In this document: positions 1 to 64,000 of the stretch, in pieces | Layout: every line of letters begins with the position of its first letter | How positions within the stretch are numbered: position 1 is the stretch's first letter | DNA from: Bacteroidota bacterium | GTDB lineage: Bacteria > Bacteroidota > Bacteroidia > Palsa-948 | Assembly: GCA_016195025.1 (NCBI GenBank) | Contig: JACQAL010000016.1 | Coordinates: 1-64,000, forward strand | Direction: 5' to 3' | Length of the DNA: 64,000 nt | Notes under the pieces: model-generated | Database searches by the model: none | The model's input: the letters and a program-made list of their open reading frames with translations, nothing else | Told to the model about the DNA's origin: nothing | Made by a program: the position numbers and the translations under genes

Positions 1-140
1 GTTTGGATGTCTTTGGCTACGATCGGTTATCAAACGAATCAAACGCTCTATCAAGTAAAAACAGGATTGTTTAAACAGTTCCTTGTGCAACAACTCAGAA
101 CACCACTAACTCATTTTCACTAATCTTGCGAAAGTCCTAA
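1..140 (+). mobile_element. Right end of a probable insertion sequence (transposase C-terminus plus terminal bases)
   Basis: An open frame on the plus strand runs in from the window edge and stops at TAA 121-123; it reads VWMSLATIGYQTNQTLYQ... then LFKQFLVQQLRTPLTHFH, which looks like real protein (Leu/Gln/Lys mix typical of DDE transposase tails), but I cannot name the family. The next ~17 bases, including CTTGCGAAAGTCC, could be the terminal inverted repeat. From about 139 onward the DNA matches the 3' end of the paralogous gene at 4101-8717 (shared AAGTAAGT and following). So the join between foreign and native DNA is at about 138-141. The element body lies outside the window. Identification as an IS is inferred from architecture: ORF stop close to the element end, and interruption of a gene. 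Confidence 0.4.
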
Positions 141-3100
141 GTAAGTTCCTTCGGGCACATTCACGCCTGCGGTGGTTTTTCCATCCCAGCACGCGCCCGA
201 ATATTCTGAATAATACACGGGTATTCCCCATCGGTTGTAAACGGTAAGTTCCGCGCAGCCGGCAAATTTTCCATTGGTAATCATCTGGAAGCAATCGTTT
301 ATTCCGTCTCCGTTCGGAGAAAAAACATTAGCGGACTGGGTAACGATGTAAGAAGAAAAATCATTGATGGAAAAACTTTTTGAAACCGTATCGGAGCAGG
401 GAGGCAGCAAAGCCGTGAGCGAAACCGTATAAGAATTCTGATAGGTGAAATCAAAAACCGGGTTTTGCTGGTTGCTTGTTCCGCTTCCGAAATTCCACTG
501 CCATGCCGTTGCGTTCAAACTTGAATCGGAAAACAGCGCAACTACTTTTTCACATTCGGGAGAAAAGAGGTAGCCGAAATTTGCAACCGGCATCACATTC
601 ATCTGCACACTTACCGAATCGGAGTTACTGCATCCGTTGGCATCAGTTCCAATAACGGCATAAATGACAGCAGAAGTATCAGCCGTAACAATAGAAGAAG
701 TGGTTGCTCCGTTATTCCATAAATAAGAAATTCCTCCGCTGGCAGTTAGCGTGGCGTTTCCTCCCAAACAAATTGAAGTATCGCTTTGCGCAACAATGGC
801 GGGAAGATTCCAGACCGCAACATGCACCGTATCGTTCTTCACGCAGCCGTTGTTATCCGTAACCTGAACGGTGTACGTGGTGGTGGCAGAAGGAGAAACA
901 GTAATGGAAGAAGTGGTTGCTCCGCCCGGCATCCATACATACGTATAACCGGGCGTGCCGCCTGCAGCAAAAATATTTTCTGGCGCATTCATTCCGGCAC
1001 AAATGTTTGTATCGGGCGCAGCAGATGCCGTGAGCAGTGGCGGCTGCGTTATCGTTAAGGTTGCGCTGTCCGCGCATCCGTTCGCATCGGTGATGAGTAC
1101 GGAATAATTTCCTGCGGGAAGATTTGAAATGCTTGCAGAAGTTGAATTCGTATTCCACAAATAAGTATAACCCGGTGTTCCGCCAGAAACAGAAATGGTT
1201 GCCGAGCCCGTGCTGTCAGGATTGCATAAAACATTTACCACTGAACTTGCTGCCGAGAGCGGTGCGACCGGCTGCGTCAGCGTAACGGAAGAAGTAGTGG
1301 TGCACCCATGCGAATCGGTTACCAGCACGGAATAATTTCCTGCAGGAATATTTGTTGCGGCAGAAGTTGTTTGCCCGTTGTTCCATAAATAAGTATAAGC
1401 AAGAGTTCCTCCCGATGCCGACACGGTTGCTGTTCCCGTACTGTCGCCAAAGCAGAGAATATTTATTTGAGAGGAAGCGGAAGTAAGCAAAGTTGGTTCA
1501 GTAATTTGCACCAGCGTTTTAATAATGCAGCCGTTATTATCCGTAACAGTAATGGTATAAACTCCCGCGGCAAGCCCGGTTGCTGTCTGAGATGTCTGCA
1601 AAGTCGGATTCCAGAAATAAGTATAACCCGGAGTTCCGCCAAATGGATTCACCGTTGCCATGCCCGTGCTGTTGCCGAAACAATCCACATTAATGATGGT
1701 GGAAGAAAAAACTCCAAGCCCTGTAGGAGAAGTAATCAGCGCGGTATCGTTAAATGTGCAGCCGTTCGCATCGGTAACCGTTACTGTATAAACTCCTGCA
1801 TAAAGCGCAGTGGCGGTTTGCGTGGTTTGCGAACCAAGCGGAGGGCTCCACGAATAAGTATAACCGGGAGTTCCTCCGGCAACATTTACTGACGCGCTGC
1901 CGGTGTTGTTTCCAAAACAATCCACCGGATTTGTCGGGGGAATTGCATGTGTTAAAGGAGGCGGAGTAGTGATTTGCACGCTGTCCAAAAAAGTGCAGCC
2001 GTGCGAATCGGTAACAGTAATCGTATAAGTTCCTGCAGATAAACCGGTGGCAGCAGCAGTGGTAACAGCAGCGGGATTCCATAAATAAGTATAAGCCGGA
2101 GTTCCTCCCGAAACATTCACCGTTGCGCTTCCGTTATTATTTCCGAAACAATTAATATTTACAACTCCGGAAAAAGTATGCGACAACGCAGTGGGAGTTG
2201 TAATGGCGACTGTATCTGAAAAAGTGCAGCCGTGCGAATCGGTAACAGTGATGGTGTATGTTCCTGCAACAAGTCCGGTGGCGTTTTGTGAAGTTTGCGA
2301 GTTGCTCCACGAGTAAGTGTATGCCGGAGTTCCTCCTGAAACATTTACGGTGGCGCTGCCGTTGTTATTTCCGAAGCAATCAATATTTGTGATAGCAGAA
2401 AAAGAATGCGATAAAGCGGTTGGAGAAGTTATCGTGACTGTATCCGAAAAAGTACAGCCGTTAGCATCCGTAACGGTGATGGTATAGATTCCCGCAACAA
2501 GACCTGTTGCCGCTGAAGTGGTCTGCCCGGAAGGATTCCAAGAATATGTATAAGCAGGCACGCCTCCCGAAACATTCACAGTTGCGCTTCCGTTATTATT
2601 TCCGAAGCAATTAATATTTACAACTCCCGAAAAAGAATGAGTGAGCGCAGTGGGAGAAGTAATTGTAATTGTATTGGAAGAAGTACATCCCATAGCATCC
2701 GTAACAGTGACGGAATAAGTTCCCGCAGAAAGCCCCGTTGCCGTTGAAGTGGTTTGCCCGGATGGATTCCACGAATAGGTGTAAGGCGGAGTGCCGCTTG
2801 AAATATTTACCGAAGCGCTGCCTGTATTATTTCCAAAGCATTTCACATTGGTTACCGAAGAAAAAGAAAACACAACCGGAGGAGAATTGGAAATGGTTAT
2901 ATTATTTATTACGCTGGTGCAGTTGTTCGCATCGGTAACAGTTACCGTGTACGTTCCTGCGGAAAGCCCGGTGATGGAAGAAGTGGTTTGTCCGCCCGGA
3001 TTCCATAAATAAGTATAAGGCGCAGTGCCGGAAATAATAGTAACAGCAGCCGTTCCGTTCGGACTTCCGCAGCCGGCATTGGTGGTGGCAACACTCACGC

Positions 3101-4046
3101 TGAGCGCGGAAGGAATGCACGTTGTGCAAGTGGTGGTTTGATAATACAAGCCCATCGCAGCCCAGAGATAGCAATCGTTCCCGCCACTTCCATCCATTCC
3201 AAACACCGAAGAAGTTTGATTCGGCAGAAGTGTAACGGACGCTTCGTCTTCATCATAAAATAAATTTGGAAAGTTTGCATTAACTCCATTCAAAGTAGTG
3301 ATGTGAGTGGGAGGGGCAACATTGTCCTGATGGTCGGATGAAAGAGTGAATGCGCGCGCAGAAGTTGGCGCAGCGCAGACATTAAAGCCGGTCATGGTTT
3401 GGGAGAGCGGAGAGCCGCTTCCGCTCGCAACTGCTCCGTCCCAGAGTGTAATATTGCCCTGATAGTTTGCGCTCGGGTCGCGGTAAATAATAAAAAGCGT
3501 TGCGCCATCAATTTCCCAGTTAGGGTTGGTGAAGCCGGAAAAATTAAATGTGTAGTTTCCATTGCCGCTGATAAATGATTTGGGAATACCCCATCGGTAA
3601 ACAGCCGTTCCGGTTTCTCCCCAGCATTTGGGTCCGTCTGTTGCAATGGGTCCGCCAGAAGCAAAACTTTTTACGCTTGACGCGGGATTGGTAATGGTAA
3701 TGGAGGTGGTGCCTGGAGCCGTAGGCGATTGATAGGAGCAAAGCATCCATACGAAAACAGAATCCAACGCATAGCAGGCGGGTAATCCTGAAATTACCCA
3801 CTTGGCAGGAAGCCCAGAACCATACGTGCCGGTAGTGGTAAAAGGATTATATCTTGTTTCAACTAAAGTGGTGTCATATATATAATTCAACCCGCAGGCG
3901 CTGTCGTGAAACAAAGGCGCAAGCGCGTTGGCAGCAACCGAAGGATTTGTTTTGGCTTCATGGGAAATCAACCCCGGCTGGGCGCTGATGACACCAACGA
4001 TGGAAAAAATAACAAAAGCAGAAATTATTTTTTTAGAAGTCAGCAT
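120..4046 (-). CDS. SprB-repeat surface protein with T9SS type B (gliding-motility-associated) C-terminal domain, 3' end disrupted
   Basis: 1308 residues. Signal peptide at 1-22 (ends VISAQ). Residues ~25-330 are a unique domain; ~330-1050 hold about ten SprB-type repeats of ~75 residues (GSATVNVSGGTPAYTYSW, then AGTYTITVTDxxGCT). A PKD-like domain (WQWNFGSGTSNQQNPVF) follows near 1190-1250, then the type B sorting domain beginning FSPNGDGINDCF and containing YNRWGIPVYYSEYSGACWDGK. Such proteins are exported by T9SS and used as adhesins in Flavobacteriia. The paralogue at 4101-8717 continues after VPEGTY with about 19 more residues (FYIFDLKG...VTLLR); here they are replaced by LGLSQD, encoded by the probable insertion-sequence end. 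The last strand of the sorting domain is therefore missing, and export or anchoring may fail. It lies 54 bp downstream of the paralogue and probably shares its transcript. Confidence 0.9.
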   Translation of the reverse strand: MLTSKKIISAFVIFSIVGVISAQPGLISHEAKTNPSVAANALAPLFHDSACGLNYIYDTTLVETRYNPFTTTGTYGSGLPAKWVISGLPACYALDSVFVWMLCSYQSPTAPGTTSITITNPASSVKSFASGGPIATDGPKCWGETGTAVYRWGIPKSFISGNGNYTFNFSGFTNPNWEIDGATLFIIYRDPSANYQGNITLWDGAVASGSGSPLSQTMTGFNVCAAPTSARAFTLSSDHQDNVAPPTHITTLNGVNANFPNLFYDEDEASVTLLPNQTSSVFGMDGSGGNDCYLWAAMGLYYQTTTCTTCIPSALSVSVATTNAGCGSPNGTAAVTIISGTAPYTYLWNPGGQTTSSITGLSAGTYTVTVTDANNCTSVINNITISNSPPVVFSFSSVTNVKCFGNNTGSASVNISSGTPPYTYSWNPSGQTTSTATGLSAGTYSVTVTDAMGCTSSNTITITSPTALTHSFSGVVNINCFGNNNGSATVNVSGGVPAYTYSWNPSGQTTSAATGLVAGIYTITVTDANGCTFSDTVTITSPTALSHSFSAITNIDCFGNNNGSATVNVSGGTPAYTYSWSNSQTSQNATGLVAGTYTITVTDSHGCTFSDTVAITTPTALSHTFSGVVNINCFGNNNGSATVNVSGGTPAYTYLWNPAAVTTAAATGLSAGTYTITVTDSHGCTFLDSVQITTPPPLTHAIPPTNPVDCFGNNTGSASVNVAGGTPGYTYSWSPPLGSQTTQTATALYAGVYTVTVTDANGCTFNDTALITSPTGLGVFSSTIINVDCFGNSTGMATVNPFGGTPGYTYFWNPTLQTSQTATGLAAGVYTITVTDNNGCIIKTLVQITEPTLLTSASSQINILCFGDSTGTATVSASGGTLAYTYLWNNGQTTSAATNIPAGNYSVLVTDSHGCTTTSSVTLTQPVAPLSAASSVVNVLCNPDSTGSATISVSGGTPGYTYLWNTNSTSASISNLPAGNYSVLITDANGCADSATLTITQPPLLTASAAPDTNICAGMNAPENIFAAGGTPGYTYVWMPGGATTSSITVSPSATTTYTVQVTDNNGCVKNDTVHVAVWNLPAIVAQSDTSICLGGNATLTASGGISYLWNNGATTSSIVTADTSAVIYAVIGTDANGCSNSDSVSVQMNVMPVANFGYLFSPECEKVVALFSDSSLNATAWQWNFGSGTSNQQNPVFDFTYQNSYTVSLTALLPPCSDTVSKSFSINDFSSYIVTQSANVFSPNGDGINDCFQMITNGKFAGCAELTVYNRWGIPVYYSEYSGACWDGKTTAGVNVPEGTYLGLSQD

Positions 4047-4100
4047 TGCAGAAGACGAAGGTATGTTAAAAATTCTTTTTTAACAAACAGCCAAAAAGAA

Positions 4101-7100
4101 TTATCTCAACAGCGTTACAAACCCCTTCAGTTGTATTCCCTTCAAATCAAAAATATAAAAGTAAGTCCCTTCGGGAACACTCACGCCTGCGGAGGTTTTT
4201 CCATCCCAGCACGCGCCCGAATATTCAGAATAATACACAGGAATTCCCCAGCGGTTATAAATAGTAAGTTCCGCGCAGCCGGAAAATTTTCCTCCATCGG
4301 CTCCCGATATTTTCGGAATCAGGTTGAAGCAATCATTCATTCCATCGCCATTCGGTGTGAACACATTGGTGGTTTGAATGGAAACATAATTGGATAAATC
4401 TGAAACAGAAATGATTTTCTGCGCGGTATCGGGGCAGGGAGGATTCATAGCCGTAAGAATGATTATATAATTTGAATTATACACGAACGAATGAACAGGA
4501 TTCTGCTCCGAAGAAATAGTTCCATCGCCAAAATTCCAACTCCATGCCGCAGCATTCAAACTTGAATCGGCAAACTTCGCTTCCATTCCATCGCAGGCGA
4601 GTGAAAGCGTGTAAGCGAAATTTGCAACGGGAGTTATTCCAATCATAACCGAAACCGAGTCCACATTCACGCAGCCGTTTGCATCTGTTCCGGTTAATGT
4701 ATACGTTGTTTGAATAGTTGGCGCAACCGAAATTGAAGTTGCGGTGGCTCCGCTGCTCCACGAATAAATTATTCCTCCGCTGGCGGTGAGTGTTACCAAA
4801 CTTCCCGGGCAAAGCGTTTGATTTATTCCCGCGTTGATGTTCGGCAAAGCGTTCACCGTAAGTTGCACCGAGTCGGAATTAATGCAGCCGTTCGCGTTCG
4901 TAACAGTTACCGTATACGTGGCGCTGCTTGTTGGCGTAGCAACCGGGTTGGAAATGTTCGGATTGCTTAATCCGCTGGACGGGCTCCACAAATAATTTAT
5001 GCCGCCCGATGCATTCAGCAAAACCGAATCGCCCGCGCAGATTGCAGTATCATTCGAAGTATTTACAACAGGAAGCGCATTCACAAACACAGTGGCTGAA
5101 TCCATATTCGAACATCCGTTCGCATCGGTTCCAATCACCGTATAAGTGGAAGAAGAAGTGGGTGAAACTGAAATCGAAGTGGAGGTCTGCGTGGTGCTCC
5201 ACGAATATAAATTTCCTCCGCTGGCAGTGAGCGTGGTTGAATCTCCAACGCAAATCGAAACATCCGCTCCCGCAGAAATTATTGGAAGCGCATTCACAAA
5301 CACAGTTGCCGAATCAACATTCGAACATCCGTTTGCATCCGTTCCAATCACCGTGTACGTGGAAGAAGAAGTGGGCGCAACCGCATTCACAAACACAGTT
5401 GCCGAATCAGCATTCGAACATCCGTTTGCATCCGTTCCAATCACCGTGTACGTGGAAGAAGAAGTGGGCGCAATGGAAATGGAAGTGGAAGTTTGTGTGG
5501 TGCTCCATGAATATAAATTTCCTCCGCTGGCAGTGAGTGTTGTTGTATTTCCGAAGCAAATGGAAACATCCGCTCCCGCAGAAATTATTGGAAGCGCATT
5601 CACAAACACCGTTGCCGAATCAACATTCGAACATCCGTTTGCATCCGTTCCAATCACCGTGTACGTGGAAGAAGAAGTCGGAGAAATAGAAATGGAAGTG
5701 GACGTTTGCGTGGTGCTCCACGAATATAAATTTCCTCCGCTGGCGGTGAGCGTGGCAGTATTCCCTGAACAAATTGAAACATCCGCTCCGGCAGAAATAA
5801 CCGGAAGCGCATTCACAACTACAACTACCGTAGCCGTTCCGCTGCAGGTGAACGTGGATGCGGTAACAACATACGTTGTGGTGGCAGTGGGAGATGCTGT
5901 CGGGTTTGCAAGGGTAGAATTATTTAATCCGGTGGATGGATTCCACTGATACGTTGCTCCAACAGGCGCAGTGGGCGCACCGCCAATGGTAATGCTTGTT
6001 CCAATGCAAATGGAAACATTGGGTCCTGCATTGGTGGGAACAACCGGATTCAAAAAAACTGTCAGCGTATCCCAGTTCGCGCAGCCGTTTGCATCGGTAA
6101 TGTTCACCGTATACTGCGTAGTGATAGTTGGATTTGCAACGGGGTTGGAAATGTTCGGATTGCTCAGCGAAGAAGCAGGCGCCCAGTTATAGGTTACTCC
6201 GTTGCTTGCATTCAGCGTAACAGAAAATCCCGGGCACATCCATCCGGGTTTCGGTCCGGCATTGGCAAGCGGAAGAGGATTTACAAAAACTTTTACCGTG
6301 TCACTATTCGTGCAGGAGTTCGCATCGGTAATCATCACCGTATAATTGGTGGTGGAAGTGGGATTCGCAACGGGGTTGGAGCAAAGCGTGCACGATAAAC
6401 TTCCCGAAGGGCTCCACGAAAAGTTTCCGCTGCCTGTTGCATTCAGCGTGGAAGAATTTCCAATGCAAATGGAAACATCCGCTCCGGCATTCACCGCGGG
6501 CTTGGGTAAAACATTAACGGAAACAAAATCGGTGTCGGTGCAACTGTTCAGCGATACAACGAGCGTGTAAGTTGTGTTCACAGTCGGATTCGCAACCGGG
6601 TTTGAAATGGTTGAATTGTTTAAACTCCCCGAAGGCGACCAGTTATAGGTTCCTCCCCCGCTTCCGTTCAATGTTGTAGTAAAGCCGGGACAAACAGTTG
6701 CATCGGGTCCGGCATTTGCAACGGGCGGTTGATTCACAAATACTGTAACCACTGCGGTGTTGGTGCAGGTGGTTGGTGCGTTTACGTTCAGCGTATAGGT
6801 TGTAGTGGCGGTTGGATTCGCTATGGGATTTGCGCAAGTGGTGCACGATAATCCGGTGGAAGGACTCCAGTTATAGGTTGAACCGGCAGGACCTGTCGGA
6901 TTTCCTCCAAGCGTAATTGAATTGCCGTTGCATATAGTTTGATTCGCTCCGGCATTTACAACGGGAAGTTGATTCACCGTAACTGAAACCGTTCCCGTGC
7001 TGGTGCATCCTGCCGATGAAGTAACCGTAACGGTATAGTTTGTTGTCGAAGTCGGATTCGCAACGGGATTGGAAATATTCGGATTGCTCAATCCGTTGGA

Positions 7101-8717
7101 AGGGCTCCACGAATAAGTTCCTCCGCCCGTTGCATTGAGCGAAACCGAATTGCCGGTGCAGATGGTGGAATTTGCTGCGGCAGTAACCACAGGCGCGGGC
7201 TGAATGGAAACATTCAGGGAAATGGGACCGGCAGAACATCCGTGCGAGTTGTAAGAAGTAACTGAAATGGTTCCGTTGGGTCCGCTTCCCCACGTAACAT
7301 TCACGCTGCTTGTCCCCTGCCCCGATGTAATGCTTCCTCCGGAAACCGTCCATGAAAAAGAACTTCCGCTCGAAGCGGGCACGCTGTATGTTCCCGAGGT
7401 GTTCTGGCAAAGCGGATTGGGTCCACTGATGGAACTTGGTCCGTTGTAAGGCAAAACCTGTATGGTGTAAACCACATTGGTAACTTTTGGCGGGCATCCG
7501 TTATCGGGCGCCTGCACAATGAAAAAATAATTTCCCGCCTGCGTGCAGGCAATGTTCCAGCAGAAATTACTGGTAACGCTTCCGTTTCCTGCGGCAGGAT
7601 TGGGCGTTATGGTTGCCGGAGGATTGGTGGGCGGATTATTAAACAATGTTCCCGATGCACTGAAAAATACGCTGTCGCCATTGGCATCGTTGAAGGTGAT
7701 GGGAAAGCAGAGCGTATCTCCCACGTTCGCAATATAATTTGTCTGCCCTGTTGTGGGAGCAAGATTTGGCGCGCTGTTGGGCGGACAGTTCACCACAATG
7801 ATTTGCATATCGAGCCGCGTGATTCCCACCAACTGATTATTTCTAAACTCCTGCAGTTCCACCGCCACCACAAAATAGCCGGTTGTCGGGGAAAGATATT
7901 GCGACAAGCCGGTGAAGGCATTCACCGAAGCATAGCCGCCCGGACCAAATGGCTGAGAGGCGCTGTATCCGGCTGCATAGTTTACCAGCGGAATGGGAAA
8001 CGTATACGGATTAGGCGGAACGGGAACGGGATTGGTTTGCGATGCGTAGCCGTTGTAGGGCTGCACGAGGGAATATACAATCACATCTCCATCGGGGTCA
8101 ATGGCGGTGTTGAGAATGCTGGCAGTATCGTTCACGCATATATAAGGAACGGGGGGAAGCGCAAAGGTGGGCGAACTGTTGTTTACAAACGTGGGCGGAA
8201 CAAAACAATAATAGGTCTGCGCGGCAGCACCGGGGTTTGCAAGGTTGATGATGTTTCCGTTGCGGCAGCACCGCTCGAAAATGAGATGGTAGCCGCCATT
8301 GCTGGCGGGAAGTTCAATCACATCGGTATAAATTCCTTCTTCCACACACACCACCGGAGCGCTCACGCACTGCCCCGCTCCGGGCAGCGCCACCCAGTTT
8401 TGCGAAGTGAGCGGAATGGTGAAACTGTTTGCCAGAACTTTGTTGGGGTCGTTGGGATTGAGCCAGTCCTGAATGTATGCTCCAACATCTACATTCGGAT
8501 TAAGCGTTGCCGTGGTGCAGGTTCCGCAGGGAAGCGTCTGGTCATCGCAGTAGCGGTAAATTTTCAGCGTAACCTGATATTTATAGTTGCCCGTAGAAGA
8601 ATTCAGCCCCAGATATTGATAACCCGCCCAGCCGCCCATGAGATGTGTGGCAAAGGAAAGAGAAGTAAGAAGTAAGAAGTAAGAAGTAAGAAGTATTTTG
8701 ATGGAAATTAAGCGCAT
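4101..8717 (-). CDS. Giant Ig/PKD-like repeat surface protein with intact T9SS type B sorting domain
   Basis: 1538 residues. Signal peptide ~1-23 (LLTSYFLLLTSLSFA) followed by THLMGGWAGYQY. Residues ~25-420 form an N-terminal domain rich in Pro/Asn; ~430-510 is a PKD-like unit; ~510-1370 hold about a dozen repeats of ~70-80 residues with the pattern NAGADVSICxGNSxTLxASGG...W...TSSSTYTVIGTDANGC..DSATVFVN. A PKD domain (WSWNFGDGTISSEQNPVH) precedes the C-terminal sorting domain (FTPNGDGMNDCF ... NRWGIPVYYSEYSGACWDGK ... VTLLR). Role is inferred as a T9SS-exported surface adhesin or matrix protein. Two oddities are visible: a seven-base tandem repeat inside the signal-peptide codons, and a 93-bp tandem duplication that makes one incomplete Ig-like unit. 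No clear TAnnTTTG promoter is seen immediately upstream; a 21-bp repeat array lies there instead. Confidence 0.92.
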   Translation of the reverse strand: MRLISIKILLTSYFLLLTSLSFATHLMGGWAGYQYLGLNSSTGNYKYQVTLKIYRYCDDQTLPCGTCTTATLNPNVDVGAYIQDWLNPNDPNKVLANSFTIPLTSQNWVALPGAGQCVSAPVVCVEEGIYTDVIELPASNGGYHLIFERCCRNGNIINLANPGAAAQTYYCFVPPTFVNNSSPTFALPPVPYICVNDTASILNTAIDPDGDVIVYSLVQPYNGYASQTNPVPVPPNPYTFPIPLVNYAAGYSASQPFGPGGYASVNAFTGLSQYLSPTTGYFVVAVELQEFRNNQLVGITRLDMQIIVVNCPPNSAPNLAPTTGQTNYIANVGDTLCFPITFNDANGDSVFFSASGTLFNNPPTNPPATITPNPAAGNGSVTSNFCWNIACTQAGNYFFIVQAPDNGCPPKVTNVVYTIQVLPYNGPSSISGPNPLCQNTSGTYSVPASSGSSFSWTVSGGSITSGQGTSSVNVTWGSGPNGTISVTSYNSHGCSAGPISLNVSIQPAPVVTAAANSTICTGNSVSLNATGGGTYSWSPSNGLSNPNISNPVANPTSTTNYTVTVTSSAGCTSTGTVSVTVNQLPVVNAGANQTICNGNSITLGGNPTGPAGSTYNWSPSTGLSCTTCANPIANPTATTTYTLNVNAPTTCTNTAVVTVFVNQPPVANAGPDATVCPGFTTTLNGSGGGTYNWSPSGSLNNSTISNPVANPTVNTTYTLVVSLNSCTDTDFVSVNVLPKPAVNAGADVSICIGNSSTLNATGSGNFSWSPSGSLSCTLCSNPVANPTSTTNYTVMITDANSCTNSDTVKVFVNPLPLANAGPKPGWMCPGFSVTLNASNGVTYNWAPASSLSNPNISNPVANPTITTQYTVNITDANGCANWDTLTVFLNPVVPTNAGPNVSICIGTSITIGGAPTAPVGATYQWNPSTGLNNSTLANPTASPTATTTYVVTASTFTCSGTATVVVVVNALPVISAGADVSICSGNTATLTASGGNLYSWSTTQTSTSISISPTSSSTYTVIGTDANGCSNVDSATVFVNALPIISAGADVSICFGNTTTLTASGGNLYSWSTTQTSTSISIAPTSSSTYTVIGTDANGCSNADSATVFVNAVAPTSSSTYTVIGTDANGCSNVDSATVFVNALPIISAGADVSICVGDSTTLTASGGNLYSWSTTQTSTSISVSPTSSSTYTVIGTDANGCSNMDSATVFVNALPVVNTSNDTAICAGDSVLLNASGGINYLWSPSSGLSNPNISNPVATPTSSATYTVTVTNANGCINSDSVQLTVNALPNINAGINQTLCPGSLVTLTASGGIIYSWSSGATATSISVAPTIQTTYTLTGTDANGCVNVDSVSVMIGITPVANFAYTLSLACDGMEAKFADSSLNAAAWSWNFGDGTISSEQNPVHSFVYNSNYIIILTAMNPPCPDTAQKIISVSDLSNYVSIQTTNVFTPNGDGMNDCFNLIPKISGADGGKFSGCAELTIYNRWGIPVYYSEYSGACWDGKTSAGVSVPEGTYFYIFDLKGIQLKGFVTLLR
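5290..5475 (-). repeat. 93-bp tandem duplication inside the Ig-repeat gene
   Basis: Positions 5290-5382 and 5383-5475 are near-identical (only a few base differences, e.g. AATCAACATTC against AATCAGCATTC). The length is 31 codons, less than the ~75-residue domain period, so the second copy encodes only the back half of an Ig-like unit (VNAVAPTSSSTYTVIG joins a normal end to a partial repeat). It keeps frame. A recent unequal recombination is the simplest reading. Confidence 0.9.
8661..8695 (-). repeat. Five copies of heptanucleotide AGAAGTA in signal-peptide codons
   Basis: Plus-strand AGAAGTA occurs five times without interruption at 8661, 8668, 8675, 8682 and 8689. On the coding (minus) strand it encodes most of the hydrophobic core ILLTSYFLLLTS of the signal peptide. 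Since 7 is not a multiple of 3, gain or loss of one unit would shift the reading frame. Confidence 0.9.
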
Positions 8718-8802
8718 TATGTTTTTAGATGATTAAATTGGTTAAATTATTGCATAATTTTCAATACAATCATCATTTTTTACTATTTTTTGCACTTTCA
8801 GA

Positions 8803-8970
8803 GAGATAATTATGTCTTTAATCTCTCCAATTGTTACCTTCAGATGTCCAATTGTGTCTTTCTTCTCTCGGATTGTTACCTTCAGAGGTCTGATGGTATC
8901 TTTCTTCTCTCCAATTGTTACCTTCAGAGGTCTGATTGTGTCTTTCATCTCTCGGATTGCATCTTTTTAT
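8803..8970. repeat. 21-bp tandem array 1 (eight units, alternating A/B forms)
   Basis: Eight units of exactly 21 bp. Two forms alternate, giving a 42-bp higher-order period: form A starts TCTCCRATTGTTACC and ends TTCAGA (8824, 8866, 8908); form B starts GGTCTGATTGTGTC and ends TTTCTTC (8845, 8887, 8929; degenerate at 8803). The last unit (8950) is degenerate. Because 21 is a multiple of 3 and the unit has no stop, frames are open on both strands: minus 8742-8948 gives 68 residues with heptads such as KDTIRPL KVTIGEK; plus 8790-9011 is also open. It starts ~35 bp beyond the stop codon of the 9005-10591 gene and ends ~85 bp before the start of the 4101-8717 gene. No Shine-Dalgarno or promoter is evident, so I treat it as a repeat rather than a proven gene. 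Confidence 0.85.
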
Positions 8971-9004
8971 GTAAAAATACAGTTTTTTTCACAAAAATGG
9001 CGTT

Positions 9005-10591
9005 TTATTGAATAATCAGTTTTCCTGTGGCAACCTCATTCCTATCTTTAGCAGCAATTTTATAAAAATAAATTCCTTTGGGCTCGTTGGAAATATCAAT
9101 GGTTGATGTTTGATGGTTAATGGTTGATGTAAATATTTTTTCTCCGAGAAGATTATAAATATTGATTGATGTATTTCCATTAGCCATTAGCCATTTTACA
9201 TTATCCATTTGTATTTGAAAAATGCCGGTGGAGGGGTTGGGGGAAACATACACAGAATTGTTTGCATGATTATTTTCATTTGTTCCCACTGTTAGACAAA
9301 GAGTAGTTTCAATACCTCCTGTGCTTACTTGTGTTGCTGGAGTTGTCGTTGTTCCTCCTGTATTTTGAATGCCTCCAGAACCTTGTATTCCTCCAGAGCT
9401 TAAAATTGTATTTGGATTGGTTTCATTACACCCACTATTTCCATTACTGTCAGTTTTGATTAAATAAATATCACCTGCGCCTTTTCCAAAACTTCCTGTA
9501 TAACCTGTAATAATAAATCCATCATTTGTTTGTTGCACAAAATTTCCTCTATCGCTACCTGTTCCTCCAAAAGTTTTTGACCATTGCAAAATACCAGAGG
9601 AAGTAGTCTTCACGAGATAAACATCAAGATATCCCGAGCCGAAACTCCTCGTTTCTCCAGCAATAATAAATCCACCATCATTAGTTTCCTCAACAGCGTA
9701 TCCACCTTCATCATTTGAAGATCCTCCAAAAATTTTAGTCCACTGTAAAGAACCATTTGAATCAGTCTTTATAAGATACATGTCTGAAATACCACCACCT
9801 GTAATGTAAGTTTCTCCTGTAATAATATATCCACCATCAATCGTTTGACGCCCTGAATATCCATAATCATCTCCTGTTCCTCCGAAAGTTTTTGTCCATT
9901 GTAATGTGCCATCAGAAGCGGTTTTAACTAGATAAACATCGACACTTCCGGCACCAAAACTTGATGTATAACCAGTAATAATAAATCCTCCATCATTTGT
10001 TTGTTGAACAGAATTTCCTTCACTACTACTAACTGTTCCACCATAAGTTTTTGACCATTGCATTGTTCCATCCGAATAAGTTTTTATCAGATATATATTT
10101 GGAACTTTTGCACCGAAACTATTTGTGAATCCAGTTAATATATAACCGCCATCATTAGTTTGCTGAACGAAAGAGGCGATATCATTCCCTTGTCCTCCAA
10201 AAGTTTTTGACCATTGTAAAGTACCATTTGAAGAAATCTTCAAAAGATAAACATCATCATTCCCTAAGCCGAAACCATTGGTGTAACCTGCAATAATATA
10301 TCCGCTGTCGTTAGTTTGTTGGACTGAATATGCTCTGTCATTATTTGTACTGCCAAAAGTTTTTGACCATTGCATAACGCCATCAGAGGTAGCTTTTACA
10401 AGGTAAATATCAAAATTCCCTTCCCCAAAACTTTCTGTTATGCCAGCAATAATAAATCCACCATCATTTGTTTGTACGGTGACATTTCCAATGTCATCCT
10501 TTGTTCCTCCATACGTTTTCTGGAAAGTAATTTGCGCGTTGCATACCTGAGAAAAGATAATTACAAGAAATATGTAAAAAAGTATTCTCAT
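9005..10591 (-). CDS. Secreted seven-bladed beta-propeller protein with T9SS type A sorting domain
   Basis: 528 residues. Signal peptide ~1-19 (FLVIIFSQVCNA). Residues ~25-375 contain seven repeats of ~48 residues, each with QQTNDGGYIITGYTxSFG, then DVYLVKTxSDGTLQWSKTFGGTGND; this suggests a seven-bladed propeller. A Gly/Thr linker at ~385-420 (GGIQGSGGIQNTGG) leads to the C-terminal type A sorting domain with VSPNPSTGIFQIQ and the terminal ATGKLIIQ. Role unknown; export to the surface by T9SS is expected. The sorting domain carries short in-frame repeat-derived stretches: WLMANG from doubled TGGCTAATGG and INHQTSTI from a motif resembling ATTAACCATCAAACATCAACC. It starts 24 bp after the stop of the 10616-12901 gene, so the two are probably co-transcribed. 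Confidence 0.9.
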   Translation of the reverse strand: MRILFYIFLVIIFSQVCNAQITFQKTYGGTKDDIGNVTVQTNDGGFIIAGITESFGEGNFDIYLVKATSDGVMQWSKTFGSTNNDRAYSVQQTNDSGYIIAGYTNGFGLGNDDVYLLKISSNGTLQWSKTFGGQGNDIASFVQQTNDGGYILTGFTNSFGAKVPNIYLIKTYSDGTMQWSKTYGGTVSSSEGNSVQQTNDGGFIITGYTSSFGAGSVDVYLVKTASDGTLQWTKTFGGTGDDYGYSGRQTIDGGYIITGETYITGGGISDMYLIKTDSNGSLQWTKIFGGSSNDEGGYAVEETNDGGFIIAGETRSFGSGYLDVYLVKTTSSGILQWSKTFGGTGSDRGNFVQQTNDGFIITGYTGSFGKGAGDIYLIKTDSNGNSGCNETNPNTILSSGGIQGSGGIQNTGGTTTTPATQVSTGGIETTLCLTVGTNENNHANNSVYVSPNPSTGIFQIQMDNVKWLMANGNTSINIYNLLGEKIFTSTINHQTSTIDISNEPKGIYFYKIAAKDRNEVATGKLIIQ

Positions 10592-10615
10592 TTATTCCAC
10601 AATTAATGGTTCGAC

Positions 10616-12901
10616 TTATTCGCTCACCACAAGTTTCCCCTTCCCCACCACTCCGCTCTCCGAACTTACTTCATAGATGTAAATTCCGGCAGCAAGGTTG
10701 CTTTTACGAATTACGAATCCTTCCGAATTACGAATCACGGATGGGTTAACTTCCTTTCCATACAGGTCGAACACCTTCAATTCGTAATTCGTAATTCGGT
10801 TTCCATTCGTAATTCGCAGTGTAGCCGTTTCAGAAAACGGATTGGGATAAACCGTAAACTGTAAACCGGAAACCGGAAACTCTTCCGCGCTCACCAACTT
10901 CAGCACAGTTACCGCATAATCCTCCGCCTGCCCTTTAATCACCGTACACGCAGTGGGATTGCTTCCCCCGTTATCGGAAACAATGCGCATGCGCAGCAGC
11001 GTGCTGTACACCGCAACTCCGGTAGGAATGGTAATGGTGCCCGATGGATTAATGGTGCTTGCTTTGCTGAACAAAAGTTCATTCGCCTGGTTGAAAGTGC
11101 CGTCATTGTTCAAATCAATCCAGAGTTTGGTATCCTGCGCCAGCGAAGGGCTGGTTTGAATGCTCACGGAATACGTCTGCCCTTCGGTAAGCGTGGTTTG
11201 TCCGGTGCACGAAAAATCTTTGTATCCCTCGCTTCCGTCAGCAGAGGACTTATTGATGGTGTTCATCTGCACTTTGTAAATTCCATAGCCGCAGCAATAC
11301 GCAAGCGTGGGCGCCTGGCACGAAGGAGCAACGGGAGTGTTGCCGAGCGTAACAAGAATATAATTTGATTTCACCAGCATGTTATTTCCGTTGGCATTGG
11401 TGGCGGTAAGCGAAACGGAATAAGTTCCGTTGGCAGTGTACGTATGCAACGGGTTTTGCTGGTTGGAAGTAGTTGCATCGCCAAAATTCCAGAGCCATTG
11501 GTTGGGAACATTCAGCGACTGGTCGGTGAACTGCACCGTGCCCGAACAGGAAACAGTATCATCAGCATAAAATTTTGCAACAGGCGGACTGGTATTCGGC
11601 TTCACAATAATGGCATAGTCCTCCGCCTGCCCGTAGGTAAGATTTGAACAAGGAGTTGGAATTGCCTGCAGCGACTGGTCGGCAGAAACGCGCACGCGCA
11701 GCGGAGTGTTCAGCGTGGCAGTGCCGGGAATAAAAACATTTCCGCTGGCGGAAATCACATTGTCGGCTGCAAACACGAGTTCGCCCGGTGGAGTAAATGT
11801 TCCGTCATTGTTGAAATCCATCCACACGCGGTAGTTCTGCGTGGAAGGAGAAGAAGGATTGCTCACCGAAATATTATACCACTGCCCGGTGGTAACCGTA
11901 TCGCGGTTGCAGGTATAGTCCTCATAGCCCGCGCTTCCATCGGGAGAGTTGTTGTTGATTTTATCGAACTGAAAATTCGTGATGCCAAACCCGCAGCAAT
12001 ACGAAGTAGTGGTTGGTGTGCACGAAGCAGGCGTGAGCGGAGTTCCACTGAGCGAAACGGTAATGTAATTTGGTTTAGCAAGCGTATTGTTTCCATTCGC
12101 ATTCGTTGCTTTCAGAGAAACAGAATACGTTCCGCTGGCGGTGTAGGTGTGAAGCGGATTCTGCGCGTTGCTCGTTGCTCCATCGCCAAAATTCCACAGC
12201 CATGCGGTGATGTTGTAAAACGATTGGTCGGTGAACTGAACATTGCCGGAACACGTGTTGGTTGGATTCGCGGTGAACTGCGAAGTGGGCGGACCGTTGG
12301 GCGTGTATGTAAATTTTATGTTCGGACGGTTCATCGAAGAGTTTCCAGAAGGAGCAGAGCAGATATTCGGGTTCATGTCCTGAAAAAAATACAGCACGCT
12401 GTTGTAGGAAGTAGTGGAATAATTCATCTGCGCGTTCTGCGTCCACGAATTATTATCAAAACAGGTTTCAATTAAAATGTTCGAGGTTCCGTTCCACGCG
12501 AAAGGAGTGGAGAAAGTGTGATTGTTCCACCCGCTGGCATCGGTAAAAGTTTGCGGTCCGTAAACAGTGACGAATCCGATATTATCGAAGTTGGAATTCA
12601 CGCTGGCAGAAGGAGTGGTTTTCATCCGGATGGTGAAAGAAGTAAGCGGAGTTCCTGCGGGCGTCTGCACTTGGAAGGCGAGCGCGGTAATGTTGCCTGC
12701 AGCCATTCCTGCGGCTGTCATTTCCGAAGCGCGGATTAAAATCTGGTGGCGCGCTCCCCAGTAAAAATTTCCGTAAGGAGCGGGATACGCAGCGGAGTTA
12801 TTAAAATTTGTTCCCGTGCCGATGATGGCGGTGGATTGGGAAAAGAGATAAGATGTAAGAAGGCAGACGGCAGATGTAAGTAGTAAAAGGATTTTTTTCA
12901 T
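10616..12901 (-). CDS. Secreted PKD- and GEVED-domain protein with T9SS type A sorting domain
   Basis: 761 residues. Signal peptide ~1-21 (LLTSAVCLLTSYLFSQ). Residues ~22-205 form a domain of unknown function (WGARHQILIRASEM). Two PKD domains follow (WLWNFGDGATSNAQNPLHTY and WLWNFGDATTSNQQNPLHTY), each followed by a GEVED-type domain (YRVWMDFNNDGTF...GQAEDYAIIV and TKLWIDLNNDGTF...GQAEDYAVTV). The type A sorting domain begins FTVYPNPFSETATLRI. Inside it, NRITNYELKVF and SVIRNSEGFVIRKSN derive from ACGAATTACGAAT repeats present at 10700-10815. Such proteins in Bacteroidota are usually exported adhesins or hydrolase-associated proteins; no catalytic domain is visible here. Confidence 0.9.
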   Translation of the reverse strand: MKKILLLLTSAVCLLTSYLFSQSTAIIGTGTNFNNSAAYPAPYGNFYWGARHQILIRASEMTAAGMAAGNITALAFQVQTPAGTPLTSFTIRMKTTPSASVNSNFDNIGFVTVYGPQTFTDASGWNNHTFSTPFAWNGTSNILIETCFDNNSWTQNAQMNYSTTSYNSVLYFFQDMNPNICSAPSGNSSMNRPNIKFTYTPNGPPTSQFTANPTNTCSGNVQFTDQSFYNITAWLWNFGDGATSNAQNPLHTYTASGTYSVSLKATNANGNNTLAKPNYITVSLSGTPLTPASCTPTTTSYCCGFGITNFQFDKINNNSPDGSAGYEDYTCNRDTVTTGQWYNISVSNPSSPSTQNYRVWMDFNNDGTFTPPGELVFAADNVISASGNVFIPGTATLNTPLRVRVSADQSLQAIPTPCSNLTYGQAEDYAIIVKPNTSPPVAKFYADDTVSCSGTVQFTDQSLNVPNQWLWNFGDATTSNQQNPLHTYTANGTYSVSLTATNANGNNMLVKSNYILVTLGNTPVAPSCQAPTLAYCCGYGIYKVQMNTINKSSADGSEGYKDFSCTGQTTLTEGQTYSVSIQTSPSLAQDTKLWIDLNNDGTFNQANELLFSKASTINPSGTITIPTGVAVYSTLLRMRIVSDNGGSNPTACTVIKGQAEDYAVTVLKLVSAEEFPVSGLQFTVYPNPFSETATLRITNGNRITNYELKVFDLYGKEVNPSVIRNSEGFVIRKSNLAAGIYIYEVSSESGVVGKGKLVVSE

Positions 12902-13090
12902 GGGTAAAGAAATATTAGATAAAGGGATGCCAGGTTGAACGTAGAAAGGAGGAAAATTGTTACATGTTTTTTGAATTATTTACTGCGGTACAATGAAAAG
13001 ACATTGCCTCAGATAGCGCCATCCGGCATTATTGTAAAAAAAGTGAAGTAAGAATAGCTTCAGCAAAAATATTCTGACCGCGCAGCAGTG

Positions 13091-14539
13091 TCAAAATTTA
13101 AAGCCCAGCGTCATCAGCACGCTTGAACTATGCAGTGTGTTTTCCGAAGCGCTTATGAGCGAAGGATCGTAGAAAAAGTATTTTTCGGAATACTGTGAAT
13201 ACACATAAGCAAAGTCAAGGAAAAAATTTTCATCGCGGAAACCAATTCCCGCAGAATAATCCATGCGCGTGCCGATGTTTGTTTCTCCTCTGAAAGGGCT
13301 GGTGTAATAAGCCGCTCCTGCACGTATGCTCATGGGAGCCAGCCGCCACTCGGTGCCAAGGCGGATGATATTTCCTTCCACATATTTTGCGCGGATGGCT
13401 TTGTTCTCATTCAGAAATTTATATTTGGAAGAACTCAGCGATGCGGAAGAATAATCGGTGTACTCGTAATCAATTCCCACCAATCCTTTTTTCTGAATTA
13501 CAAAACCCAAACTTCCGATGGCGCGCATGGGAGTTACCAGCGAATAATCATAAGACCCGGCAGGAGAATACGCAGTGGGATAATAATAGTTCGGATTTGA
13601 AAAATGCGTGACCATGTTGCTGCTGTATTCATCGTGCATGCTGAAATAGGTTGGCGAATGAAACGCACCGCCAATGCGTATCCAGTCCGTGGGGCGGTAA
13701 ATCATTCCGAACTTTATATTGAAACCCACGCCTGTTGTTTTTAAGGATTGATTTAATTCAAATGACTTAAAAGTATTATAGGCGGAATCGGCTTTCTCCG
13801 TATAATTTGTTTCTTCGCTGTAATGTATGTGCGGAATTCCAACAGTCATTCCCATATATAATTTATCATCATAGTTTCCTCCGAGCGTAAAAACCGTTTC
13901 ACCCATCGAGCCGCCTGTGGTAATGCTTTTGCTTTGCTCTTCGCCATAAATTCCTTGCAGGTGATGATAATAAGTTGCGGTTGCCGAATCATAAAACACC
14001 GCGCCTGTATTCAGCGCAAGCTGCGTTCCGAAGGGGCTCATCAAACTGGTATCGCCTCCCGAATTAATGGCATCGTTCAGGTAAACATCGAGCAAAGAAC
14101 TTTGGGAATTTTTTCCGGTCATGGAAATACTGCTGTTGAAATTATTCAGCCGGTTATAGCCGAAACCAAACGTAACTCCCTTCCATGCATTTTTGGAATC
14201 AGGTTCATAGTAGGAAAGTATCAGCCCCGCGTTGCTGAAGTTCACATTGGTTTTATTATCGTACAAAGAGTTTCCTTTGAAATCAGAATTGGAGTTCTGT
14301 ATAAAAAATCCGGGCGTAAAAGTAAATTCGCTCTTGCGGTAAATGGCAATGCCTGCAGGATTGATGGAGAGCACGGAAAAATCTCCGCCCAGCGCTCCGA
14401 ATGCACCGCTCATTGCAGCAGAGCGCGCGGTGCCGGCATATTTTATTTGCGAGTAGCGAAGAGCATCTACTTCATTTTGGGAAAACAGGAGTACGGAAAG
14501 AAACACTCCTCCCGCTCCAAGCATGAATTTTTTTTTCAT
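13091..14539 (-). CDS. OmpP1/FadL/TodX-family outer-membrane barrel
   Basis: 482 residues. Signal peptide ~1-20 (GAGGVFLSVLLFSQNE). The start of the mature protein, DALRYSQIKYAGTARSAAMS followed by GAFGALGGDFSVLSINPAGIA, is the typical plug/hatch region of the FadL family in Bacteroidota, followed by alternating beta-strands and a terminal Phe (LMTLGFKF) as expected for a barrel inserted by BamA. FadL proteins carry hydrophobic compounds such as fatty acids or aromatic molecules across the outer membrane; the ligand here cannot be told. It lies 33 bp downstream of the Tyr/Gly-rich lipoprotein gene and is likely in the same transcription unit. Confidence 0.85.
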   Translation of the reverse strand: MKKKFMLGAGGVFLSVLLFSQNEVDALRYSQIKYAGTARSAAMSGAFGALGGDFSVLSINPAGIAIYRKSEFTFTPGFFIQNSNSDFKGNSLYDNKTNVNFSNAGLILSYYEPDSKNAWKGVTFGFGYNRLNNFNSSISMTGKNSQSSLLDVYLNDAINSGGDTSLMSPFGTQLALNTGAVFYDSATATYYHHLQGIYGEEQSKSITTGGSMGETVFTLGGNYDDKLYMGMTVGIPHIHYSEETNYTEKADSAYNTFKSFELNQSLKTTGVGFNIKFGMIYRPTDWIRIGGAFHSPTYFSMHDEYSSNMVTHFSNPNYYYPTAYSPAGSYDYSLVTPMRAIGSLGFVIQKKGLVGIDYEYTDYSSASLSSSKYKFLNENKAIRAKYVEGNIIRLGTEWRLAPMSIRAGAAYYTSPFRGETNIGTRMDYSAGIGFRDENFFLDFAYVYSQYSEKYFFYDPSLISASENTLHSSSVLMTLGFKF

Positions 14540-14572
14540 AGAACTTTTCTTTTGAATTTGGTTTAGGAAATA

Positions 14573-16072
14573 TTATCGATGATGACCTCCGCCACCACCA
14601 CCGCCACCGCCATGTGAAAATCCACCACCGCCTCCGCCTCCGCTACTGCCATGTGAAAATCCGCCACCGCCACCGCCCCAACTTCCACCGCTGCTGCCAC
14701 CGCCTCCCCATCCGCCACCGGAATGCGGTGCACTGTAACTTGGCGAAGGAGCGCTGTAACTTTTCGGAGTGCTGTAATTAGGAGCGGGCGCTTCGTAACT
14801 TTTGGGCGTGCTGTAGTGAGGCGTTTCATAGTTATGAGGCGCTTCATAATTCTTTGGCGTGCTGTAATTGTTGCCCGGTGATTCATAATTTTTGGGAGTA
14901 TCATTTCCTTTAGGAGCATCGTAAGATTTAGGCGTGTCGTAACCCTTCGGCATATCATATCCTTTTGAAGGCGCTTCGTAATTTTTCGGAGTCGGCAGGT
15001 TGTTTCCGTTCGGAGTATAATAATCATTAGCGCTTCCTTTTCCTTTAGGCGTTTCAACAGAAACAGGATTTACCGGTTTGTTCGGCAAATTATTTATGGT
15101 TGTACTGCCCGAAGGAAGATTGTTCACATTGCCACTGCTGTTCGGCAAATTAACATGCCCGATGTTTCCTCCATTTGCAGGAGCGGAAAGATTATTGGAA
15201 GAAGAAAAATTATCGGCAGAACTATTTATATGATTGTTCGGTCGCGGAGTGCTTTGAATTCCTCCCATAGTAGTTGGATAATGAACGGGAGTAAAATTAT
15301 TTGCAGCGATAGCAGTTTCAAAATTTTTTCCGTGATTTGAAATTGCATTGCCGGGTGTTTGAAAATTTTTCGGGCGCGGGCCGTAATAATATCCGCTGTT
15401 GTCGTAACTGTTGTAATAATAATTGCTGGCAAGTCCATTGTAATAGCCGTTCCAGTATCCATCATAGTATCCGTTCCAGTATCCGCCATAATAAGGATAG
15501 CCCATTCCCATTCCGCATCCCCAGCTGTTCCAGCCGCAACCCCAGTAAGGATGATGCCATCCCCAACCCCATCCTCCGCAACCCCATGAGTCATACCAAT
15601 ACCAACTGGGATAATAATTATAGCAGTAATAACTCGGTCCCCACCAGGGGTAACCCATGTAAACGCTCAATCCCCACTGAGCAGGAATTCCTGAATACCA
15701 ATACGAATTTGTGTAGTAGTTATCGTAATATCCATAATCGGAAGCAGGATGATAAAAACGTTTCATGCGCGCAGCATATTCATAATCGTAGTAATCATCG
15801 TAATTAAAATTGTTCGCAGAAGTTTTTTCTGAAGAGCCATTAGTGGTGTATCCATCCACGTTTTGATTTTGCTCCTGAGTCTCCTGCGTGGAAGAGAATG
15901 TTTCCGGGTTGCTTCTGTTTTCCTGCTTCGGCTGCACATACGTTTGCTTTTGCGCCTGCACCTCTTTCGATGATGCATACACATCATCGTTATATGTGCT
16001 TGCCGTTTGATTCATGTTAGAGCAACTGCTCAGAAGCGCTGCCGCTGCGAAAAGATTGATGAACGTTTTCAT
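14573..16072 (-). CDS. Tyr/Gly/Trp-rich low-complexity lipoprotein with repeated Lys-x-Tyr-x-x-Pro motifs
   Basis: 499 residues from ATG 16070-16072; this start is chosen because it gives a lipoprotein signal (MKTFINLFAAAALLSSC, lipidated Cys at 17) and lies ~36 bp from a good promoter. Residues ~90-130 contain DDYYDYEYAARMKRFYHP; ~130-230 are very rich in Tyr, Trp and Gly (WGCGGWGWGW); ~360-450 hold about twelve short units of the type TPKSYDAPK / TPKNYEAP; the last ~55 residues are nearly pure Gly with Ser and His, ending HHR. No enzyme domain is visible. I have seen related proteins with the YEYAARMKRF core only as hypothetical proteins. The Lys-Tyr-Pro repeats resemble adhesive or structural proteins by composition, which is an inference only. 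Divergent from proS, upstream of the OmpP1-type barrel. Confidence 0.8.
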   Translation of the reverse strand: MKTFINLFAAAALLSSCSNMNQTASTYNDDVYASSKEVQAQKQTYVQPKQENRSNPETFSSTQETQEQNQNVDGYTTNGSSEKTSANNFNYDDYYDYEYAARMKRFYHPASDYGYYDNYYTNSYWYSGIPAQWGLSVYMGYPWWGPSYYCYNYYPSWYWYDSWGCGGWGWGWHHPYWGCGWNSWGCGMGMGYPYYGGYWNGYYDGYWNGYYNGLASNYYYNSYDNSGYYYGPRPKNFQTPGNAISNHGKNFETAIAANNFTPVHYPTTMGGIQSTPRPNNHINSSADNFSSSNNLSAPANGGNIGHVNLPNSSGNVNNLPSGSTTINNLPNKPVNPVSVETPKGKGSANDYYTPNGNNLPTPKNYEAPSKGYDMPKGYDTPKSYDAPKGNDTPKNYESPGNNYSTPKNYEAPHNYETPHYSTPKSYEAPAPNYSTPKSYSAPSPSYSAPHSGGGWGGGGSSGGSWGGGGGGFSHGSSGGGGGGGFSHGGGGGGGGGHHR

Positions 16073-16107
16073 GATTCTTATTTTTTTAGTTTTGCTGTCT
16101 CTTACTA

Positions 16108-16138
16108 CAAAGATACAATCAGAATTGGAATTTACAAA
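16108..16138 (-). promoter_or_regulatory. Bacteroidota-type promoter for the lipoprotein gene
   Basis: Read on the minus strand: TTTG (16138-16135), 19-bp spacer, TATCTTTG (16115-16108). This is an exact fit to the TTTG-N19-TAnnTTTG consensus. The start codon lies 35 bp further on. Confidence 0.75.
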
Positions 16139-16166
16139 CATCATACCAAAATTTAACATTTGTTAA

Positions 16167-17642
16167 ATGGCTAAGGATTTGCCGAAAAGAAGCGAAAATT
16201 ACTCCGAATGGTACAATCAGATTGTAACCAAGGCGGATTTGGCTGAACACTCTGCCGTGCGCGGATGCATGGTGATTAAGCCCTATGGATTTGCCATCTG
16301 GGAAAAGATGCAGGCGGCTCTTGATAAAATGTTCAAGGAAACCGGACATCAGAACGCTTACTTCCCGCTCTTTGTTCCGAAAAGTTTTTTAGAAAAAGAA
16401 GAAGGCCATGCCGAAGGTTTCGCAAAAGAATGTGCTGTTGTAACGCATTACCGCTTGAAAACAGACCCGAATCAAAAAGGAAAATTAATTGTAGATAAAG
16501 ATGCGAAGTTGGAAGAAGAATTAATTATCCGCCCGACCTCCGAAGCAATTATCTGGAACACTTATAAAGGATGGATTCAATCGTACCGCGATTTGCCTAT
16601 ACTGATTAACCAATGGGCAAACATTGTGCGCTGGGAAATGCGCACGCGTTTATTTTTACGCACAGCAGAATTTCTCTGGCAGGAAGGACATACCGCACAC
16701 GCCACAAAAGAAGAAGCCATTGCCGAAACAGAAAAAATGCTGGGCGTGTATGCTGGCTTCACAGAAAATTTTCTGGCGCTTCCGGTTTTGAAAGGAGTAA
16801 AAACTGCGAACGAACGTTTCGCAGGCGCGGAAGAAACCTATTGCATCGAAGCGCTGATGCAGGATGGAAAAGCATTGCAGTGCGGCACTTCACATTTCCT
16901 CGGACAAAATTTTGCAAAAGCATTTGATGTAAAATTTTCCAGCAAGGAAGGAAAGTTGGATTATGTTTGGGCTTCTTCGTGGGGAGTTTCCACTCGATTG
17001 ATGGGCGCGCTCGTGATGGCGCATTCGGATGATGAAGGGCTTGTGCTTCCACCGAAACTCGCACCGATACAAGTGGTAATTATTCCGATTTACAAAAAGG
17101 AAGAAGAATTAAAAATGATTTCTGAAAAAGCATTGCAGATAAAAAAAGATTTGGAGTCGAAGGGAATTTCTGTGAAGTACGATAACAGCGATAACCGTTC
17201 TCCCGGATGGAAGTTTGCAGAATATGAATTCAAAGGAGTGCCTGTAAGAATTGCAATCGGTCCGCGTGATTTGCAGAATGAATCCGTAGAACTTGCAAGA
17301 AGAGATACGCGCACAAAAGAAATTATAAAGCAATCCGATTTAATTGTAAAAGTTGAATCGTTGATGAAAGAAATTCAAGAGGCACTGTATAACAAAGCAC
17401 TTGACTTCAGAAAAGAAAACATGCACAGCGTGGATTCGTATGATGATTTCAAAAAAGCAATTGACAAAGGCGGATTCGTTTTAGCACACTGGGATGGCAC
17501 TTCTGAAACAGAAGAAAAAATAAAAGAAGAAACAAAGGCGACCATTCGCTGTATTCCAATTGACTCGAATAAAGAAAGTGGCAAGTGTATTCTCACTGGA
17601 AAACCTTCTGGACGAAGAGTAGTATTTGCTGTTGCCTACTGA
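16167..17642 (+). CDS. proS: Prolyl-tRNA synthetase, archaeal/eukaryote-like (type 3)
   Basis: 491 residues. A class II aminoacyl-tRNA synthetase that charges tRNA-Pro. The N-terminus ([20 protein letters not shown]) is the archaeal-type form. Motif 2 region is [20 protein letters not shown], and motif 3 is [20 protein letters not shown]. The anticodon-binding domain begins [18 protein letters not shown] at ~300, and the C-terminal domain ends in Tyr (VVFAVAY), as in archaeal-type ProRS where the terminal Tyr reaches towards the active site. No bacterial INS editing domain is present. The length is usual for the type. The 94 bp upstream separate it from the divergent lipoprotein gene. Confidence 0.95.
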
Positions 17643-17681
17643 TTTATCTTTCTCTTTTCCGCTATCTTCGCCCTCCATTTT

Positions 17682-19598
17682 ATGGTTTCAATTAATGACA
17701 TAACCGTTCACTTTGGCGGGCGCACACTGTTTGAAGATATTTCTTTTCTCATAAACAAGCAAGATAGAATCGGTTTGGCGGGAAGAAACGGTGCCGGCAA
17801 ATCCACGCTGCTGAAAATTATTGCGGGTGAGCAGAGTGCCGACAGCGGTGAAGTTACCAAGCCGAATAATTTTTCCATCGGCTATCTTCCGCAGGACATG
17901 ACGCACAATCTCGGCAAAACTGTTTTCGAAGAAACGGCTTCTGCATTCACAGAAGTGATGTCGCTCGAGAAAAAAATTTCGCACGTGAACGAGCAGATTG
18001 CCACACGCACGGATTATGAATCGGAAGAGTATATGAAACTCATTCACGATTTGCACGATTATTCGGAACGGCTGAATATGCTTGGCGGATATTCTCTTCA
18101 CGCGGATATTGAAACTACTTTGCTCGGATTGGGTTTTGAGAGAACAGATTTCAACCGGATGATGGATGAATTTTCCGGTGGCTGGAGAATGCGCGTGGAA
18201 ATTGCAAAACTTTTATTGAAGAAACCCGATTTACTTTTGCTCGATGAACCAACCAATCATCTCGACATTGAATCCATCCGCTGGCTGGAAAATTTTTTGC
18301 AGAATTATTTTGGAGCAGTGTTTATGGTTTCCCACGATAAAGCTTTTCTCGATAATATCACAACGCGCACAATTGAAATCACGATGGGAAGAATTTATGA
18401 TTACAAAGGAAATTATTCGAAGTATGTCCGCCTGAGAAAAGAAAGAAAGGAATCGCAAATCCAGGCGGCAAAAAATCAGGAACGTTATATAGAAAAAACC
18501 GAAGCGCTTATCAATAAATATCGTGCTAAGGCTAACAAAGCAGCATTCGCACAGTCGCTGATAAAAAAATTAGACAAGCTGGAAGTTGTGGAAGTGGATG
18601 AAGACGATACTTCGAGCATCAAATTTAAATTTCCACTCGCGCCACGTTCAAGCAGAATGGTGGTGCACGCGGAGGAAGCGAAGAAACAATATGGAGAAAA
18701 AATTATTTTCTCTCACGTGAATTTTAAAATTGAACGCAAGGACAGAGTTGCTTTCGTTGGAAGAAACGGTGAAGGAAAAACCACGATGAGCAAAATAATT
18801 TGTGGCGAAGAAAAATGTGATGGACTTTTGAAAGTTGGCGATTCGGTGGACATCGGCTACTACGCGCAGAACCAGGCAGAGATTCTCAACGGAGAAAAAA
18901 CCGTTTACCAAACTATTGATGAATCTGCCGAAGGAGAAAGCCGGAAAAATATCCGCGCTATTCTCGGCTCGTTTCTTTTCAGCGGAGATGACGTGCAGAA
19001 AAAAGTAAAAGTGCTGAGCGGTGGAGAAAAAGGACGCTTGGCAATGTGCAAACTTTTATTGCAGCCGCATTCACTTCTCGTGTTAGACGAACCAACAAAT
19101 CATCTCGATATGCGCTCGAAGGATGTGCTCAAGCAAGCGCTGCTGCAATATGATGGAACGTTGATTCTTGTTTCACACGACCGGGATTTTCTGCAAGGGC
19201 TGACTAATCGTGTGTTTGAATTCCGCAATGGAAATGTGAAACAATATTCGGGAGATGTAAATGAATATTTGCGCGACAGGCAGGTGGGCTCGTTCCGCCA
19301 GATTGAACAGGAAGTAAAACCTAAAGTTCAAAAAGAAGAACCGCAGGAAGATAATTGGGAAAAGAAACAAAAAGAAAAACATCAGCGCGAAGCGCAGGCG
19401 CAGATTTCAAAACAGGAAAAGAAAATTGAAAAACTCGAAGCGGAAATAAAAATGATTGACGAAAAGTTAATGCATCCTGATACTTATTCAGAAATTGTGA
19501 ATGATAAAAATACTTTTTCTAATTATGAGAAGTTGAAAAAACAATTGGAAGCGGAAATGAAAAAATGGGAGGAGTTGCAGAGTAAAATTGCTGGTTAA
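17682..19598 (+). CDS. ABC-F family ATPase (Uup/EttA-like ribosome-associated protein)
   Basis: 638 residues with two ABC ATPase domains and no membrane segments. Domain 1: Walker A GRNGAGKST (~37-45), signature FSGGWRMRVEIAK, Walker B LLLLDEPTNHLD. Domain 2: GRNGEGKTT, signature LSGGEKGRLAMCK, LLVLDEPTNHLD. Between them is a Lys/Glu-rich linker (PtIM-type region ~235-300), and after ~550 a Lys/Glu/Gln-rich coiled coil. ABC-F proteins act on the ribosome, either helping translation or protecting it from antibiotics; which role applies cannot be settled from sequence alone. The second Walker A has Glu-Gly in place of Ala-Gly, which is tolerated in the family. A weak TATCTTCG element at 17663 lies just upstream. 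Confidence 0.92.
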   Translation: MVSINDITVHFGGRTLFEDISFLINKQDRIGLAGRNGAGKSTLLKIIAGEQSADSGEVTKPNNFSIGYLPQDMTHNLGKTVFEETASAFTEVMSLEKKISHVNEQIATRTDYESEEYMKLIHDLHDYSERLNMLGGYSLHADIETTLLGLGFERTDFNRMMDEFSGGWRMRVEIAKLLLKKPDLLLLDEPTNHLDIESIRWLENFLQNYFGAVFMVSHDKAFLDNITTRTIEITMGRIYDYKGNYSKYVRLRKERKESQIQAAKNQERYIEKTEALINKYRAKANKAAFAQSLIKKLDKLEVVEVDEDDTSSIKFKFPLAPRSSRMVVHAEEAKKQYGEKIIFSHVNFKIERKDRVAFVGRNGEGKTTMSKIICGEEKCDGLLKVGDSVDIGYYAQNQAEILNGEKTVYQTIDESAEGESRKNIRAILGSFLFSGDDVQKKVKVLSGGEKGRLAMCKLLLQPHSLLVLDEPTNHLDMRSKDVLKQALLQYDGTLILVSHDRDFLQGLTNRVFEFRNGNVKQYSGDVNEYLRDRQVGSFRQIEQEVKPKVQKEEPQEDNWEKKQKEKHQREAQAQISKQEKKIEKLEAEIKMIDEKLMHPDTYSEIVNDKNTFSNYEKLKKQLEAEMKKWEELQSKIAG

Positions 19599-19616
19599 AA
19601 ATAATTTCTATCTTTG
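19588..19616 (+). promoter_or_regulatory. Promoter of the his operon
   Basis: TTG (19588-19590), 18-bp spacer, TATCTTTG (19609-19616), a near-perfect Bacteroidota promoter. It overlaps the end of the ABC-F gene. Transcription should begin about 19620-19623, only a few bases before the leader-peptide ATG at 19626. Confidence 0.8.
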
Positions 19617-19625
19617 CCTCATCAA

Positions 19626-19679
19626 ATGAAAACACAATCACATAACCATCATCATTCTCTCGCACAGGCGGGCCGATGA
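19626..19679 (+). CDS. his operon leader peptide
   Basis: A 17-codon frame, MKTQSHNHHHSLAQAGR, stop TGA 19677-19679. Four of five consecutive codons (H N H H H) are His. Position right after a strong promoter and before a terminator hairpin ahead of hisG is the classical arrangement of an amino-acid attenuator: ribosomes stalled at the His codons when charged tRNA-His is short allow read-through. The 5' untranslated part is only about 3-6 bases, so the leader may be translated without a Shine-Dalgarno site. Confidence 0.85.
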   Translation: MKTQSHNHHHSLAQAGR

Positions 19680-19741
19680 GGTTTTGTGTAAAAACAATAA
19701 ATCAAATCAAGGCTTGCCTCTAACGGCAGGCCTTTTTTATT
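19666..19741 (+). promoter_or_regulatory. His attenuator: antiterminator arm and terminator hairpin
   Basis: Terminator: AAGGCTTGCC (19709-19718), loop TCTAAC, GGCAGGCCTT (19725-19734), followed by a T-rich tract TTTTATTTT; 10-bp stem with one G-T pair. Alternative pairing: AGGCGGGCC (19666-19674), which overlaps the end of the leader peptide, can pair over nine positions (two G-T) with GGCTTGCCT (19711-19719), the left arm of the terminator. A ribosome completing the leader would cover 19666-19674 and let the terminator form; one stalled at the His codons would leave it free to act as antiterminator. Structures were read by eye, not folded. Confidence 0.8.
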
Positions 19742-19757
19742 TTAATACTTTAGAACT

Positions 19758-20618
19758 ATGGAAACAAAACTTAAAATAGCAATTCAAAAATCTGGTAGAC
19801 TTTACGAAGACTCTATAAAAATTCTTCGCGAGTGCGGAATCGAACTCAGCAACGGAATGAATAAACTCCGCTCGGAAGCGTACAACTTTCCGCTGGAAGT
19901 TTTGTTTCTGCGCGATGATGATATTCCGCAATATGTGGAAGACGGTGTTGCCGATGCGGGAATTGTGGGCGAGAATATTATTTACGAAACAAACAAAAAA
20001 CTTCGTGTGATTGAAAAACTTGGTTTCGGAAAATGCCGTTTGTCTATTGCGGTTCCGAAGAATACGGAATACAAATCCACAAAAGAACTTCGCGGAAAAA
20101 AAATCGCCACGAGTTACCCTGTGATTTTGGGAAAATACCTGAAAAAGAAAAAAGTGGAAGTGAAACTCGAAGAAGTAAGCGGTTCGGTGGAGATTGCTCC
20201 GAGCGTTGGCTTGGCAGATGCGATTTGTGATTTGGTGAGTTCGGGAAGTACGCTCTTTGCGAACGGGTTGAAAGAAGTTGAAACAGTAATGAAATCGGAA
20301 GCGGTGTTTGTTTCGGGAACAAAACTCGACAAAGATAAATCCGCCATTCTGAAGAAACTTTTGTTCAGGATAAAAGCGGTGAAAAAATCGCGTCATAATA
20401 AATATGTTTTGCTGAATGCTCCGAATGAAAAGTTAGACGCGATTTGTAAAATTCTTCCCGGCATGAAAAGTCCTACCATTCTTCCGCTCGCGGAAAAAGG
20501 ATGGAGTTCGGTTCATTCAGTGATTGACGAAGAAAAATTCTGGGAGATAATTGAACAACTTAAAGACAACGGTGCACAGGGAATTCTAGTAATTCCTATA
20601 GAGAAAATGATTGTATGA
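19758..20618 (+). CDS. hisG: ATP phosphoribosyltransferase, long form
   Basis: 286 residues; first enzyme of histidine synthesis (ATP + PRPP to phosphoribosyl-ATP). The N-terminus KLKIAIQKSGRLYEDS and the PRPP-binding region SGSVEIAPSVGLADAICDLVSSGSTL (interrupted here for length) are clear. The length and the tail after ~210 (MKSPTILPLAEKGWSSVHSV) show the long form with the C-terminal ACT-like regulatory domain, so no separate HisZ is needed and feedback by histidine is expected. The stop overlaps the hisD start (ATGATG at 20615). Confidence 0.95.
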   Translation: METKLKIAIQKSGRLYEDSIKILRECGIELSNGMNKLRSEAYNFPLEVLFLRDDDIPQYVEDGVADAGIVGENIIYETNKKLRVIEKLGFGKCRLSIAVPKNTEYKSTKELRGKKIATSYPVILGKYLKKKKVEVKLEEVSGSVEIAPSVGLADAICDLVSSGSTLFANGLKEVETVMKSEAVFVSGTKLDKDKSAILKKLLFRIKAVKKSRHNKYVLLNAPNEKLDAICKILPGMKSPTILPLAEKGWSSVHSVIDEEKFWEIIEQLKDNGAQGILVIPIEKMIV

Positions 20619-21880
20619 TGCAAGTAATAAAATATCCTGAAAGAAAAATCTGGGAAGAAATTCTCAGACGACCTGCTATTGATTCTTCTTTACTTGAAGA
20701 AAAAGTTTCTTCCATTCTGAAAGATGTGAAAGAGAACGGAGACAAAGCTTTGAAAAAATATTCTTTGCAGTTTGATAAAGTTGAAATGAATTCGTTTGAA
20801 ATCACAAAGGAAGAATTTACTAATGCAGAAAAGAAAGTTTCGAAAGAGTTAAAGCAGGCCATTCAACTAGCAAAAAGAAATATTGAAAAGTTTCACCTCG
20901 CGCAGAAGGAAAAAGTAAAGGTGATTGAAACAACCAAAGGCGTTAAGTGCTGGAGAAAATCTGTTCCGATACAAAAAGTCGGGTTGTATATTCCCGGAGG
21001 AAGTGCGCCTTTATTCTCTACCATATTAATGCTCGGCATTCCCGCGAAGATTGCCGGATGCAAAGAAATTATTTTGTGCACACCTTCTTTTGATGCTACT
21101 ATATTATATGTAGCGAAGTTGGTTGGCATTAAAAAAGTTTTTAAAGTTGGAGGCGCGCAGGCAATCGGAGCAATGACTTACGGAACGGAAACAATTCCGA
21201 AAGTGAATAAAATTTTTGGCCCGGGAAATCAATACGTGACTTGCGCAAAACAATTAATTCAGAAAGACGGATTAGCAATTGATATGCCAGCAGGTCCTTC
21301 GGAAGTTGCAGTGCTGGCAGATAAAAGTTGTGTGCCTGCATTTGTTGCTTCTGATTTATTATCGCAGGCAGAACACGGAACGGATTCACAAGTGATTCTG
21401 GTTTCGGATTCGGAAAAAATAATTTTGGAAGTGCAGAAAGAAATTTATGTTCAGTTGGAAAAACTTCCAAGAAAAGAAATTGCAAAGCAAGCATTGGCAA
21501 ACAGCAAAGCAATTCTCGTGAAAAATAAAAAAGAAGCGGTTGATTTGCTGAATGAATATGCACCTGAACATTTGATTATTTCCTGCAAGGATGCAGATAA
21601 ACTCGCTGTGAAAGTTATAAATGCAGGTTCTGTCTTCATCGGAAATTATTCTCCCGAAAGCGCGGGCGATTATGCTTCAGGAACGAATCATACACTTCCC
21701 ACAAACGGTTATGCGAAATCTTACAGCGGAGTTTCGCTGGATAGTTTTGTAAAGAAAATTTCTTTTCAGAAATTAAGCAAAGATGGTTTGAAAAAAATCA
21801 GCAGAGCAGTTGAGTTAATGGCAGAAGCAGAAGGATTGCAAGCGCACAAGCAAGCGGTAAATATTAGATTAAAAAATTAG
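20615..21880 (+). CDS. hisD: Histidinol dehydrogenase
   Basis: 421 residues; catalyses the two-step NAD-dependent oxidation of histidinol to histidine. Family hallmarks: IPGGSAPLFSTILMLGIPAK (~125), KIFGPGNQYVTCAK (~195), LLSQAEHGTDSQ with the catalytic His-Gly-Thr region, NEYAPEHLII and AGDYASGTNHTLPTNGYAK with zinc/substrate residues. Length is standard. It overlaps hisG by 4 bp (translational coupling) and lies 25 bp before hisC; the short gap contains three copies of AATTAGTG. Confidence 0.96.
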   Translation: MMQVIKYPERKIWEEILRRPAIDSSLLEEKVSSILKDVKENGDKALKKYSLQFDKVEMNSFEITKEEFTNAEKKVSKELKQAIQLAKRNIEKFHLAQKEKVKVIETTKGVKCWRKSVPIQKVGLYIPGGSAPLFSTILMLGIPAKIAGCKEIILCTPSFDATILYVAKLVGIKKVFKVGGAQAIGAMTYGTETIPKVNKIFGPGNQYVTCAKQLIQKDGLAIDMPAGPSEVAVLADKSCVPAFVASDLLSQAEHGTDSQVILVSDSEKIILEVQKEIYVQLEKLPRKEIAKQALANSKAILVKNKKEAVDLLNEYAPEHLIISCKDADKLAVKVINAGSVFIGNYSPESAGDYASGTNHTLPTNGYAKSYSGVSLDSFVKKISFQKLSKDGLKKISRAVELMAEAEGLQAHKQAVNIRLKN

Positions 21881-21905
21881 TGTCAATTAGTGAAATTAGT
21901 GGCAG

Positions 21906-22952
21906 ATGTTTGATCTGAATAAAATAATACGCGAGAACATAAAAAAACTTATTCCTTATTCATCTGCGCGCAATGAATTCAAAGGAGAAGCAAATATTTT
22001 TTTAGATGCAAATGAAAATGCGTATGGTTCTCCGCTGGAGCAAAACTTTAATCGTTACCCCGACCCGTTGCAATTAAAACTCAAAGAAAAAATTTCCAAA
22101 GTCAAAGGAGTTCCCGCAAAAAATATTTTTCTCGGCAACGGAAGCGATGAGGTGATTGATATTCTTTACCGCGCGTTCTGCAACCCGGCAAAGGACAATG
22201 CAATTCTTTGTCCGCCAACTTATGGAATGTTTGAGGTGTCTGCAAATATCAATGATGTGGAAGTTCGCAAAGTTCAGCTTACTGCCGAATTCCAACTGAA
22301 TGCAGAAGGAATTTCTGAAAATGTGGATGAAAACACCAAACTAATTTTTCTTTGCTCGCCTAACAATCCTACAGGAAATTCTCTGGATAGGGAAGACATA
22401 GAATTCATACTAAATAATTTTTCTGGAATAGTTGTAATTGATGAAGCATACATTAATTTCTCCAAACAAAAAAGTTTTACTCTTGAACTAAATGAATATC
22501 CGAATTTGGTTGTGATGCAAACTCTGTCCAAAGCGTGGGGAATGGCGGGACTTAGAATAGGAATGGCATTCGCAAGCGAAGAAATTATTTCTGTGTTCAA
22601 TAAAATAAAACCTCCTTATAATATCAACGAAGCATCGCAGCAACTTGCAATAAAAGCGCTGGATAATATTGAGCAGGTGAATAATTGGATTAAAGAAATT
22701 GTGAGCGAAAGAGAAAAACTGGTAAAGTCACTGGCAGATTTTTCTTTCGTGAAAAAAATATTTCCAAGTGACGCAAACTTTCTTTTAGTAAAAACCACCG
22801 AACCCAAAAAGATTTATAATTATTTAGTCGGGCAAGGAATTATTATAAGAGATAGAAGCAATATTTCGCTTTGCGAAGGCTGTCTGAGAATTACTGTCGG
22901 CACAAAAGAAGAAAACAAAAAACTTATTCAAGCATTAAATCAATATAAATGA
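21906..22952 (+). CDS. hisC: Histidinol-phosphate aminotransferase
   Basis: 348 residues; PLP-dependent fold type I aminotransferase that makes histidinol phosphate from imidazole acetol phosphate and glutamate. Seen: [12 protein letters not shown] near the N-terminus, [26 protein letters not shown], the PLP-Lys in [16 protein letters not shown], and the C-terminal [11 protein letters not shown] with the phosphate-binding Arg. The stop overlaps the start of hisB (ATGA at 22949). Confidence 0.95.
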
Positions 22953-24073
22953 AAAAAGTTTTATTCATTGACCGTGACGGAACAATCATCGTTGAACCGC
23001 CAATCACTTTCCAGATTGATTCACTGGAGAAACTGGAATTTCTCCCCTATGCTATTTCTTCGCTGAGAAAATTTGCGGAAGAAATGGATTTTGAACTCGT
23101 GATGGTTTCCAACCAGGACGGGCTCGGCACAAAAAAGTACCCGAAGAAATCTTACGATGCAGTTCAGAAAAAATTATTGAGGACGCTTTCAAATGAAGGA
23201 ATCGAGTTTGATGATATTCTCATAGATAAATCTTTCGACCACCAAAATTCTCCGAACAGGAAACCGAGAACTGGAATGATGAAAAAATATTTGTACGGAA
23301 ACTATGATTTGAAAAATTCTTTTGTGATTGGTGATAGAATAACTGATTTGCAATTAGCAAAGAATCTCGGCACAAAAGCAATTCTTGTTCGGAATGATTT
23401 GAATAAAAGAATGAAAGTTCCTGCTGAATTTCAAAATGTACTCGTCTGTGATGCAAAAAGCTGGAATGAGATTTATAATTTCTTTCAAGCATCTTCGAGA
23501 AAAATTTCTCATTCTCGAAAAACAAAAGAGACAGACATAAAAATTGAAATTAATCTTGATGGAAAAGGCAAATCAAAAATCTCCACAGGACTTTCTTTCT
23601 TCGACCACATGCTGGAACAAATTGCAAAGCACGGAGGTATTGATTTGAAAATTTCTGCGAAGGGAGATTTACACATTGACGAACACCACACGATTGAAGA
23701 TGTCGGCATTGCGCTGGGCGAAGCATTTTCAAAAGCACTCGGAGATAAGTGCGGAATCGAACGCTATGGATTTTGTTTGCCTATGGACGATTGCCTCGCG
23801 CAAGTTGCTTTGGATTTTGGCGGGCGCAACTGGATTGAATGGAACGCGGAATTCAAACGTGAAAAAATCGGGGAGATATCTACTGAAATGTTTTTTCATT
23901 TCTTCAAATCATTTTCCGATTCTGCAAAATGCAACCTGAACATAAAAGCAGAAGGAACCAATGAGCACCACAAAATAGAAGCCATCTTCAAAGCATTTGC
24001 AAAAGCAATTAAAATGGCTGTGAAGCGCGATGCAAACAATATGACTTTGCCTTCGACCAAAGGAATGCTGTGA
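22949..24073 (+). CDS. hisB: Bifunctional histidinol-phosphatase / imidazoleglycerol-phosphate dehydratase
   Basis: 374 residues. N-terminal HAD phosphatase (~1-165) with nucleophile motif [18 protein letters not shown], and [15 protein letters not shown]-terminal dehydratase (~185-374) with [17 protein letters not shown], the metal-binding [16 protein letters not shown] and [16 protein letters not shown]. The fused form is known from Enterobacteria and many Bacteroidota. Together the domains carry out steps six and eight of the pathway. Overlaps hisC and hisH by 4 bp on each side. Confidence 0.95.
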
Positions 24074-24651
24074 AAACTGTAATCATAAAATATAATGCCG
24101 GCAATGTGCAATCTGTTCTTTTTGCGCTGGAAAGAATTGGCGTGAAAGGAATTTTATCTGACAATGCTCAGGAAATTATTTCTGCCGATAAAGTTATTTT
24201 TCCCGGTGTTGGCGAAGCAAGTTCCGCTATGAAATTTCTGAAAGAAAAAAAACTGGATGAAGTGATTAAAAATCTCAAGCAGCCAACACTTGGAATTTGT
24301 CTCGGCATGCAACTGATGTGCAAACATTCTGAAGAAGGGAATTCTAATTGTTTGGGGATTTTTCCGCTCGAAGTAAAAAAATTCAAAGGAGAATTAAAAG
24401 TTCCACAAATAGGATGGAATAATATTTATTCGTTGAAAGGGAAACTCTTTAAGGGATTAAATGAAAATGAATTTATGTATTTCGTACACGGATATTACGC
24501 GGAAAAAGGAAATGATACGGTTGCAACAACAAATTATATTTTGGAATACAGTTCTGCCTTACAGAAAAATAATTTCTATGGAGTACAGTTTCATCCCGAG
24601 AAATCATCGAATGAAGGACAAAAAATCCTTGAGAACTTTCTGAAATTATGA
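24070..24651 (+). CDS. hisH: Imidazole glycerol phosphate synthase, glutamine amidotransferase subunit
   Basis: 193 residues; class I glutamine amidotransferase that supplies ammonia to HisF. Seen: [28 protein letters not shown], nucleophile Cys in [10 protein letters not shown], and catalytic His/Glu in [11 protein letters not shown]. It normally works as a heterodimer with HisF, but hisF is not found in this operon. Overlaps the hisB stop and the hisA start by 4 bp. Confidence 0.94.
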
Positions 24652-25370
24652 TTACAATCATTCCTGCCATTGATATTATAGAAGGCAAATGCGTTCGCCT
24701 TTCACAGGGAGATTATGCGCAAAAGAAAATTTATAATGAAAATCCGCTGGAAGTCGCAAAGCAATTTGAAGATACAGGAATAAAACGCCTGCACTTAGTG
24801 GATTTAGACGGAGCTAAGAAAGGAACCATAATCAATCAAAAAGTTTTAGAAACTATTGCAAGTAAAACAAAACTTATAATTGATTTTGGCGGAGGAATAA
24901 AAACCGATTCAGATATTCAATCGGTTTACAATGCGGGAGCAAATATTGCCGCCATCGGAAGCATTGCAGTAAAAAATTCAAAACTGTTTTTCTCATGGAT
25001 AAATAAATACGGGGCAGAAAAAATTCTTTTGGGTGCAGATGTACAAGATGAGAAGATTGCCATTAACGGCTGGATGGAGCAAACAAAGATTTCTGTTTTC
25101 GATTTCATCAAAATAAATTCAGAGGAAGGAGCGAAAAATATTTTCTGCACAGATATTTCTAAAGATGGAATGCTCGAAGGAACTTCCATTGATTTATACA
25201 AAAAAATAATTGCACAATTTCCAAAAATAAATTTGATTGCCAGCGGAGGTATTGCTTCTGTAAAGGACATAGAGGAAGTCAGCAATACGGGATGTACTGG
25301 AGTAATTATCGGCAAAGCGATTTATGAGGGAAAAATTTCTCTTGCAGAACTGAAAAGATTTTTTGCGTGA
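24648..25370 (+). CDS. hisA: ProFAR isomerase
   Basis: 240 residues; TIM-barrel isomerase of the fourth step of the pathway. Starts [20 protein letters not shown] with the catalytic Asp; phosphate-binding [13 protein letters not shown] and [13 protein letters not shown]; catalytic second Asp in [15 protein letters not shown]. HisA rather than HisF is indicated by [12 protein letters not shown] and [14 protein letters not shown]. It is the last his gene here: the bases after its TGA (25368-25370) do not encode hisF. Confidence 0.93.
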
Positions 25371-25410
25371 TGATATATTTTTTGTCTTCGCAAAAAAGAA
25401 AAAAAATAAA

Positions 25411-25605
25411 TCAGCCCTTCAGCGGTATTTGTTTAAAACCCGCAATGGTGCGGTTTTCAAATTCATTTTTACTGTGTTTCTTTTTGCCTTTTGATTTCAC
25501 AGCGGTTTCACGCACTTTGCGGCTTTTATTCAGTTCGCTTCCCACATAAAATAAGCCGCCTGCTACGGCAAGCAGCCCGATGAGAACATTAGAATTTTTA
25601 TCCAT
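25411..25605 (-). CDS. Small single-pass membrane protein, unknown function
   Basis: 64 residues from ATG at 25603-25605 (MDKNSNVLIGLLAVAGGLFY). A longer frame begins at 25644 (MCIFTKQNCNFFF...), but the inner start gives a compact protein with one hydrophobic segment at ~7-24, followed by a strongly basic tail (SKGKKKHSKNE). The shape, a short N-terminus, one helix and a basic cytoplasmic tail, resembles small YtxH-like stress proteins, but the family is not recognisable. It converges with hisA, with 40 bp between stops. The frame is intact and codon use is like its neighbours. Confidence 0.55.
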   Translation of the reverse strand: MDKNSNVLIGLLAVAGGLFYVGSELNKSRKVRETAVKSKGKKKHSKNEFENRTIAGFKQIPLKG

Positions 25606-25644
25606 AAAAAAGAAATTACAATTTTGTTTCGTGAATATACACAT

Positions 25645-26014
25645 AAACTTTTGTAAATAAAAAAAATATCAGAAAAAAAATTCTAGTGGTATTCAGGAAA
25701 ATAGATTAAGAAAAAATAATTAAGATGGCAATGCTTATTTCTTTTGCCCTTCTTAAATTATAATAAACGCCACAAATTACATTTTAAAAACTTTTCATTA
25801 ACAAAAAATAGGGGTCGGTTAATAAAAAGTAACACTTTTTGGTTCCATACCCCCATTTTTTCGTACACTTGCACCAGAAATCACCGAAAAGCGAACCAAA
25901 CACGAAAAATACGAAAGAGAGACCCAACAACACGCCTTGTTTCGTATTGTTCATACCATTTCGTTTTTCGAAGATTCAAAAATCAAAAACATTAATCTAA
26001 TCCTATCCTCAACA
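25645..26014 (+). promoter_or_regulatory. Upstream region of glnN: symmetric dyad overlapping a probable promoter
   Basis: This 370-bp gap holds no gene I can support. At 25811-25853 there is a fully symmetric interrupted palindrome: GGGGT, 8 bp, AAAAAGT, AAC, ACTTTTT, 8 bp, ACCCC. It overlaps a candidate -33 element TTTG (25838-25841); a candidate -7 element TACACTTG is at 25864-25871 (22-bp spacing, slightly long). The dyad is well placed to be a repressor or activator site for nitrogen control of glnN. The rest is AT-rich without further structure; ~140 bp of leader follow the promoter. Confidence 0.5.
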
Positions 26015-28306
26015 ATGGCAATTCAACGATTCAGGGCGCTCGAAGAGGTGCTCAGCAGAACACCGGTGCAGGTAGACCTGCCCAAAGCAACGGTATCAGA
26101 ATTTTATGGCGAGAATGTTTTTAATAAAGAGACCATGAAGAAATGGCTCTCGGAGAAAGCATACAAAAGCGTGCTCTCCGCCATTGAGCAGGGTACAAAA
26201 ATTGACCGCGCCATCGCAGATGACATTGCATCGAGCATGAAAGACTGGGCGGTAAGCAAAGGATGTTCGCATTACACGCATTGGTTTCAACCGCTGACAG
26301 GAACAACTGCCGAAAAGCACGATGCCTTTGCGCAAAATATTGAAGACGGAAAAGCGCTCGAGCGTTTTGATGGCGACCAGTTGGTACAGCAGGAACCAGA
26401 TGCTTCTTCTTTTCCGAGCGGAGGAATCCGAAGCACATTTGAAGCACGCGGTTACACAGCATGGGACCCAACTTCTCCCGCGTTCATTATCGGTCAAACG
26501 CTTTGCATTCCTACTATTTATATTTCTTACACCGGGGAATCGCTCGATTATAAAACTCCGCTGCTGAAAGCGATTCACGCGCTGGACAAATCTGCGGTAG
26601 ATGTCTGCCAGTATTTTGACAAGAATGTTACGAAAGTAAATTCCACTCTCGGTTGGGAACAGGAATATTTTTTAATTGACACTGCCTATTACAACGCCCG
26701 CCCTGATATTGCGTTCACGGGAAGAGCATTATTCGGTCACGCAGGTGCGAAGGGACAGCAGTTAGAAGACCATTACTTCGGTTCTATTCCGGAAAGAGTG
26801 CTCGCGTTCATACGCGATTTAGAAATTGAATGTTACCGTTTGGGAATTCCCGTTAAGACAAGACACAATGAAGTTGCTCCGAACCAATTTGAGTGCGCTC
26901 CCGTTTTTGAAGAAGCGAACCTTGCCGTTGACCACAATCTTCTTTTGATGGACATCATGGAAAAAGTTGCACGCAGGCATAACTTCCGCGTTCTCCTCCA
27001 CGAAAAACCTTTCGCGGGAATTAACGGAAGCGGAAAGCACAACAACTGGAGCATGTCAACCAACACAGGAAAAAATTTATTGTCTCCGGGAAAAACTCCG
27101 AAAACAAATTTGCAGTTCCTCACTTTCTTCGTGAACACGATAAAAGCGGTTCATGATAATGCAGATTTACTCCGCGCAGGAATTGCTTCAGCAGGAAACG
27201 ACCATCGCCTTGGCGCAAACGAAGCGCCTCCCGCAATTGTTTCCATCTTCATCGGAACACAATTGACAAAAGTTTTGGAAGACATCGAGAAAAAAGTGAA
27301 GACAGGAAAAATGACTCCGGAAGAAAAGACCGCATTGAAACTCAACATCGGGAAAATTCCTGAAATCCTTTTGGATAATACAGACCGCAACAGAACTTCT
27401 CCGTTCGCTTTCACAGGAAATAAATTTGAGTTCCGCGCTGTGGGTTCTTCTGCGAACTGCTCGCAGGCAATGACAATCCTGAATACTATCATGGCGAACC
27501 AATTAAACAAATTCAAAGCAGAAATTGACGCACAAACCAAGAAAGGAGTGGATAAAGACGAAGCGATCTTCAAAACGCTCCGCGAATACATCATCGCTAC
27601 CAAAAAGATCCTCTTCGAAGGAAACGGTTACAGCGAAGAATGGGTGAAAGAAGCGAAGAAGCGCGGGCTTAGCAACATTAAAACAACTCCTGAAGCACTG
27701 AAAGTTTATATGCGCAAAGAGTTTGTGAAACTTTTCGAGCAAAACAATATCATGACCGAGCGCGAACAGCACGCACGTTATGAAATTCACCTCGAGACAT
27801 ACATGAAAAAGATACAGATAGAATCTCGTATGATGGGAGAAATCGCGCTCGGGCAAATTATTCCTGCCGCGCTGAAATATCAATCTGCGCTGATAGAAAA
27901 TGTAAAAGGGTTGAAAGAGATTGCTTCGGTCGGAGCAGTTTCTCACGCAAAAGTTTCTTCCAAGAAAGCAGCCGTTTTTGCCGAAGGCGATTATGAATTC
28001 GAAGGAGGAAAACAACATGCTTCAGGAAATGGCGATGACATAAAAGTTTTGACAGGAACACAACTCGAAACCATCCGCGAAATTTCCGAACGTGTTTCCG
28101 CAATCAAAACCAACGTTTACAAAATGATAGATGCACGCAGAAAAGCAAACGCGCTTGAAGATGCGCAGGAAAAAGCAAACGCGTATTGCGAATATGTGAA
28201 ACCCTACTTCGATGAAATCCGTGAACACGCTGATAAATTAGAATTCATCGTGGACGATGAAATGTGGGCGCTTCCCAAATACCGCGAGATGCTTTTCACA
28301 CGCTGA
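26015..28306 (+). CDS. glnN: Glutamine synthetase type III
   Basis: 763 residues from ATG 26015 (MAIQRFRALEEV); an upstream in-frame ATG at 25937 would add a tail unlike the family. GSIII makes glutamine from glutamate, ammonia and ATP and is common in Bacteroidota. Seen: N-terminal YGENVFNKETMKKWL; SHYTHWFQPLTGTTAEKHD; GGIRSTFEARGYTAWDP; glutamate-binding NEVAPNQFECAPVFEEANLA; nucleotide/catalytic LLHEKPFAGINGSGKHNNWS; and NDHRLGANEAPPAI. Length is close to the usual ~730 residues. Forms dodecamers of stacked hexamer rings in the family. Followed by a strong terminator, so it is transcribed alone. Confidence 0.95.
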   Translation: MAIQRFRALEEVLSRTPVQVDLPKATVSEFYGENVFNKETMKKWLSEKAYKSVLSAIEQGTKIDRAIADDIASSMKDWAVSKGCSHYTHWFQPLTGTTAEKHDAFAQNIEDGKALERFDGDQLVQQEPDASSFPSGGIRSTFEARGYTAWDPTSPAFIIGQTLCIPTIYISYTGESLDYKTPLLKAIHALDKSAVDVCQYFDKNVTKVNSTLGWEQEYFLIDTAYYNARPDIAFTGRALFGHAGAKGQQLEDHYFGSIPERVLAFIRDLEIECYRLGIPVKTRHNEVAPNQFECAPVFEEANLAVDHNLLLMDIMEKVARRHNFRVLLHEKPFAGINGSGKHNNWSMSTNTGKNLLSPGKTPKTNLQFLTFFVNTIKAVHDNADLLRAGIASAGNDHRLGANEAPPAIVSIFIGTQLTKVLEDIEKKVKTGKMTPEEKTALKLNIGKIPEILLDNTDRNRTSPFAFTGNKFEFRAVGSSANCSQAMTILNTIMANQLNKFKAEIDAQTKKGVDKDEAIFKTLREYIIATKKILFEGNGYSEEWVKEAKKRGLSNIKTTPEALKVYMRKEFVKLFEQNNIMTEREQHARYEIHLETYMKKIQIESRMMGEIALGQIIPAALKYQSALIENVKGLKEIASVGAVSHAKVSSKKAAVFAEGDYEFEGGKQHASGNGDDIKVLTGTQLETIREISERVSAIKTNVYKMIDARRKANALEDAQEKANAYCEYVKPYFDEIREHADKLEFIVDDEMWALPKYREMLFTR

Positions 28307-28336
28307 TTGATTTAACACTTTGAGGTTAATAAGTTT

Positions 28337-28376
28337 AATCCCGCACGTAAAATTTTATGTGCGGGATTCTTTTTCT
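28337..28376 (+). terminator. Rho-independent terminator of glnN
   Basis: AATCCCGCAC (28337-28346), AT-rich loop, GTGCGGGATT (28359-28368), then CTTTTTCTTT. Ten-base-pair perfect stem 30 bp after the glnN stop. Confidence 0.85.
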
Positions 28377-28392
28377 TTGCTTTAAACTAAAA

Positions 28393-28424
28393 TTGCTTAA
28401 ATCTCAGTGAAAAGTATATATTTG
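28393..28424 (+). promoter_or_regulatory. Promoter of the PorE-like gene
   Basis: TTG (28393-28395), 21-bp spacer, TATATTTG (28417-28424), matching the Bacteroidota consensus. The leader to the ATG at 28519 is ~90 bases. Confidence 0.65.
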
Positions 28425-28518
28425 CCGACTAAAATTTGCCATTTGAAACAAAAAATCTATTTTAGCACCCAACTTTTAACAAACCATTCCCATCCATAAA
28501 GGGAGTAAAAACTTCGCC

Positions 28519-30681
28519 ATGATGAAAATGTATAAGAGTTTAAGTTTAATTGTTTGCACACTTTTTTGTGTCAGCACATTTGCGCAGAAAAATTTCTACA
28601 AAGAAGCGGAGAAAAAATATAATTCGCTTGAATATTTTGCCGCAATAGATTTATACAAGGCGGCATATAAAAAAGCGCCTAAGAAAATCAAACCCGAATG
28701 TCTTTGGAAAACTGCCGAATGCTATCGCCTCATCAACGATGTGAAGCAGGCGGAAATTTATTATCAGAAAGCCATAAAAGCAAAATGCGAACAATCCACC
28801 ATTGCTCAGTTGTATCTTGCCGATATGCTGAAGATGCAGGAAAAATATCCCGAAGCAAAATCAGAATACGAAAAATATTCAACGCTGGTTCCTTCCGACA
28901 AGCGCGGAACAAACGGCTCTAAGTCCTGCGAACTTGCGCAGAAGTGGAAAGATAATCCCACCCGCTATAAAGTTGAAAACATGGTGCAGATTAATACCAA
29001 AGATTGGGATTACGCGCCTATGTATGCTGAAAGAAAAAAATATACTACGCTGCTTTTTTCTTCCACTCGCCCGGGCGCAACCGGAGATATTGACCCCAAT
29101 GTGGGAGTTCTTTTCTCAGATTTGTTCATGACTAAAATTGACAAGAACGGAAAATGGAGCACACCCACTCCGCTTGCAGAACCTGTAAACACCAAGGTGA
29201 ATGAAGCCGCCTGCGTGCTGGATGAAAAAGGACAGAACATGTATTTCACACGCTGCGGTGTTTCAAAAGGGAAACACGAGAAGTGTCAGATTTTTTCAAC
29301 AGTAAAAAGAGGCCAGACATGGGACCCTCCTGTATTACTTCCCTTCAATGTTGACTCCTTTAATTTTGGGCATCCTGCACTCAGCAAGGATGAGAAGGTT
29401 ATGATTTTTGCTTCCGACATCATAGATAGTTTACATCCCGGCTATGGCGGATTGGATTTATATTACGTTACATGGGATGCAAAAACAAAACAATGGAGCA
29501 ACAAACCAATCAATCTTGGACCTGACATTAACACCGATGGCGATGAAGCATTTCCTTTTCTTCACTTTGATGGAACTCTTTATTTTGCCTCCAATGGTCA
29601 TTTAGGAATGGGAGGATTTGACCTTTTCCGTTCGGAGAAAACAGGAGAAAACAAATGGAGCAAACCAGAAAATATGCAATCGCCTATGAACTCTGCCGGA
29701 GATGATTTTGCAATTTGTTTTGAAAGCGACCACGAGCGCGGATATTTTACTTCCAACCGCTCAGGCGGAAAAGGAGGCGATGATATTTATTCATTCATAC
29801 TTCCTCCGCTGCTTTACATGCTCGAAGGAACTGTAACCGAAGAAATGACCAAACTTCCTGTTCCGGGCGCAACAGTAAAATTAGTTGGCTCCGATAACAG
29901 TTCTTTCGAACTTAAAACTGATGATAAAGGATATTATCGCTTTGAAGCGAACGGACAAGCGCGCTACATTAATTCAAACACTTCCTATGTAGTAAGCGCA
30001 TCCGCACTTGATGTGAAGACAAAAGATTTTCCTGACGGGCTTCTTGGAAATCCGAAAGCAAAAATCACAACAGTCGGATTGAAAGAATCCACCAACTTCA
30101 AACAGGATTTTGTGCTGAAGAAAATTGTAAGAGAGATGAGGATGCCGATGGTACTTTTCAATCTTGACAAATTCGATTTAGACCATCCTTCCAATCCGAA
30201 AGATTCGCTCGAATATCTTGTGAAAGTGATGACTGAAAATCCAAACATCACGGTTGAGTTGCAGGCGCACACCGATTACCGCAACGATGCCAAATACAAT
30301 CAAACACTTTCTTATAACCGCGCAAAAACCTGCGTGGATTATCTGGTAACTGAAAAAGGAATTGACCCCGCACGCATTTCTCCTGCCGGATATGGAAAAA
30401 GCCAGCCCGCCACGCTCGACAGAGACATTACGCTTCCCAGCGGAAAAACGGTAACAAAAGGAACTACTCTTACGCAAGGATGGATTGATAAAAATGTTTC
30501 TAAAAATAAAAACAAAGACGATTATGAAGCCGTGATGCAGATTAACCGAAGGGTTGTGTTTAAAGTATTGAGAAAAGATTATGTTCCTTCAGGAGTTAAA
30601 GAAGAAGGAGAGAAGAAAGCGCCCGAAATAAAAGTAATTGAAGAAAACAAAGGCGACAGCAAAACCGAGTGGGACGAGTAA
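28519..30681 (+). CDS. PorE-like T9SS-associated protein (TPR, PD40 propeller, carboxypeptidase-regulatory and OmpA domains)
   Basis: 720 residues. Signal peptide ~1-23 (SLIVCTLFCVSTFAQ). TPR region ~25-135 (AIDLYKAAYKKAPKKIKPE); PD40/WD-like propeller ~155-430 (LLFSSTRPGATG, MIFASD, YFTSNRSGGKGGDDIY); carboxypeptidase-regulatory-like domain ~435-535 (PGATVKLVGSDNSSFELKT); OmpA peptidoglycan-binding domain ~560-690 (VELQAHTDYRNDAKYNQTLS, NRAKTCVDYLVTEKGID, GYGKSQPA). This order is that of PorE of Porphyromonas gingivalis, which is thought to tie the T9SS to peptidoglycan; similar OmpA paralogues of unknown role are common, so the exact role is inferred. No lipobox, unlike some relatives. A terminator follows. 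Confidence 0.8.
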   Translation: MMKMYKSLSLIVCTLFCVSTFAQKNFYKEAEKKYNSLEYFAAIDLYKAAYKKAPKKIKPECLWKTAECYRLINDVKQAEIYYQKAIKAKCEQSTIAQLYLADMLKMQEKYPEAKSEYEKYSTLVPSDKRGTNGSKSCELAQKWKDNPTRYKVENMVQINTKDWDYAPMYAERKKYTTLLFSSTRPGATGDIDPNVGVLFSDLFMTKIDKNGKWSTPTPLAEPVNTKVNEAACVLDEKGQNMYFTRCGVSKGKHEKCQIFSTVKRGQTWDPPVLLPFNVDSFNFGHPALSKDEKVMIFASDIIDSLHPGYGGLDLYYVTWDAKTKQWSNKPINLGPDINTDGDEAFPFLHFDGTLYFASNGHLGMGGFDLFRSEKTGENKWSKPENMQSPMNSAGDDFAICFESDHERGYFTSNRSGGKGGDDIYSFILPPLLYMLEGTVTEEMTKLPVPGATVKLVGSDNSSFELKTDDKGYYRFEANGQARYINSNTSYVVSASALDVKTKDFPDGLLGNPKAKITTVGLKESTNFKQDFVLKKIVREMRMPMVLFNLDKFDLDHPSNPKDSLEYLVKVMTENPNITVELQAHTDYRNDAKYNQTLSYNRAKTCVDYLVTEKGIDPARISPAGYGKSQPATLDRDITLPSGKTVTKGTTLTQGWIDKNVSKNKNKDDYEAVMQINRRVVFKVLRKDYVPSGVKEEGEKKAPEIKVIEENKGDSKTEWDE

Positions 30682-30707
30682 GGAAAAGAAAAATATCTCT
30701 CATAAAG

Positions 30708-30741
30708 AATATCCCGATATTTGTCGGGATATTTTTTTTAT
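30708..30741 (+). terminator. Terminator hairpin after the PorE-like gene
   Basis: AATATCCCGA (30708-30717), loop TATTTG, TCGGGATATT (30724-30733), then T-run. Perfect 10-bp stem. The CCCGA/TCGGG core is the same as in three other palindromes of the window. Confidence 0.85.
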
Positions 30742-30749
30742 AGCAGGCA

Positions 30750-31934
30750 ATGAATCAATCAAGATATAATTTACGGGGAGTTTCCGCATCGAAGGAAGAT
30801 GTACACAATGCCATTAAGAAATTAGACAAAGGAATTTTTCCGAATGCGTTCTGCAAAATTGTTCCTGATTATTTGAGCGGAAGCAAATCGCATTGCGTGG
30901 TGATGCATGCCGATGGAGCAGGAACAAAATCTTCGCTGGCATATATTTATTGGAAAGAAGCGGGCGACTTATCCGTTTGGAAAGGAATCGCACAGGATGC
31001 GCTCGTAATGAACATTGATGATCTGCTCTGCGTGGGCGCGGTTGATACTATTTTAATTTCAACTACTATCGGCAGAAATAAAAATCTTATTCCCGGTGAA
31101 GTGATTTCAGAAATAATAAACGGAGTGGAAGAATTTTTAGCGAAGATGAGAAAATACGGAATCAACATCCGCTCCACAGGCGGAGAAACTGCGGATGTAG
31201 GAGATATTGTAAGAACTATTATAGTTGACTCAACGGTTGCTTGCAGAATGAAAAGAAAAAATATAGTAGATGAAAAAATAAAATCCGGAGATGTGATTGT
31301 CGGGCTTGCTTCTTTCGGAAAAGCAAAATACGAAGACGAATACAACGGAGGAATGGGCAGCAACGGACTTACTTCCGCGCGCCATGATGTGTTCTCAAAA
31401 ATCTATGCCGAGAAATATCCCGAGAGTTTTGACTCTGCAATTCCGAATGAAGTGATTTATTCAGGAACAAAAAAACTTACGGACTCAACAGAAATAAATG
31501 GTGTAGATGCAGGCAAACTCGTTCTTTCACCAACCCGCACTTACGCTCCTATAATAAAGAAAGTGCTGGATAAATTTCCCCCTTCAGGGGGCAAGGGGGC
31601 TCTTCACGGAATCATTCATTGTTCCGGTGGCGGACAAACCAAAGTGCTGAAGTTTGTGAAAGGATTACACATTATAAAGGATACTCTTTTTGAAACTCCT
31701 CCGCTGTTCAAATTAATTCAGCAGGAAAGTAAAACCGATTGGAAAGAAATGTATCAGGTCTTTAACATGGGACATCGGATGGAAATTTATGCCGATGAAA
31801 AAATCGCTTCGCAAATAATTTCCATTTCAAAATCGTTTGGTGTGGATGCGCAAGTAGTAGGAAGAGTTGAAAAATATTCAGACAAGAAAAACAAATTGAC
31901 TATAAATAGCAAGTACGGTGAATTTATTTATTGA
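30750..31934 (+). CDS. purM: Phosphoribosylformylglycinamidine cyclo-ligase (AIR synthetase)
   Basis: 394 residues; fifth step of purine synthesis, ATP-dependent ring closure of FGAM. Bacteroidota-type Pur[21 protein letters not shown], then [81 protein letters not shown], and [18 protein letters not shown]. An extra piece FPPSGGKGA (~276-284) just before HGIIHCSGG is encoded by a G-rich mini-palindrome at 31578-31599 that I judge to be an in-frame insertion. Start is ATG 30750, ten bases after the T-run of the terminator. Followed directly by prfA. Confidence 0.93.
31578..31599. repeat. G-rich mini-palindrome inside purM
   Basis: CCCCCTTCAGGGGGCAAGGG plus GG: an inverted repeat (CCCCCT/AGGGGG) followed by a G-run. 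The same design recurs at 60219-60252 and 60718-60757. Encodes part of [10 protein letters not shown]. Confidence 0.7.
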
Positions 31935-31936
31935 GC

Positions 31937-33016
31937 ATGGAAATCCTTGAGAGATTATCATCCCTGAAAAATCGTTTTGAAGAACTGGAACGAAAACTTT
32001 CCGACCCGAAAACAATGTCGGACATGAAACTTTTTGCCAAACTGAACAGAGAATACAAAGAACTCAAAGAAGTGGTGGATGCCTATCACGATTACAAAAA
32101 TATAATTGACAATATCGAGGGCTCAAAAGAAATTCTGCGAAAAGAAAAAGACGCGGAATTAATTTCAATGGCAAAAATGGAAATCGAAGAACTAATTCCG
32201 AAGAAAGAGCAGATGGAAGAGCACCTCAAGAAGCTTTTAATTCCGAAAGACCCGGAGGATGAAAAAAATGCAATCATAGAAATCCGCGCGGGAACCGGAG
32301 GAGATGAAGCGGGATTGTTCGTGGGAGATTTGTACCGGATGTACACGCGCTACCTGGATAAAAAAGGATTCCGTTATGAAACGGTGGATAGTTCTCCCGG
32401 AACATTAGGTGGATTCAAAGAAGTGATTATTGAAGTCACAGGCGAAAATGCGTATGGCACTTTAAAATTTGAGAGCGGAGTTCACCGCGTTCAGCGCGTG
32501 CCCGCTACTGAACAGCAGGGAAGAGTTCATACTTCGGCAGTGTCTGTGGCAGTTCTTCCCGAAGCGGAAGAAGTGGATGTACAAATTAATCCTGCCGATA
32601 TTGAAATTCAAACTGCGCGTTCGAGCGGTGCGGGCGGACAAAACGTAAACAAAGTGGAAACAAAAGTAATGCTCACGCATAAGCCGAGCGGAATTGTCAT
32701 CACCTGCCAGGAAAGCCGTTCGCAGTTAGACAACAGAACGAAAGCGATGCAAATGCTCCGTACAAAATTGTACGAGAACGAATATAAAAAACACATGGAT
32801 GCCATCGCGAAGAAGCGCAAAACAATGGTTTCAACAGGTGACCGCTCTGCAAAAATCCGCACCTACAATTATGCGCAAAGCCGCGTAACCGACCATCGCA
32901 TTGGAATGAGCATCCATAATCTTCCTTCCTTCATGGATGGAAATATTCAGGAGATGATGGATGCATTGCAAGTAGCAGAAAATGCCGAAAGATTGAAAGA
33001 AGGGGCAATGATATAA
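31937..33016 (+). CDS. prfA: Peptide chain release factor 1
   Basis: 359 residues from ATG 31937, two bases after the purM stop; a TTG six bases earlier (31931) would overlap purM and is less likely. Releases completed proteins at UAG/UAA codons. The recognition tripeptide region reads [18 protein letters not shown] (PAT, as in RF1), and the peptidyl-transfer motif is [14 protein letters not shown]-terminal coiled coil ([20 protein letters not shown]). The coupling purM-prfA is common in Bacteroidota. Its stop is 2 bp from the stop of the convergent carboxylase gene. Confidence 0.95.
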
Positions 33017-33018
33017 AA

Positions 33019-34533
33019 TCACAGCGGAATATTCCCGTGCTTTTTCTTCGGAAGTTTGTCCGCCTTGTTCTCCAGCATTTTGAAAGCTGAAATTAATTTA
33101 TCACGGGTTTGCTCCGGCAAAATCACTTCATCAATATAGCCGCGCTCTGCCGCACGATAAGGATTTGCAAAATGCTCCACGTATTCTTTTTCTTTCTGCG
33201 CTAAATCTTTTTCTCCCTTGAAAATAATTTCCACCGCGCCTTTCGCGCCCATCACTGCAATTTCAGCAGTGGGCCATGCATAATTCATGTCGGCACCAAT
33301 GTGCTTTGAGTTCATTACATCGTAAGCGCCTCCGTATGCCTTGCGCGTAATCACTGTTACGCGCGGAACGGTTGCTTCGCAGAATGCATACAAAAGTTTT
33401 GCCCCGTTGGAAATAATTGCATTCCACTCCTGGTCGGTGCCGGGAAGAAAACCGGGAACATCTTCAAAAACCAAAAGCGGAATATTGAACGAGTCGCAGA
33501 AGCGAACGAAGCGCGCGGCTTTTTGCGAAGCGTGAATATCGAGAACTCCTGCGAGAAATGCCGGCTGGTTTGCCACAATGCCGATGCTTCTTCCTGCTAA
33601 TCTTGCAAAACCAACTACAATATTCTCTGCAAAATTTTTATGCACTTCGAAAAATGTTTCTGAGTCAACCGCTCCGTTAATCACATCGCGCATATCGTAC
33701 GGCTGGTTGGGATTTTCGGGAATGATATTAGTCAGGAGTTCGAAGTTCGGAGAAGACAAATCTGAAAGAACAGGAACATCGTCTTCGCAATTCTGCGGAA
33801 TGTAAGAGAGAAGTTTCTTTATATAATTAATGCACTCCAACCCGTTAGCGCAGGAGAAATGCGCCACGCCACTTTTTGCTGAATGAACTGATGCTCCTCC
33901 GAGTTCTTCGCTGGTTACTTCTTCGTGCGTAACAGTTTTCACAACGTTTGGCCCGGTCACAAACATGTAAGAAGTATTTTCCACCATCAAAATAAAATCA
34001 GTGATGGCAGGAGAATAAACCGCTCCGCCCGCGCAAGGCCCCATCACGGCAGAAATCTGCGGAATGACTCCGGATGCCAACGTGTTTCTGTAAAAAATAT
34101 CCGCATAGCCGCCCAGCGAAACAACTCCTTCCTGAATTCTTGCGCCACCGCTGTCATTCAATCCAATCACTGGCGCACCGTTTTTCATAGCTAAATCCAT
34201 CACGCGGCAAATTTTTTCTGCGTGCGCTTCGGAAAGCGAGCCGCCAAACACGGTGAAGTCCTGTGCAAAAACATAAACTAATCTTCCGTGAATGGTGCCG
34301 TAGCCGGTTACCACTCCATCGCCTAAATATTTTTCTTTCTCCAAACCGAATTCCTGCGAGCGGTGTGTAACAAACATTCCTATTTCTTCAAAACTTCCTT
34401 CATCCAACAAAAAATGAAGCCGCTCACGCGCAGTGAGTTTACCTTTCTTGTGCTGCGATTCGATTCGTTTTTCTCCTCCGCCCAATTGCGCTTCGGAGAT
34501 TTTTTTATTCAGTTCTGAAATTTTTTTATTCAC
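33019..34533 (-). CDS. Acyl-CoA carboxylase beta subunit (propionyl-/methylmalonyl-CoA type carboxyltransferase)
   Basis: 504 residues, biotin-dependent carboxyltransferase of the PccB/MmdA family. N-terminal half: [76 protein letters not shown]-terminal half: [58 protein letters not shown]. It moves a carboxyl group between biotin and propionyl-CoA; whether in a carboxylase or a sodium-pumping decarboxylase cannot be told, as no alpha or biotin-carrier subunit is nearby. Monocistronic on the minus strand. Confidence 0.9.
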
Positions 34534-34683
34534 GGCTATATAATAAGGCAGGCAAACCTACGAAATAATAATCTTCACACAATCTTCACACCATATTCAT
34601 TAGCATGAAAAATTTTCAGCAGAAAAATTAAAATTTAAAATCAATTTTTTCTAAGAATATTTTTTTAATTTTAAAAACATTTT

Positions 34684-35001
34684 ATGGCGATTTACTGGAT
34701 ATACCTTTTGCTGGGAATTATTTTTGAAGTGCTGGGAACGGTCTGCATGAAAATGGCGGACGGCTTCACCAAACTTGTTCCGTCAATTTTAGTTTTTCTT
34801 TTTTACGGCTTGTGTTTGGTTTTCTTAACGCTTGTTTTCAAAAAGCTTGACATTGGCGTAACCTATGCCATCTGGGCGGGCATTGGCACTGCGCTCACCG
34901 CAATTATCGGCTTTGTATATTTTCAGGAACCTGTCACAATTGTAAAAATATCTTCCATTGTTCTTATCATAATCGGAATAATGGGGCTTGAACTTTTTTA
35001 A
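34684..35001 (+). CDS. Small multidrug resistance (SMR/EmrE-type) transporter
   Basis: 105 residues, four predicted membrane helices (~4-22, 32-50, 58-78, 85-103). The proton/substrate-coupling Glu is present in helix 1 (IIFEVLGTVCMKMADGFTK), and YAIWAGIGTA matches the YAIWxGxG motif of EmrE. SMR proteins export cationic drugs, guanidinium-like compounds or polyamines in exchange for protons; the substrate is unknown here. 19 bp before the reductase gene, so the two may be co-transcribed. Confidence 0.88.
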   Translation: MAIYWIYLLLGIIFEVLGTVCMKMADGFTKLVPSILVFLFYGLCLVFLTLVFKKLDIGVTYAIWAGIGTALTAIIGFVYFQEPVTIVKISSIVLIIIGIMGLELF

Positions 35002-35019
35002 AGAACTAATATTTGCTTT

Positions 35020-36180
35020 ATGAATTTATTCATCACTGGAACAACGGGATTTTTAGGCGGGGAACTTTTGATTAACTTTTCAAAGAGAAAAGAAATTGAA
35101 AAAATATTCTGCCTGGTGCGCGCTGAATCAAAAGAGGAAGCAGATGAGCGCCTGAAAAAAGTTTTTGAACTGCACGAAGATTTTTATGACCCGGATAAAA
35201 TAATTGCAGTTACCGGCAACCTTGCGCAAAATGATTTGGCTGAACAACTCTGCAATAATAAATCTCTCCAGGATGTAAACGCAATTGTTCATGCCGCTGC
35301 AGACACTAATTTTTCTCCCATTTATGATGACATAGTAGAACAAATTAATATTCACGGACTGGAAAAAATTCTGAAGTGGGGCAAAGCATTAAAAAATCTT
35401 GAAACATTCTTGTACATAGGTACCGCTACCATTTGCGGAATGGATATTAAAAACCGAATCGTAAAAGAAGATGAATCTCCGAATGAACACGTCAAACATC
35501 TTGTCAAATACACTGAAACAAAAATGCGCGGTGAAATTATGATTCGCCAGTATCTTCCAAAAGAAAAAATTTTAATCGCACGCCCTTCCATCATTATGGG
35601 AGATACTCGCCCGTGGGTGCCGCGCTCGTATGTAATTATGTGGGCGCTTGCGGCAATTAATTTATTACGCCTTGTTCCGATTAATCCAAATTCACAACTT
35701 GATATCATTCCCGTGGATTATGCTTCGAACGCAATTGTGAATCTTCTTTTTTCAAAAAGAAAATATTCTGTGTACCATATTTCTTCCGGTGAAAAATCTG
35801 CAACTACTCCGTTCAAAGCCACCAAAGCCATTGAACATTATTTTCCGCACAGGCCTGAATTCAGTTTTGTTGGAAGAGAACTAATTCGCGAGGTACGTCT
35901 TTGGGCGCGCAAGCAATTAAACGGGCACAACACGCTGAAAAATTACCGCGAGCATTTGAACTACTGGAACGATATTTTTGATGATGCAACCGATTTAAGA
36001 ATTTTAATGGGCGGGCTGGAACCGTATCTTGATTTTATCGAATTAGGACAAGTATTTGACAACTCGCGTTTACTGGAAGATGTAAAGATTGGTTTGCCGG
36101 AACCCGCTCATGAATATATGAAACGTTCTGCGCAATACTTAGATAACATTGACATCTTTTCAGATGCGCTTGCTCCGTAA
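35020..36180 (+). CDS. Extended short-chain dehydrogenase / thioester-reductase-like protein
   Basis: 386 residues. N-terminal Rossmann motif FITGTTGFLGGELL (GxxGxxG), HAAADTNF, and active-site YTETKMRGE (Tyr-x-x-x-Lys). The sequence resembles the NAD_binding_4 family found in fatty acyl-CoA reductases and thioester reductase domains (ARPSIIMGDTRPWVP). The C-terminal ~120 residues (from HRPEFSFVGRELI) have no obvious motif. Substrate unknown; a lipid or acyl thioester is a reasonable guess. Converges with sucB, 8 bp between stops. Confidence 0.8.
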   Translation: MNLFITGTTGFLGGELLINFSKRKEIEKIFCLVRAESKEEADERLKKVFELHEDFYDPDKIIAVTGNLAQNDLAEQLCNNKSLQDVNAIVHAAADTNFSPIYDDIVEQINIHGLEKILKWGKALKNLETFLYIGTATICGMDIKNRIVKEDESPNEHVKHLVKYTETKMRGEIMIRQYLPKEKILIARPSIIMGDTRPWVPRSYVIMWALAAINLLRLVPINPNSQLDIIPVDYASNAIVNLLFSKRKYSVYHISSGEKSATTPFKATKAIEHYFPHRPEFSFVGRELIREVRLWARKQLNGHNTLKNYREHLNYWNDIFDDATDLRILMGGLEPYLDFIELGQVFDNSRLLEDVKIGLPEPAHEYMKRSAQYLDNIDIFSDALAP

Positions 36181-36188
36181 ATTTGCAA

Positions 36189-37427
36189 TTACAATCCCAG
36201 CAAAACTTCCTCAGGATTTTTTCCTCCAAACAACATGCGCGAAGGGTTCTCGCACATCTCTTTCACCTTAACCAAAAACCCAACTGATTCCCTTCCGTCA
36301 ATAATTCGGTGGTCGTAAGAAAGCGCCACATACATCATCGGGCGGATTTCTATTTTCCCGTTCATGGCAACCGGTCGCTCCACTACATTGTGCATTCCGA
36401 GAATTCCGCTTTGCGGAGGATTGATGATGGGCGTGCTCATCAGCGAACCGAACACTCCGCCATTTGTAATCGTAAATGTTCCACCTTCCATTTCTTCGAG
36501 CGTGATTTTATTGTCGCGTGCTTTGATGGCAAGTTTTTTTATTTTCATTTCTATTTCTGCAAGCCCTAAATTTTCTGCATTGCGAACCACAGGAACAACC
36601 AAACCTTTTGGTGCGCTCACCGCAATTCCTACATCGCAGAATTTATGATATACGATTTCTTCACCATCAATCATTGCGTTTACCGATGGAAACAATTGCA
36701 ATGCTTCGCAAACGGCTTTGGTGAAGAAACTCATGAAGCCGAGCTTGGTGCCGAATTGTTTTTCTATCTGCGGATTATATTTTGCACGCAGTTCCATGAT
36801 TTTGCTCATGTCCACTTCGTTGAACGTAGTGAGCATGGCCGTTTGATTTTTTACCGCAACCAAACGCTGCGCAAGTTTTTTTCTCAGCGGAGTCATCTTA
36901 ATTTTTTCCTTATCTCTCGTTCCTCCAAATCCTTTTTCGCCTCCGAAACCTTTGCTCATTGCTTTCAGCACATCGTCTTTTGTAATTTTTCCGTTTTCCC
37001 CAGTGCCCGAAATTTTTTGCGTGAGTTTATTTTCCTCCATTATTTTTTTTGCGAGGGGAGTTGCAGCACCGACAGATGTCGGAGGACTGACGACTGACGC
37101 AGTTTCCTTTTTCTTTTCCACTTGCTGTTTGCTTTCTGCTTTTACTTCTACCTTTTCAACTTTCACTTCTGACTTCGCGGGTGCTTTTGCATCTGTATCA
37201 ATTTTTCCAACTGATGACCCGACTTTCACCACATCTCCATCCTTTGCGGAAGTTTTCAGCACACCTGCCTGCTCTGCACTAACAGTAAGTGTTGCTTTGT
37301 CCGAATCAATTTCCAACACTTCTTCGTCCTTGTTCACATACTCACCATCTTTTTTCAGCCATCGCGAAATGGTGACTTCGGTGATGGATTCTCCGGGACT
37401 TGGGACTTTTATTTCGATTTGTGCCAT
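36189..37427 (-). CDS. sucB: 2-oxoglutarate dehydrogenase E2, dihydrolipoyllysine succinyltransferase
   Basis: 412 residues. N-terminal lipoyl domain with lipoyl-Lys in [14 protein letters not shown] (~43); a Lys/Glu/Val-rich linker (~80-125); peripheral subunit-binding domain [14 protein letters not shown] (~135-170); catalytic domain with [16 protein letters not shown] and active site [16 protein letters not shown] (His-x-x-x-Asp-Gly). Transfers succinyl groups to CoA in the TCA cycle. It lies 9 bp downstream of sucA in the same operon. Length is standard. Confidence 0.95.
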
Positions 37428-37436
37428 TGGAAAATA

Positions 37437-40169
37437 TTATGAAAAAGTTTTTTCTAAAATTTCTTTTTGTTGCACTTCATGAACTTTTTTAGATCCTGTT
37501 GCAGGGCTTGCACTTTCAGGGCGCGCAATACATTTCAATTGCCCTCCTTTTAAATACGGCACAACCGTGCGAAGCAAATATCCCCACGCGCCCATGTTCT
37601 GCGGTTCCTCCTGCACCCATAAAAAATTCTGTGCCGCTTTATATTTCGCGAGAATGTCTGCAAATTGTTTTTTCGGGAAGGGATATATCTGCTCTATCCT
37701 GACTAAAGCGGTATCGGTATTTTTCAGTTCTTCTTTTTTCGCAAGCAAGTCGTAATAAATTTTCCCGAAAGAAAAAACTATTTTCTTTATAGAAGATGGA
37801 TTGGCATTTGCGTCATCATAAATTTCTTTGAAGCCGCCATTTGAAAGTTCTTCCCATTTAGAAGTACACTTCGGATGGCGGAGCAAACTTTTCGGGGTAA
37901 ATGCAATCAGCGGTTTTCTATAGGGAGTTTTCAATTGCCTGCGCAATGCGTGAAAAAAATTCGCGGGGGTGGTTGCGTTAATCACATACATATTATTTTC
38001 TGCGCACAGCGTGAGAAACCGTTCAATGCGCGCGCTGGAATGTTCCGCGCCTTGTCCTTCATAGCCGTGCGGAAGCAGCAGACAAATTCCATTCATTCTT
38101 CTCCATTTATCTTCTGCAGCAGAAATATACTGGTCAATAATTACCTGCGCGCAGTTTGCAAAATCCCCGAACTGCGCTTCCCAGATGCAAAGCGATTCAG
38201 GAGAAGCCATTGCATAGCCGTATTCAAATCCCAATACTCCGTATTCGGAAAGATGGGAATTGTAAATCATGAAACGCGAATTATTTTCTGCAGTCGCTAG
38301 TGGAATATATTCTTCTTCGCTGTCTTCCAATTTTATTACAGCGTGCCGATGCGAAAAAGTTCCGCGCTCCACATCCTGCCCGCTGAAACGAACCGAGTGG
38401 CCTTCATTCAATAAAGTTCCGTAAGCAAGAAGTTCTCCCATTGCCCAATCCAATTTTCCATCGCCTTCGAGCATTGTCTGCCTGTCCCTAAATAATTTTT
38501 CAATCTTGTTGAAGAATTTTTTTCCCTTTGGAACTTCCGTAATTTTATTTCCGATGTCGAGAAGAATTTTTTTATCAACGGAAGTATCGGGAGATTTTTC
38601 AAAATCCTTTTCATCCGACATTTTAATTCCTTTCCATTGCCCTTCGAGAAAAGAAGTAACTTTTGTTTTCTTGATTTGTTTTGCTTCGCTCAAACGTTCG
38701 CTCAATAAATTCCTGAAATTATTTTCAATTTGTTTTGCCTGCGCTTCGTCAATCACATTTTCCTCTATGAGTTTCTTGATATAAATTTCGCGCGGGTTAG
38801 GATGAGAAGCAATAATTTTATAGAGCAGCGGTTGAGTGAATCGTGGTTCATCGCCTTCGTTATGCCCGTATTTTCTATAGCCGAGCAAATCAATAAATAC
38901 ATCGCGCTTGAATTGTTGGCGGAACTCCATTGCCATCTGCACAGTGAAAACCACCGCTTCAATATCATCTGCGTTCACATGAAACACGGGCGAGAGCGTA
39001 ACTTTCGCTACATCCGTGCAGTAAGTGGAAGAACGTGCATCCAGATAATTTGTGGTGAAGCCGATTTGATTGTTCGTAACAAGATGAATGGTTCCTCCTG
39101 TTTTGTAAGCGTCAAGTTTCACCATCTGCACCACTTCATACACAACTCCCTGCGCTGCAACGGCAGCATCACCGTGAATTAAAATGGGACAAAGTTTTGA
39201 ATCATCGCCCGCATGAGTTGTGTCAATCTTCGCGCGCGAAATTCCTTCGGCAACCGGACCGACCGTTTCAAGATGCGATGGATTGGGAGTTAAACTCAAG
39301 TGAACTTTTTCTCCGTTCTTCGTAATCACATTCGAAGAATATCCCTGGTGGTATTTCACGTCACCGTCAAAAAGCGATTCCTCAAATTCTTTGCCTTCGA
39401 ATTCGGTAAAAATATTTTCGTAGGTTTTCTTCAGGATGTTGGCAAGAACATTCAATCTTCCCCGGTGCGCCATGCCGATGATAAATTCTTTTATGCCGAG
39501 CGAGGCGCCTTTATTAATAACAGAATCAAGCGCAGGAATCAATGCTTCCACGCCTTCGAGCGAAAATCTTTTTTCGCCTACAAATTTTGTGTGCAAAAAA
39601 TTTTCGAAGATGACTGCTTTGGAAATGTCATTGAGGATTTCTATTTTTTCTTCTTTGGAAAAATTCGGAGTGTTGCGCGTGCCCTCCATTTTTTCCTGGA
39701 GCCATTTTACAATTTCCGCATTGCGTATGTAACGAAACTCCGCCCCAATAGAACGGCAATAGGTTTCTTTCAGGAAAAAAATTATATCACGCAGTTTTGC
39801 ATCGCCCAACCCAATTTCGTTTCCCGCATGGAAAACCGTATCCATGTCAGATTGCGAAAGCCCGATGAGTTCAATTTCATCGAGCGAAGGAGAATATTTT
39901 CTGCGCTCACGAACAGGATTGGTATGCGTGAACAAATGCCCGACCGCGCGGTAAAGATTGATGAGATTGATTACAGCAAATTCTTTTTTTACGTTTTCGG
40001 GAACTGCGGCAGAAGCGGAAACTTCTTCGTAACTTTTCCGTGCGAACTCAAATCCTTCAAAGAATTTTTTCCAGCCGACATCCAAATCATTTCCATTGCT
40101 CAAATACTTCTGGTATAAATCATCAACGGCAGAAATTTCGGAAGCGGAAATGTACGTTTGTTTTTCCAT
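37437..40169 (-). CDS. sucA: 2-oxoglutarate dehydrogenase E1
   Basis: 910 residues; thiamine-diphosphate-dependent decarboxylation of 2-oxoglutarate. Seen: N-terminal YISASEISAVDDLYQKYLSN (E2-binding), MAHRGRLNVLANILKK, PNPSHLETVGPVAEG, ThDP/Mg motif LIHGDAAVAAQGVVYE, TNNQIGFTT, FSGQDVERGTFSHRHAVIKL with the second catalytic region, and LLLPHGYEGQGAEHSSAR. Length is normal. First gene of the sucAB operon; E3 is not nearby. The 5' region at 40173-40216 contains an ACGAATTACGAAT-type repeat instead of a recognisable promoter. Confidence 0.95.
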   Translation of the reverse strand: MEKQTYISASEISAVDDLYQKYLSNGNDLDVGWKKFFEGFEFARKSYEEVSASAAVPENVKKEFAVINLINLYRAVGHLFTHTNPVRERRKYSPSLDEIELIGLSQSDMDTVFHAGNEIGLGDAKLRDIIFFLKETYCRSIGAEFRYIRNAEIVKWLQEKMEGTRNTPNFSKEEKIEILNDISKAVIFENFLHTKFVGEKRFSLEGVEALIPALDSVINKGASLGIKEFIIGMAHRGRLNVLANILKKTYENIFTEFEGKEFEESLFDGDVKYHQGYSSNVITKNGEKVHLSLTPNPSHLETVGPVAEGISRAKIDTTHAGDDSKLCPILIHGDAAVAAQGVVYEVVQMVKLDAYKTGGTIHLVTNNQIGFTTNYLDARSSTYCTDVAKVTLSPVFHVNADDIEAVVFTVQMAMEFRQQFKRDVFIDLLGYRKYGHNEGDEPRFTQPLLYKIIASHPNPREIYIKKLIEENVIDEAQAKQIENNFRNLLSERLSEAKQIKKTKVTSFLEGQWKGIKMSDEKDFEKSPDTSVDKKILLDIGNKITEVPKGKKFFNKIEKLFRDRQTMLEGDGKLDWAMGELLAYGTLLNEGHSVRFSGQDVERGTFSHRHAVIKLEDSEEEYIPLATAENNSRFMIYNSHLSEYGVLGFEYGYAMASPESLCIWEAQFGDFANCAQVIIDQYISAAEDKWRRMNGICLLLPHGYEGQGAEHSSARIERFLTLCAENNMYVINATTPANFFHALRRQLKTPYRKPLIAFTPKSLLRHPKCTSKWEELSNGGFKEIYDDANANPSSIKKIVFSFGKIYYDLLAKKEELKNTDTALVRIEQIYPFPKKQFADILAKYKAAQNFLWVQEEPQNMGAWGYLLRTVVPYLKGGQLKCIARPESASPATGSKKVHEVQQKEILEKTFS

Positions 40170-40172
40170 TAT

Positions 40173-40216
40173 CTACGAATAACGAATAGGAAACGAATAT
40201 ACGAATTACGAATAAA
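40173..40216. repeat. ACGAATTACGAAT-type dispersed simple repeat
   Basis: TACGAATAACGAATAGG followed by AACGAATATACGAATTACG. Similar pieces occur at 10700-10815, 55936-55963, 58492-58524, 59276-59311 and 63833-63867. Confidence 0.8.
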
Positions 40217-40222
40217 ATACTA

Positions 40223-40561
40223 CTAAAGAAAACTTTTTCTTGTAATGACTTTTTGAATCTCTCTTTTCAGAATCAAATCCGTTACAACTTCAGAAAATTT
40301 TTTATCGAGGGAAGATTCCATTGCTTTTTTGATTTGTGTTTCGCTGATGTCAATGCGATACATCAGATTATAAAAGTTCTGAAAATTTTCTTCGTGCAAT
40401 TTTTCAACCAGCGGAAGAATTTGAGAAAATAATTCTTCATAAGCATTCTCAATCTTTCCTGAAAATTTAATTTCCATTCCGGCCATTCCGAAATCTTTTA
40501 TGATTTGCTGCGCAGTTTCGTTGAGAATGTCGAGACGGTTTAAATAAGGAGTAATGTCCAT
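40223..40561 (-). CDS. Conserved hypothetical protein, small helical
   Basis: 112 residues, MDITPYLNRLDILNETAQQI..., largely alpha-helical with charged residues, no signal peptide or membrane segment and no motif I recognise. Its ATG overlaps the TGA of the 2Fe-2S ferredoxin gene (40559-40563), which implies translational coupling and a linked function. The spacing of helices (LVEKLHEENFQNFYNLMYRI) might suit a small accessory or assembly factor, but that is only a guess. Confidence 0.7.
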   Translation of the reverse strand: MDITPYLNRLDILNETAQQIIKDFGMAGMEIKFSGKIENAYEELFSQILPLVEKLHEENFQNFYNLMYRIDISETQIKKAMESSLDKKFSEVVTDLILKREIQKVITRKSFL

Positions 40562-40887
40562 CAGTATTTATCAGGAGAGAGAAGCAATCTCTGAACCGGG
40601 CGGTTGTTGATGATGTGCTCTTCAATGATTTCATCCACATCTTTTAATTCCACGCCCACGTAAAAAATTCCTTCCGGATAAACGGCAACTGTTTGCCCGT
40701 ACAAGCAAACATCCAGACAACCCGCTCGCTGCGCACGGACTTTTATCGGAAGTTTTTTTGCTTTCAATTTTGTTTTGAATGCTTCCACAATTGCCATTCC
40801 GTGTTCTTCTCCGCACGAAGGTTTTTCTCCCGGCTTTTGCGCGCGCTGGTTGGTGCAGATGAAAATATGTTTGTCGAATTTCAGCAT
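40561..40887 (-). CDS. Thioredoxin-like (2Fe-2S) ferredoxin
   Basis: 108 residues from ATG 40885-40887 (MLKFDKHIFICTNQRAQ); an in-frame extension upstream to 41217 is antisense to the glycosyltransferase gene and is not used, and the chosen start is supported by a TACCTTTG promoter element 4 bp away. Four Cys in the family pattern: CTNQRAQKPGEKPSC, then AGCLDVCLYGQTVAVYPEG. This is the thioredoxin-fold ferredoxin family (as NuoE C-terminal or Azotobacter Fd IV), carrying one 2Fe-2S cluster for electron transfer. The partner is unknown; the small protein at 40223-40561 is coupled to it. Confidence 0.88.
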   Translation of the reverse strand: MLKFDKHIFICTNQRAQKPGEKPSCGEEHGMAIVEAFKTKLKAKKLPIKVRAQRAGCLDVCLYGQTVAVYPEGIFYVGVELKDVDEIIEEHIINNRPVQRLLLSPDKY

Positions 40888-40935
40888 GGCGCAAAGGTAA
40901 ATTGTTAGCGGAATATTAGAAGTATATTTGTTTTT
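40888..40935. promoter_or_regulatory. Divergent promoters with almost no 5' leader
   Basis: Plus direction: TTG (40902-40904), 18 bp, TATATTTG (40923-40930), 5 bp before the glycosyltransferase ATG. Minus direction: TACCTTTG (40899-40892), 4 bp before the ferredoxin ATG. Since transcription starts a few bases after this element, both mRNAs should be leaderless or nearly so. Confidence 0.7.
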
Positions 40936-41649
40936 ATGAATCAGCCCATTGATGTTTCGATTGCAATTCCTTGTTATCAGGAGGAAAATCATATTCTTGA
41001 AAACGTGAAAGAAATTTACAGGGTAATGGATGGTACAAAATACAGTTTTGAAATAATTTTTGTTGAAGATGCGAGCAGCGACAATACAAAAGAGAAAATC
41101 TTTGAAATCGCCCGCACATTTCCCAACGTAAAATATTTGCTTCATGAAAAAAATATTGGCAAAGGCGGAGCCATAGCCAGCGGAGTAAAAATAGCAAGTG
41201 GAAAATATATCGGGCACATAGATATTGATTTGGAAATATCGGCCGAATACATTCCGAAACTTTTGGCGGAATTGGAAAGTGAATACGACATTGCACTCGT
41301 AAAGCGCAAAATAAATTTCAATCCTAAATTTATTTTAAGAGATGCGGGTGGAATAATTCACCGCACATTTGTAAAAAATTTTCTTTCCATTCCGGCTACC
41401 GATGTGCAGAGCGGCTGCAAATTTTTCAGAAGAGAAGCATTGCTGCCGCTTCTGGATAAAGTTCAATCAAAGGGATGGTTCTTTGATGTTGAAGTAATGA
41501 CGCATGCTTACAAAAAAAATTACCGCGTCAAACAGATTCCCGGTTTTTACATCCGCAGAAGGAAAAAATCTACAGTAAATTTTTTCAGCGATGGAATAAA
41601 GCAGTTTAATGATTTGCTGAAGTTCAGAAAACTTTTGAAAAAAAAATAA
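40936..41649 (+). CDS. Family 2 glycosyltransferase (dolichyl-/polyprenyl-phosphate sugar type)
   Basis: 237 residues, GT-A fold: VSIAIPCYQEENHILENV, IIFVEDASSDNT (nucleotide-sugar Asp), NIGKGGAIASGVKIASGKY, IDIDLEISAEYIP as the DxD-like metal site, and DVQSGCKFFRREAL with WFFDVEVMTHAYK. Close to the DPM1/polyprenyl-phosphate mannosyltransferase type without a C-terminal membrane anchor. Likely adds a sugar to a lipid carrier or cell-surface glycan. It ends 8 bp before the convergent stop of the C25 peptidase gene. Confidence 0.88.
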   Translation: MNQPIDVSIAIPCYQEENHILENVKEIYRVMDGTKYSFEIIFVEDASSDNTKEKIFEIARTFPNVKYLLHEKNIGKGGAIASGVKIASGKYIGHIDIDLEISAEYIPKLLAELESEYDIALVKRKINFNPKFILRDAGGIIHRTFVKNFLSIPATDVQSGCKFFRREALLPLLDKVQSKGWFFDVEVMTHAYKKNYRVKQIPGFYIRRRKKSTVNFFSDGIKQFNDLLKFRKLLKKK

Positions 41650-41657
41650 AATAGTTT

Positions 41658-44600
41658 TTACCGTATCAAATACATCTTTCCGTATCCCTGGGTAAAAAAT
41701 GAATCTGCGTTTGTATCGCGGTGCTCGAGTGCTTTTCCATCGAGTTGCGTCTGCAGACGGTAAAGATAAATTCCGTTGGCAAGCTGGTCACCAAATTCAT
41801 CTTTGCCGTCCCAGGCGTAATCGGTAATATTTCTTCCGATGTGCAGAAAGCCAAGTTCATATTTATTTAGTTCACGGATAATTTTTCCGGTGATGGTCAT
41901 AATCTGAATTTTAAAATAATCGGGAACCACCGAGCCGGTGAGCGTGAACACAAACCGCGTGGAAGTGGAAAACGGATTCGGATAATTCATCACGTTGGTA
42001 ACCGTTGGCTTGTTGATGACTTCAAAAGAAATTTTATACTCGCTGCTTCCGGATTTATTTCCGCTGCGGTCTTTCGCCTGAACTTTCAGTTCATAAATTC
42101 CATCGGGCAATGCGGGAGTATAATTTATTTTGCAACTGTTATTCGGAAGAACCGCAGAATAGAAAACCAAGTTGCTTCCGAAAGAAATCGTATCGTAGTT
42201 GTTACTGCCCGGCCGTTTTAAGCTCACATTAAATGCAGAAGGATCATTCAGCGCAAGAAAAGTGTTTTCATCTTTGAGTTTAATCAAAACATTCGGTTTT
42301 GCCGAAACAATATCTCCGTTCATGATGTGCACTCCATCAAATGTTACATCGAGCAGCGGATTTATTTTATCGGCATTTTCCAAGAACGGAATCGTTCCGA
42401 TATTATTAAAATGATATTGCTCCGGTTTGTGCTGGCTGTTGAACGGGTTTGATTCCACCCATAAACTGTTCAAGCCGGCAGGAATTGGCAGCGTAGAAAA
42501 TTTTACCTGCGGACTGAATACACTGTCAATTGCCAGCGGAGGAATTTTCACAGAGGGTTCTGAAATTTTATTGCGGCTGGCATCAAGCACCCAGAAATCA
42601 ACCCAGGTGCTGTCCATGTTATAATCGCCAATGTTTTCAATGGCAACGCTCATGCTGATGCTGTCTCCCTGCTGAACGGGCGAAGTGTAAAACGAATAAT
42701 GTTTCACCGGGTTCAATGAAAGTTCGGGAACGCCATCGTAGTAAACTCTCCAGTAAGTTAACTGGTCAGGCGTGCGCTTTGTGCTGTCTTTCACCCATGC
42801 GCGGAGTTCGAGATACGGAAAAGTATCCGCATTAATTTGCTGGCTGAGAGTAAAAATATCAGGTGAAGTTTTCAGAATATTTTTTATAAGTGTATCAGCG
42901 GTGCTGTTGTTTCTGATTCCGATGACAGAAATTTTTATGGAGTCCTGCGCAGGCGGAGATGGCGCGCGGTATCTCCAGTGCAGCGAATTCCATTTAGATG
43001 CAGGCCCGATAATTTCAGAATAAATATTTCCGCTTTCTCTTTTGAAAATAAGTGTGTCTTTGATAAAAACAGAAGTATCTGTGCTATTGATTCCAATTGC
43101 TTCCGCCACTATACCGCCTTTTCTTCCCACAAGAGCATAGGGAAGATTATTCTGAATGTTTGAAAATTGGGTTGCGCCTATAGATTGAAATGCCTGCACC
43201 AATCCGGGATTTGTTTTCGGACTGTTGCCGCCCAAAAGATCTCCGAGATTATGATTGCCGGAAGTGTATAAAATTATTTTATATCCTGCCGGCACCACAT
43301 TCAGTAAAAAGTTAGCCAGCGAATTCTGGTCGACAGCAGCGCTTGTAAGAAACTCATAGCGATTACAAGGACCAACTGAAGCGCTTCCATAAAATGGCTG
43401 GCCGCCCGGATTATACCATGCATCTCCGGTTAACGGGTCCATAACCGCAATCATCACATGTGGTATGGAAGCAAGAACATACGTACAGTAATTTGCCTGT
43501 ATTCCATCCACCAGCATATAACTGCAATTCGGGTATGGCCAATCAACCATATTTATTGGTTTCACTTCTATGGAATGAACCGAATAATCCAAATCAAAAT
43601 ATCTTTTTGGTTTGTTCGGAAGAATATATTTGTATTTATCTCCCTTCGTAAACTGGAAAAAATGCGATTGCCCCCAGCCGCGCTTGCCCGGCAAATATTC
43701 AAAGGAACTTTCGCGCCACGGATACGTTTGCAAATCCGGATCATTTCTCCGCACGCGCCAGAAATAAACGGAGGTATCTAATTTTGAAAACGGAGGCGAC
43801 CATTTATGAAAATCGGCTTTCACCACTGCGCCCGCCTGCGTTACATATTGTGTTCTTTTAATTGGACTGTTGAACGCATCGGTCGTATCCATTTCAAAAA
43901 TATATTGCGCAGATTTAGCAAACGGATTTGCCGTGTATGCTTTCAGCGTTACATAATCATTCGGAATAATGGCATAGGTGTAAGGATAAACCGGAATAAC
44001 ATCTCCCGAATAAATGAGCAGCGGCACCGCATTGTTGCCGGTCAGGTCATTGTTTGCGTATGCATTGTTTTCATCGGGATTATGAGCAGCATTCACGCGC
44101 ACTTCAAACTTATTCAAGCCGGGCCCTCTCAGCGGGTCAACGGGAAAAATAAATTTCACGGTGTCCCGGAAATAGAGAGGATGAATTTTTTTAGAAGTAT
44201 CCACCGAAGTTCCATCGGCAAAAATCCGTTTCAGTTCAACGGTAACGCTGTCATCGGTGGCTCTGCCGATATTGGTTACAATCACATTCGCAGTAAACGT
44301 GCTTATATCGGTGGAAACATACGATGGAGAAAAATAAACAGAAGTTGGGTCTACCGCATAATCGGGATACATGCTTGCATGAATTATAATTGCCGGGTCG
44401 CCATGCAAAGTAAGTCCAAGGCAGGTGGCATTGATGGACTCACTTCCACCGTTGCCCTCGATGCTGTCAATAGAATATTGAATGCATTTTCCGACTTCGC
44501 TGCCGTATAATTTGCGGCAGAAGTCATTGTAAAATTCCATGTTGAAGGTATGACTGTCCTGCGGAGTTGCGGGACCCGATGAAGCAAGAAAGGCAATCAT

Positions 44601-46742
44601 TCCTTTCGGATTAATCACGTACTGTTCGCTTAATGATGCGCCTTCCGATGGTGCAAGATGAATGTTTCCCGCATAGCAGCCCGTTGCGGAAAAAAACGGA
44701 TACTTTCCCTGGTGATTGTCGTAGTCCTCAGGCGGAAGAAGATTAAATTCCAGAATGGAAGAAGAAGAATGCCCGAAATAAGTAACGAGCGAAACCCCGT
44801 TGTTGATTAATCCGCGAATAGAATCGCTGTTGGAAGTTTGCGTGGGCGAAGAAGAATTTTTGCAGAAGCCGTGAACGTGCCCTCCGAAATAAATATTTTC
44901 AATAATGGGCTTGTAATCATTTTTCAACTCATTGCAAAATGTAAGTTGTTGCCCTGCATCTGCTCCTCCCGACATGTGAATCACTTCTTTGAACCATTCC
45001 TCGCGCGGGGCGTGTTCGTATTCATTCACCTTTGTTCGATACGTGTCCACATCAGCAATGCTTCTTGCCGCCAGCCGCCCGGTTGGAATGAGCGGCTTAA
45101 TTAAATTTCCGTTCAGCGAAGAAACAAGCATGTTGTCGCTGGCAGGATAAGCAATGGTAGGCACCAGGCAATTAGCATAGTTAGATAAATAATTTCCCCA
45201 ATCGGGGGGATTATACTGGTTGCGGCATTTATAATTCTCAATTGATTTTCCGATTAAGAAAAGTTCATGCGGCACGGAAGGAAAAGTATCCGCACAGTAT
45301 TTTGCAAAATGCCGGATGGCAAACGGATGCTTGGGAATTCCATAGGCAAACTGGTCATAGAGTTCCTCCATGTCGGCAAGCACCACATTACGCGAGCCGC
45401 CCTGCGCACTTGCACGGTAACTTTTATAACCAACAGCACCCGTGCTTCCGCTTCCCATTAAACTTTTATTAGTAACAATGATGAATGCCGAATCTGCCGC
45501 CTGCGAAAAATAATTGGTGAAATAGCCGCTGCTGTTCACGGGTTTGATTGAAGGAATCTTATAGTTACTGCTATTATCTGAAGTGAGCACGCAAAATTTT
45601 TCATCGGAAGAAATGGCTGGGCTTGGAATCAGAAATTCATACGAGCCCGAAACAACGGTTGCAGGAATTCTCAGGTTGTCAGTAAAATCATACAGGTAAA
45701 CCGAAGAACTCAGATTATTGAAACTTGTGAATGTAAAATTTGACTTTGCCTGAGTTGAATAAGGAACAAACATTTCGTAATAGGAAGCATTTCCAAGATT
45801 GGCGGTGTGCGGATATTTCAGCACAACATAGGGAACCGCCTGGTAAGTAGTGTTGACAATAGGCAAGGCATCAATTTTAATATCGGTGGATGCCCCGAAT
45901 TGAGAAGAGGGAATTGAAAAAGAAGAATCGTATAACTGGTATCCGTCAAACGCAGTGTCGGCAATAAGAATATATTGCGATAAATTGTTTTTATATTTTA
46001 TTTGCAAATGATGGTCGGGGAAATTGGCTTCATTATTCACTCCCATTACTGCAAGTTTCAGCAGCACGTTTTGCCCGGGATAAATATTGGAAGTATTGAA
46101 TGAAGAACTGAAACCGGGAGGAGGGTTGTTGCCATAGCCGAACTTATCTGCCGCCCATCCTTCCACCTCATCGTATTTCGGATAGGTTACATCATTGCTT
46201 CCTCGCTTGCCTGTATAATAATAAGAATGGTATTCATTTATTATTTCTTTCATGAAATAATTGCTCGCAGGATAAAAAGAAAAATTTGTATCGGAAGAAT
46301 CGGTAATTCGTTTATTAGTTGTGGAATTATTCCAGGTAAGAAAATACATGGAAGTATCGTTGAACAAACTATAATACGGGTTGGGCTGGCGCACCTTCAG
46401 GTTGTATAAATCGCCTTTGTAAAGAACCGAATCGAGCGAGCCGTCATTTTTTCTGCCGTAAAATTCTATGTAGTCATTTATATCGAAAGTATCGTTGTTG
46501 CCATTGTCCTTCACATAAATATATTGTTCCTGCCCTCTGAAAAAAATCTGGAACTTATGCAAATCAATATTCGAAACATTAATTACGGGGGAAAGCGTAG
46601 CGTAATCCAAACGGTAAATTCCGTTTTGCGCAACAGGGATTTTATAATACTGCTGCCCGTAATTTATCCATTCGTTCCAATGCTGCGCCAGGCAAAAAAC
46701 AGGAAAAGAGAAAAAGAGAAAAAAAGTAAACTGTTTTTTCAT
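41658..46742 (-). CDS. Gingipain-type C25 cysteine peptidase, PorU-like (probable T9SS sortase-related)
   Basis: 1694 residues from ATG 46740-46742, where the signal peptide MKKQFTFFLFFSFPVFCLAQ begins; a frame start at 46826 lies upstream of the TATCTTTA element at 46794-46801 and is unlikely. N-terminal beta domain ~20-420 (WINYGQQYYKIPVAQNGIY). The C25 caspase-like domain spans ~430-810, with catalytic His in LVTYFGHSSSS and Cys in FFSATGCYAGN. CARDB/Ig-like beta domains follow, then a FlgD-like module (NYPNPFSTSTRFVF) and the terminal QGYGKMYLIR. PorU is the T9SS sortase that cleaves sorting signals and attaches cargo; this long form with a PorV-like neighbour resembles what is called PorU2. 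Assignment as a sortase rather than a secreted protease is inferred. Confidence 0.8.
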   Translation of the reverse strand: MKKQFTFFLFFSFPVFCLAQHWNEWINYGQQYYKIPVAQNGIYRLDYATLSPVINVSNIDLHKFQIFFRGQEQYIYVKDNGNNDTFDINDYIEFYGRKNDGSLDSVLYKGDLYNLKVRQPNPYYSLFNDTSMYFLTWNNSTTNKRITDSSDTNFSFYPASNYFMKEIINEYHSYYYTGKRGSNDVTYPKYDEVEGWAADKFGYGNNPPPGFSSSFNTSNIYPGQNVLLKLAVMGVNNEANFPDHHLQIKYKNNLSQYILIADTAFDGYQLYDSSFSIPSSQFGASTDIKIDALPIVNTTYQAVPYVVLKYPHTANLGNASYYEMFVPYSTQAKSNFTFTSFNNLSSSVYLYDFTDNLRIPATVVSGSYEFLIPSPAISSDEKFCVLTSDNSSNYKIPSIKPVNSSGYFTNYFSQAADSAFIIVTNKSLMGSGSTGAVGYKSYRASAQGGSRNVVLADMEELYDQFAYGIPKHPFAIRHFAKYCADTFPSVPHELFLIGKSIENYKCRNQYNPPDWGNYLSNYANCLVPTIAYPASDNMLVSSLNGNLIKPLIPTGRLAARSIADVDTYRTKVNEYEHAPREEWFKEVIHMSGGADAGQQLTFCNELKNDYKPIIENIYFGGHVHGFCKNSSSPTQTSNSDSIRGLINNGVSLVTYFGHSSSSILEFNLLPPEDYDNHQGKYPFFSATGCYAGNIHLAPSEGASLSEQYVINPKGMIAFLASSGPATPQDSHTFNMEFYNDFCRKLYGSEVGKCIQYSIDSIEGNGGSESINATCLGLTLHGDPAIIIHASMYPDYAVDPTSVYFSPSYVSTDISTFTANVIVTNIGRATDDSVTVELKRIFADGTSVDTSKKIHPLYFRDTVKFIFPVDPLRGPGLNKFEVRVNAAHNPDENNAYANNDLTGNNAVPLLIYSGDVIPVYPYTYAIIPNDYVTLKAYTANPFAKSAQYIFEMDTTDAFNSPIKRTQYVTQAGAVVKADFHKWSPPFSKLDTSVYFWRVRRNDPDLQTYPWRESSFEYLPGKRGWGQSHFFQFTKGDKYKYILPNKPKRYFDLDYSVHSIEVKPINMVDWPYPNCSYMLVDGIQANYCTYVLASIPHVMIAVMDPLTGDAWYNPGGQPFYGSASVGPCNRYEFLTSAAVDQNSLANFLLNVVPAGYKIILYTSGNHNLGDLLGGNSPKTNPGLVQAFQSIGATQFSNIQNNLPYALVGRKGGIVAEAIGINSTDTSVFIKDTLIFKRESGNIYSEIIGPASKWNSLHWRYRAPSPPAQDSIKISVIGIRNNSTADTLIKNILKTSPDIFTLSQQINADTFPYLELRAWVKDSTKRTPDQLTYWRVYYDGVPELSLNPVKHYSFYTSPVQQGDSISMSVAIENIGDYNMDSTWVDFWVLDASRNKISEPSVKIPPLAIDSVFSPQVKFSTLPIPAGLNSLWVESNPFNSQHKPEQYHFNNIGTIPFLENADKINPLLDVTFDGVHIMNGDIVSAKPNVLIKLKDENTFLALNDPSAFNVSLKRPGSNNYDTISFGSNLVFYSAVLPNNSCKINYTPALPDGIYELKVQAKDRSGNKSGSSEYKISFEVINKPTVTNVMNYPNPFSTSTRFVFTLTGSVVPDYFKIQIMTITGKIIRELNKYELGFLHIGRNITDYAWDGKDEFGDQLANGIYLYRLQTQLDGKALEHRDTNADSFFTQGYGKMYLIR

Positions 46743-46830
46743 CGGTAAAATTCTAAACAAGCACTCAACGAGCCACTTCATCGAATATTGCTTTAAAGAT
46801 ACGAAATGTAATTCTTCTTTTAGCAAAATA

Positions 46831-46858
46831 AAAAAAGGCGGGAATATCCCGCCTTTTT
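46831..46858. terminator. Bidirectional terminator hairpin
   Basis: AAAAAGGCGGG (46832-46842), loop AATAT, CCCGCCTTTTT (46848-46858). Perfect 11-bp stem flanked by A- and T-runs; it isolates the C25 peptidase promoter from upstream transcription. Confidence 0.85.
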
Positions 46859-46872
46859 CTAAAAATATAATT

Positions 46873-47196
46873 TTATTGTATTATTAATTTCCCAGTTTCA
46901 AGAAGGGTTTGATTATTCCCGATGGCTATCGGGAGACAGATGGAAAACAGCCGTTCTTTACCAAAGCGCTGCAAGCGTCTGCCGAAACTGCGCAGGCGCA
47001 TTCCGAAAAGAGTACAGCGCATTCCCTTTTTAGTACTGCGCATGCCGAAAATAGTACAACGCATTTCTTTTTTAGTAATGCGCATGCCGGAAAGAGTACA
47101 GCGCATTTCCTTTTTAGTAATGCGCATGCCGAAAAGAGTACAGCGCATTCCCTTTTTAGTATTGCGCATTCCATGTTTCGTACTGCGCTGTTTCAT
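46873..47196 (-). pseudogene. Remnant of a T9SS type A sorting tail joined to a 21-bp repeat array
   Basis: The minus-strand frame of 107 codons first runs through the repeat array (heptads GMRNTKK, GMRCTLF, GMRITKK, EMRCTLS) and then ends RLFSICLPIAIGNNQTLLETGKLIIQ, written here in pieces: LPIAIG comes from a CCCGAT palindrome and TLLETGKLIIQ is the usual last strand of a T9SS type A sorting domain (compare EVATGKLIIQ in the 9005-10591 gene). The rest of a sorting domain is absent. I read it as a decayed 3' end of a secreted-protein gene next to an expanded repeat; a small translated protein cannot be excluded, but no promoter or ribosome site is evident. Confidence 0.5.
46917..46934. repeat. 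CCCGAT palindrome
   Basis: TCCCGATGGCTATCGGGA, an 18-bp palindrome with one mismatch. Same family as 63055-63074. Confidence 0.75.
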
Positions 47197-47200
47197 AGTA
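46996..47200. repeat. 21-bp tandem array 2 (about ten units, alternating A/B forms)
   Basis: Unit starts at 46996, 47017, 47038, 47059, 47080, 47101, 47122, 47143, 47164 and 47185 (the last is partial). Form A: GCGCATGCCGAAAAGAGTAC + A; form B: GCGCATTTCCTTTTTAGTAA + T; they alternate strictly over the first eight units, so the real period is 42 bp. Frames are open on both strands. The unit sequence is unrelated to arrays 1 and 3. It fills most of the gap between the PorV-like and C25 peptidase genes. Confidence 0.9.
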
Positions 47201-47447
47201 AAAAATCAAATTTTTCAACAATAACAATTAAAACCTAAAAACAATGCCCGGGCGTGAACAACAAGGGCAAAACGCTGTACCTATTTCTGCAATGGAATGA
47301 TTCTAAAAACCCGAACCGCATAGGTCCGGCAAACGCGTTGATTGCGATTGTGATTTGAGGAATGGCTGGAATAAAAAATCCCTTCTGCTCCTATGGAATA
47401 CGGAGTCCGTAACTTTATTCGGACAGATAATGCGGAAGGGATTTTTT
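47201..47447. other. Non-coding gap with a long branched hairpin (probable terminator of the PorV-like gene)
   Basis: At 47376-47444 AAATCCCTTCTGC pairs with GCGGAAGGGATTT (13 bp, one G-T), enclosing an inner hairpin GTCCG (47405) / CGGAC (47424). T-runs lie on both sides, so it could end transcription in either direction; on the minus strand it directly follows the PorV-like gene. From ~47250 to 47356 a short plus-strand frame (VNNKGKTLYLFLQWNDSKN, 33 codons from GTG) looks protein-like but is not recognised and may be a decayed gene fragment. Confidence 0.55.
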
Positions 47448-48518
47448 TTATTTCGCTTGCTTGTTAATATCGAGGCGCAATGAAAAAATATGCGAGTACA
47501 AAGCAGCCGACTGGTTGCCGAGATTGGTTCTTGCATAATCAATGCTGATTCGTTTGATGCGTATTCCCATTCCGAAATTCGGTTCCATCGTAGTCATGGT
47601 TTTTCCGGTTACATCCTGTTCCTGCTGAATGTTCATGACACCTCCGCGCAAAAACACAATTCCTTTATATCCTATTTCAATTCCCGCGTGCGGGTCAGCG
47701 CTGACGGGGTTGCTCTTGATGAGCACGTTCCGCATTCCGTCAAAAGTTATGTCGAAATTCAGTTCGGCAAGGGCGGTAATGTTTTTCATCATCGGAATTT
47801 TTTTTGCGGCTCCCACAATCAGGCGCGGCAAAGTAATTTCAATGGAGTTGGCAGGAAGTTCGTTTCCTGTTGCAATGAAGGCGTCTTTCATTTCATCCGA
47901 AAGATTAAAACTCCATGCATTGAATGTGGAAGTAACATCTCTCGCCATAGCGCCAAACTTCCAGTCCTTCCATTCATACTGCGCGCCCGCATCCAGACCA
48001 AAGCCCCATGCGCCCGCAAAGTCGCCAACAATCCTGCGGATAACTTTTGCATTCGCGCCCAGCCGAAGCCCTTTTATTTTCGGAGAGCGCGCATACGAAA
48101 GAAGAAACGCGTAATCGGCTGCGGAGAACTGGGTGATGCGGTCATAGTCAATGTTTCCTCCCGCATCAATCAGTTCGGTGGTGTTGGGAATATTATCCAC
48201 GCCAAAACGAATCACGCTGAAAGCAATGGCGCTGCTGCTGTCGAGTTTCCGGGCAACCGCCCCGTAATCGTATTTGGCAATGCCGGCAAAATATTCCGAA
48301 TGCATCAAACCCAACTGCAAATCATTTTTTATTCCGAGAAGCCCTGCCGGATTCCAGTAGCCGGAAGTTACATCTTCGGTGGTTGCCGTGCAGGCATTTG
48401 CCATTCCAAGGGCTCTGCCTCCCACTCCGATGGCAAGAAATTCATTGCTGTATTTGGGTGCCTGAGAAAAACTGAAAACAGAATTGATTACGCTGAGAAG
48501 TAAAAGAATTTTTTTCAT
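47448..48518 (-). CDS. PorV/PorQ-family outer-membrane beta-barrel (PorV2-like)
   Basis: 356 residues. Signal peptide ~1-19 (LLLLSVINSVFSFSQ). Mature start KYSNEFLAIGVGGRALGMAN followed by ACTATTEDVTSGYWNPAGL is the PorV signature; alternating beta-strands follow, with GGVMNIQQEQDVTG and terminal HIFSLRLDINKQAK. PorV is the outer-membrane shuttle that brings T9SS cargo from the translocon to the PorU sortase. Pairing with the PorU-like gene downstream (same strand, separated by array 2) supports a joint role. The usual PorV is ~390 residues; this shorter type resembles PorV2. No clear TAnnTTTG is seen upstream. Confidence 0.85.
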   Translation of the reverse strand: MKKILLLLSVINSVFSFSQAPKYSNEFLAIGVGGRALGMANACTATTEDVTSGYWNPAGLLGIKNDLQLGLMHSEYFAGIAKYDYGAVARKLDSSSAIAFSVIRFGVDNIPNTTELIDAGGNIDYDRITQFSAADYAFLLSYARSPKIKGLRLGANAKVIRRIVGDFAGAWGFGLDAGAQYEWKDWKFGAMARDVTSTFNAWSFNLSDEMKDAFIATGNELPANSIEITLPRLIVGAAKKIPMMKNITALAELNFDITFDGMRNVLIKSNPVSADPHAGIEIGYKGIVFLRGGVMNIQQEQDVTGKTMTTMEPNFGMGIRIKRISIDYARTNLGNQSAALYSHIFSLRLDINKQAK

Positions 48519-48591
48519 AGTTGTAAAAATAAAAATTATCTTTCGAAAAGCAATGCAGCGTCAACGATTTTTCGACCAAATTATTGTGCCA

Positions 48592-50214
48592 TCAATTAAT
48601 TTTTTTCCAATTATCTCCGCTTGAATAAATGAGGGCGGAATTAGGAGGAATTTCGTGCTTGAAAGTAAGAATATAAGAAGAGCCGGCAGAATCAAACTCC
48701 ACTTTATATTCATCGGTTTCATGCGATTTGGGCCAGCCCGCACCTGTGCTGAAGAAAGGAGTTTTTTTTGCAACTCCCTTCACTTCGATTTTGGCATCGG
48801 AAATTTTTGCCGACAAAATTGAATCAGCAGGCGATTCAAAATAATAACCGGCAATCATTTCTATTTTTTCCAGTGGAGAATTATACGCATAAAAAATATT
48901 CTGCTCAAAGGCGGAACGAAAAGCCGCAAGCCCATTGTAATAGGAAGGCAGCCCCAGCACATACACCCGCTCATAGCGAGGAAAGGGCTGATAATTCTGA
49001 ACAAGTTCAGCGCAATAGTTGTTTGTAGAAATCCAAACCGGAATTGTTTTTTCCAGCAGCACAAAGCATAAAATGGAATAAGCAGTAAGAAGAACCACAG
49101 AAAAATTTTTGAAGAGAAAATAACCGCACGAAGCAAGAAAAAAATAAAAAAAGAAAGATGCCGGATATCCATAGCGGTCGGGATAAATATATTTCAGGAA
49201 AGAAGAATCAATAAACAGCACAGGCAAAAGAAAAACAAGGAAGCAGGAAAAAATGGCAAGCAGAAAAATTCCGTCTTCTTTTTTTCTTTTCAAGATTTTC
49301 CAAAAGAAAAAACCAGCAAGCGAAACACCCGCCAGGAACAAAGCAATCACAAAAAAAATGTTTGCAGAAAAATTCCGGAGCAGCAAATCCAGTTCATCTG
49401 AAGAAAAATAGCGGTAGAAAAGAAAAAACTTTGCAAAATATTTCAAAATGGTTTTCGGAAAATTGAATGACTGTGAAATGTCGGCAAAAGTTCCATCGTG
49501 CCAAAGCCAGTGCCCGCTCCACAGATGATTCACAAAAAAATAAAAAACAATGAAAACTACTTGCGGAAAGATTATTCCGGAAAAAAATTTCTTTGCCGGC
49601 AAATTATTTTTCTGTGTTCTCCAAAAAAGGAAAAACAACACCGCATACGCTGCCGGAAGCACCAGCGCGGGTTCGTTTAAAAAAATTCCAATCAGGAATA
49701 AAACATGAAGTAAAATAATTTTTCGGGAAGAAGGTTTGTCTAAACTAGAAATGAAAATTAAAATTCCAAGATAGATAACCGATACATTAAGAAGCCAGCG
49801 CACGCTGATGGGCGCCCACAACACATCTTCGGTTTGAAAGGGAGAGATTAAAAAAATAAACGAAGCGAAGAAGGGAATCACCCTGTTTCTTTCCCCGGTC
49901 AAACTCATGATTATTTTTTCGGCAAGCAAATATCCGACAAAAGCATTCAACGCATGAAAAAATACAGAGGTGCTTATCCAGCAAACCGAATTTATTCCGA
50001 ATAAATAATAAAGAAATGAAAAAACAGGAAACCAAATCAGATGAGGCGGAGTGTGCTCATAAAAACTTGTAATGCATCCCGAAAAAAATCCATCCTTAAA
50101 CCAATATGCCTGTGAATAATTATCGGCAGGAATGAAAATGTGAAAGCAATTTCGGTAAACAAGTAAACACAATGAAAGAAAAAAAATAAAAATAAAAATA
50201 TTTTTCCTGGGCAT
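48592..50214 (-). CDS. Polytopic membrane protein, possible GT-C glycosyltransferase
   Basis: 540 residues with about ten to eleven hydrophobic helices between ~6 and ~400, then a soluble ~140-residue C-terminal beta-rich domain (VYVLGLPSYYNGLAAFRSAF). The first loop contains PADNYSQAYWFKDGFFSG and YEHTPPHLIWFPVF, a place where GT-C enzymes carry acidic active-site residues; FLNEPALVLPAAYAVLFFL resembles the O-mannosyltransferase/TMTC-like membrane core. Family not certain. A TATCTTTG element at 50226-50219 lies 4 bp from the ATG, which fixes the start and implies a leaderless mRNA. Confidence 0.65.
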   Translation of the reverse strand: MPRKNIFIFIFFLSLCLLVYRNCFHIFIPADNYSQAYWFKDGFFSGCITSFYEHTPPHLIWFPVFSFLYYLFGINSVCWISTSVFFHALNAFVGYLLAEKIIMSLTGERNRVIPFFASFIFLISPFQTEDVLWAPISVRWLLNVSVIYLGILIFISSLDKPSSRKIILLHVLFLIGIFLNEPALVLPAAYAVLFFLFWRTQKNNLPAKKFFSGIIFPQVVFIVFYFFVNHLWSGHWLWHDGTFADISQSFNFPKTILKYFAKFFLFYRYFSSDELDLLLRNFSANIFFVIALFLAGVSLAGFFFWKILKRKKEDGIFLLAIFSCFLVFLLPVLFIDSSFLKYIYPDRYGYPASFFFYFFLASCGYFLFKNFSVVLLTAYSILCFVLLEKTIPVWISTNNYCAELVQNYQPFPRYERVYVLGLPSYYNGLAAFRSAFEQNIFYAYNSPLEKIEMIAGYYFESPADSILSAKISDAKIEVKGVAKKTPFFSTGAGWPKSHETDEYKVEFDSAGSSYILTFKHEIPPNSALIYSSGDNWKKIN

Positions 50215-50218
50215 AAAT

Positions 50219-50226
50219 CAAAGATA
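50219..50226 (-). promoter_or_regulatory. TATCTTTG promoter element of the membrane-protein gene
   Basis: Minus strand TATCTTTG ends four bases before ATG 50214-50212. No clear TTG is found at the expected distance upstream. Confidence 0.5.
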
Positions 50227-50295
50227 TGGATTCGCAGGATATGAAATAAATCTTTCACTTGCCTTTTTCGTACTTTCGTATAATTTCGCTTTTCG

Positions 50296-51027
50296 ATGAT
50301 TAGAAAAAACATCCCCAACTTTTTTACGCTCTGCAACCTATTCAGCGGGTGCATTGCAATTGTTTTTGCCTTCGAAGGAAATTTAGTTTGGAGCGCTTAC
50401 ATGGTTGGATTTTCCTGCGTGTTTGATTTTTTAGACGGGCTTGTTGCGCGCGCGTTAAAAGTAAATTCCGAAATAGGAAAGCAATTAGATTCTCTGGCGG
50501 ATATGGTTTCGTTTGGCGTGGTGCCGGGAATTATCATCTTTCAATTATTAAAAATGAATGCCTCGCCTTCTTTTATTCATTTTTGGTTTGATGATATAAT
50601 CCCTGCAACAATTGCATTCATAATAACAATTTTTTCGTCTATTCGTCTTGCTAAATTTAATTTGGACACAAGGCAAAGCGATTCTTTCATTGGTTTACCT
50701 ACTCCGGCAAATACAATTTTTATTGCATCACTTCCAATTATTTTGCAAATGCAATATGACAATGAAACAATAAAACAATTTATTATCAATCCTGATTTCC
50801 TTATTTCCCTATCCCTAATTTCTTCTTTCCTCCTCATTGCTCCTCTTTCTCTCTTCGCTCTCAAGTTTAAAAATTTTTCCTGGGCAGATAATAAAGTGCG
50901 CTACATTTTTCTTTTGCTCTCAGTTGTTCTGTTGGTCATTTTTAAATTCATGGGTATTCCTTTAATAATAATTTTGTATATCGTTTTATCAATCATAAAT
51001 AATTTTGTCGCAAAAAAATTCGTATGA
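50296..51027 (+). CDS. pssA: CDP-diacylglycerol-serine O-phosphatidyltransferase
   Basis: 243 residues, about seven to eight membrane helices. The CDP-alcohol phosphatidyltransferase motif is complete: FDFLDGLVARALKVNSEIGK, then QLDSLADMVSFGVVPG (DGxxAR...G...D...D). The N-terminus IPNFFTLCNLFSGCIAIVFA is typical of PssA. Makes phosphatidylserine, the precursor of phosphatidylethanolamine. Stop overlaps the purS start by 4 bp. Confidence 0.93.
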   Translation: MIRKNIPNFFTLCNLFSGCIAIVFAFEGNLVWSAYMVGFSCVFDFLDGLVARALKVNSEIGKQLDSLADMVSFGVVPGIIIFQLLKMNASPSFIHFWFDDIIPATIAFIITIFSSIRLAKFNLDTRQSDSFIGLPTPANTIFIASLPIILQMQYDNETIKQFIINPDFLISLSLISSFLLIAPLSLFALKFKNFSWADNKVRYIFLLLSVVLLVIFKFMGIPLIIILYIVLSIINNFVAKKFV

Positions 51028-51278
51028 AATTTAAAGCAGAGATAAATGTAATGCCGCTAAAAGCATTGCTCGACCCACAGGGAAAAGCGGTAACAGGAAG
51101 CATGAAAAATATTGGTCTTTCCGAAATTCAGAATGTGAGAATCGGAAAACATATTTCACTGGAGGTTGAAGCGGAGGATAAAGAAGCTGCTCAGAAAAAA
51201 GTTGAAAGCGCCTGCAAAAAACTTTTGACAAATCCGATAATGGAATTTTTTGAGCTTGTGATTGAGGAAACGAAATAA
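51024..51278 (+). CDS. purS: FGAM synthase subunit PurS
   Basis: 84 residues, KFKAEINVMPLKALLDPQGK, then IGKHISLEVEAEDKEAAQKK and NPIMEFFELVIEE, the whole length of PurS. In the three-part FGAM synthase (PurS-PurQ-PurL), PurS bridges the glutaminase and synthetase; FGAM is the substrate of PurM at 30750. PurQ and PurL are not in the window. Overlaps pssA by ATGA; ends 2 bp before the convergent lepA stop. Confidence 0.9.
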   Translation: MKFKAEINVMPLKALLDPQGKAVTGSMKNIGLSEIQNVRIGKHISLEVEAEDKEAAQKKVESACKKLLTNPIMEFFELVIEETK

Positions 51279-51280
51279 TT

Positions 51281-53077
51281 TTAGTCCAGTTTCAACACCG
51301 CAACAAACGCGCTCTGAGGAATTTCAACATTGCCGATTTGTTTCATCTTTTTCTTTCCTTCTTTTTGTTTCTCCAGAAGTTTTCTCTTTCGGGAAATATC
51401 GCCTCCGTAACATTTGGCGGTTACATCTTTTCTGAGAGCGGAAATATTTTCGCGCGCAACTATTTTTGCTCCGATAGCTGCCTGAATCGGAATCTGGAAT
51501 TGTTGTTTCGGGATAAGTTCTTTTAACTTTTCACATAATCTTCTTCCGAACTCGTGCGCGTGGCTGCGGTGAATGAGAGATGAAAGCGCATCCACTTGTT
51601 CCGCGTTCACCAAAATATCGAGTTTCACCAAATCGGATTCGCGGTATTCAAGCGGATGATAATCGAACGAAGCATAACCTTTGGAAATGCTTTTCAGCTT
51701 ATCGTAAAAATCAAAAACAACTTCTCCGAGCGGAAGTTCAAAGGTTAATTCGACTCTGTCAGTTGTTAAGTAAACCTGGTTTTTTATTATTCCTCTTTTT
51801 TCCATGCAGAGGTTCATAATGTTTCCGATGTATTCTGATTTTGTAATAATGTTCGCTATGATGTACGGCTCTTCCACTTTTAAAATATAATTCGGCTCGG
51901 GCATTTCGGAAGGATTGTTCAGCAGTTTCATTTTTCCGTCCGTAGTGTAAATTTTATAACCAACGTTCGGAACGGTTGTAATCACATTCATATTAAATTC
52001 CCGATCCAAACGTTCCTGCACAATTTCCATGTGAAGCAATCCTAAAAATCCACAGCGGAAACCAAAACCAAGCGCGGCAGAACTTTCCGGTTCCCACGTG
52101 AGAGAAGCGTCATTCAATTTTAATTTTTCCATCGCATCGCGGAGTTCCGCAAAATCATCCGTACTCACCGGATAAATTCCTGCAAACACCATCGGCTTCA
52201 CATCTTCAAATCCCTGGATTGGCTCAGCAGAATTTTCCGAATGCGTAATCGTGTCGCCCACTTTCACTTCGCTCGCCTGCTTGATTCCGGAAATTACATA
52301 GCCAACATTTCCCACGCTTATTTTTTCCCGAGGAAGTTGTTTTAATTTTAAGATTCCAACTTCCTCCGCTGTGTATTCTTTTCCGGTAGCGGCAAATTTT
52401 ATTTTGTCGCCTTTTTTAATTTCTCCGTTGAATACGCGGAAGTACGCAACAATTCCCCTGAATGTATTAAACATCGAATCGAAAATCAGCGCTTGCAATG
52501 GCGCATCTGATTTTCCTTTTGGCGGAGGAATTTTTTCAATGATGGCAGAAAGAATTTCATCCACGCCCAATCCCGTGCGCGCGCTCGCTTTAATAATTTC
52601 TTCCTGCTTACAACCGATGATGTTCACCATCTGGTCGGCAACTTCTTCGGGCTTGGCGGCATCCATGTCAACTTTGTTCATCACCGGGATAATTTCCAAA
52701 TCGTTGTTCAGCGCGAGATACATATTGGAAATTGTCTGCGCCTGGATTCCCTGCGATGCGTCAACCAAAAGCAAAGCGCCTTCGCATGCGGCAATCGCAC
52801 GCGAAACTTCATAGGAGAAATCAACGTGACCAGGAGTGTCAATCAAATTCAAATAATATTTTTCTCCTTTATAAATATATTCCATCTGGATAGCGTGGCT
52901 CTTGATCGTGATTCCGCGTTCGCGTTCCAAATCCATATCATCGAGCACCTGCGCCATCATATCGCGCTTGTTAATTGTCTTTGTGATTTCAAGCAGGCGG
53001 TCAGCCAGCGTGCTTTTGCCGTGGTCAATGTGCGCAATGATGCAGAAGTTGCGGATATATTTTTGGTCAATGCTCAT
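51281..53077 (-). CDS. lepA: Elongation factor 4 (back-translocase GTPase)
   Basis: 598 residues, full length. G1 [16 protein letters not shown], switch region [17 protein letters not shown]3 DTPGHVDF, G4 NKVDMDAA. Domain II follows ([20 protein letters not shown]), then EF-G-like domains ([36 protein letters not shown]) and the LepA-specific C-terminal domain ([20 protein letters not shown]). Acts on the ribosome under stress or in initiation-complex biogenesis. Monocistronic on the minus strand. Confidence 0.97.
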
Positions 53078-53129
53078 AAAAAGGACTGCGAATTTAATTA
53101 AAATGCTTGTAGAGTGGAAGAAATAAAAA

Positions 53130-54113
53130 CTATGCCTCGCGGCTTAAAAGAGAAGAAGTAAACTCTATCAGAACTTTCATTTTTTCTTCCGAAGCAGAAA
53201 CTTTATCAAGAGAAGCAATTGCTTTCTGGTGGAAGGAATTTATTTCCTGCCCGGTAATTTTTTTCACATTGCAGAAATCATAAATGCTTTTCACGGCTTC
53301 CACTTTTTCTTTTGAATCTTTTTCATTCTTCGGATTAAACTCCAGCCATTGCACTAACTCTTCTTTCTTATAGGAATTTAATCCTGAAAGTTCAATTGCT
53401 TTTAATAAGAGAAATGTTTTTTTATTGGAAATAATATCGCCTCCTTTTTGTTTTCCAAATTTTTCTTCTTCGCCATATACATCGAGCAAATCATCCCGCA
53501 ATTGAAAAGCCATTCCAATATTTTTTCCGAATTCGTAAATATTTTCAGCGTCATTTGCTTTTGTTTTGCCTGTTAGCGCGCCAATTTTCATAGAGGCGGC
53601 AAACAGGACAGCGGTTTTCAATTCAATCATTTTGAAATATTGCGGAACAGAGATTTTATTCAACTGCTCATAATTCAAATCAAACTGCTGTCCTTCGCAA
53701 ACTTTTACCGCCATTTCGGAGAAGACCGGAAAAATTATTTCAAACTGCGTTGATTCGGAAAGAAGTTGAAATGCTTTCACCAGCATCACATCTCCGCTGA
53801 GAATTGCCGAGGATGAATTCCATTTCTGATGAACAGTGGGCTGATTTCTCCGCAGCGGTGCATTGTCCATAATATCATCATGCACCAAGGTGAAATTGTG
53901 AAATAATTCTATTGCAAGCGCGGCAGGAATTGCATCTTCCGTCTTTCCTTCAAACAAATCGTTTGCCAGCAAAACAAAAAGAGGACGGATTCTTTTTCCT
54001 CCGAGAGAAAGCATATAACGAATCGGTTCGTATAACTCAACCGGGGAAATTGAAAGCTCTTGGAAAAGTTTTTTTATTTCTTCGTCAATTTTATTTTGAA
54101 CCTCTTTTACCAC
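53130..54113 (-). CDS. Trans-isoprenyl diphosphate synthase (polyprenyl synthetase family)
   Basis: 327 residues. First Asp-rich motif [20 protein letters not shown] (DDxxD), second motif [20 protein letters not shown], and GGKRIRPLF for diphosphate binding. Condenses isopentenyl diphosphate with allylic diphosphates, so it makes geranylgeranyl or longer prenyl chains for quinones or carotenoids; chain length cannot be told with certainty. Six bases downstream of the epimerase gene, so in one operon with rfbA and the epimerase on the minus strand. Confidence 0.92.
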
Positions 54114-54119
54114 GAAGAA

Positions 54120-55064
54120 TTATTTTCCCTGGATGTATTTCGTATCTGCAAGGATTTTTTTCAAGCCCTCTTCAAGCGGAATAAAGGAGCGATGTAAAAG
54201 TTTTTTCATCTTGGACGCATCCGGCTGCCTGCGCGTCATATCGCCCTCGGGAAGCGGAGGCAGGTGAATAATTTTTGATTTTGATTTGGTGAGTTTCACA
54301 ATTGTTTTTGCAAGTTCAAGAATGGTGATTTCAATATCGCTGCCGATATTGACTACATCATTCACAAAAAGATTTTTGTAAAAAGAATTTGTGGTTGCTT
54401 CAATATTATCATCTACATAACAAAAAGTGCGCGTTTGTTTTCCATCGCCATACACTTCAATGTTTTCATTTTTCATAGAGCGATTTATGAATTTTGAAAT
54501 CACAAAATCTTTGCTCTGCTTTGGTCCGTACGTATTGAAAAAACGAAACACCGTATAATCCAAACCAAATTCTTTTTTGTATGCTTTCAAATATGCTTCG
54601 CCAATATTTTTTACAATCGCATAGGGCAAACGGGAATTGAGCGGAGTGGTTTCCTCATGTTGCGGAAGTTCAACCGGCTCGCCATATACTTCGGAAGAAG
54701 AAGAATAATAAATTCTTTTTACTCCGGTGCTTTTTGAAAGGTTAAGAATATTTTTTATTCCCGAAACATCGTTCAGCACTTTCACCGGATTTTCGAGTGT
54801 ACGTTTTACGCCTACAAGCGCGGCATAGTGAAAAACATAATCGGGCTGGAACGAGAAAAAAATATTTGAAATGTCATCGAAAAAATTTACATCGGCTTTG
54901 ATGAAGCGAATGTTATCGGATTTTGAATGCGGAATTTTTTCAAGTGCTCCCGTGGATAAATCATCCACAATCACAATATGATTTTTAGATTGCTCTGCTA
55001 ATTTTTCGGCAAGATAACTTGCTATGAATCCCGCTCCGCCTGTGATTAAAATTTTTTGTGGCAT
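54120..55064 (-). CDS. NAD-dependent sugar-nucleotide epimerase/dehydratase
   Basis: 314 residues, extended SDR. Rossmann motif ITGGAGFIASYLAEKL, VDDLSTGALEKI, catalytic Tyr-x-x-x-Lys in LPYAIVKNIGEAYLKAYKKE, RFFNTYGPKQSKDFVISKF, and GDGKQTRTFCYVDD. The order and motifs resemble UDP-glucuronate decarboxylase or UDP-glucose 4-epimerase; the specific sugar is unknown. Adjacent rfbA (3 bp upstream) suggests a role in dTDP- or UDP-sugar supply for surface polysaccharide. Confidence 0.88.
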   Translation of the reverse strand: MPQKILITGGAGFIASYLAEKLAEQSKNHIVIVDDLSTGALEKIPHSKSDNIRFIKADVNFFDDISNIFFSFQPDYVFHYAALVGVKRTLENPVKVLNDVSGIKNILNLSKSTGVKRIYYSSSSEVYGEPVELPQHEETTPLNSRLPYAIVKNIGEAYLKAYKKEFGLDYTVFRFFNTYGPKQSKDFVISKFINRSMKNENIEVYGDGKQTRTFCYVDDNIEATTNSFYKNLFVNDVVNIGSDIEITILELAKTIVKLTKSKSKIIHLPPLPEGDMTRRQPDASKMKKLLHRSFIPLEEGLKKILADTKYIQGK

Positions 55065-55067
55065 AAA

Positions 55068-55931
55068 TTATTCGTCAGCAATTTTCAAAAGATATTTTCC
55101 ATATCCGCTTTTCATCAGCGGTTCGGCAAGTTTTTTCAGTTGCGCTTTGTTGATGAACTTCATCCTGTAGGCGACTTCCTCAATGCATCCGATTTTTAAA
55201 TCCTGACGCTCTTCAATCACCTGCACAAATTGGCTTGCCTGCATCAGCGAAGAAAAAGTTCCGGTATCAAGCCATGCAGTTCCGCGGTCGAGAATTCCAA
55301 CTTTTAATTTTCCTTGTTCTAAATATTTTTTGTTTACTTCCGTAATTTCATATTCACCGCGAGCGCTGGGTTTTAAATTTTTTGCAACTTTCACAACCGA
55401 GTTATCATAAAAATATAATCCGGGCACCGCGTAATTTGATTTCGGCTCTTCGGGTTTTTCCTCTATGGAAATTGCGTTTCCTTTTTTATCGAACTCCACT
55501 ACGCCATAACGCTCGGGATCAGAAACGTGATAAGCAAACACAACTCCTCCATTGGGATTCTGATGCTGCTTCAGCAATCTTCCCAGACCCGAACCATAAA
55601 AAATGTTATCTCCAAGAATGAGCACAACGGAATCTTTCCCGATAAATTTTTCTCCAATCACAAATGCCTGCGCAAGCCCGTTCGGAATTTTTTGTTCGGC
55701 ATAGGAAAATTTGCATCCGATATTTTTTCCATCGCCTAAAAGTTTTTCGAAGCAAGGCAAATCGTGCGGAGTGGAGATAATAAGAATTTCATTTATGCCT
55801 GCCATCATCAGCGTGGAAAGCGGATAATAAATCATCGGCTTGTCGTACACGGGCATAATTTGTTTGCTGATGGCGAGCGTGAGCGGATGAAGCCGCGTGC
55901 CTGAACCTCCTGCGAGAATAATTCCTTTCAT
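55068..55931 (-). CDS. rfbA: Glucose-1-phosphate thymidylyltransferase
   Basis: 287 residues from ATG 55929-55931 ([18 protein letters not shown]); a frame extending to 55964 adds a repeat-derived tail and is rejected. Nucleotide-binding [50 protein letters not shown], and [20 protein letters not shown]. Makes dTDP-glucose, first step to dTDP-rhamnose and related deoxy sugars; rfbB-D are not nearby. Length is standard for RmlA. Confidence 0.94.
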
Positions 55932-55933
55932 TG

Positions 55934-55994
55934 GTACGGATAACGAATGGCTACGAATATACAAATTGTCATTCTGAGCGAAGCGAAGAATCTA
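55934..55994. repeat. Two dispersed repeat types upstream of rfbA
   Basis: ACGGATAACGAATGGCTACG (ACGAAT family) is followed by GTCATTCTGAGCGAAGCGAA, the left arm of the element that is complete at 59548-59606. Confidence 0.75.
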
Positions 55995-56006
55995 ATGTCA
56001 CTATCG

Positions 56007-58430
56007 CTACAAACTCACATTACTTTTTTCTTCTTCCTCATCTTCTTCATCAACTCCAATGAGCGGTTTTTCAAGAATATCTTTTACTGCTTTTCTTTTT
56101 TCCAGTGAAAGCAAAATGGAAGGGAGCAAAATTAAATTAGTAGTAAGAGAAACTGCCAGCGTAATTGAAATTAAAATTCCCATAGCCACTGTTCCGCCAA
56201 AAGTGGAAAAAGCAAAAATTGCGAAGCCGAAAAATAAAATTGTGTTCGTATAAATCATGCTCGTGCCAAGTTCACGCACGGTGCGTGAAATTGCTTTTGA
56301 ACGGTCTTCGTGCAGTTTGCGGAGTTGGTGGCGATACTCGGTGAGAATGTAAATTGTTCCGTCAGATGCAATGCCGAATGCGATGCTGAAAATTAAAATC
56401 GTGCTCGGCTTGAACGGAATTCCTGCAAAGCCCATGATGCCTGCAGTGATGGCAAGCGGAATCAAACACGGAAGTTTTGAGAGGACAATTATCCATACCG
56501 AGCGGAACAAAACAATTCCGATAATTAAAATTAATCCTATGGCGATGAGCAAACTCACAAAGAGATGATGAAAAAGGTACGCGTTGCTTTTCAGAAACAC
56601 ATGGCTCAATCCTGTGAGCGCAACTTTGTATTTCAAACTATCGGCAGCCCACGCATTTGTTTCGTGATTGAAATTAAAAATAGAATCAACCCGCGGTCGA
56701 ATGTCATTCAGAAGTTTCTGCAATGAATCGGTTCCCACATCTGCCATCTGAAAACTCACGCGCGTAAATTGTTTTGTACTGTCCATGAACGATGCGAGTT
56801 TGTTCTCTTTCCCTTTAATCGTCTGCATGTAATCGCGGAGTTTTGCCAACTCCATTGCACCCGGAAGCACTTTGTATTTTTTTGCATCGCCATTGTTGTA
56901 CGCCTGATAAGCAAACTTCAATCCTTCTACGATGGAAAGCGGTTTTGAAAATGCTCCGTATTTTTTCATCATGCGCTGCAGCGATTGAATTTTATACAGC
57001 GTTGGAATTGCAGAGCCGCCACGGTCGGCAAACACACCGTTTTTCTTTTTCGTGTCTACATTTATTTCAAACGGCATTACTCCGTGAAAATTCCGCTCGA
57101 AGAAATGCAAGTGTTCATACACCGGGTCTTTCTTCGGCAAATCATCCACAAGAAAACCAATCACGCGGATTTTTGTCATTCCATAGAGAGAAATCAGCGT
57201 GATGATGGTGATGATGGAATAAATTGCCGCACGCTTGTGGTGAACAAGTTGATCCACCACTTCCATCGTGCGCAAAATATATTTGTTCTGCAAATGTTTT
57301 GTGTGCTTGGGCGCGGGAAGAAAACTATATATAATAGGAAGAAGAATATGTGCGATGACATAAGTTGACATTACATTTATTGCTGCAACAATTCCGAATT
57401 CCACAAGCAGCGTGCTGTTCGTAAAATAAAAAACTCCGAAGCCGATGGCAGTGGTGATGTTCGCCAAAAAATTCGACACCGAAACTTTTTGCACCGCCCG
57501 AGCGAGCGCTTTGATTTTATTTCCGTGGCTCACTAATTCTTCCTGGTATTTGTTGATGATGAAAATGCAGTTCGGCACTCCAATCACAAGAATCAGCGGT
57601 GGAATTAATCCCGAGAGAATGGTGATTTTATATCCGAAGAGTTGCAGCGTTCCCACAGAAATCACAACGCCCACCAAACAAACAAGAATGGAAAAAAATA
57701 CCGCGAGGAATGAACGGAAGAAAAGAAAAAGCAAAATGGAAGTTACCGCGATGGCGAGCAGGAGAAACAAAAACATTTCACTCGAAACTTTTTTCATAAA
57801 CACGGTGCGGATGTACGGCATGCCCGAATAATGCATGGCAATATTATTTGCCTGCCCGAATTCATCTCCGAGTTTTTGTATGTCCTGCGAAATGGTAATT
57901 CTGTCTTTTGAATTCAAATGTTCTTTGTCGAACGTAATTGCCATCAGCGTGGCATTCGAGTCGGAATTAAAAATTAATCCTTCGTAAAACGGAAGCGATA
58001 AAATTTTTCTGTGAATGCTGTCGAGTTCATTTTGTGTTTGCGGTTTTTCTTTCAGCAGCGGAATAAAATCAAAACGGCTCAAACTATCATTGCGCTTCAT
58101 GTCGTAGAGCGTTGCCACCGAAAGCACATCTTTGATTCCAGCTATGGATTTTATTTTCTGCCCGAGGTCGTACCATCCGTTGAATTTTTTCAGCGTGAAA
58201 AAATCGTTGTCTGAAAAGCCGAGCACCATCACGCTTCCGTCTTCGCCATACAATTTTTTGAACTGTTCGTATTCAATGTTCGCGGTATCTTTTTCAGGAA
58301 GCGCGCGCGCGTAAGAATAAGAAAGTTCAATGTTGTAAGCGCGCCATCCGAAAAAAATGGTGAGCAAACCCAGTCCGACAAGGAAAGCAATCCTGTTCCG
58401 TAAAATCAGCGCGCTGAGTTTTTGCCACAT
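56007..58430 (-). CDS. RND/MMPL-superfamily exporter
   Basis: 807 residues. Twelve-helix RND plan: helix 1 (~13-30), large periplasmic loop (~32-220), helices 2-6 (~222-385), short cytoplasmic part, helix 7 (~400-420), second loop (~425-640), helices 8-12 (~640-790). Conserved stretches LIPPLILVIGVPNCIFIINK and SIAFGIASDGTIYILTEYRH mark the MMPL-type (helices 4/10). C-terminus is strikingly acidic (DEEDEEEEK). Such proteins export lipids, hopanoids or other hydrophobic compounds using the proton gradient; no fusion-protein or outer-membrane partner gene is adjacent, so substrate and complex are unknown. Confidence 0.85.
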   Translation of the reverse strand: MWQKLSALILRNRIAFLVGLGLLTIFFGWRAYNIELSYSYARALPEKDTANIEYEQFKKLYGEDGSVMVLGFSDNDFFTLKKFNGWYDLGQKIKSIAGIKDVLSVATLYDMKRNDSLSRFDFIPLLKEKPQTQNELDSIHRKILSLPFYEGLIFNSDSNATLMAITFDKEHLNSKDRITISQDIQKLGDEFGQANNIAMHYSGMPYIRTVFMKKVSSEMFLFLLLAIAVTSILLFLFFRSFLAVFFSILVCLVGVVISVGTLQLFGYKITILSGLIPPLILVIGVPNCIFIINKYQEELVSHGNKIKALARAVQKVSVSNFLANITTAIGFGVFYFTNSTLLVEFGIVAAINVMSTYVIAHILLPIIYSFLPAPKHTKHLQNKYILRTMEVVDQLVHHKRAAIYSIITIITLISLYGMTKIRVIGFLVDDLPKKDPVYEHLHFFERNFHGVMPFEINVDTKKKNGVFADRGGSAIPTLYKIQSLQRMMKKYGAFSKPLSIVEGLKFAYQAYNNGDAKKYKVLPGAMELAKLRDYMQTIKGKENKLASFMDSTKQFTRVSFQMADVGTDSLQKLLNDIRPRVDSIFNFNHETNAWAADSLKYKVALTGLSHVFLKSNAYLFHHLFVSLLIAIGLILIIGIVLFRSVWIIVLSKLPCLIPLAITAGIMGFAGIPFKPSTILIFSIAFGIASDGTIYILTEYRHQLRKLHEDRSKAISRTVRELGTSMIYTNTILFFGFAIFAFSTFGGTVAMGILISITLAVSLTTNLILLPSILLSLEKRKAVKDILEKPLIGVDEEDEEEEKSNVSL

Positions 58431-58457
58431 AAGTTGCGAAGATAATAATTCAGCAGA

Positions 58458-58525
58458 GGTTAGAAGTTAGAGGTTAGAGGTTTTAAGTTGGTAATTCGTA
58501 CATTCGTAAACAATCTGTATTCGTA
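58458..58525. repeat. Simple repeats between the RND exporter and the radical SAM gene
   Basis: GTTAGAAGTTAGAGGTTAGA (7-bp period) is followed by AATTCGTACATTCGTAAAC of the ACGAAT family. No promoter of the TAnnTTTG type is evident here. Confidence 0.7.
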
Positions 58526-58526
58526 A

Positions 58527-59540
58527 ATGGATTCACTAAACCTTATCTCAAAATTTACTTTCCGAAGAGGAATTAACGCAGGAAAAGTTCTGGCAGGATA
58601 TTATTTTTCGAAGTGGACAAAAAAGCCGCATCAGTGGGGAATGCCGGTGAGCATTGCAATCGAACCGACAACATCCTGCAACCTGCGTTGTCCCGAATGC
58701 CCAAGCGGTTTGAGAAGTTTCACAAGAGAAACAGGAATGCTGAACGAAAATTTTTTTCAGAAAATAATTGATGAGCTCCACAAAGAAATTTTTTACCTCA
58801 CTTTTTATTTTCAGGGCGAGCCGTATTTGAATCCGAAGTTTCTGGAGATGGTCGAGTATGCTTCTGAAAAAAACATTTACACTGCCACGAGCACTAACGC
58901 TCATTATCTGGATGATGAAAATGCAAAAGCTACTGTTGAATCAGGGCTTGACAGATTAATTATTTCCATAGATGGAACGACTCAAGAAAGTTATCAATCA
59001 TACAGAATCGGTGGCGATTTGCAAAAAGTAATTGACGGAACAAAAAATATTCTGAAATGGAAAAAGAAATTGAAATCAAAAACTCCCTACGTAATTTTTC
59101 AGTTTGTTGTGTTTCGGCAGAATGAAAATGAAGTGGAAGAAATAAAAAAACTTGGCAAAGAACTTGGAGTGAATGAAGTAAAAATAAAATCCGCGCAGAT
59201 ATATGATTACGAAAACGGGAATGAACGCATCCCAACCAAAGAAGAATTTTCGCGGTATAAAAAATCAGAAACCAATTCGCAATTTGAAATCCGTAATTCG
59301 CAATCTATTGCCAGTTGCTGGCGCATGTGGAACAGTTGTGTGATTACGTGGGACGGCAAAATTGTTCCCTGCTGTTTTGACAAGGATGCAAAGCACCAGT
59401 TAGGAGATTTGAAAGAAAGAAGTTTTAAGGATATTTGGTTCAACGGCTCGTACACAAAATTTCGCTCAGCACTTTTGAAATCAAGAAAAGAAATTGATAT
59501 TTGCAAAAACTGTTCGGAAGGAACGAAAGTGTGGTTGTAG
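58527..59540 (+). CDS. Radical SAM protein with SPASM domain
   Basis: 337 residues. Cluster motif CNLRCPECPSG (CxxxCxxC, ~50-57); AdoMet-binding YLTFYFQGEPYLNPKFLEM and RLIISIDGTTQESYQSYR; C-terminal SPASM region with CWRMWNSCVITWDGKIVPCC, then CKNC at the end, for one or two auxiliary Fe-S clusters. SPASM enzymes modify peptides or other large substrates; the substrate is unknown and no precursor peptide gene was found next to it. A short repeat-derived stretch (SETNSQFEIRNSQS, from AATTCGCAATTTG...) lies just before the SPASM cysteines and appears to be an in-frame insertion. Confidence 0.9.
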   Translation: MDSLNLISKFTFRRGINAGKVLAGYYFSKWTKKPHQWGMPVSIAIEPTTSCNLRCPECPSGLRSFTRETGMLNENFFQKIIDELHKEIFYLTFYFQGEPYLNPKFLEMVEYASEKNIYTATSTNAHYLDDENAKATVESGLDRLIISIDGTTQESYQSYRIGGDLQKVIDGTKNILKWKKKLKSKTPYVIFQFVVFRQNENEVEEIKKLGKELGVNEVKIKSAQIYDYENGNERIPTKEEFSRYKKSETNSQFEIRNSQSIASCWRMWNSCVITWDGKIVPCCFDKDAKHQLGDLKERSFKDIWFNGSYTKFRSALLKSRKEIDICKNCSEGTKVWL

Positions 59541-59547
59541 TATTTTT

Positions 59548-59606
59548 GTCATTCTGAGCGCAGCGAAGAATCTACGTAGATGTTTCGCTTCGCTCAACAG
59601 GACAAA
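59548..59606. repeat. Complete TTCTGAGCG-type hairpin element
   Basis: Arms GAGCG-C-AGCGAA and TTCGCT-T-CGCTC flank a palindromic centre TCTACGTAGA; starts GTCATTCTGAGCG and ends CAACAGGAC. Total ~59 bp, a long hairpin that may act as terminator between the radical SAM and kelch genes. A one-arm copy is at 55968-55994. Confidence 0.8.
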
Positions 59607-59620
59607 AACAAAAAAACAAA

Positions 59621-60280
59621 ATGAAAAAAATATTTTGGCTCTGCATCCCGATAAAATCGGGGCTCATATCATTTTTAATTTATAATTCTTCATTTATAAT
59701 TTCTGCACAGGGCACCTGGACTCAGAAAGCAAACTTTGGTGGAACAGCAAGATACTTGGCGGTTGGTTTTTCCATAGGAACAAAAGGATATATCGGAACA
59801 GGATATGATTACAGCGGTTCAAAACAGGATTTTTGGGAATGGGATCAGGTAACAAATACATGGACGCAGAAAATAAACTTTAGCGGAACAGCAAGAAATG
59901 ACGCTGTAGGTTTTTCCATCGGCTTAAAAGGGTATATAGGGACAGGCAGTACTTCTTCTGGTATGACAAAAGATTTTTGGGAATATTGTGACACTTGTAC
60001 TGGTGCGGGAGTAAATGAAATTGAAAATCAATTTTCCATTTCCGTTTTTCCAAATACATCAAACGGCAAGTTTACAGTTTCCTGTCTTCAGTTTCCGGTT
60101 AAGGAAATAATGATTTATAATTTATCAGGTAAACTTGTTTATCATGCAACTGTAAACAGCAAACAGGAAACCATAAACCTGAGCGCAGCGAGCGGAGTTT
60201 ATTTCTATCAACTCTCTTCCCCCTCTCCTGCAGGAGAGGGTCGGGGTGAGGTCGCAACAGGCAAACTCATTATTGAGTAA
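59621..60280 (+). CDS. Short kelch-repeat secreted protein with T9SS type A sorting domain
   Basis: 219 residues. Signal peptide region ~1-32 (IFWLCIPIKSGLISFLIYNS) contains CIPIKSG, derived from a CCCGATAAAATCGGG palindrome at 59647-59661. Two kelch-like units follow (WTQKANFGGTARYLAVGFSI, WTQKINFSGTARNDAVGFSI); typical relatives have six or seven units, so this looks like a contracted propeller that could not close on its own. Sorting domain: FSISVFPNTSNGKFTVS ... GVYFYQLSS ... ATGKLIIE. A G-rich mini-palindrome (60219-60252) adds PSPAGEGRGE in frame just before the terminal strand. 21-bp array 3 begins ~30 bp after the stop. Confidence 0.82.
   Translation: MKKIFWLCIPIKSGLISFLIYNSSFIISAQGTWTQKANFGGTARYLAVGFSIGTKGYIGTGYDYSGSKQDFWEWDQVTNTWTQKINFSGTARNDAVGFSIGLKGYIGTGSTSSGMTKDFWEYCDTCTGAGVNEIENQFSISVFPNTSNGKFTVSCLQFPVKEIMIYNLSGKLVYHATVNSKQETINLSAASGVYFYQLSSPSPAGEGRGEVATGKLIIE
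60219..60252. repeat. G-rich mini-palindrome inside the kelch-protein sorting domain
   Basis: CCCCCTCTCCTGCAGGAGAG followed by GGTCGGGGTGAGG. Same family as 31578-31599 and 60718-60757. Confidence 0.8.
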
Positions 60281-60313
60281 AAGATGGAAGCATTTAAACC
60301 TAAAGGAATAGCA

Positions 60314-60607
60314 TATACATCACCGCTCAATGTATATACATTATCTCTGCAGGTACATACATTGCGGTCTAATATACATACATCACGTTTCAAGATTGAT
60401 ACCTTGTCCTATGATATAGATACATCGCGCTTCAATGTAGATACATCACGCTTTAATATACATACCTCCCGCATCAAAGTTGATATCTTGCGCTCTGATG
60501 TAGATACATCGCTCTTCAAGGTAGATGCCTTGCACGCTAACATACATACATCACGCTTCGATGTACATACCTTATGCCTCAAGGTAGATACATCGCGGCT
60601 TAATGTG
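60314..60607. repeat. 21-bp tandem array 3 (fourteen units)
   Basis: Fourteen contiguous units of exactly 21 bp starting at 60314, 60335, 60356 and so on to 60587. Consensus starts GATACATCGCGCTTCAATGT and ends A; each unit can pair TACAT with ATGTA. Units differ at several positions but never in length. Both strands are open: plus 60284-60682 (132 codons, DTSRFNV heptads), minus 60409-60645 (78 codons, DVSTLKR heptads with Val and Leu in a/d-like spacing). It fills the gap between the kelch and BNR protein genes. No Shine-Dalgarno is evident for either frame, although the plus frame would overlap the next ATG by 4 bp (60679-60682). Confidence 0.9.
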
Positions 60608-60678
60608 TCATCATTTTCAGACGATTTAGTAATGAAACAAGACAAACAAGCAATATTTATTAATAATCATCCATTATC

Positions 60679-63234
60679 ATGAAAAAACTTTTATTCTTTT
60701 GTCTGGCAGCAATCATACTCCCCTCTCTTTCAGGAGAGGGGTTAGGGGGTGGGGTCTCGGCTCAACCCGCAACCTGGTCTCCCCGCGGCATCGGTGGCGG
60801 AGGCGCGCTGTTTTCGCCAAGCATTAATCCCGCCAACCCCAATGAATATTACATCGCCTGCGATATGAGCGAACTTTTTCACAGCACCGATTTCGGAAAA
60901 TCGTATTCTCAATTACACTTTTCGCAGTTTGTGGGCGGGCACAATTCAAAAGTTTGTTTTACTTCCACCGCAAATCTTTTGTACAGCATCAGTTATCCCG
61001 ACCCCGCGCAGGTGGGAATCCCCGTGAACAGTACGGACAACGGTGTAACATGGACTCCGCTCGCTGGAAATCCCGACCCGAGTTCAGATGTATGGACGCT
61101 CGATGTGGATTATAATAATTCCAATCGCGTCATCATTTCTTTTTACGCTGACATTTGGTTCTCAAGCAACGGAGGAACTACGTTCACAAAAATTCACACA
61201 GCAGCAAATTCAGGAAGCGGAAATGTTGTGGGCGGAGTTTTCTGGGATGGAAATAATATTTACATCGGCACAAATGATGGCGTTTTAATTTCTACCAATG
61301 GCGGAGGAAGCTGGAGCACGGCATCCATCACAGGAATTGCAAACGGTGACCAGATTTTTTCTTTCGCGGGCGCGAAGGTTGGCGTTACCACACGGTTTTT
61401 TTGCCTCACCGCCAACGCGGGAAATATTTATGTAGGCGTGCAGGGTTCTGACTACTGGGGATTTTACACAAGCGTTTATTCCTGTGATTACGGAAGCACG
61501 CAATGGGTGGCGAAGAACACGGGCATCACGCTCAACACCGATTACCCGATGTTCGTTGCGATGGCGCAGAATGATATTGCTACTGCTTACCTCGCGGGAA
61601 GCAACTCAAGCGGTTATCCGAATATTTTGAAAACAACAAACGCTAGCGCGAACTGGTCGCACGTTTTCAACACGAACAACAATCAAAATATTATTACCGG
61701 CTGGAGCGGATACCAGGGAGATAAAGATTGGAGCTGGGGAGAATGTCCGTTTGGAGTTTCGGTTTGTCCGCAAAATTCCAACTATGTAATTTTTGGCGAC
61801 TTTGGTTTCTGCCATAAAACTTCCAATGGAGGAACAACGTGGAAGCAGGCGTATGTTGACACAACGAATCAGCATCCGGCAAACGCGCCCACTCCGAAAA
61901 AAGCAAATTACAATTCCATCGGAATGGAAAACACAACTTGCTGGCAAGTGCATTGGGTGAACGCAAACACGATGTGGTCGTCTTATTCTGACATAGGAGG
62001 AATCCGTTCCACCGATGGAGGAAACAGTTGGTCGTTCAATTATTCCGGAATGACAGTGAACTCAACTTACAGAGTTGCGCAGGGAACGAACGGAACTTTG
62101 TATGCTGCTACTTCCGGCATTCACGATATGTACCAGAGCACGCGCTTAGCCGATGCGCAATTGGATGCCGCAGATGCAAGCGGAAAAATTTCTTACTCCA
62201 CGGATAATGGTTTAACGTGGACGCAGCTTCATTCATTCGGCCATCCGGTTTTCTGGATTGCACTCGACCCGAATAATTCCAACCGCGCCTATGCGAGCGT
62301 GATTCATTACGCAAGCGGAAGCGGAATTGGCGGAGTTTACATTTGCAATGACTTGAATAATCTTTCCACTTCCACCTGGACAAAACTTCCTGACCCACCG
62401 AACACAGAAAAACATCCCGCGTGTTTGGTTGTGCTCAAGGATGGAAAATTAGTTGCAACTTTTTCCGGCAGAAGAAATTCTTCGGGAACTTTTACTGCGA
62501 GTTCAGGTTGTTTTATCTATGACCCGGTCGCAAATTCCTGGACAAATGTTACCGACAACGGAATGAAATACTGGACAAAAGATATTGTGGTTGACCCGAA
62601 TGATGTAACGCAAAACACATGGTATGTTGGTGTCTTCAGCGGATGGGGAGGGCCTCCGAATGGTTTGGGCGGCTTGTACAAAACCACCAACCGCGGAACA
62701 TCGTGGACAAAACTTACGGGAACAACTCTTGACAGAGTAACTTCCTGCACCTTCAATCCAATGAACGCAAATGAAATTTATCTCACCACCGAAACGCAGG
62801 GATTGTGGATGAGCAGCAATATAAATTCTCCTTCTCCAACTTTCAGCAACGTTGCGAATTATCCTTTCAGACAACCGGAAAGAGTTTTCTTCAATCCTTC
62901 CAACACAAACGAAATGTGGGTTTCAAGTTTCGGAAACGGAATGAAAATGGGATTGATGAATCCGAATGGAGTTGCAGAGTTCAGCAATAACAATGAAGAA
63001 AGTTTTTTTGTTTATCCGAATCCTTCTAATGGAGCATTCGAAATTAAAAATGAAATCCCGATAGCTATCGGGATAAAAATTAAAAATGTGGAAGTGTACG
63101 ATGTGTTTGGAGAAAAAGTTTATTCTGAAAAAATTCTAAATACTAATTCCTTAATCCTGAATCTGGATTTATCGAATGGAATTTACTTTTTGAAAATCGG
63201 AAATTCGGTTAAGAAAATAGTAGTGCAAAAATAA
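60679..63234 (+). CDS. Secreted BNR/GH74-like beta-propeller protein with T9SS type A sorting domain
   Basis: 851 residues. Signal peptide 1-~33 is split by an in-frame mini-palindrome: MKKLLFFCLAAIILPSLSGE, then GLGGGVSAQ. The mature part starts WSPRGIGGGGALFSPSINPA, like the start of GH74 xyloglucanases, and has many Asp-box/BNR turns (STDNGVTW, SSNGGTTF, STNGGGSW, STDGGNSW, TTNRGTSW), so one or two seven-bladed propellers. GH74 catalytic Asp residues cannot be assigned with confidence. Sorting domain from FFVYPNPSNGAFEIKNE with palindrome-encoded IPIAIGIKIKN, ending IVVQK. Glycan binding or hydrolysis is a guess from fold. Confidence 0.85.
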   Translation: MKKLLFFCLAAIILPSLSGEGLGGGVSAQPATWSPRGIGGGGALFSPSINPANPNEYYIACDMSELFHSTDFGKSYSQLHFSQFVGGHNSKVCFTSTANLLYSISYPDPAQVGIPVNSTDNGVTWTPLAGNPDPSSDVWTLDVDYNNSNRVIISFYADIWFSSNGGTTFTKIHTAANSGSGNVVGGVFWDGNNIYIGTNDGVLISTNGGGSWSTASITGIANGDQIFSFAGAKVGVTTRFFCLTANAGNIYVGVQGSDYWGFYTSVYSCDYGSTQWVAKNTGITLNTDYPMFVAMAQNDIATAYLAGSNSSGYPNILKTTNASANWSHVFNTNNNQNIITGWSGYQGDKDWSWGECPFGVSVCPQNSNYVIFGDFGFCHKTSNGGTTWKQAYVDTTNQHPANAPTPKKANYNSIGMENTTCWQVHWVNANTMWSSYSDIGGIRSTDGGNSWSFNYSGMTVNSTYRVAQGTNGTLYAATSGIHDMYQSTRLADAQLDAADASGKISYSTDNGLTWTQLHSFGHPVFWIALDPNNSNRAYASVIHYASGSGIGGVYICNDLNNLSTSTWTKLPDPPNTEKHPACLVVLKDGKLVATFSGRRNSSGTFTASSGCFIYDPVANSWTNVTDNGMKYWTKDIVVDPNDVTQNTWYVGVFSGWGGPPNGLGGLYKTTNRGTSWTKLTGTTLDRVTSCTFNPMNANEIYLTTETQGLWMSSNINSPSPTFSNVANYPFRQPERVFFNPSNTNEMWVSSFGNGMKMGLMNPNGVAEFSNNNEESFFVYPNPSNGAFEIKNEIPIAIGIKIKNVEVYDVFGEKVYSEKILNTNSLILNLDLSNGIYFLKIGNSVKKIVVQK
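60718..60757. repeat. G-rich mini-palindrome inside signal-peptide codons
   Basis: CTCCCCTCTCTTTCAGGAGA followed by GGGGTTAGGGGGTGGGG. It encodes PSLSGEGLGGGV between the hydrophobic core and the cleavage region of the secreted propeller protein. Confidence 0.8.
63055..63074. repeat. Perfect 20-bp CCCGAT palindrome inside the sorting-domain codons
   Basis: ATCCCGATAGCTATCGGGAT, fully self-complementary, encoding IPIAIGI. Related palindromes at 30708-30733, 46917-46934 and 59647-59661. Confidence 0.85.
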
Positions 63235-63264
63235 TTTTCTCCCTTTAGGGTTTGGGTATCTGAT

Positions 63265-63828
63265 TTACACCGTAAGAATTTCTTTTTCTTTTCCCTCAAG
63301 ATATTTATCCACTTTTCCTATATATGAATCTGTCAGCTCCTGAATTTTTGCTTCCGCTTCTTTTGTTTCATCCTGAGTGAGCGCGGGCTTGGTTATTTTT
63401 TTTACCGCTTCATTTCCTTCCTGGCGCGCTTTGCGGATGCTCACCTTCGCATTCTCTCCTTCTGCTTTCGCTTTCTTCACCAAATCCTTTCTGCGTTCTT
63501 CCGTAAGTGCGGGAACATTTATAATCACTGCTGTTCCGTTGCTTCCCGGATTGAAACCAAGATTTGCTGCCTGTATCGCTTTCTGAATTGGTTCTATCAT
63601 GTTTTTTTCCCAGGGCTGAATCATCAGCGTGCGCGCTTCAGGAGCATTCACGTTAGCCACTTGATTCAATGGAGTCATGTTCCCGTAATAATCCACACGG
63701 ATACCATCCAGCATGGAAGGATTTGCTCTTCCCGTTCTGATTTTTGCGAGTTCCGTTTCAAGATGAGAGATGGCTTTGTCCATCTGTTCTTTTGTAGAAT
63801 CGATTGCGATTTGTGCGTTGGGGTTCAT
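63265..63828 (-). CDS. frr: Ribosome recycling factor
   Basis: 187 residues, full length: LETELAKIRTGRANPSMLDG, VDYYGNMTPLNQVANVNAPE, ARTLMIQPWEKNMIEPIQKA, LTEERRKDLVKKAKAEGENA, and VSIRKARQEGNEAVKK. Splits post-termination ribosomes together with EF-G. ATG at 63828; the 5' region carries an ACGAAT-type repeat (63833-63867). pyrH, which often precedes frr, is not in the window upstream; the next gene on that side is a ribonucleotide reductase end. Confidence 0.97.
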   Translation of the reverse strand: MNPNAQIAIDSTKEQMDKAISHLETELAKIRTGRANPSMLDGIRVDYYGNMTPLNQVANVNAPEARTLMIQPWEKNMIEPIQKAIQAANLGFNPGSNGTAVIINVPALTEERRKDLVKKAKAEGENAKVSIRKARQEGNEAVKKITKPALTQDETKEAEAKIQELTDSYIGKVDKYLEGKEKEILTV

Positions 63829-63887
63829 GGGTTACGAATAACGAATTGGCTACGAATATACGAATATCAAAATTATACAAAACAAAA

Positions 63888-63916
63888 AACCCTGACACTT
63901 TTTGTCAGGGCTTTTG
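63888..63916. terminator. Terminator hairpin between frr and the ribonucleotide reductase gene
   Basis: CCCTGACA (63890-63897), loop CTTTT, TGTCAGGG (63903-63910), with an A-run before and T-rich bases after; works in both directions and probably ends the minus-strand reductase transcript. Confidence 0.8.
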
Positions 63917-63941
63917 AATTTTACTCTTGAATCTTTTGCTC

Positions 63942-64000
63942 TTAACCGGAACAACTCTCGCACGCATCCGGATTATCGAGCGAGCATGCGATTTGAGATA
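63942..64000 (-). CDS. C-terminal end of a probable class I ribonucleotide reductase large subunit (partial)
   Basis: The minus-strand frame entering from the window edge reads SQIACSLDNPDACESCSG and stops at 63942-63944. The ending CSLxNPxxCxxC with a final Cys pair is the flexible tail of class I ribonucleotide reductase alpha subunits, where the Cys pair shuttles reducing power into the active site. Only 18 residues are visible, so the call rests on this tail alone. Confidence 0.6.
   Translation of the reverse strand, partial: SQIACSLDNPDACESCSG

Follow-up and report, generated by a model that had tools for sequence, protein, structure and literature searches.

In a 64,000-nt window of a Bacteroidota genome (contig JACQAL010000016.1; the window is the whole stretch analysed), we found an insertion between a porV2-type and a porU2-type gene that carries an array of 21-bp tandem repeats and the last codons of an uncharacterised gene. 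By itself this feature is ordinary debris. Its interest lies in the link to which it led, of phased 21-bp arrays with a gene family not yet characterised; this link is widespread, spans several families of Bacteroidia and was not found described in the literature searched; neither 21-bp leader arrays in Bacteroidota nor such a gene family turned up in the open-access papers covered. Our preferred reading, to which we give a probability of roughly 0.45, is that the array would be the non-coding leader of a two-part cassette, in which phased sites would set the expression of the gene. Tandem arrays are usually treated as noise, and here the period survives while the sequence does not, which gives a handle on why some bacterial intergenic arrays hold a set period, and also on a gene family left unnamed by the profile libraries tried.

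The array had been described, from the letters alone, as separating a porV-like from a porU-like gene, and profile matches on either side bear this out (Table 1); the annotation of the window is corrected accordingly, the insert now parting porV2 from porU2. In six relatives of the same genus, the two genes overlap by 4 bp (four relatives) or are separated by 6 bp (two), compared with 705 bp in the window. Across the loci of 29 relatives, porU2 adjoins porV2 without a gene-sized gap in 28 and was not found in the remaining one, and TRF detected no array in the porV2-porU2 gap of these 29 loci. Because the genes of the relatives overlap or nearly touch, we interpret the stretch as an insertion and not as the place of a lost resident gene. 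The insert split what looks like a translationally coupled pair. Both of its ends bear terminator-like hairpins, and the one formed by TAAAAAAAGGCGGGA and TCCCGCCTTTTTCTA has 15-nt arms with 93% complementarity and a 3-nt loop.

Table 1. Features of the porV2-porU2 insertion and its flanks, with arrays of two other families (window coordinates unless a locus is given)
Feature	Position	Strand	Basis or remark
porU2-type gene	41658..46742	-	NF052324, E 2e-212; ATG 46742 the probable start, not TTG 46826
705-bp insertion between porV2 and porU2	46743..47447		comparison with six same-genus relatives
Terminator-like inverted repeat TAAAAAAAGGCGGGA / TCCCGCCTTTTTCTA	46829..46861		directly past the stop of the T9SS tail
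T9SS type A tail remnant TLLETGKLIIQ-stop	46873..46905	-	about 12 residues; similar gene ends elsewhere
Palindrome CCCGATGGCTATCGGGAG (LPIAIG stretch)	46917..46934		dispersed short repeat of own genome
boxA-like GTTCTTTAC	46953..46961	+	shortly 5' of the first unit; chance possible
21-bp tandem array	46975..47199	+	eight strict A/B units 46996-47163, looser units either side
Right flank TTTCATAGTAAAAAATCaAATTTTTCAACA	47190..47222	+	common to arrays on C13 and C70
C-terminal scar of the uncharacterised family, about 36 codons	47248..47358	+	own-genome profile search
Terminator-like AAAAAATCCCTTC ... GAAGGGATTTTTTTT	47374..47449		read from sequence
porV2-type gene	47448..48518	-	NF052325, E 9.6e-155
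3'-side arrays of two other small families	L086:7858-8110, L098:15889-16109, L102:11291-11541, L153		

The window array consists of head-to-tail units, each exactly 21 bp long and without spacers between them, so that the unique spacers of a CRISPR array are absent here. TRF reported it both with period 42 (4.1 copies, 90% matches, score 285, at 46996-47169) and with period 21 (8.5 copies at 47011-47188). Units one apart share an identity of 0.59 and units two apart 0.85, and strict A/B alternation extends over eight units, the best period therefore being 42 bp. The alternation and the 42-bp period claimed by the sequence-only reading are thus confirmed, and the flanking units at 46975 (A-like, before) and 47164 (B-like, after) break the alternation. 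Such a pattern is an ordinary higher-order repeat, as tandem duplication of unit pairs would make, and versions with three units and 63 bp were seen in other arrays. The palindrome left of the array has several further exact or near-exact sites in the own genome.

The minus-strand frame running through the array ends in ...LPIAIGNNQTLLETGKLIIQ-stop, and the T9SS genes beside the two other arrays of the window, arrays 1 and 3, end in EVATGKLIIQ and EVATGKLIIE, respectively. Among ORFs of more than 150 aa in the own-genome sample, 7 of 715 end in TGK[LIV][IV][IV] followed by 0 to 3 residues. The T9SS tail fragment noticed earlier is therefore present, and by its sequence it may be taken as a credible T9SS end. 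It resembles the type A sorting domain in its last strand and stop but differs in that just about 12 residues are left; TIGR04183 did not match the minus frame 46873-47196, and the terminal strand was recognised only by eye. From this tail, and from the terminator-like hairpin that follows it, the sequence-only reading had proposed that a T9SS cargo gene once resident between porV and porU was decaying there. That the tail is debris stands. A formerly resident cargo gene, however, is highly improbable: a gene at this site is absent in six of six same-genus relatives, the intact cargo gene that would have pointed to decay was found in none of the relatives' gaps between porV and the C25 peptidase gene, and the array and the right half of the insert belong to another gene, on the opposite strand. 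The fragment was carried in or joined and is separate debris, in opposite orientation to the family scar; on C13, a T9SS end was read by eye at the corresponding place. As had been stated, arrays 1 and 3 come after a T9SS tail, but each is also immediately 5', in the sense orientation, of the T9SS cargo gene that follows: array 1 (8807-8966) of the gene at 4101-8717 (minus), and array 3 (60351-60606) of the gene at 60679-63234 (plus), which has an ATG overlapping the stop of the array 3 frame. Both have the 21/42-bp structure of the window array (array 2), with unrelated units.

A DNA search of the own genome showed that arrays on two other contigs, C13 and C70, share the units and the right flank of the window array. 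On C70, the homologous array is followed by an intact gene for a 280-aa paralogue on the plus strand. In the window, the N-terminal helical domain of the family is missing and about 36 codons are left, reading YLFLQWNDSKNPNRIGPANALIAIVI-stop (longer form, PGVNNKGKTLYLFLQWNDSKNPNRIGPANALIAIVI-stop); an ATG at 47244 precedes this scar out of frame. A profile built from five paralogues found the scar unaided in the own genome (C16:47251-47355, E 3.8e-12), where it matches the C-terminal QWNDSKNP...GP...LITIVI block of the family. Given the intact version on C70 and this E-value, we interpret the window feature as a wrecked cassette, made of an array and a gene end, and its array as belonging with the plus-strand family gene whose C terminus survives here. 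A second array with a C-terminal scar of the family was found (C76; L103:12126-12227, SQAGKTFLGYVQWNDSKNKNRRGPAGDLITFVI), indicating that wrecks of like shape recur.

The genes of the family encode about 220 to 330 aa. We aligned first five (A1) and then 25 (A2) of them, and the members scanned from either set had no significant match in Pfam, NCBIfam, or PHROGs. The C70 protein was modelled with confidence (mean pLDDT 90.8, pTM 0.52), its N-terminal domain being helical and its C-terminal domain a beta-sandwich. Among PDB folds, none matched below E 1e-3, the nearest being FN3 domains for the C-terminal half, and a viral library gave weak matches only, several of them of FN3 type. The family proteins are thus predicted to combine a helical N-terminal domain with an FN3-like C-terminal domain. 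The 25-row profile placed the family in 23 of the 395 class genomes scanned and in 9 of 197 genera; a scan of named genomes gave 5 loci only.

The association between arrays and family was measured in 149 stretches (2.0 Mb) of the own and related genomes, with the upstream zone defined as 600 bp 5' of a gene plus its first 150 bp. Arrays with a 21-bp period, a call that also takes rows of 20 to 22, 42, 63, and 84 bp, were present upstream of 54/80 family genes compared to 36/1199 control ORFs (odds ratio 67, p 7e-51), where the controls are other ORFs of at least 150 aa, uncurated as genes, and the 80 include non-independent orthologues, duplicates having been dropped only by identical last 60 residues. 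ORFs with less than 400 bp upstream were left out of both groups, the family numbering 88 before this step. No array was detected upstream of 26/80 family genes, with TRF at score 60 missing diverged arrays, and an array lay downstream in only 2/77. Unit sequences are mostly unrelated between family copies, and the 21-bp period is constant. Many stretches of the relatives were picked for a family hit, and array densities there are not those of a random sample. In 890 kb of the own genome we tallied 24 arrays, of which 7 precede a family gene and 2 precede a scar, the others having different neighbours, and the relation is thus not exclusive; 440 kb of this genome that were not chosen for hits held 5 arrays, 0 of them upstream of a family gene. 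True 21-bp arrays numbered 0 in a small sample of 400 kb from four family-negative genomes, where two 21-bp rows were multiples of a 7- or 14-bp run and two more rows had period 22.

In arrays spanning 60 bp or more, period 21 far outnumbers any other (24 own-sample arrays and 19 in relatives), with period 18 coming next (n = 4). At 10.5 bp to a turn of B-DNA, 21 bp makes two turns, and every multiple of it a whole number. In the leaders of five orthologous genes (proteins 77 to 96% identical), copies of CCGTACATAT are spaced 42 or 63 bp apart, in one case 64, and the last copy lies 49 bp 5' of the start codon in all five species, while much of the sequence between copies has diverged. A 16-base form of this motif has seven matches in one 20-kb stretch, compared to 0.17 in shuffles. 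Directly 3' of the last copy, TAnnTTCGCA is conserved (L152, L159, L167, L168, and L185); a promoter-like TAnnTTCG thus follows the array in these five leaders, and the array there may precede the transcript. Elsewhere the motif differs. Side-by-side binding on one helix face would call for just such a steady spacing between changing sequences, and we regard it as the best-supported mechanism. Half-unit phasing was absent, similarity at 10 to 11 bp within units being mostly below that of shuffles (z to -3.5), and a 7-bp sub-period was not seen in the arrays (lag-7 z 0.3).

A neutral satellite, arising as a by-product of slippage or unequal crossing-over beside duplicating genes, with 21 bp kept by the duplication machinery and without function, is an unlikely alternative to phased sites. 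It would fit the fast turnover and the higher-order repeats of the arrays, their occurrence at ordinary genes as well, and the decay of the window copy and the C76 copy. However, it does not account for the excess of upstream arrays at family genes over controls, for the fixed side of the gene that arrays keep, or for the fixed spacing of CCGTACATAT in five species with diverged spacers, and the family-negative genomes, small as that sample is, had none of the true arrays.

We compared codon positions among units in arrays with at least four clean units, which left out 7 of the 47 arrays found. None of the 40 arrays had a codon-position bias at p < 0.05 (Fisher p 0.99), and the window array gave p 0.93. 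The claim that the 107-codon minus frame is a remnant and not a gene agrees with this result, obtained between units and not between species, and the frame is out as a gene for a heptad-repeat protein. In several arrays, including those of the five orthologous CCGTACATAT leaders, all six frames are interrupted by stops. A translated leader peptide of heptad repeats, or a small repeat protein, is very unlikely on these grounds, even though a number of arrays are spanned by an open frame that has an ATG 5' of the array and closes shortly before the gene (e.g., C70 462-863) and in two members (L065 and L069) the heptads run in frame into the N terminus of the gene. Frames tend to stay open without any translation wherever the unit length is divisible by 3, and the plus strand of the window array also has open frames. 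The in-frame heptads of L065 and L069 are left unexplained by the non-coding model.

Dyad symmetry of every unit, an initial impression by eye, was rejected (whole-unit score, Fisher p 0.6). Contiguous stems were mildly enriched (mean, 4.08 versus 3.38), with 6/40 arrays at p < 0.05 (Fisher p 0.026). Since the window array has practically no stems, we dropped the dyad as a general rule. RNA hairpins were rejected as well: changes giving G-U pairs (46, sense) did not exceed those giving A-C (55), and stem-capable units had just 6 compensatory cells compared with 779 paired ones. Arrays in 18 loci were unmatched by Rfam.

Signals upstream of the arrays point to transcription in a minority of them. 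Promoter-like pairs, TTG-N17-24-TANNTTTG, on the pattern of the Bacteroidetes promoter consensus, occur upstream of 8/54 arrays in sense and 0 in antisense (null 0.6), and the space between array and gene showed no enrichment of them. For GTTCTTTGA, the 200 bp 5' of the arrays contain the motif in 10/54 cases in sense and in 0 in antisense (expected 0.09), and it lies within 600 bp of 11/80 family genes, compared to 5/1199 controls. We take this motif to be boxA, an identity that its rRNA positions and the L. pneumophila Lens boxA support. In the rRNA loci of three relatives, it precedes the 16S start by about 134 to 157 bp and recurs 3' of 16S, the usual places of boxA. The boxA of the L. pneumophila Lens CRISPR is given as GTTCTTTAAAA in the excerpted text of PMC7862264, and the excerpt of PMC12691694 has boxA protecting long untranslated transcripts, such as those of rRNA and CRISPR arrays, from Rho. 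In the own genome, an array follows none of the 30 GTTCTTTGA sites examined (38 found); the own-genome C75 member has GTTCTTTGA 113 bp before its array, and GTTCTTTAC is the sole such motif directed into any of the 24 own-genome arrays and may be due to chance. With boxA and promoter-like sites upstream in sense only, a subset of arrays has the appearance of antiterminated leaders, and some arrays at least resemble leaders that are transcribed but not translated.

The same signals would suit an action after transcription, in which the array would be a long antiterminated 5' untranslated region of repeats that an RNA-binding protein would bind or an RNase would cleave, much as with a CRISPR-type transcript that lacks spacers; natural CRISPR arrays are headed by boxA in the portions of PMC12691694 and PMC7862264 available. 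We regard such an RNA-level leader as rather unlikely, because the pairing counts and the Rfam result argue against it and an RNA role explains no exact 21 nt.

In our preferred reading, the cassette would consist of a 21-bp array followed by the family gene, the array being a leader that in intact cassettes would act as DNA or RNA and not as protein. In the own species, one copy is the insert in the porV2-porU2 operon, its gene lost save for the last 36 codons. Transcription would start 5' of the array and run through it into the gene, and boxA, where present, would stop Rho from ending the long untranslated transcript. The units would be repeated sites two B-DNA turns apart, where a putative regulator would bind side by side on one helix face and set gene expression; here we infer the binding protein, its cooperative binding, and the direction of control, going beyond what the data show: the insertion, the homology, the non-coding character, the tie to the family, the constant period, and boxA and promoter enrichment in a subset. 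Because the unit sequence mostly differs by copy, one sequence-specific protein cannot read all arrays. The family genes without a detected array, 26 in number, and the many arrays whose neighbours are unrelated genes weigh against this phased-leader reading. So do the 5 arrays of the unselected 440 kb, the 3'-side arrays of two other families, the lack of half-unit phasing, the small share of arrays with boxA or promoter-like sites, and the promoter-like sequence 3' of the array in the five CCGTACATAT leaders. A wider proposal, which we hold to be doubtful, is an undescribed Bacteroidia module: a multi-copy family of small helical-plus-FN3-like proteins whose genes each follow a non-coding phased array of their own, with boxA protection in a subset. 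The arrays, changing in sequence at almost all loci but kept at a period of exactly two turns, would make up a locus-specific addressing code for a phase-sensitive DNA- or RNA-binding machinery, possibly including the encoded protein itself.

Three known systems resemble these arrays in part. Iteron arrays, found at plasmid and phage replication origins, are direct repeats about two helical turns long beside one gene. The likeness lies in the repeat length and the adjoining gene; the arrays described here differ in that they are on chromosomal contigs, have a new unit sequence at nearly every locus, and neighbour no known Rep, none of the family members scanned having a Rep-type match in Pfam, NCBIfam, or PHROGs. 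With the boxA-headed CRISPR arrays described in the excerpts of PMC7862264 and PMC12691694, they share a non-coding array, a boxA in the leader of a subset and, in one orthologue set, conserved repeats with diverged spacers of fixed length; unlike them, most have no unique spacers, and the period is 21 compared with a CRISPR range of 58 to 81 bp in the excerpted text of PMC6344855. The prokaryotic intergenic tandem or heptamer repeats in that same text are likewise tandem, intergenic, and of function unknown, but the arrays here have period 21, no 7-bp sub-period, and a tie to a gene family and to one side of it.

Two other small families, one of them with a CarboxypepD_reg domain, have an array on the 3' side in 2/2 and 2/2 members (Table 1). 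In addition, a near-perfect 21-bp array of ATAGTAAACTATAGCGAATTT (L094:7393-7573), with no family gene near, adjoins a minus-strand gene of 417 aa that is ABC permease-like by eye.

Follow-up and report, generated by a model that had tools for sequence, protein, structure and literature searches.

Why should intergenic tandem arrays that are unlike one another in sequence share a repeat unit of exactly 21 bp? The question is raised by three arrays, designated here A1, A2 and A3, in a 64,000-bp stretch of a Bacteroidota genome (contig C16, referred to below as the window). In an earlier note, made from the letters of the window, the three arrays were described as having an exact 21-bp unit, mutually unlike sequences and no indels between units, and the unit listings bear this out for all three arrays, in which no indels within units and no frame breaks are found. 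The count of 14 units given for the third array holds for 13 clean units, the first unit of the array being degenerate. Both strands had been called open, which is correct for A1 and A2, where each strand has one or more open frames; in A3 the best minus-strand frame contains one stop.

Arrays A1, A2 and A3 in the window

The arrays and their neighbours are as follows (neighbours given for context are marked as such).

8803..8970, no strand: array A1, 8 units in A/B alternation with a 42-bp superperiod
9005..10591, minus strand: Por_Secre_tail protein ending in TGKLIIQ, neighbour of A1 (context)
41658..46826, minus strand: PorU-like C25 peptidase, neighbour of A2 (context)
46996..47188, no strand: array A2, 9 units in A/B alternation (ABAB) with a 42-bp superperiod
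47251..47355, plus strand: remnant of a family-a orphan gene, C-terminus (residues 246-280), 63 bp from A2
59621..60280, plus strand: T9SS sorting domain (Por_Secre_tail) ending in TGKLIIE, neighbour of A3 (context, outside the module)
60284..60682, plus strand: open frame of 132 aa through A3, compatible with chance
60331..60608, no strand: array A3, 13 clean 21-bp units; the degenerate 14th, which is the first unit, lies at 60310-60330
60679..63234, plus strand: Sortilin/BNR protein with Por_Secre_tail, neighbour of A3 (context)

The A3 unit approximates GTAGATACATCGCGCTTCAAT and contains the inverted repeat ATGTA-nn-TACAT. The frame at 60284..60682 shows no codon-phase signal and no Pfam family above the cut-off, and it is probably not a gene; an Rfam search of the window found no family. 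As the earlier note had it, the neighbours are T9SS-related (Por_Secre_tail proteins at A1 and A3, the PorU-like C25 peptidase at A2) and codons of the TGKLIIQ/E type are found within 40-120 bp of each array. The peptidase has homologues, mostly full-length, in 21 of the 21 related genomes searched. Between porU and A2, the minus strand at 46873-46910 encodes ETGKLIIQY in the absence of a plausible full gene, a possible remnant of a T9SS sorting domain. Tandem repeats of another kind occur inside large genes of the window, with units of 213-306 bp at 5076-5818, where the gene encodes many Ig_7/PKD-type domains, and of 228-231 bp at 1984-2840.

Period 21 in the host genome

The genome comprises 3.5 Mb in 79 contigs, and the census was taken from 840 kb of it in forty stretches, 4 of which were chosen for array matches, so that array density is overestimated and the period spectrum is unaffected. 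In 445 kb, TRF reported 24 rows at period 21 and at most 5 at any period other than 21 and its multiples. Alignment-free autocorrelation of the 840 kb detected 26, 24, 26 and 21 regions at lags of 21, 42, 63 and 84, respectively, and at most 10 at any other lag except 7, and locally shuffled DNA gave no region in the 445-kb scan under stricter thresholds. About 20 separate arrays are contained in the 840 kb. The earlier note had suggested a tandem-repeat scan as a check and would have put the arrays down to chance if no excess appeared at 21; since 21 and its multiples dominate both the TRF and the lag scans, chance fails as an explanation, and the 21-bp arrays are a real and general pattern. 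No 10-11 bp sub-periodicity and no phased tracts were detected within the arrays.

Do the arrays mark, or derive from, genes encoding T9SS sorting domains? Using a profile grown from the sorting domains of the window, we found CTD genes next to 11 of 18 gaps holding an array in this genome, versus 37 of 153 other gaps (odds ratio ~5, p about 0.002-0.003), a result stable to gap length; the gaps with arrays are long and over-represented next to T9SS genes. TGKLII codons near all three window arrays point the same way, but the motif is found near 0 of 19 other arrays and was rejected as a general array marker, the preference for the C-terminal side of CTD genes is not significant (p 0.23), and elsewhere the arrays go with orphan genes. 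The T9SS link proposed in the earlier note is thus retained as a moderate local enrichment that does not define the arrays, and it is highly improbable that the arrays mark or derive from sorting-domain genes.

Orphan genes adjoining the arrays

A pattern stronger than the T9SS link, phylum-wide and absent from the earlier note, is the linkage of the arrays to orphan genes. The arrays repeatedly adjoin genes of 230-300 aa that show no signal-peptide features and, with few exceptions, belong to no Pfam or NCBIfam family. The encoded proteins fall into several families, labelled here a, b, c and d, whose unclassified N-terminal domain is predicted to be helical (from its composition and a single-sequence model of low confidence) and whose C-terminal domain is often fn3-like (families b and c, called from PDB profile matches to fibronectin-type domains) or CarboxypepD_reg-like (family d). 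A single-sequence AlphaFold2 model of one neighbour protein reached a pLDDT of 39, too low to use. No recognised DNA-binding domain was detected among the family proteins scanned, and the proteins tried against viral contigs, phages and plasmids gave no match that would indicate a phage or plasmid origin.

Searches with four array-bearing query genes in this genome and six others of the genus showed a period-21 array within 600 bp of 53 of 65 family genes, the queries having been picked for their arrays and their relatives not so picked; control periods were found at 1-2 genes, with a maximum of 7 (period 14). In other families and classes of Bacteroidota, with members defined as proteins matching the N-terminal region, 31 of 37 genes carry a period-21 array, 30 of them on the 5' side (controls, at most 4). 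When the flanks were scanned at all periods from 15 to 60, the dominant period was 21 or 42 in 51/51 loci of the genus in which a repeat was clear and in 27/32 loci elsewhere, the exceptions including 41 (twice) and 20 (once). The arrays consist of head-to-tail units (median 11, range 4-21) and lie at a median of 91 bp from the ATG, typically 15-215 bp and in many cases 5-50 bp, with no enrichment of the Bacteroidetes-type promoter motif between array and ATG. A 3' position relative to the gene is seen for the family-b arrays of this species and for the nearest family-d arrays. We conclude that a 21-bp (rarely 20- or 41-bp) array, mostly 5' of an orphan-family gene, is a recurrent chromosomal arrangement in Bacteroidota.

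Three other uncharacterised genes beside 21-bp arrays (L145:3496-4518, L105:16946-17446 and L124:8437-9399) lack a credible match in Pfam or NCBIfam and are missed by our family profiles, apart from a weak match of L124; they probably represent more families of the same arrangement, and the family list is probably incomplete. Upstream of one fn3-type family gene, L266:868-1171 (given in the sense orientation) holds a near-perfect array of 41-bp period with 93% identity, 41 being a multiple of neither 3 nor 21.

In the window itself, A2 is an array beside a decayed family-a gene, as judged by sequence comparison, because 47251-47355 encodes family-a residues 246-280 at 86% identity to the gene on contig C70 (E 1.6e-13 and 3.5e-15); relatives of A2 are found at C13:20462-20678 and C70:520-759. 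A3 is related to an array on contig C2 (E 8e-13) and weakly to one on contig C34. The C2 array resembles the C34 array, which immediately follows an intact family-b gene on its 3' side, and WSNTVAFIPQ can be read in the DNA near the C2 array where the C34 gene has the C-terminus WSNTVSFIPQ; through this chain of likenesses A3 may have lost the gene that it once accompanied. For A1, no relative was found, and no family gene or remnant nearby; neither A1 nor A3 has a recognisable family gene. The description of the arrays as unrelated in sequence therefore holds among the three of the window and not for the genome, where A2 and A3 have relatives.

Among the 101 arrays collected from all loci, 15 of 5,050 pairs are alike in sequence. 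The paralogues L190, L194 and L198 encode proteins 76-81% identical and each has its own 21-bp array; by blastn they are homologous over the gene and at short spots outside it, and not over the arrays. In other Bacteroidetes MAGs a second set of arrays directly follows porU on its 3' side, with no gene of families a to d detected nearby.

L138:15083-15455: array 3' of porU, 16 units
L146:10442-10793: the same array, 15 units
L149:8866-9029: the same array, 6 units
L142:15140-15303: the same array, 6 units
L139:15090-15350: a 21-bp array of completely different sequence, flanked by the same gene pair

Array length thus changes by whole units and the sequence is replaced wholesale between paralogues, while the spacing is kept. 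Conservation of the period without conservation of the sequence, on which the earlier note had rested its case, is confirmed at this larger scale, including replacement at the same sites.

Changes by whole units are also what non-functional minisatellites would display, arising by local duplication (slippage or unequal crossing-over) that favours 21-bp steps where multicopy orphan genes accumulate in fast-evolving neighbourhoods. Lone arrays and gene remnants, the long array gaps with their enrichment beside T9SS genes, and the promoter motif that is not enriched all agree with such an origin. Generic minisatellites, however, vary in period, whereas nearly all repeats detected here are 21/42 across classes; the strong gene linkage with its preferred 5' side and the non-random dyads described below also speak against it. 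We regard a purely mutational origin as a serious alternative that is nonetheless rather unlikely; were it correct, the arrays would bring to light a mechanism that duplicates DNA in fixed steps of two turns.

Possible readings and known repeat systems

The first option of the earlier note was selection on encoded heptads, that is, small coiled-coil-like proteins. A unit of 21 bp is divisible by 3, and there is a slight excess of arrays with at least one open frame (79% versus 65% in column-permuted controls), but the excess is equal on both strands, the units do not vary with a period of three (Stouffer -1.7 for 22 arrays and -3.8 for 101 arrays), and no heptad is common to different arrays. 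Because codon-phase signal is lacking and periods of 20 or 41, which would break the frame, occur in related loci, encoded heptads are very unlikely. When the dominant period shifts, it goes to 20 or 41 and not, as a rule, to 18 or 24, so that two helical turns fit better than codons.

In most array types the units are dyadic. With the 21 columns permuted alike in all units as a control, self-complementarity gave Stouffer values of 4.7, 8.1 and 8.2 for arrays of families a, b and c, 4.2 for unassigned arrays and -0.9 for family d. Compensatory covariation of the dyad arms was sought unit by unit and rejected (0.09 +/- 0.17). The arrays also fold more stably than column-permuted controls, a test weaker than the dyad test since column permutation alters neighbouring-base frequencies.

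Folding of this kind would be expected if the array were part of the gene's transcript, as leader or trailer, and formed serial hairpins or binding sites in the mRNA. The position of the arrays, close to the gene and mostly 5', agrees with an RNA-level element, as does the lack of promoter-motif enrichment between array and gene. The folding excess, however, is alike on both strands and even larger on the antisense strand, family-d arrays fold no better than controls, helical spacing is not needed for RNA, and some arrays (those of family b in this species and the nearest ones of family d) are on the 3' side of their genes. An RNA-level element is therefore unlikely.

The best reading, to which we give slightly less than an even chance, is a protein-binding scaffold of two helical turns per site, linked to the neighbouring gene. 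The array would act as DNA, presenting a site every two turns, and a protein, either the product of the neighbouring gene or a general chromatin-type protein, would assemble along one face of the DNA, probably as a dimer where the units are dyadic; the assembled protein might then regulate, mark or hold the locus. In favour of a scaffold are the dominance of 21/42, the gene linkage (53/65 in the genus; 31/37 elsewhere, 30 of them 5'), the turnover of sequence at constant spacing, the dyads in families a, b and c, the lack of codon phase and the remnant beside A2. Against it stand the family proteins without a recognised DNA-binding domain, dyad arms without covariation, family d without dyads, arrays without 10-11 bp sub-periodicity, the promoter motif that is not enriched, and the arrays without a gene (A1, A3 and the porU site). 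Linkage of gene and array does not prove functional interaction, and the correspondence between array symmetry and protein family, which would suit a neighbour protein acting as reader, is a correlation only.

Going one step beyond the scaffold, we tentatively propose a phylum-wide two-part module, a proposal that we would sooner doubt than accept: an orphan protein with a helical domain would be paired with a private, fast-replaced array of two-turn sites, read by that protein or a partner, and protein and array would co-evolve like reader and address, the symmetry class of the array following the protein family.

Plasmid iterons are direct repeats of ~17-22 bp bound by Rep proteins, and in anatomy they come closest to the arrays: both are head-to-tail, span about two helical turns, lie beside a gene and vary in sequence (between replicons, in the case of iterons), and the repeat length is found here as well. 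Iterons are nevertheless set apart because neither an initiator gene nor a plasmid setting is found: the neighbouring genes have no replication-initiator domain, the arrays are chromosomal, dispersed over many long MAG contigs with many different ones per genome, and two family proteins searched against 72,556 plasmids gave no match. VNTRs or minisatellites (MLVA loci) resemble the arrays as intergenic head-to-tail repeats that change by whole units (16, 15, 6 and 6 at the porU site) and differ from them in that the arrays have one period phylum-wide, fixed partner genes and dyadic units. REP, BIME and REPIN elements are likewise intergenic, palindromic and numerous in a genome, but the arrays have no common sequence family (15/5,050 alike), their 21-bp spacing is strictly tandem, and no RAYT-type partner was found beside them. 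CRISPR loci also place regular repeats beside dedicated genes; the units here, in contrast, are contiguous and without spacers, no defence-type domain was recognised in the families scanned, and no cas family was found among the neighbours scanned, which cover part of the array flanks. At the ptx promoter, BvgA~P binds a multi-site operator array cooperatively on one face of the DNA (PMC7250471). Such operator arrays, like ours, lie upstream of a gene and repeat their sites in phase with the helix, but here there are up to 21 near-equal units and no motif common to the loci. The period is that expected of a scaffold, following two turns rather than codons, with 21/42 dominant and 20 and 41 as exceptions.

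A search of the open-access literature, limited in that most subscription journals were outside its scope, found no description of such arrays. The arrangement, whose function is at most putative, appears to be new; iterons, CRISPR, REP elements and ordinary VNTRs each depart from it in a tested feature. Known repeat classes do not explain a feature defined by spacing alone, which is kept over several classes while the sequence is discarded. For widespread unannotated proteins outside Pfam and NCBIfam, the arrays also supply a first clue from genomic context, and they raise a testable question: what reads a 21-bp rhythm whatever the sequence?

The second commonest repeat class in the 840 kb consists of period-7 runs (35 regions), which are short and mostly AT-rich, with 4-9 units such as TTGATGG, AGAAGTA or CGCTGGT. 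Examples are found at 8661-8695 and 9099-9129 of the window, L040:430-556 and L060:15326-15442; some lie near 21-bp arrays, and 21 = 3 x 7.
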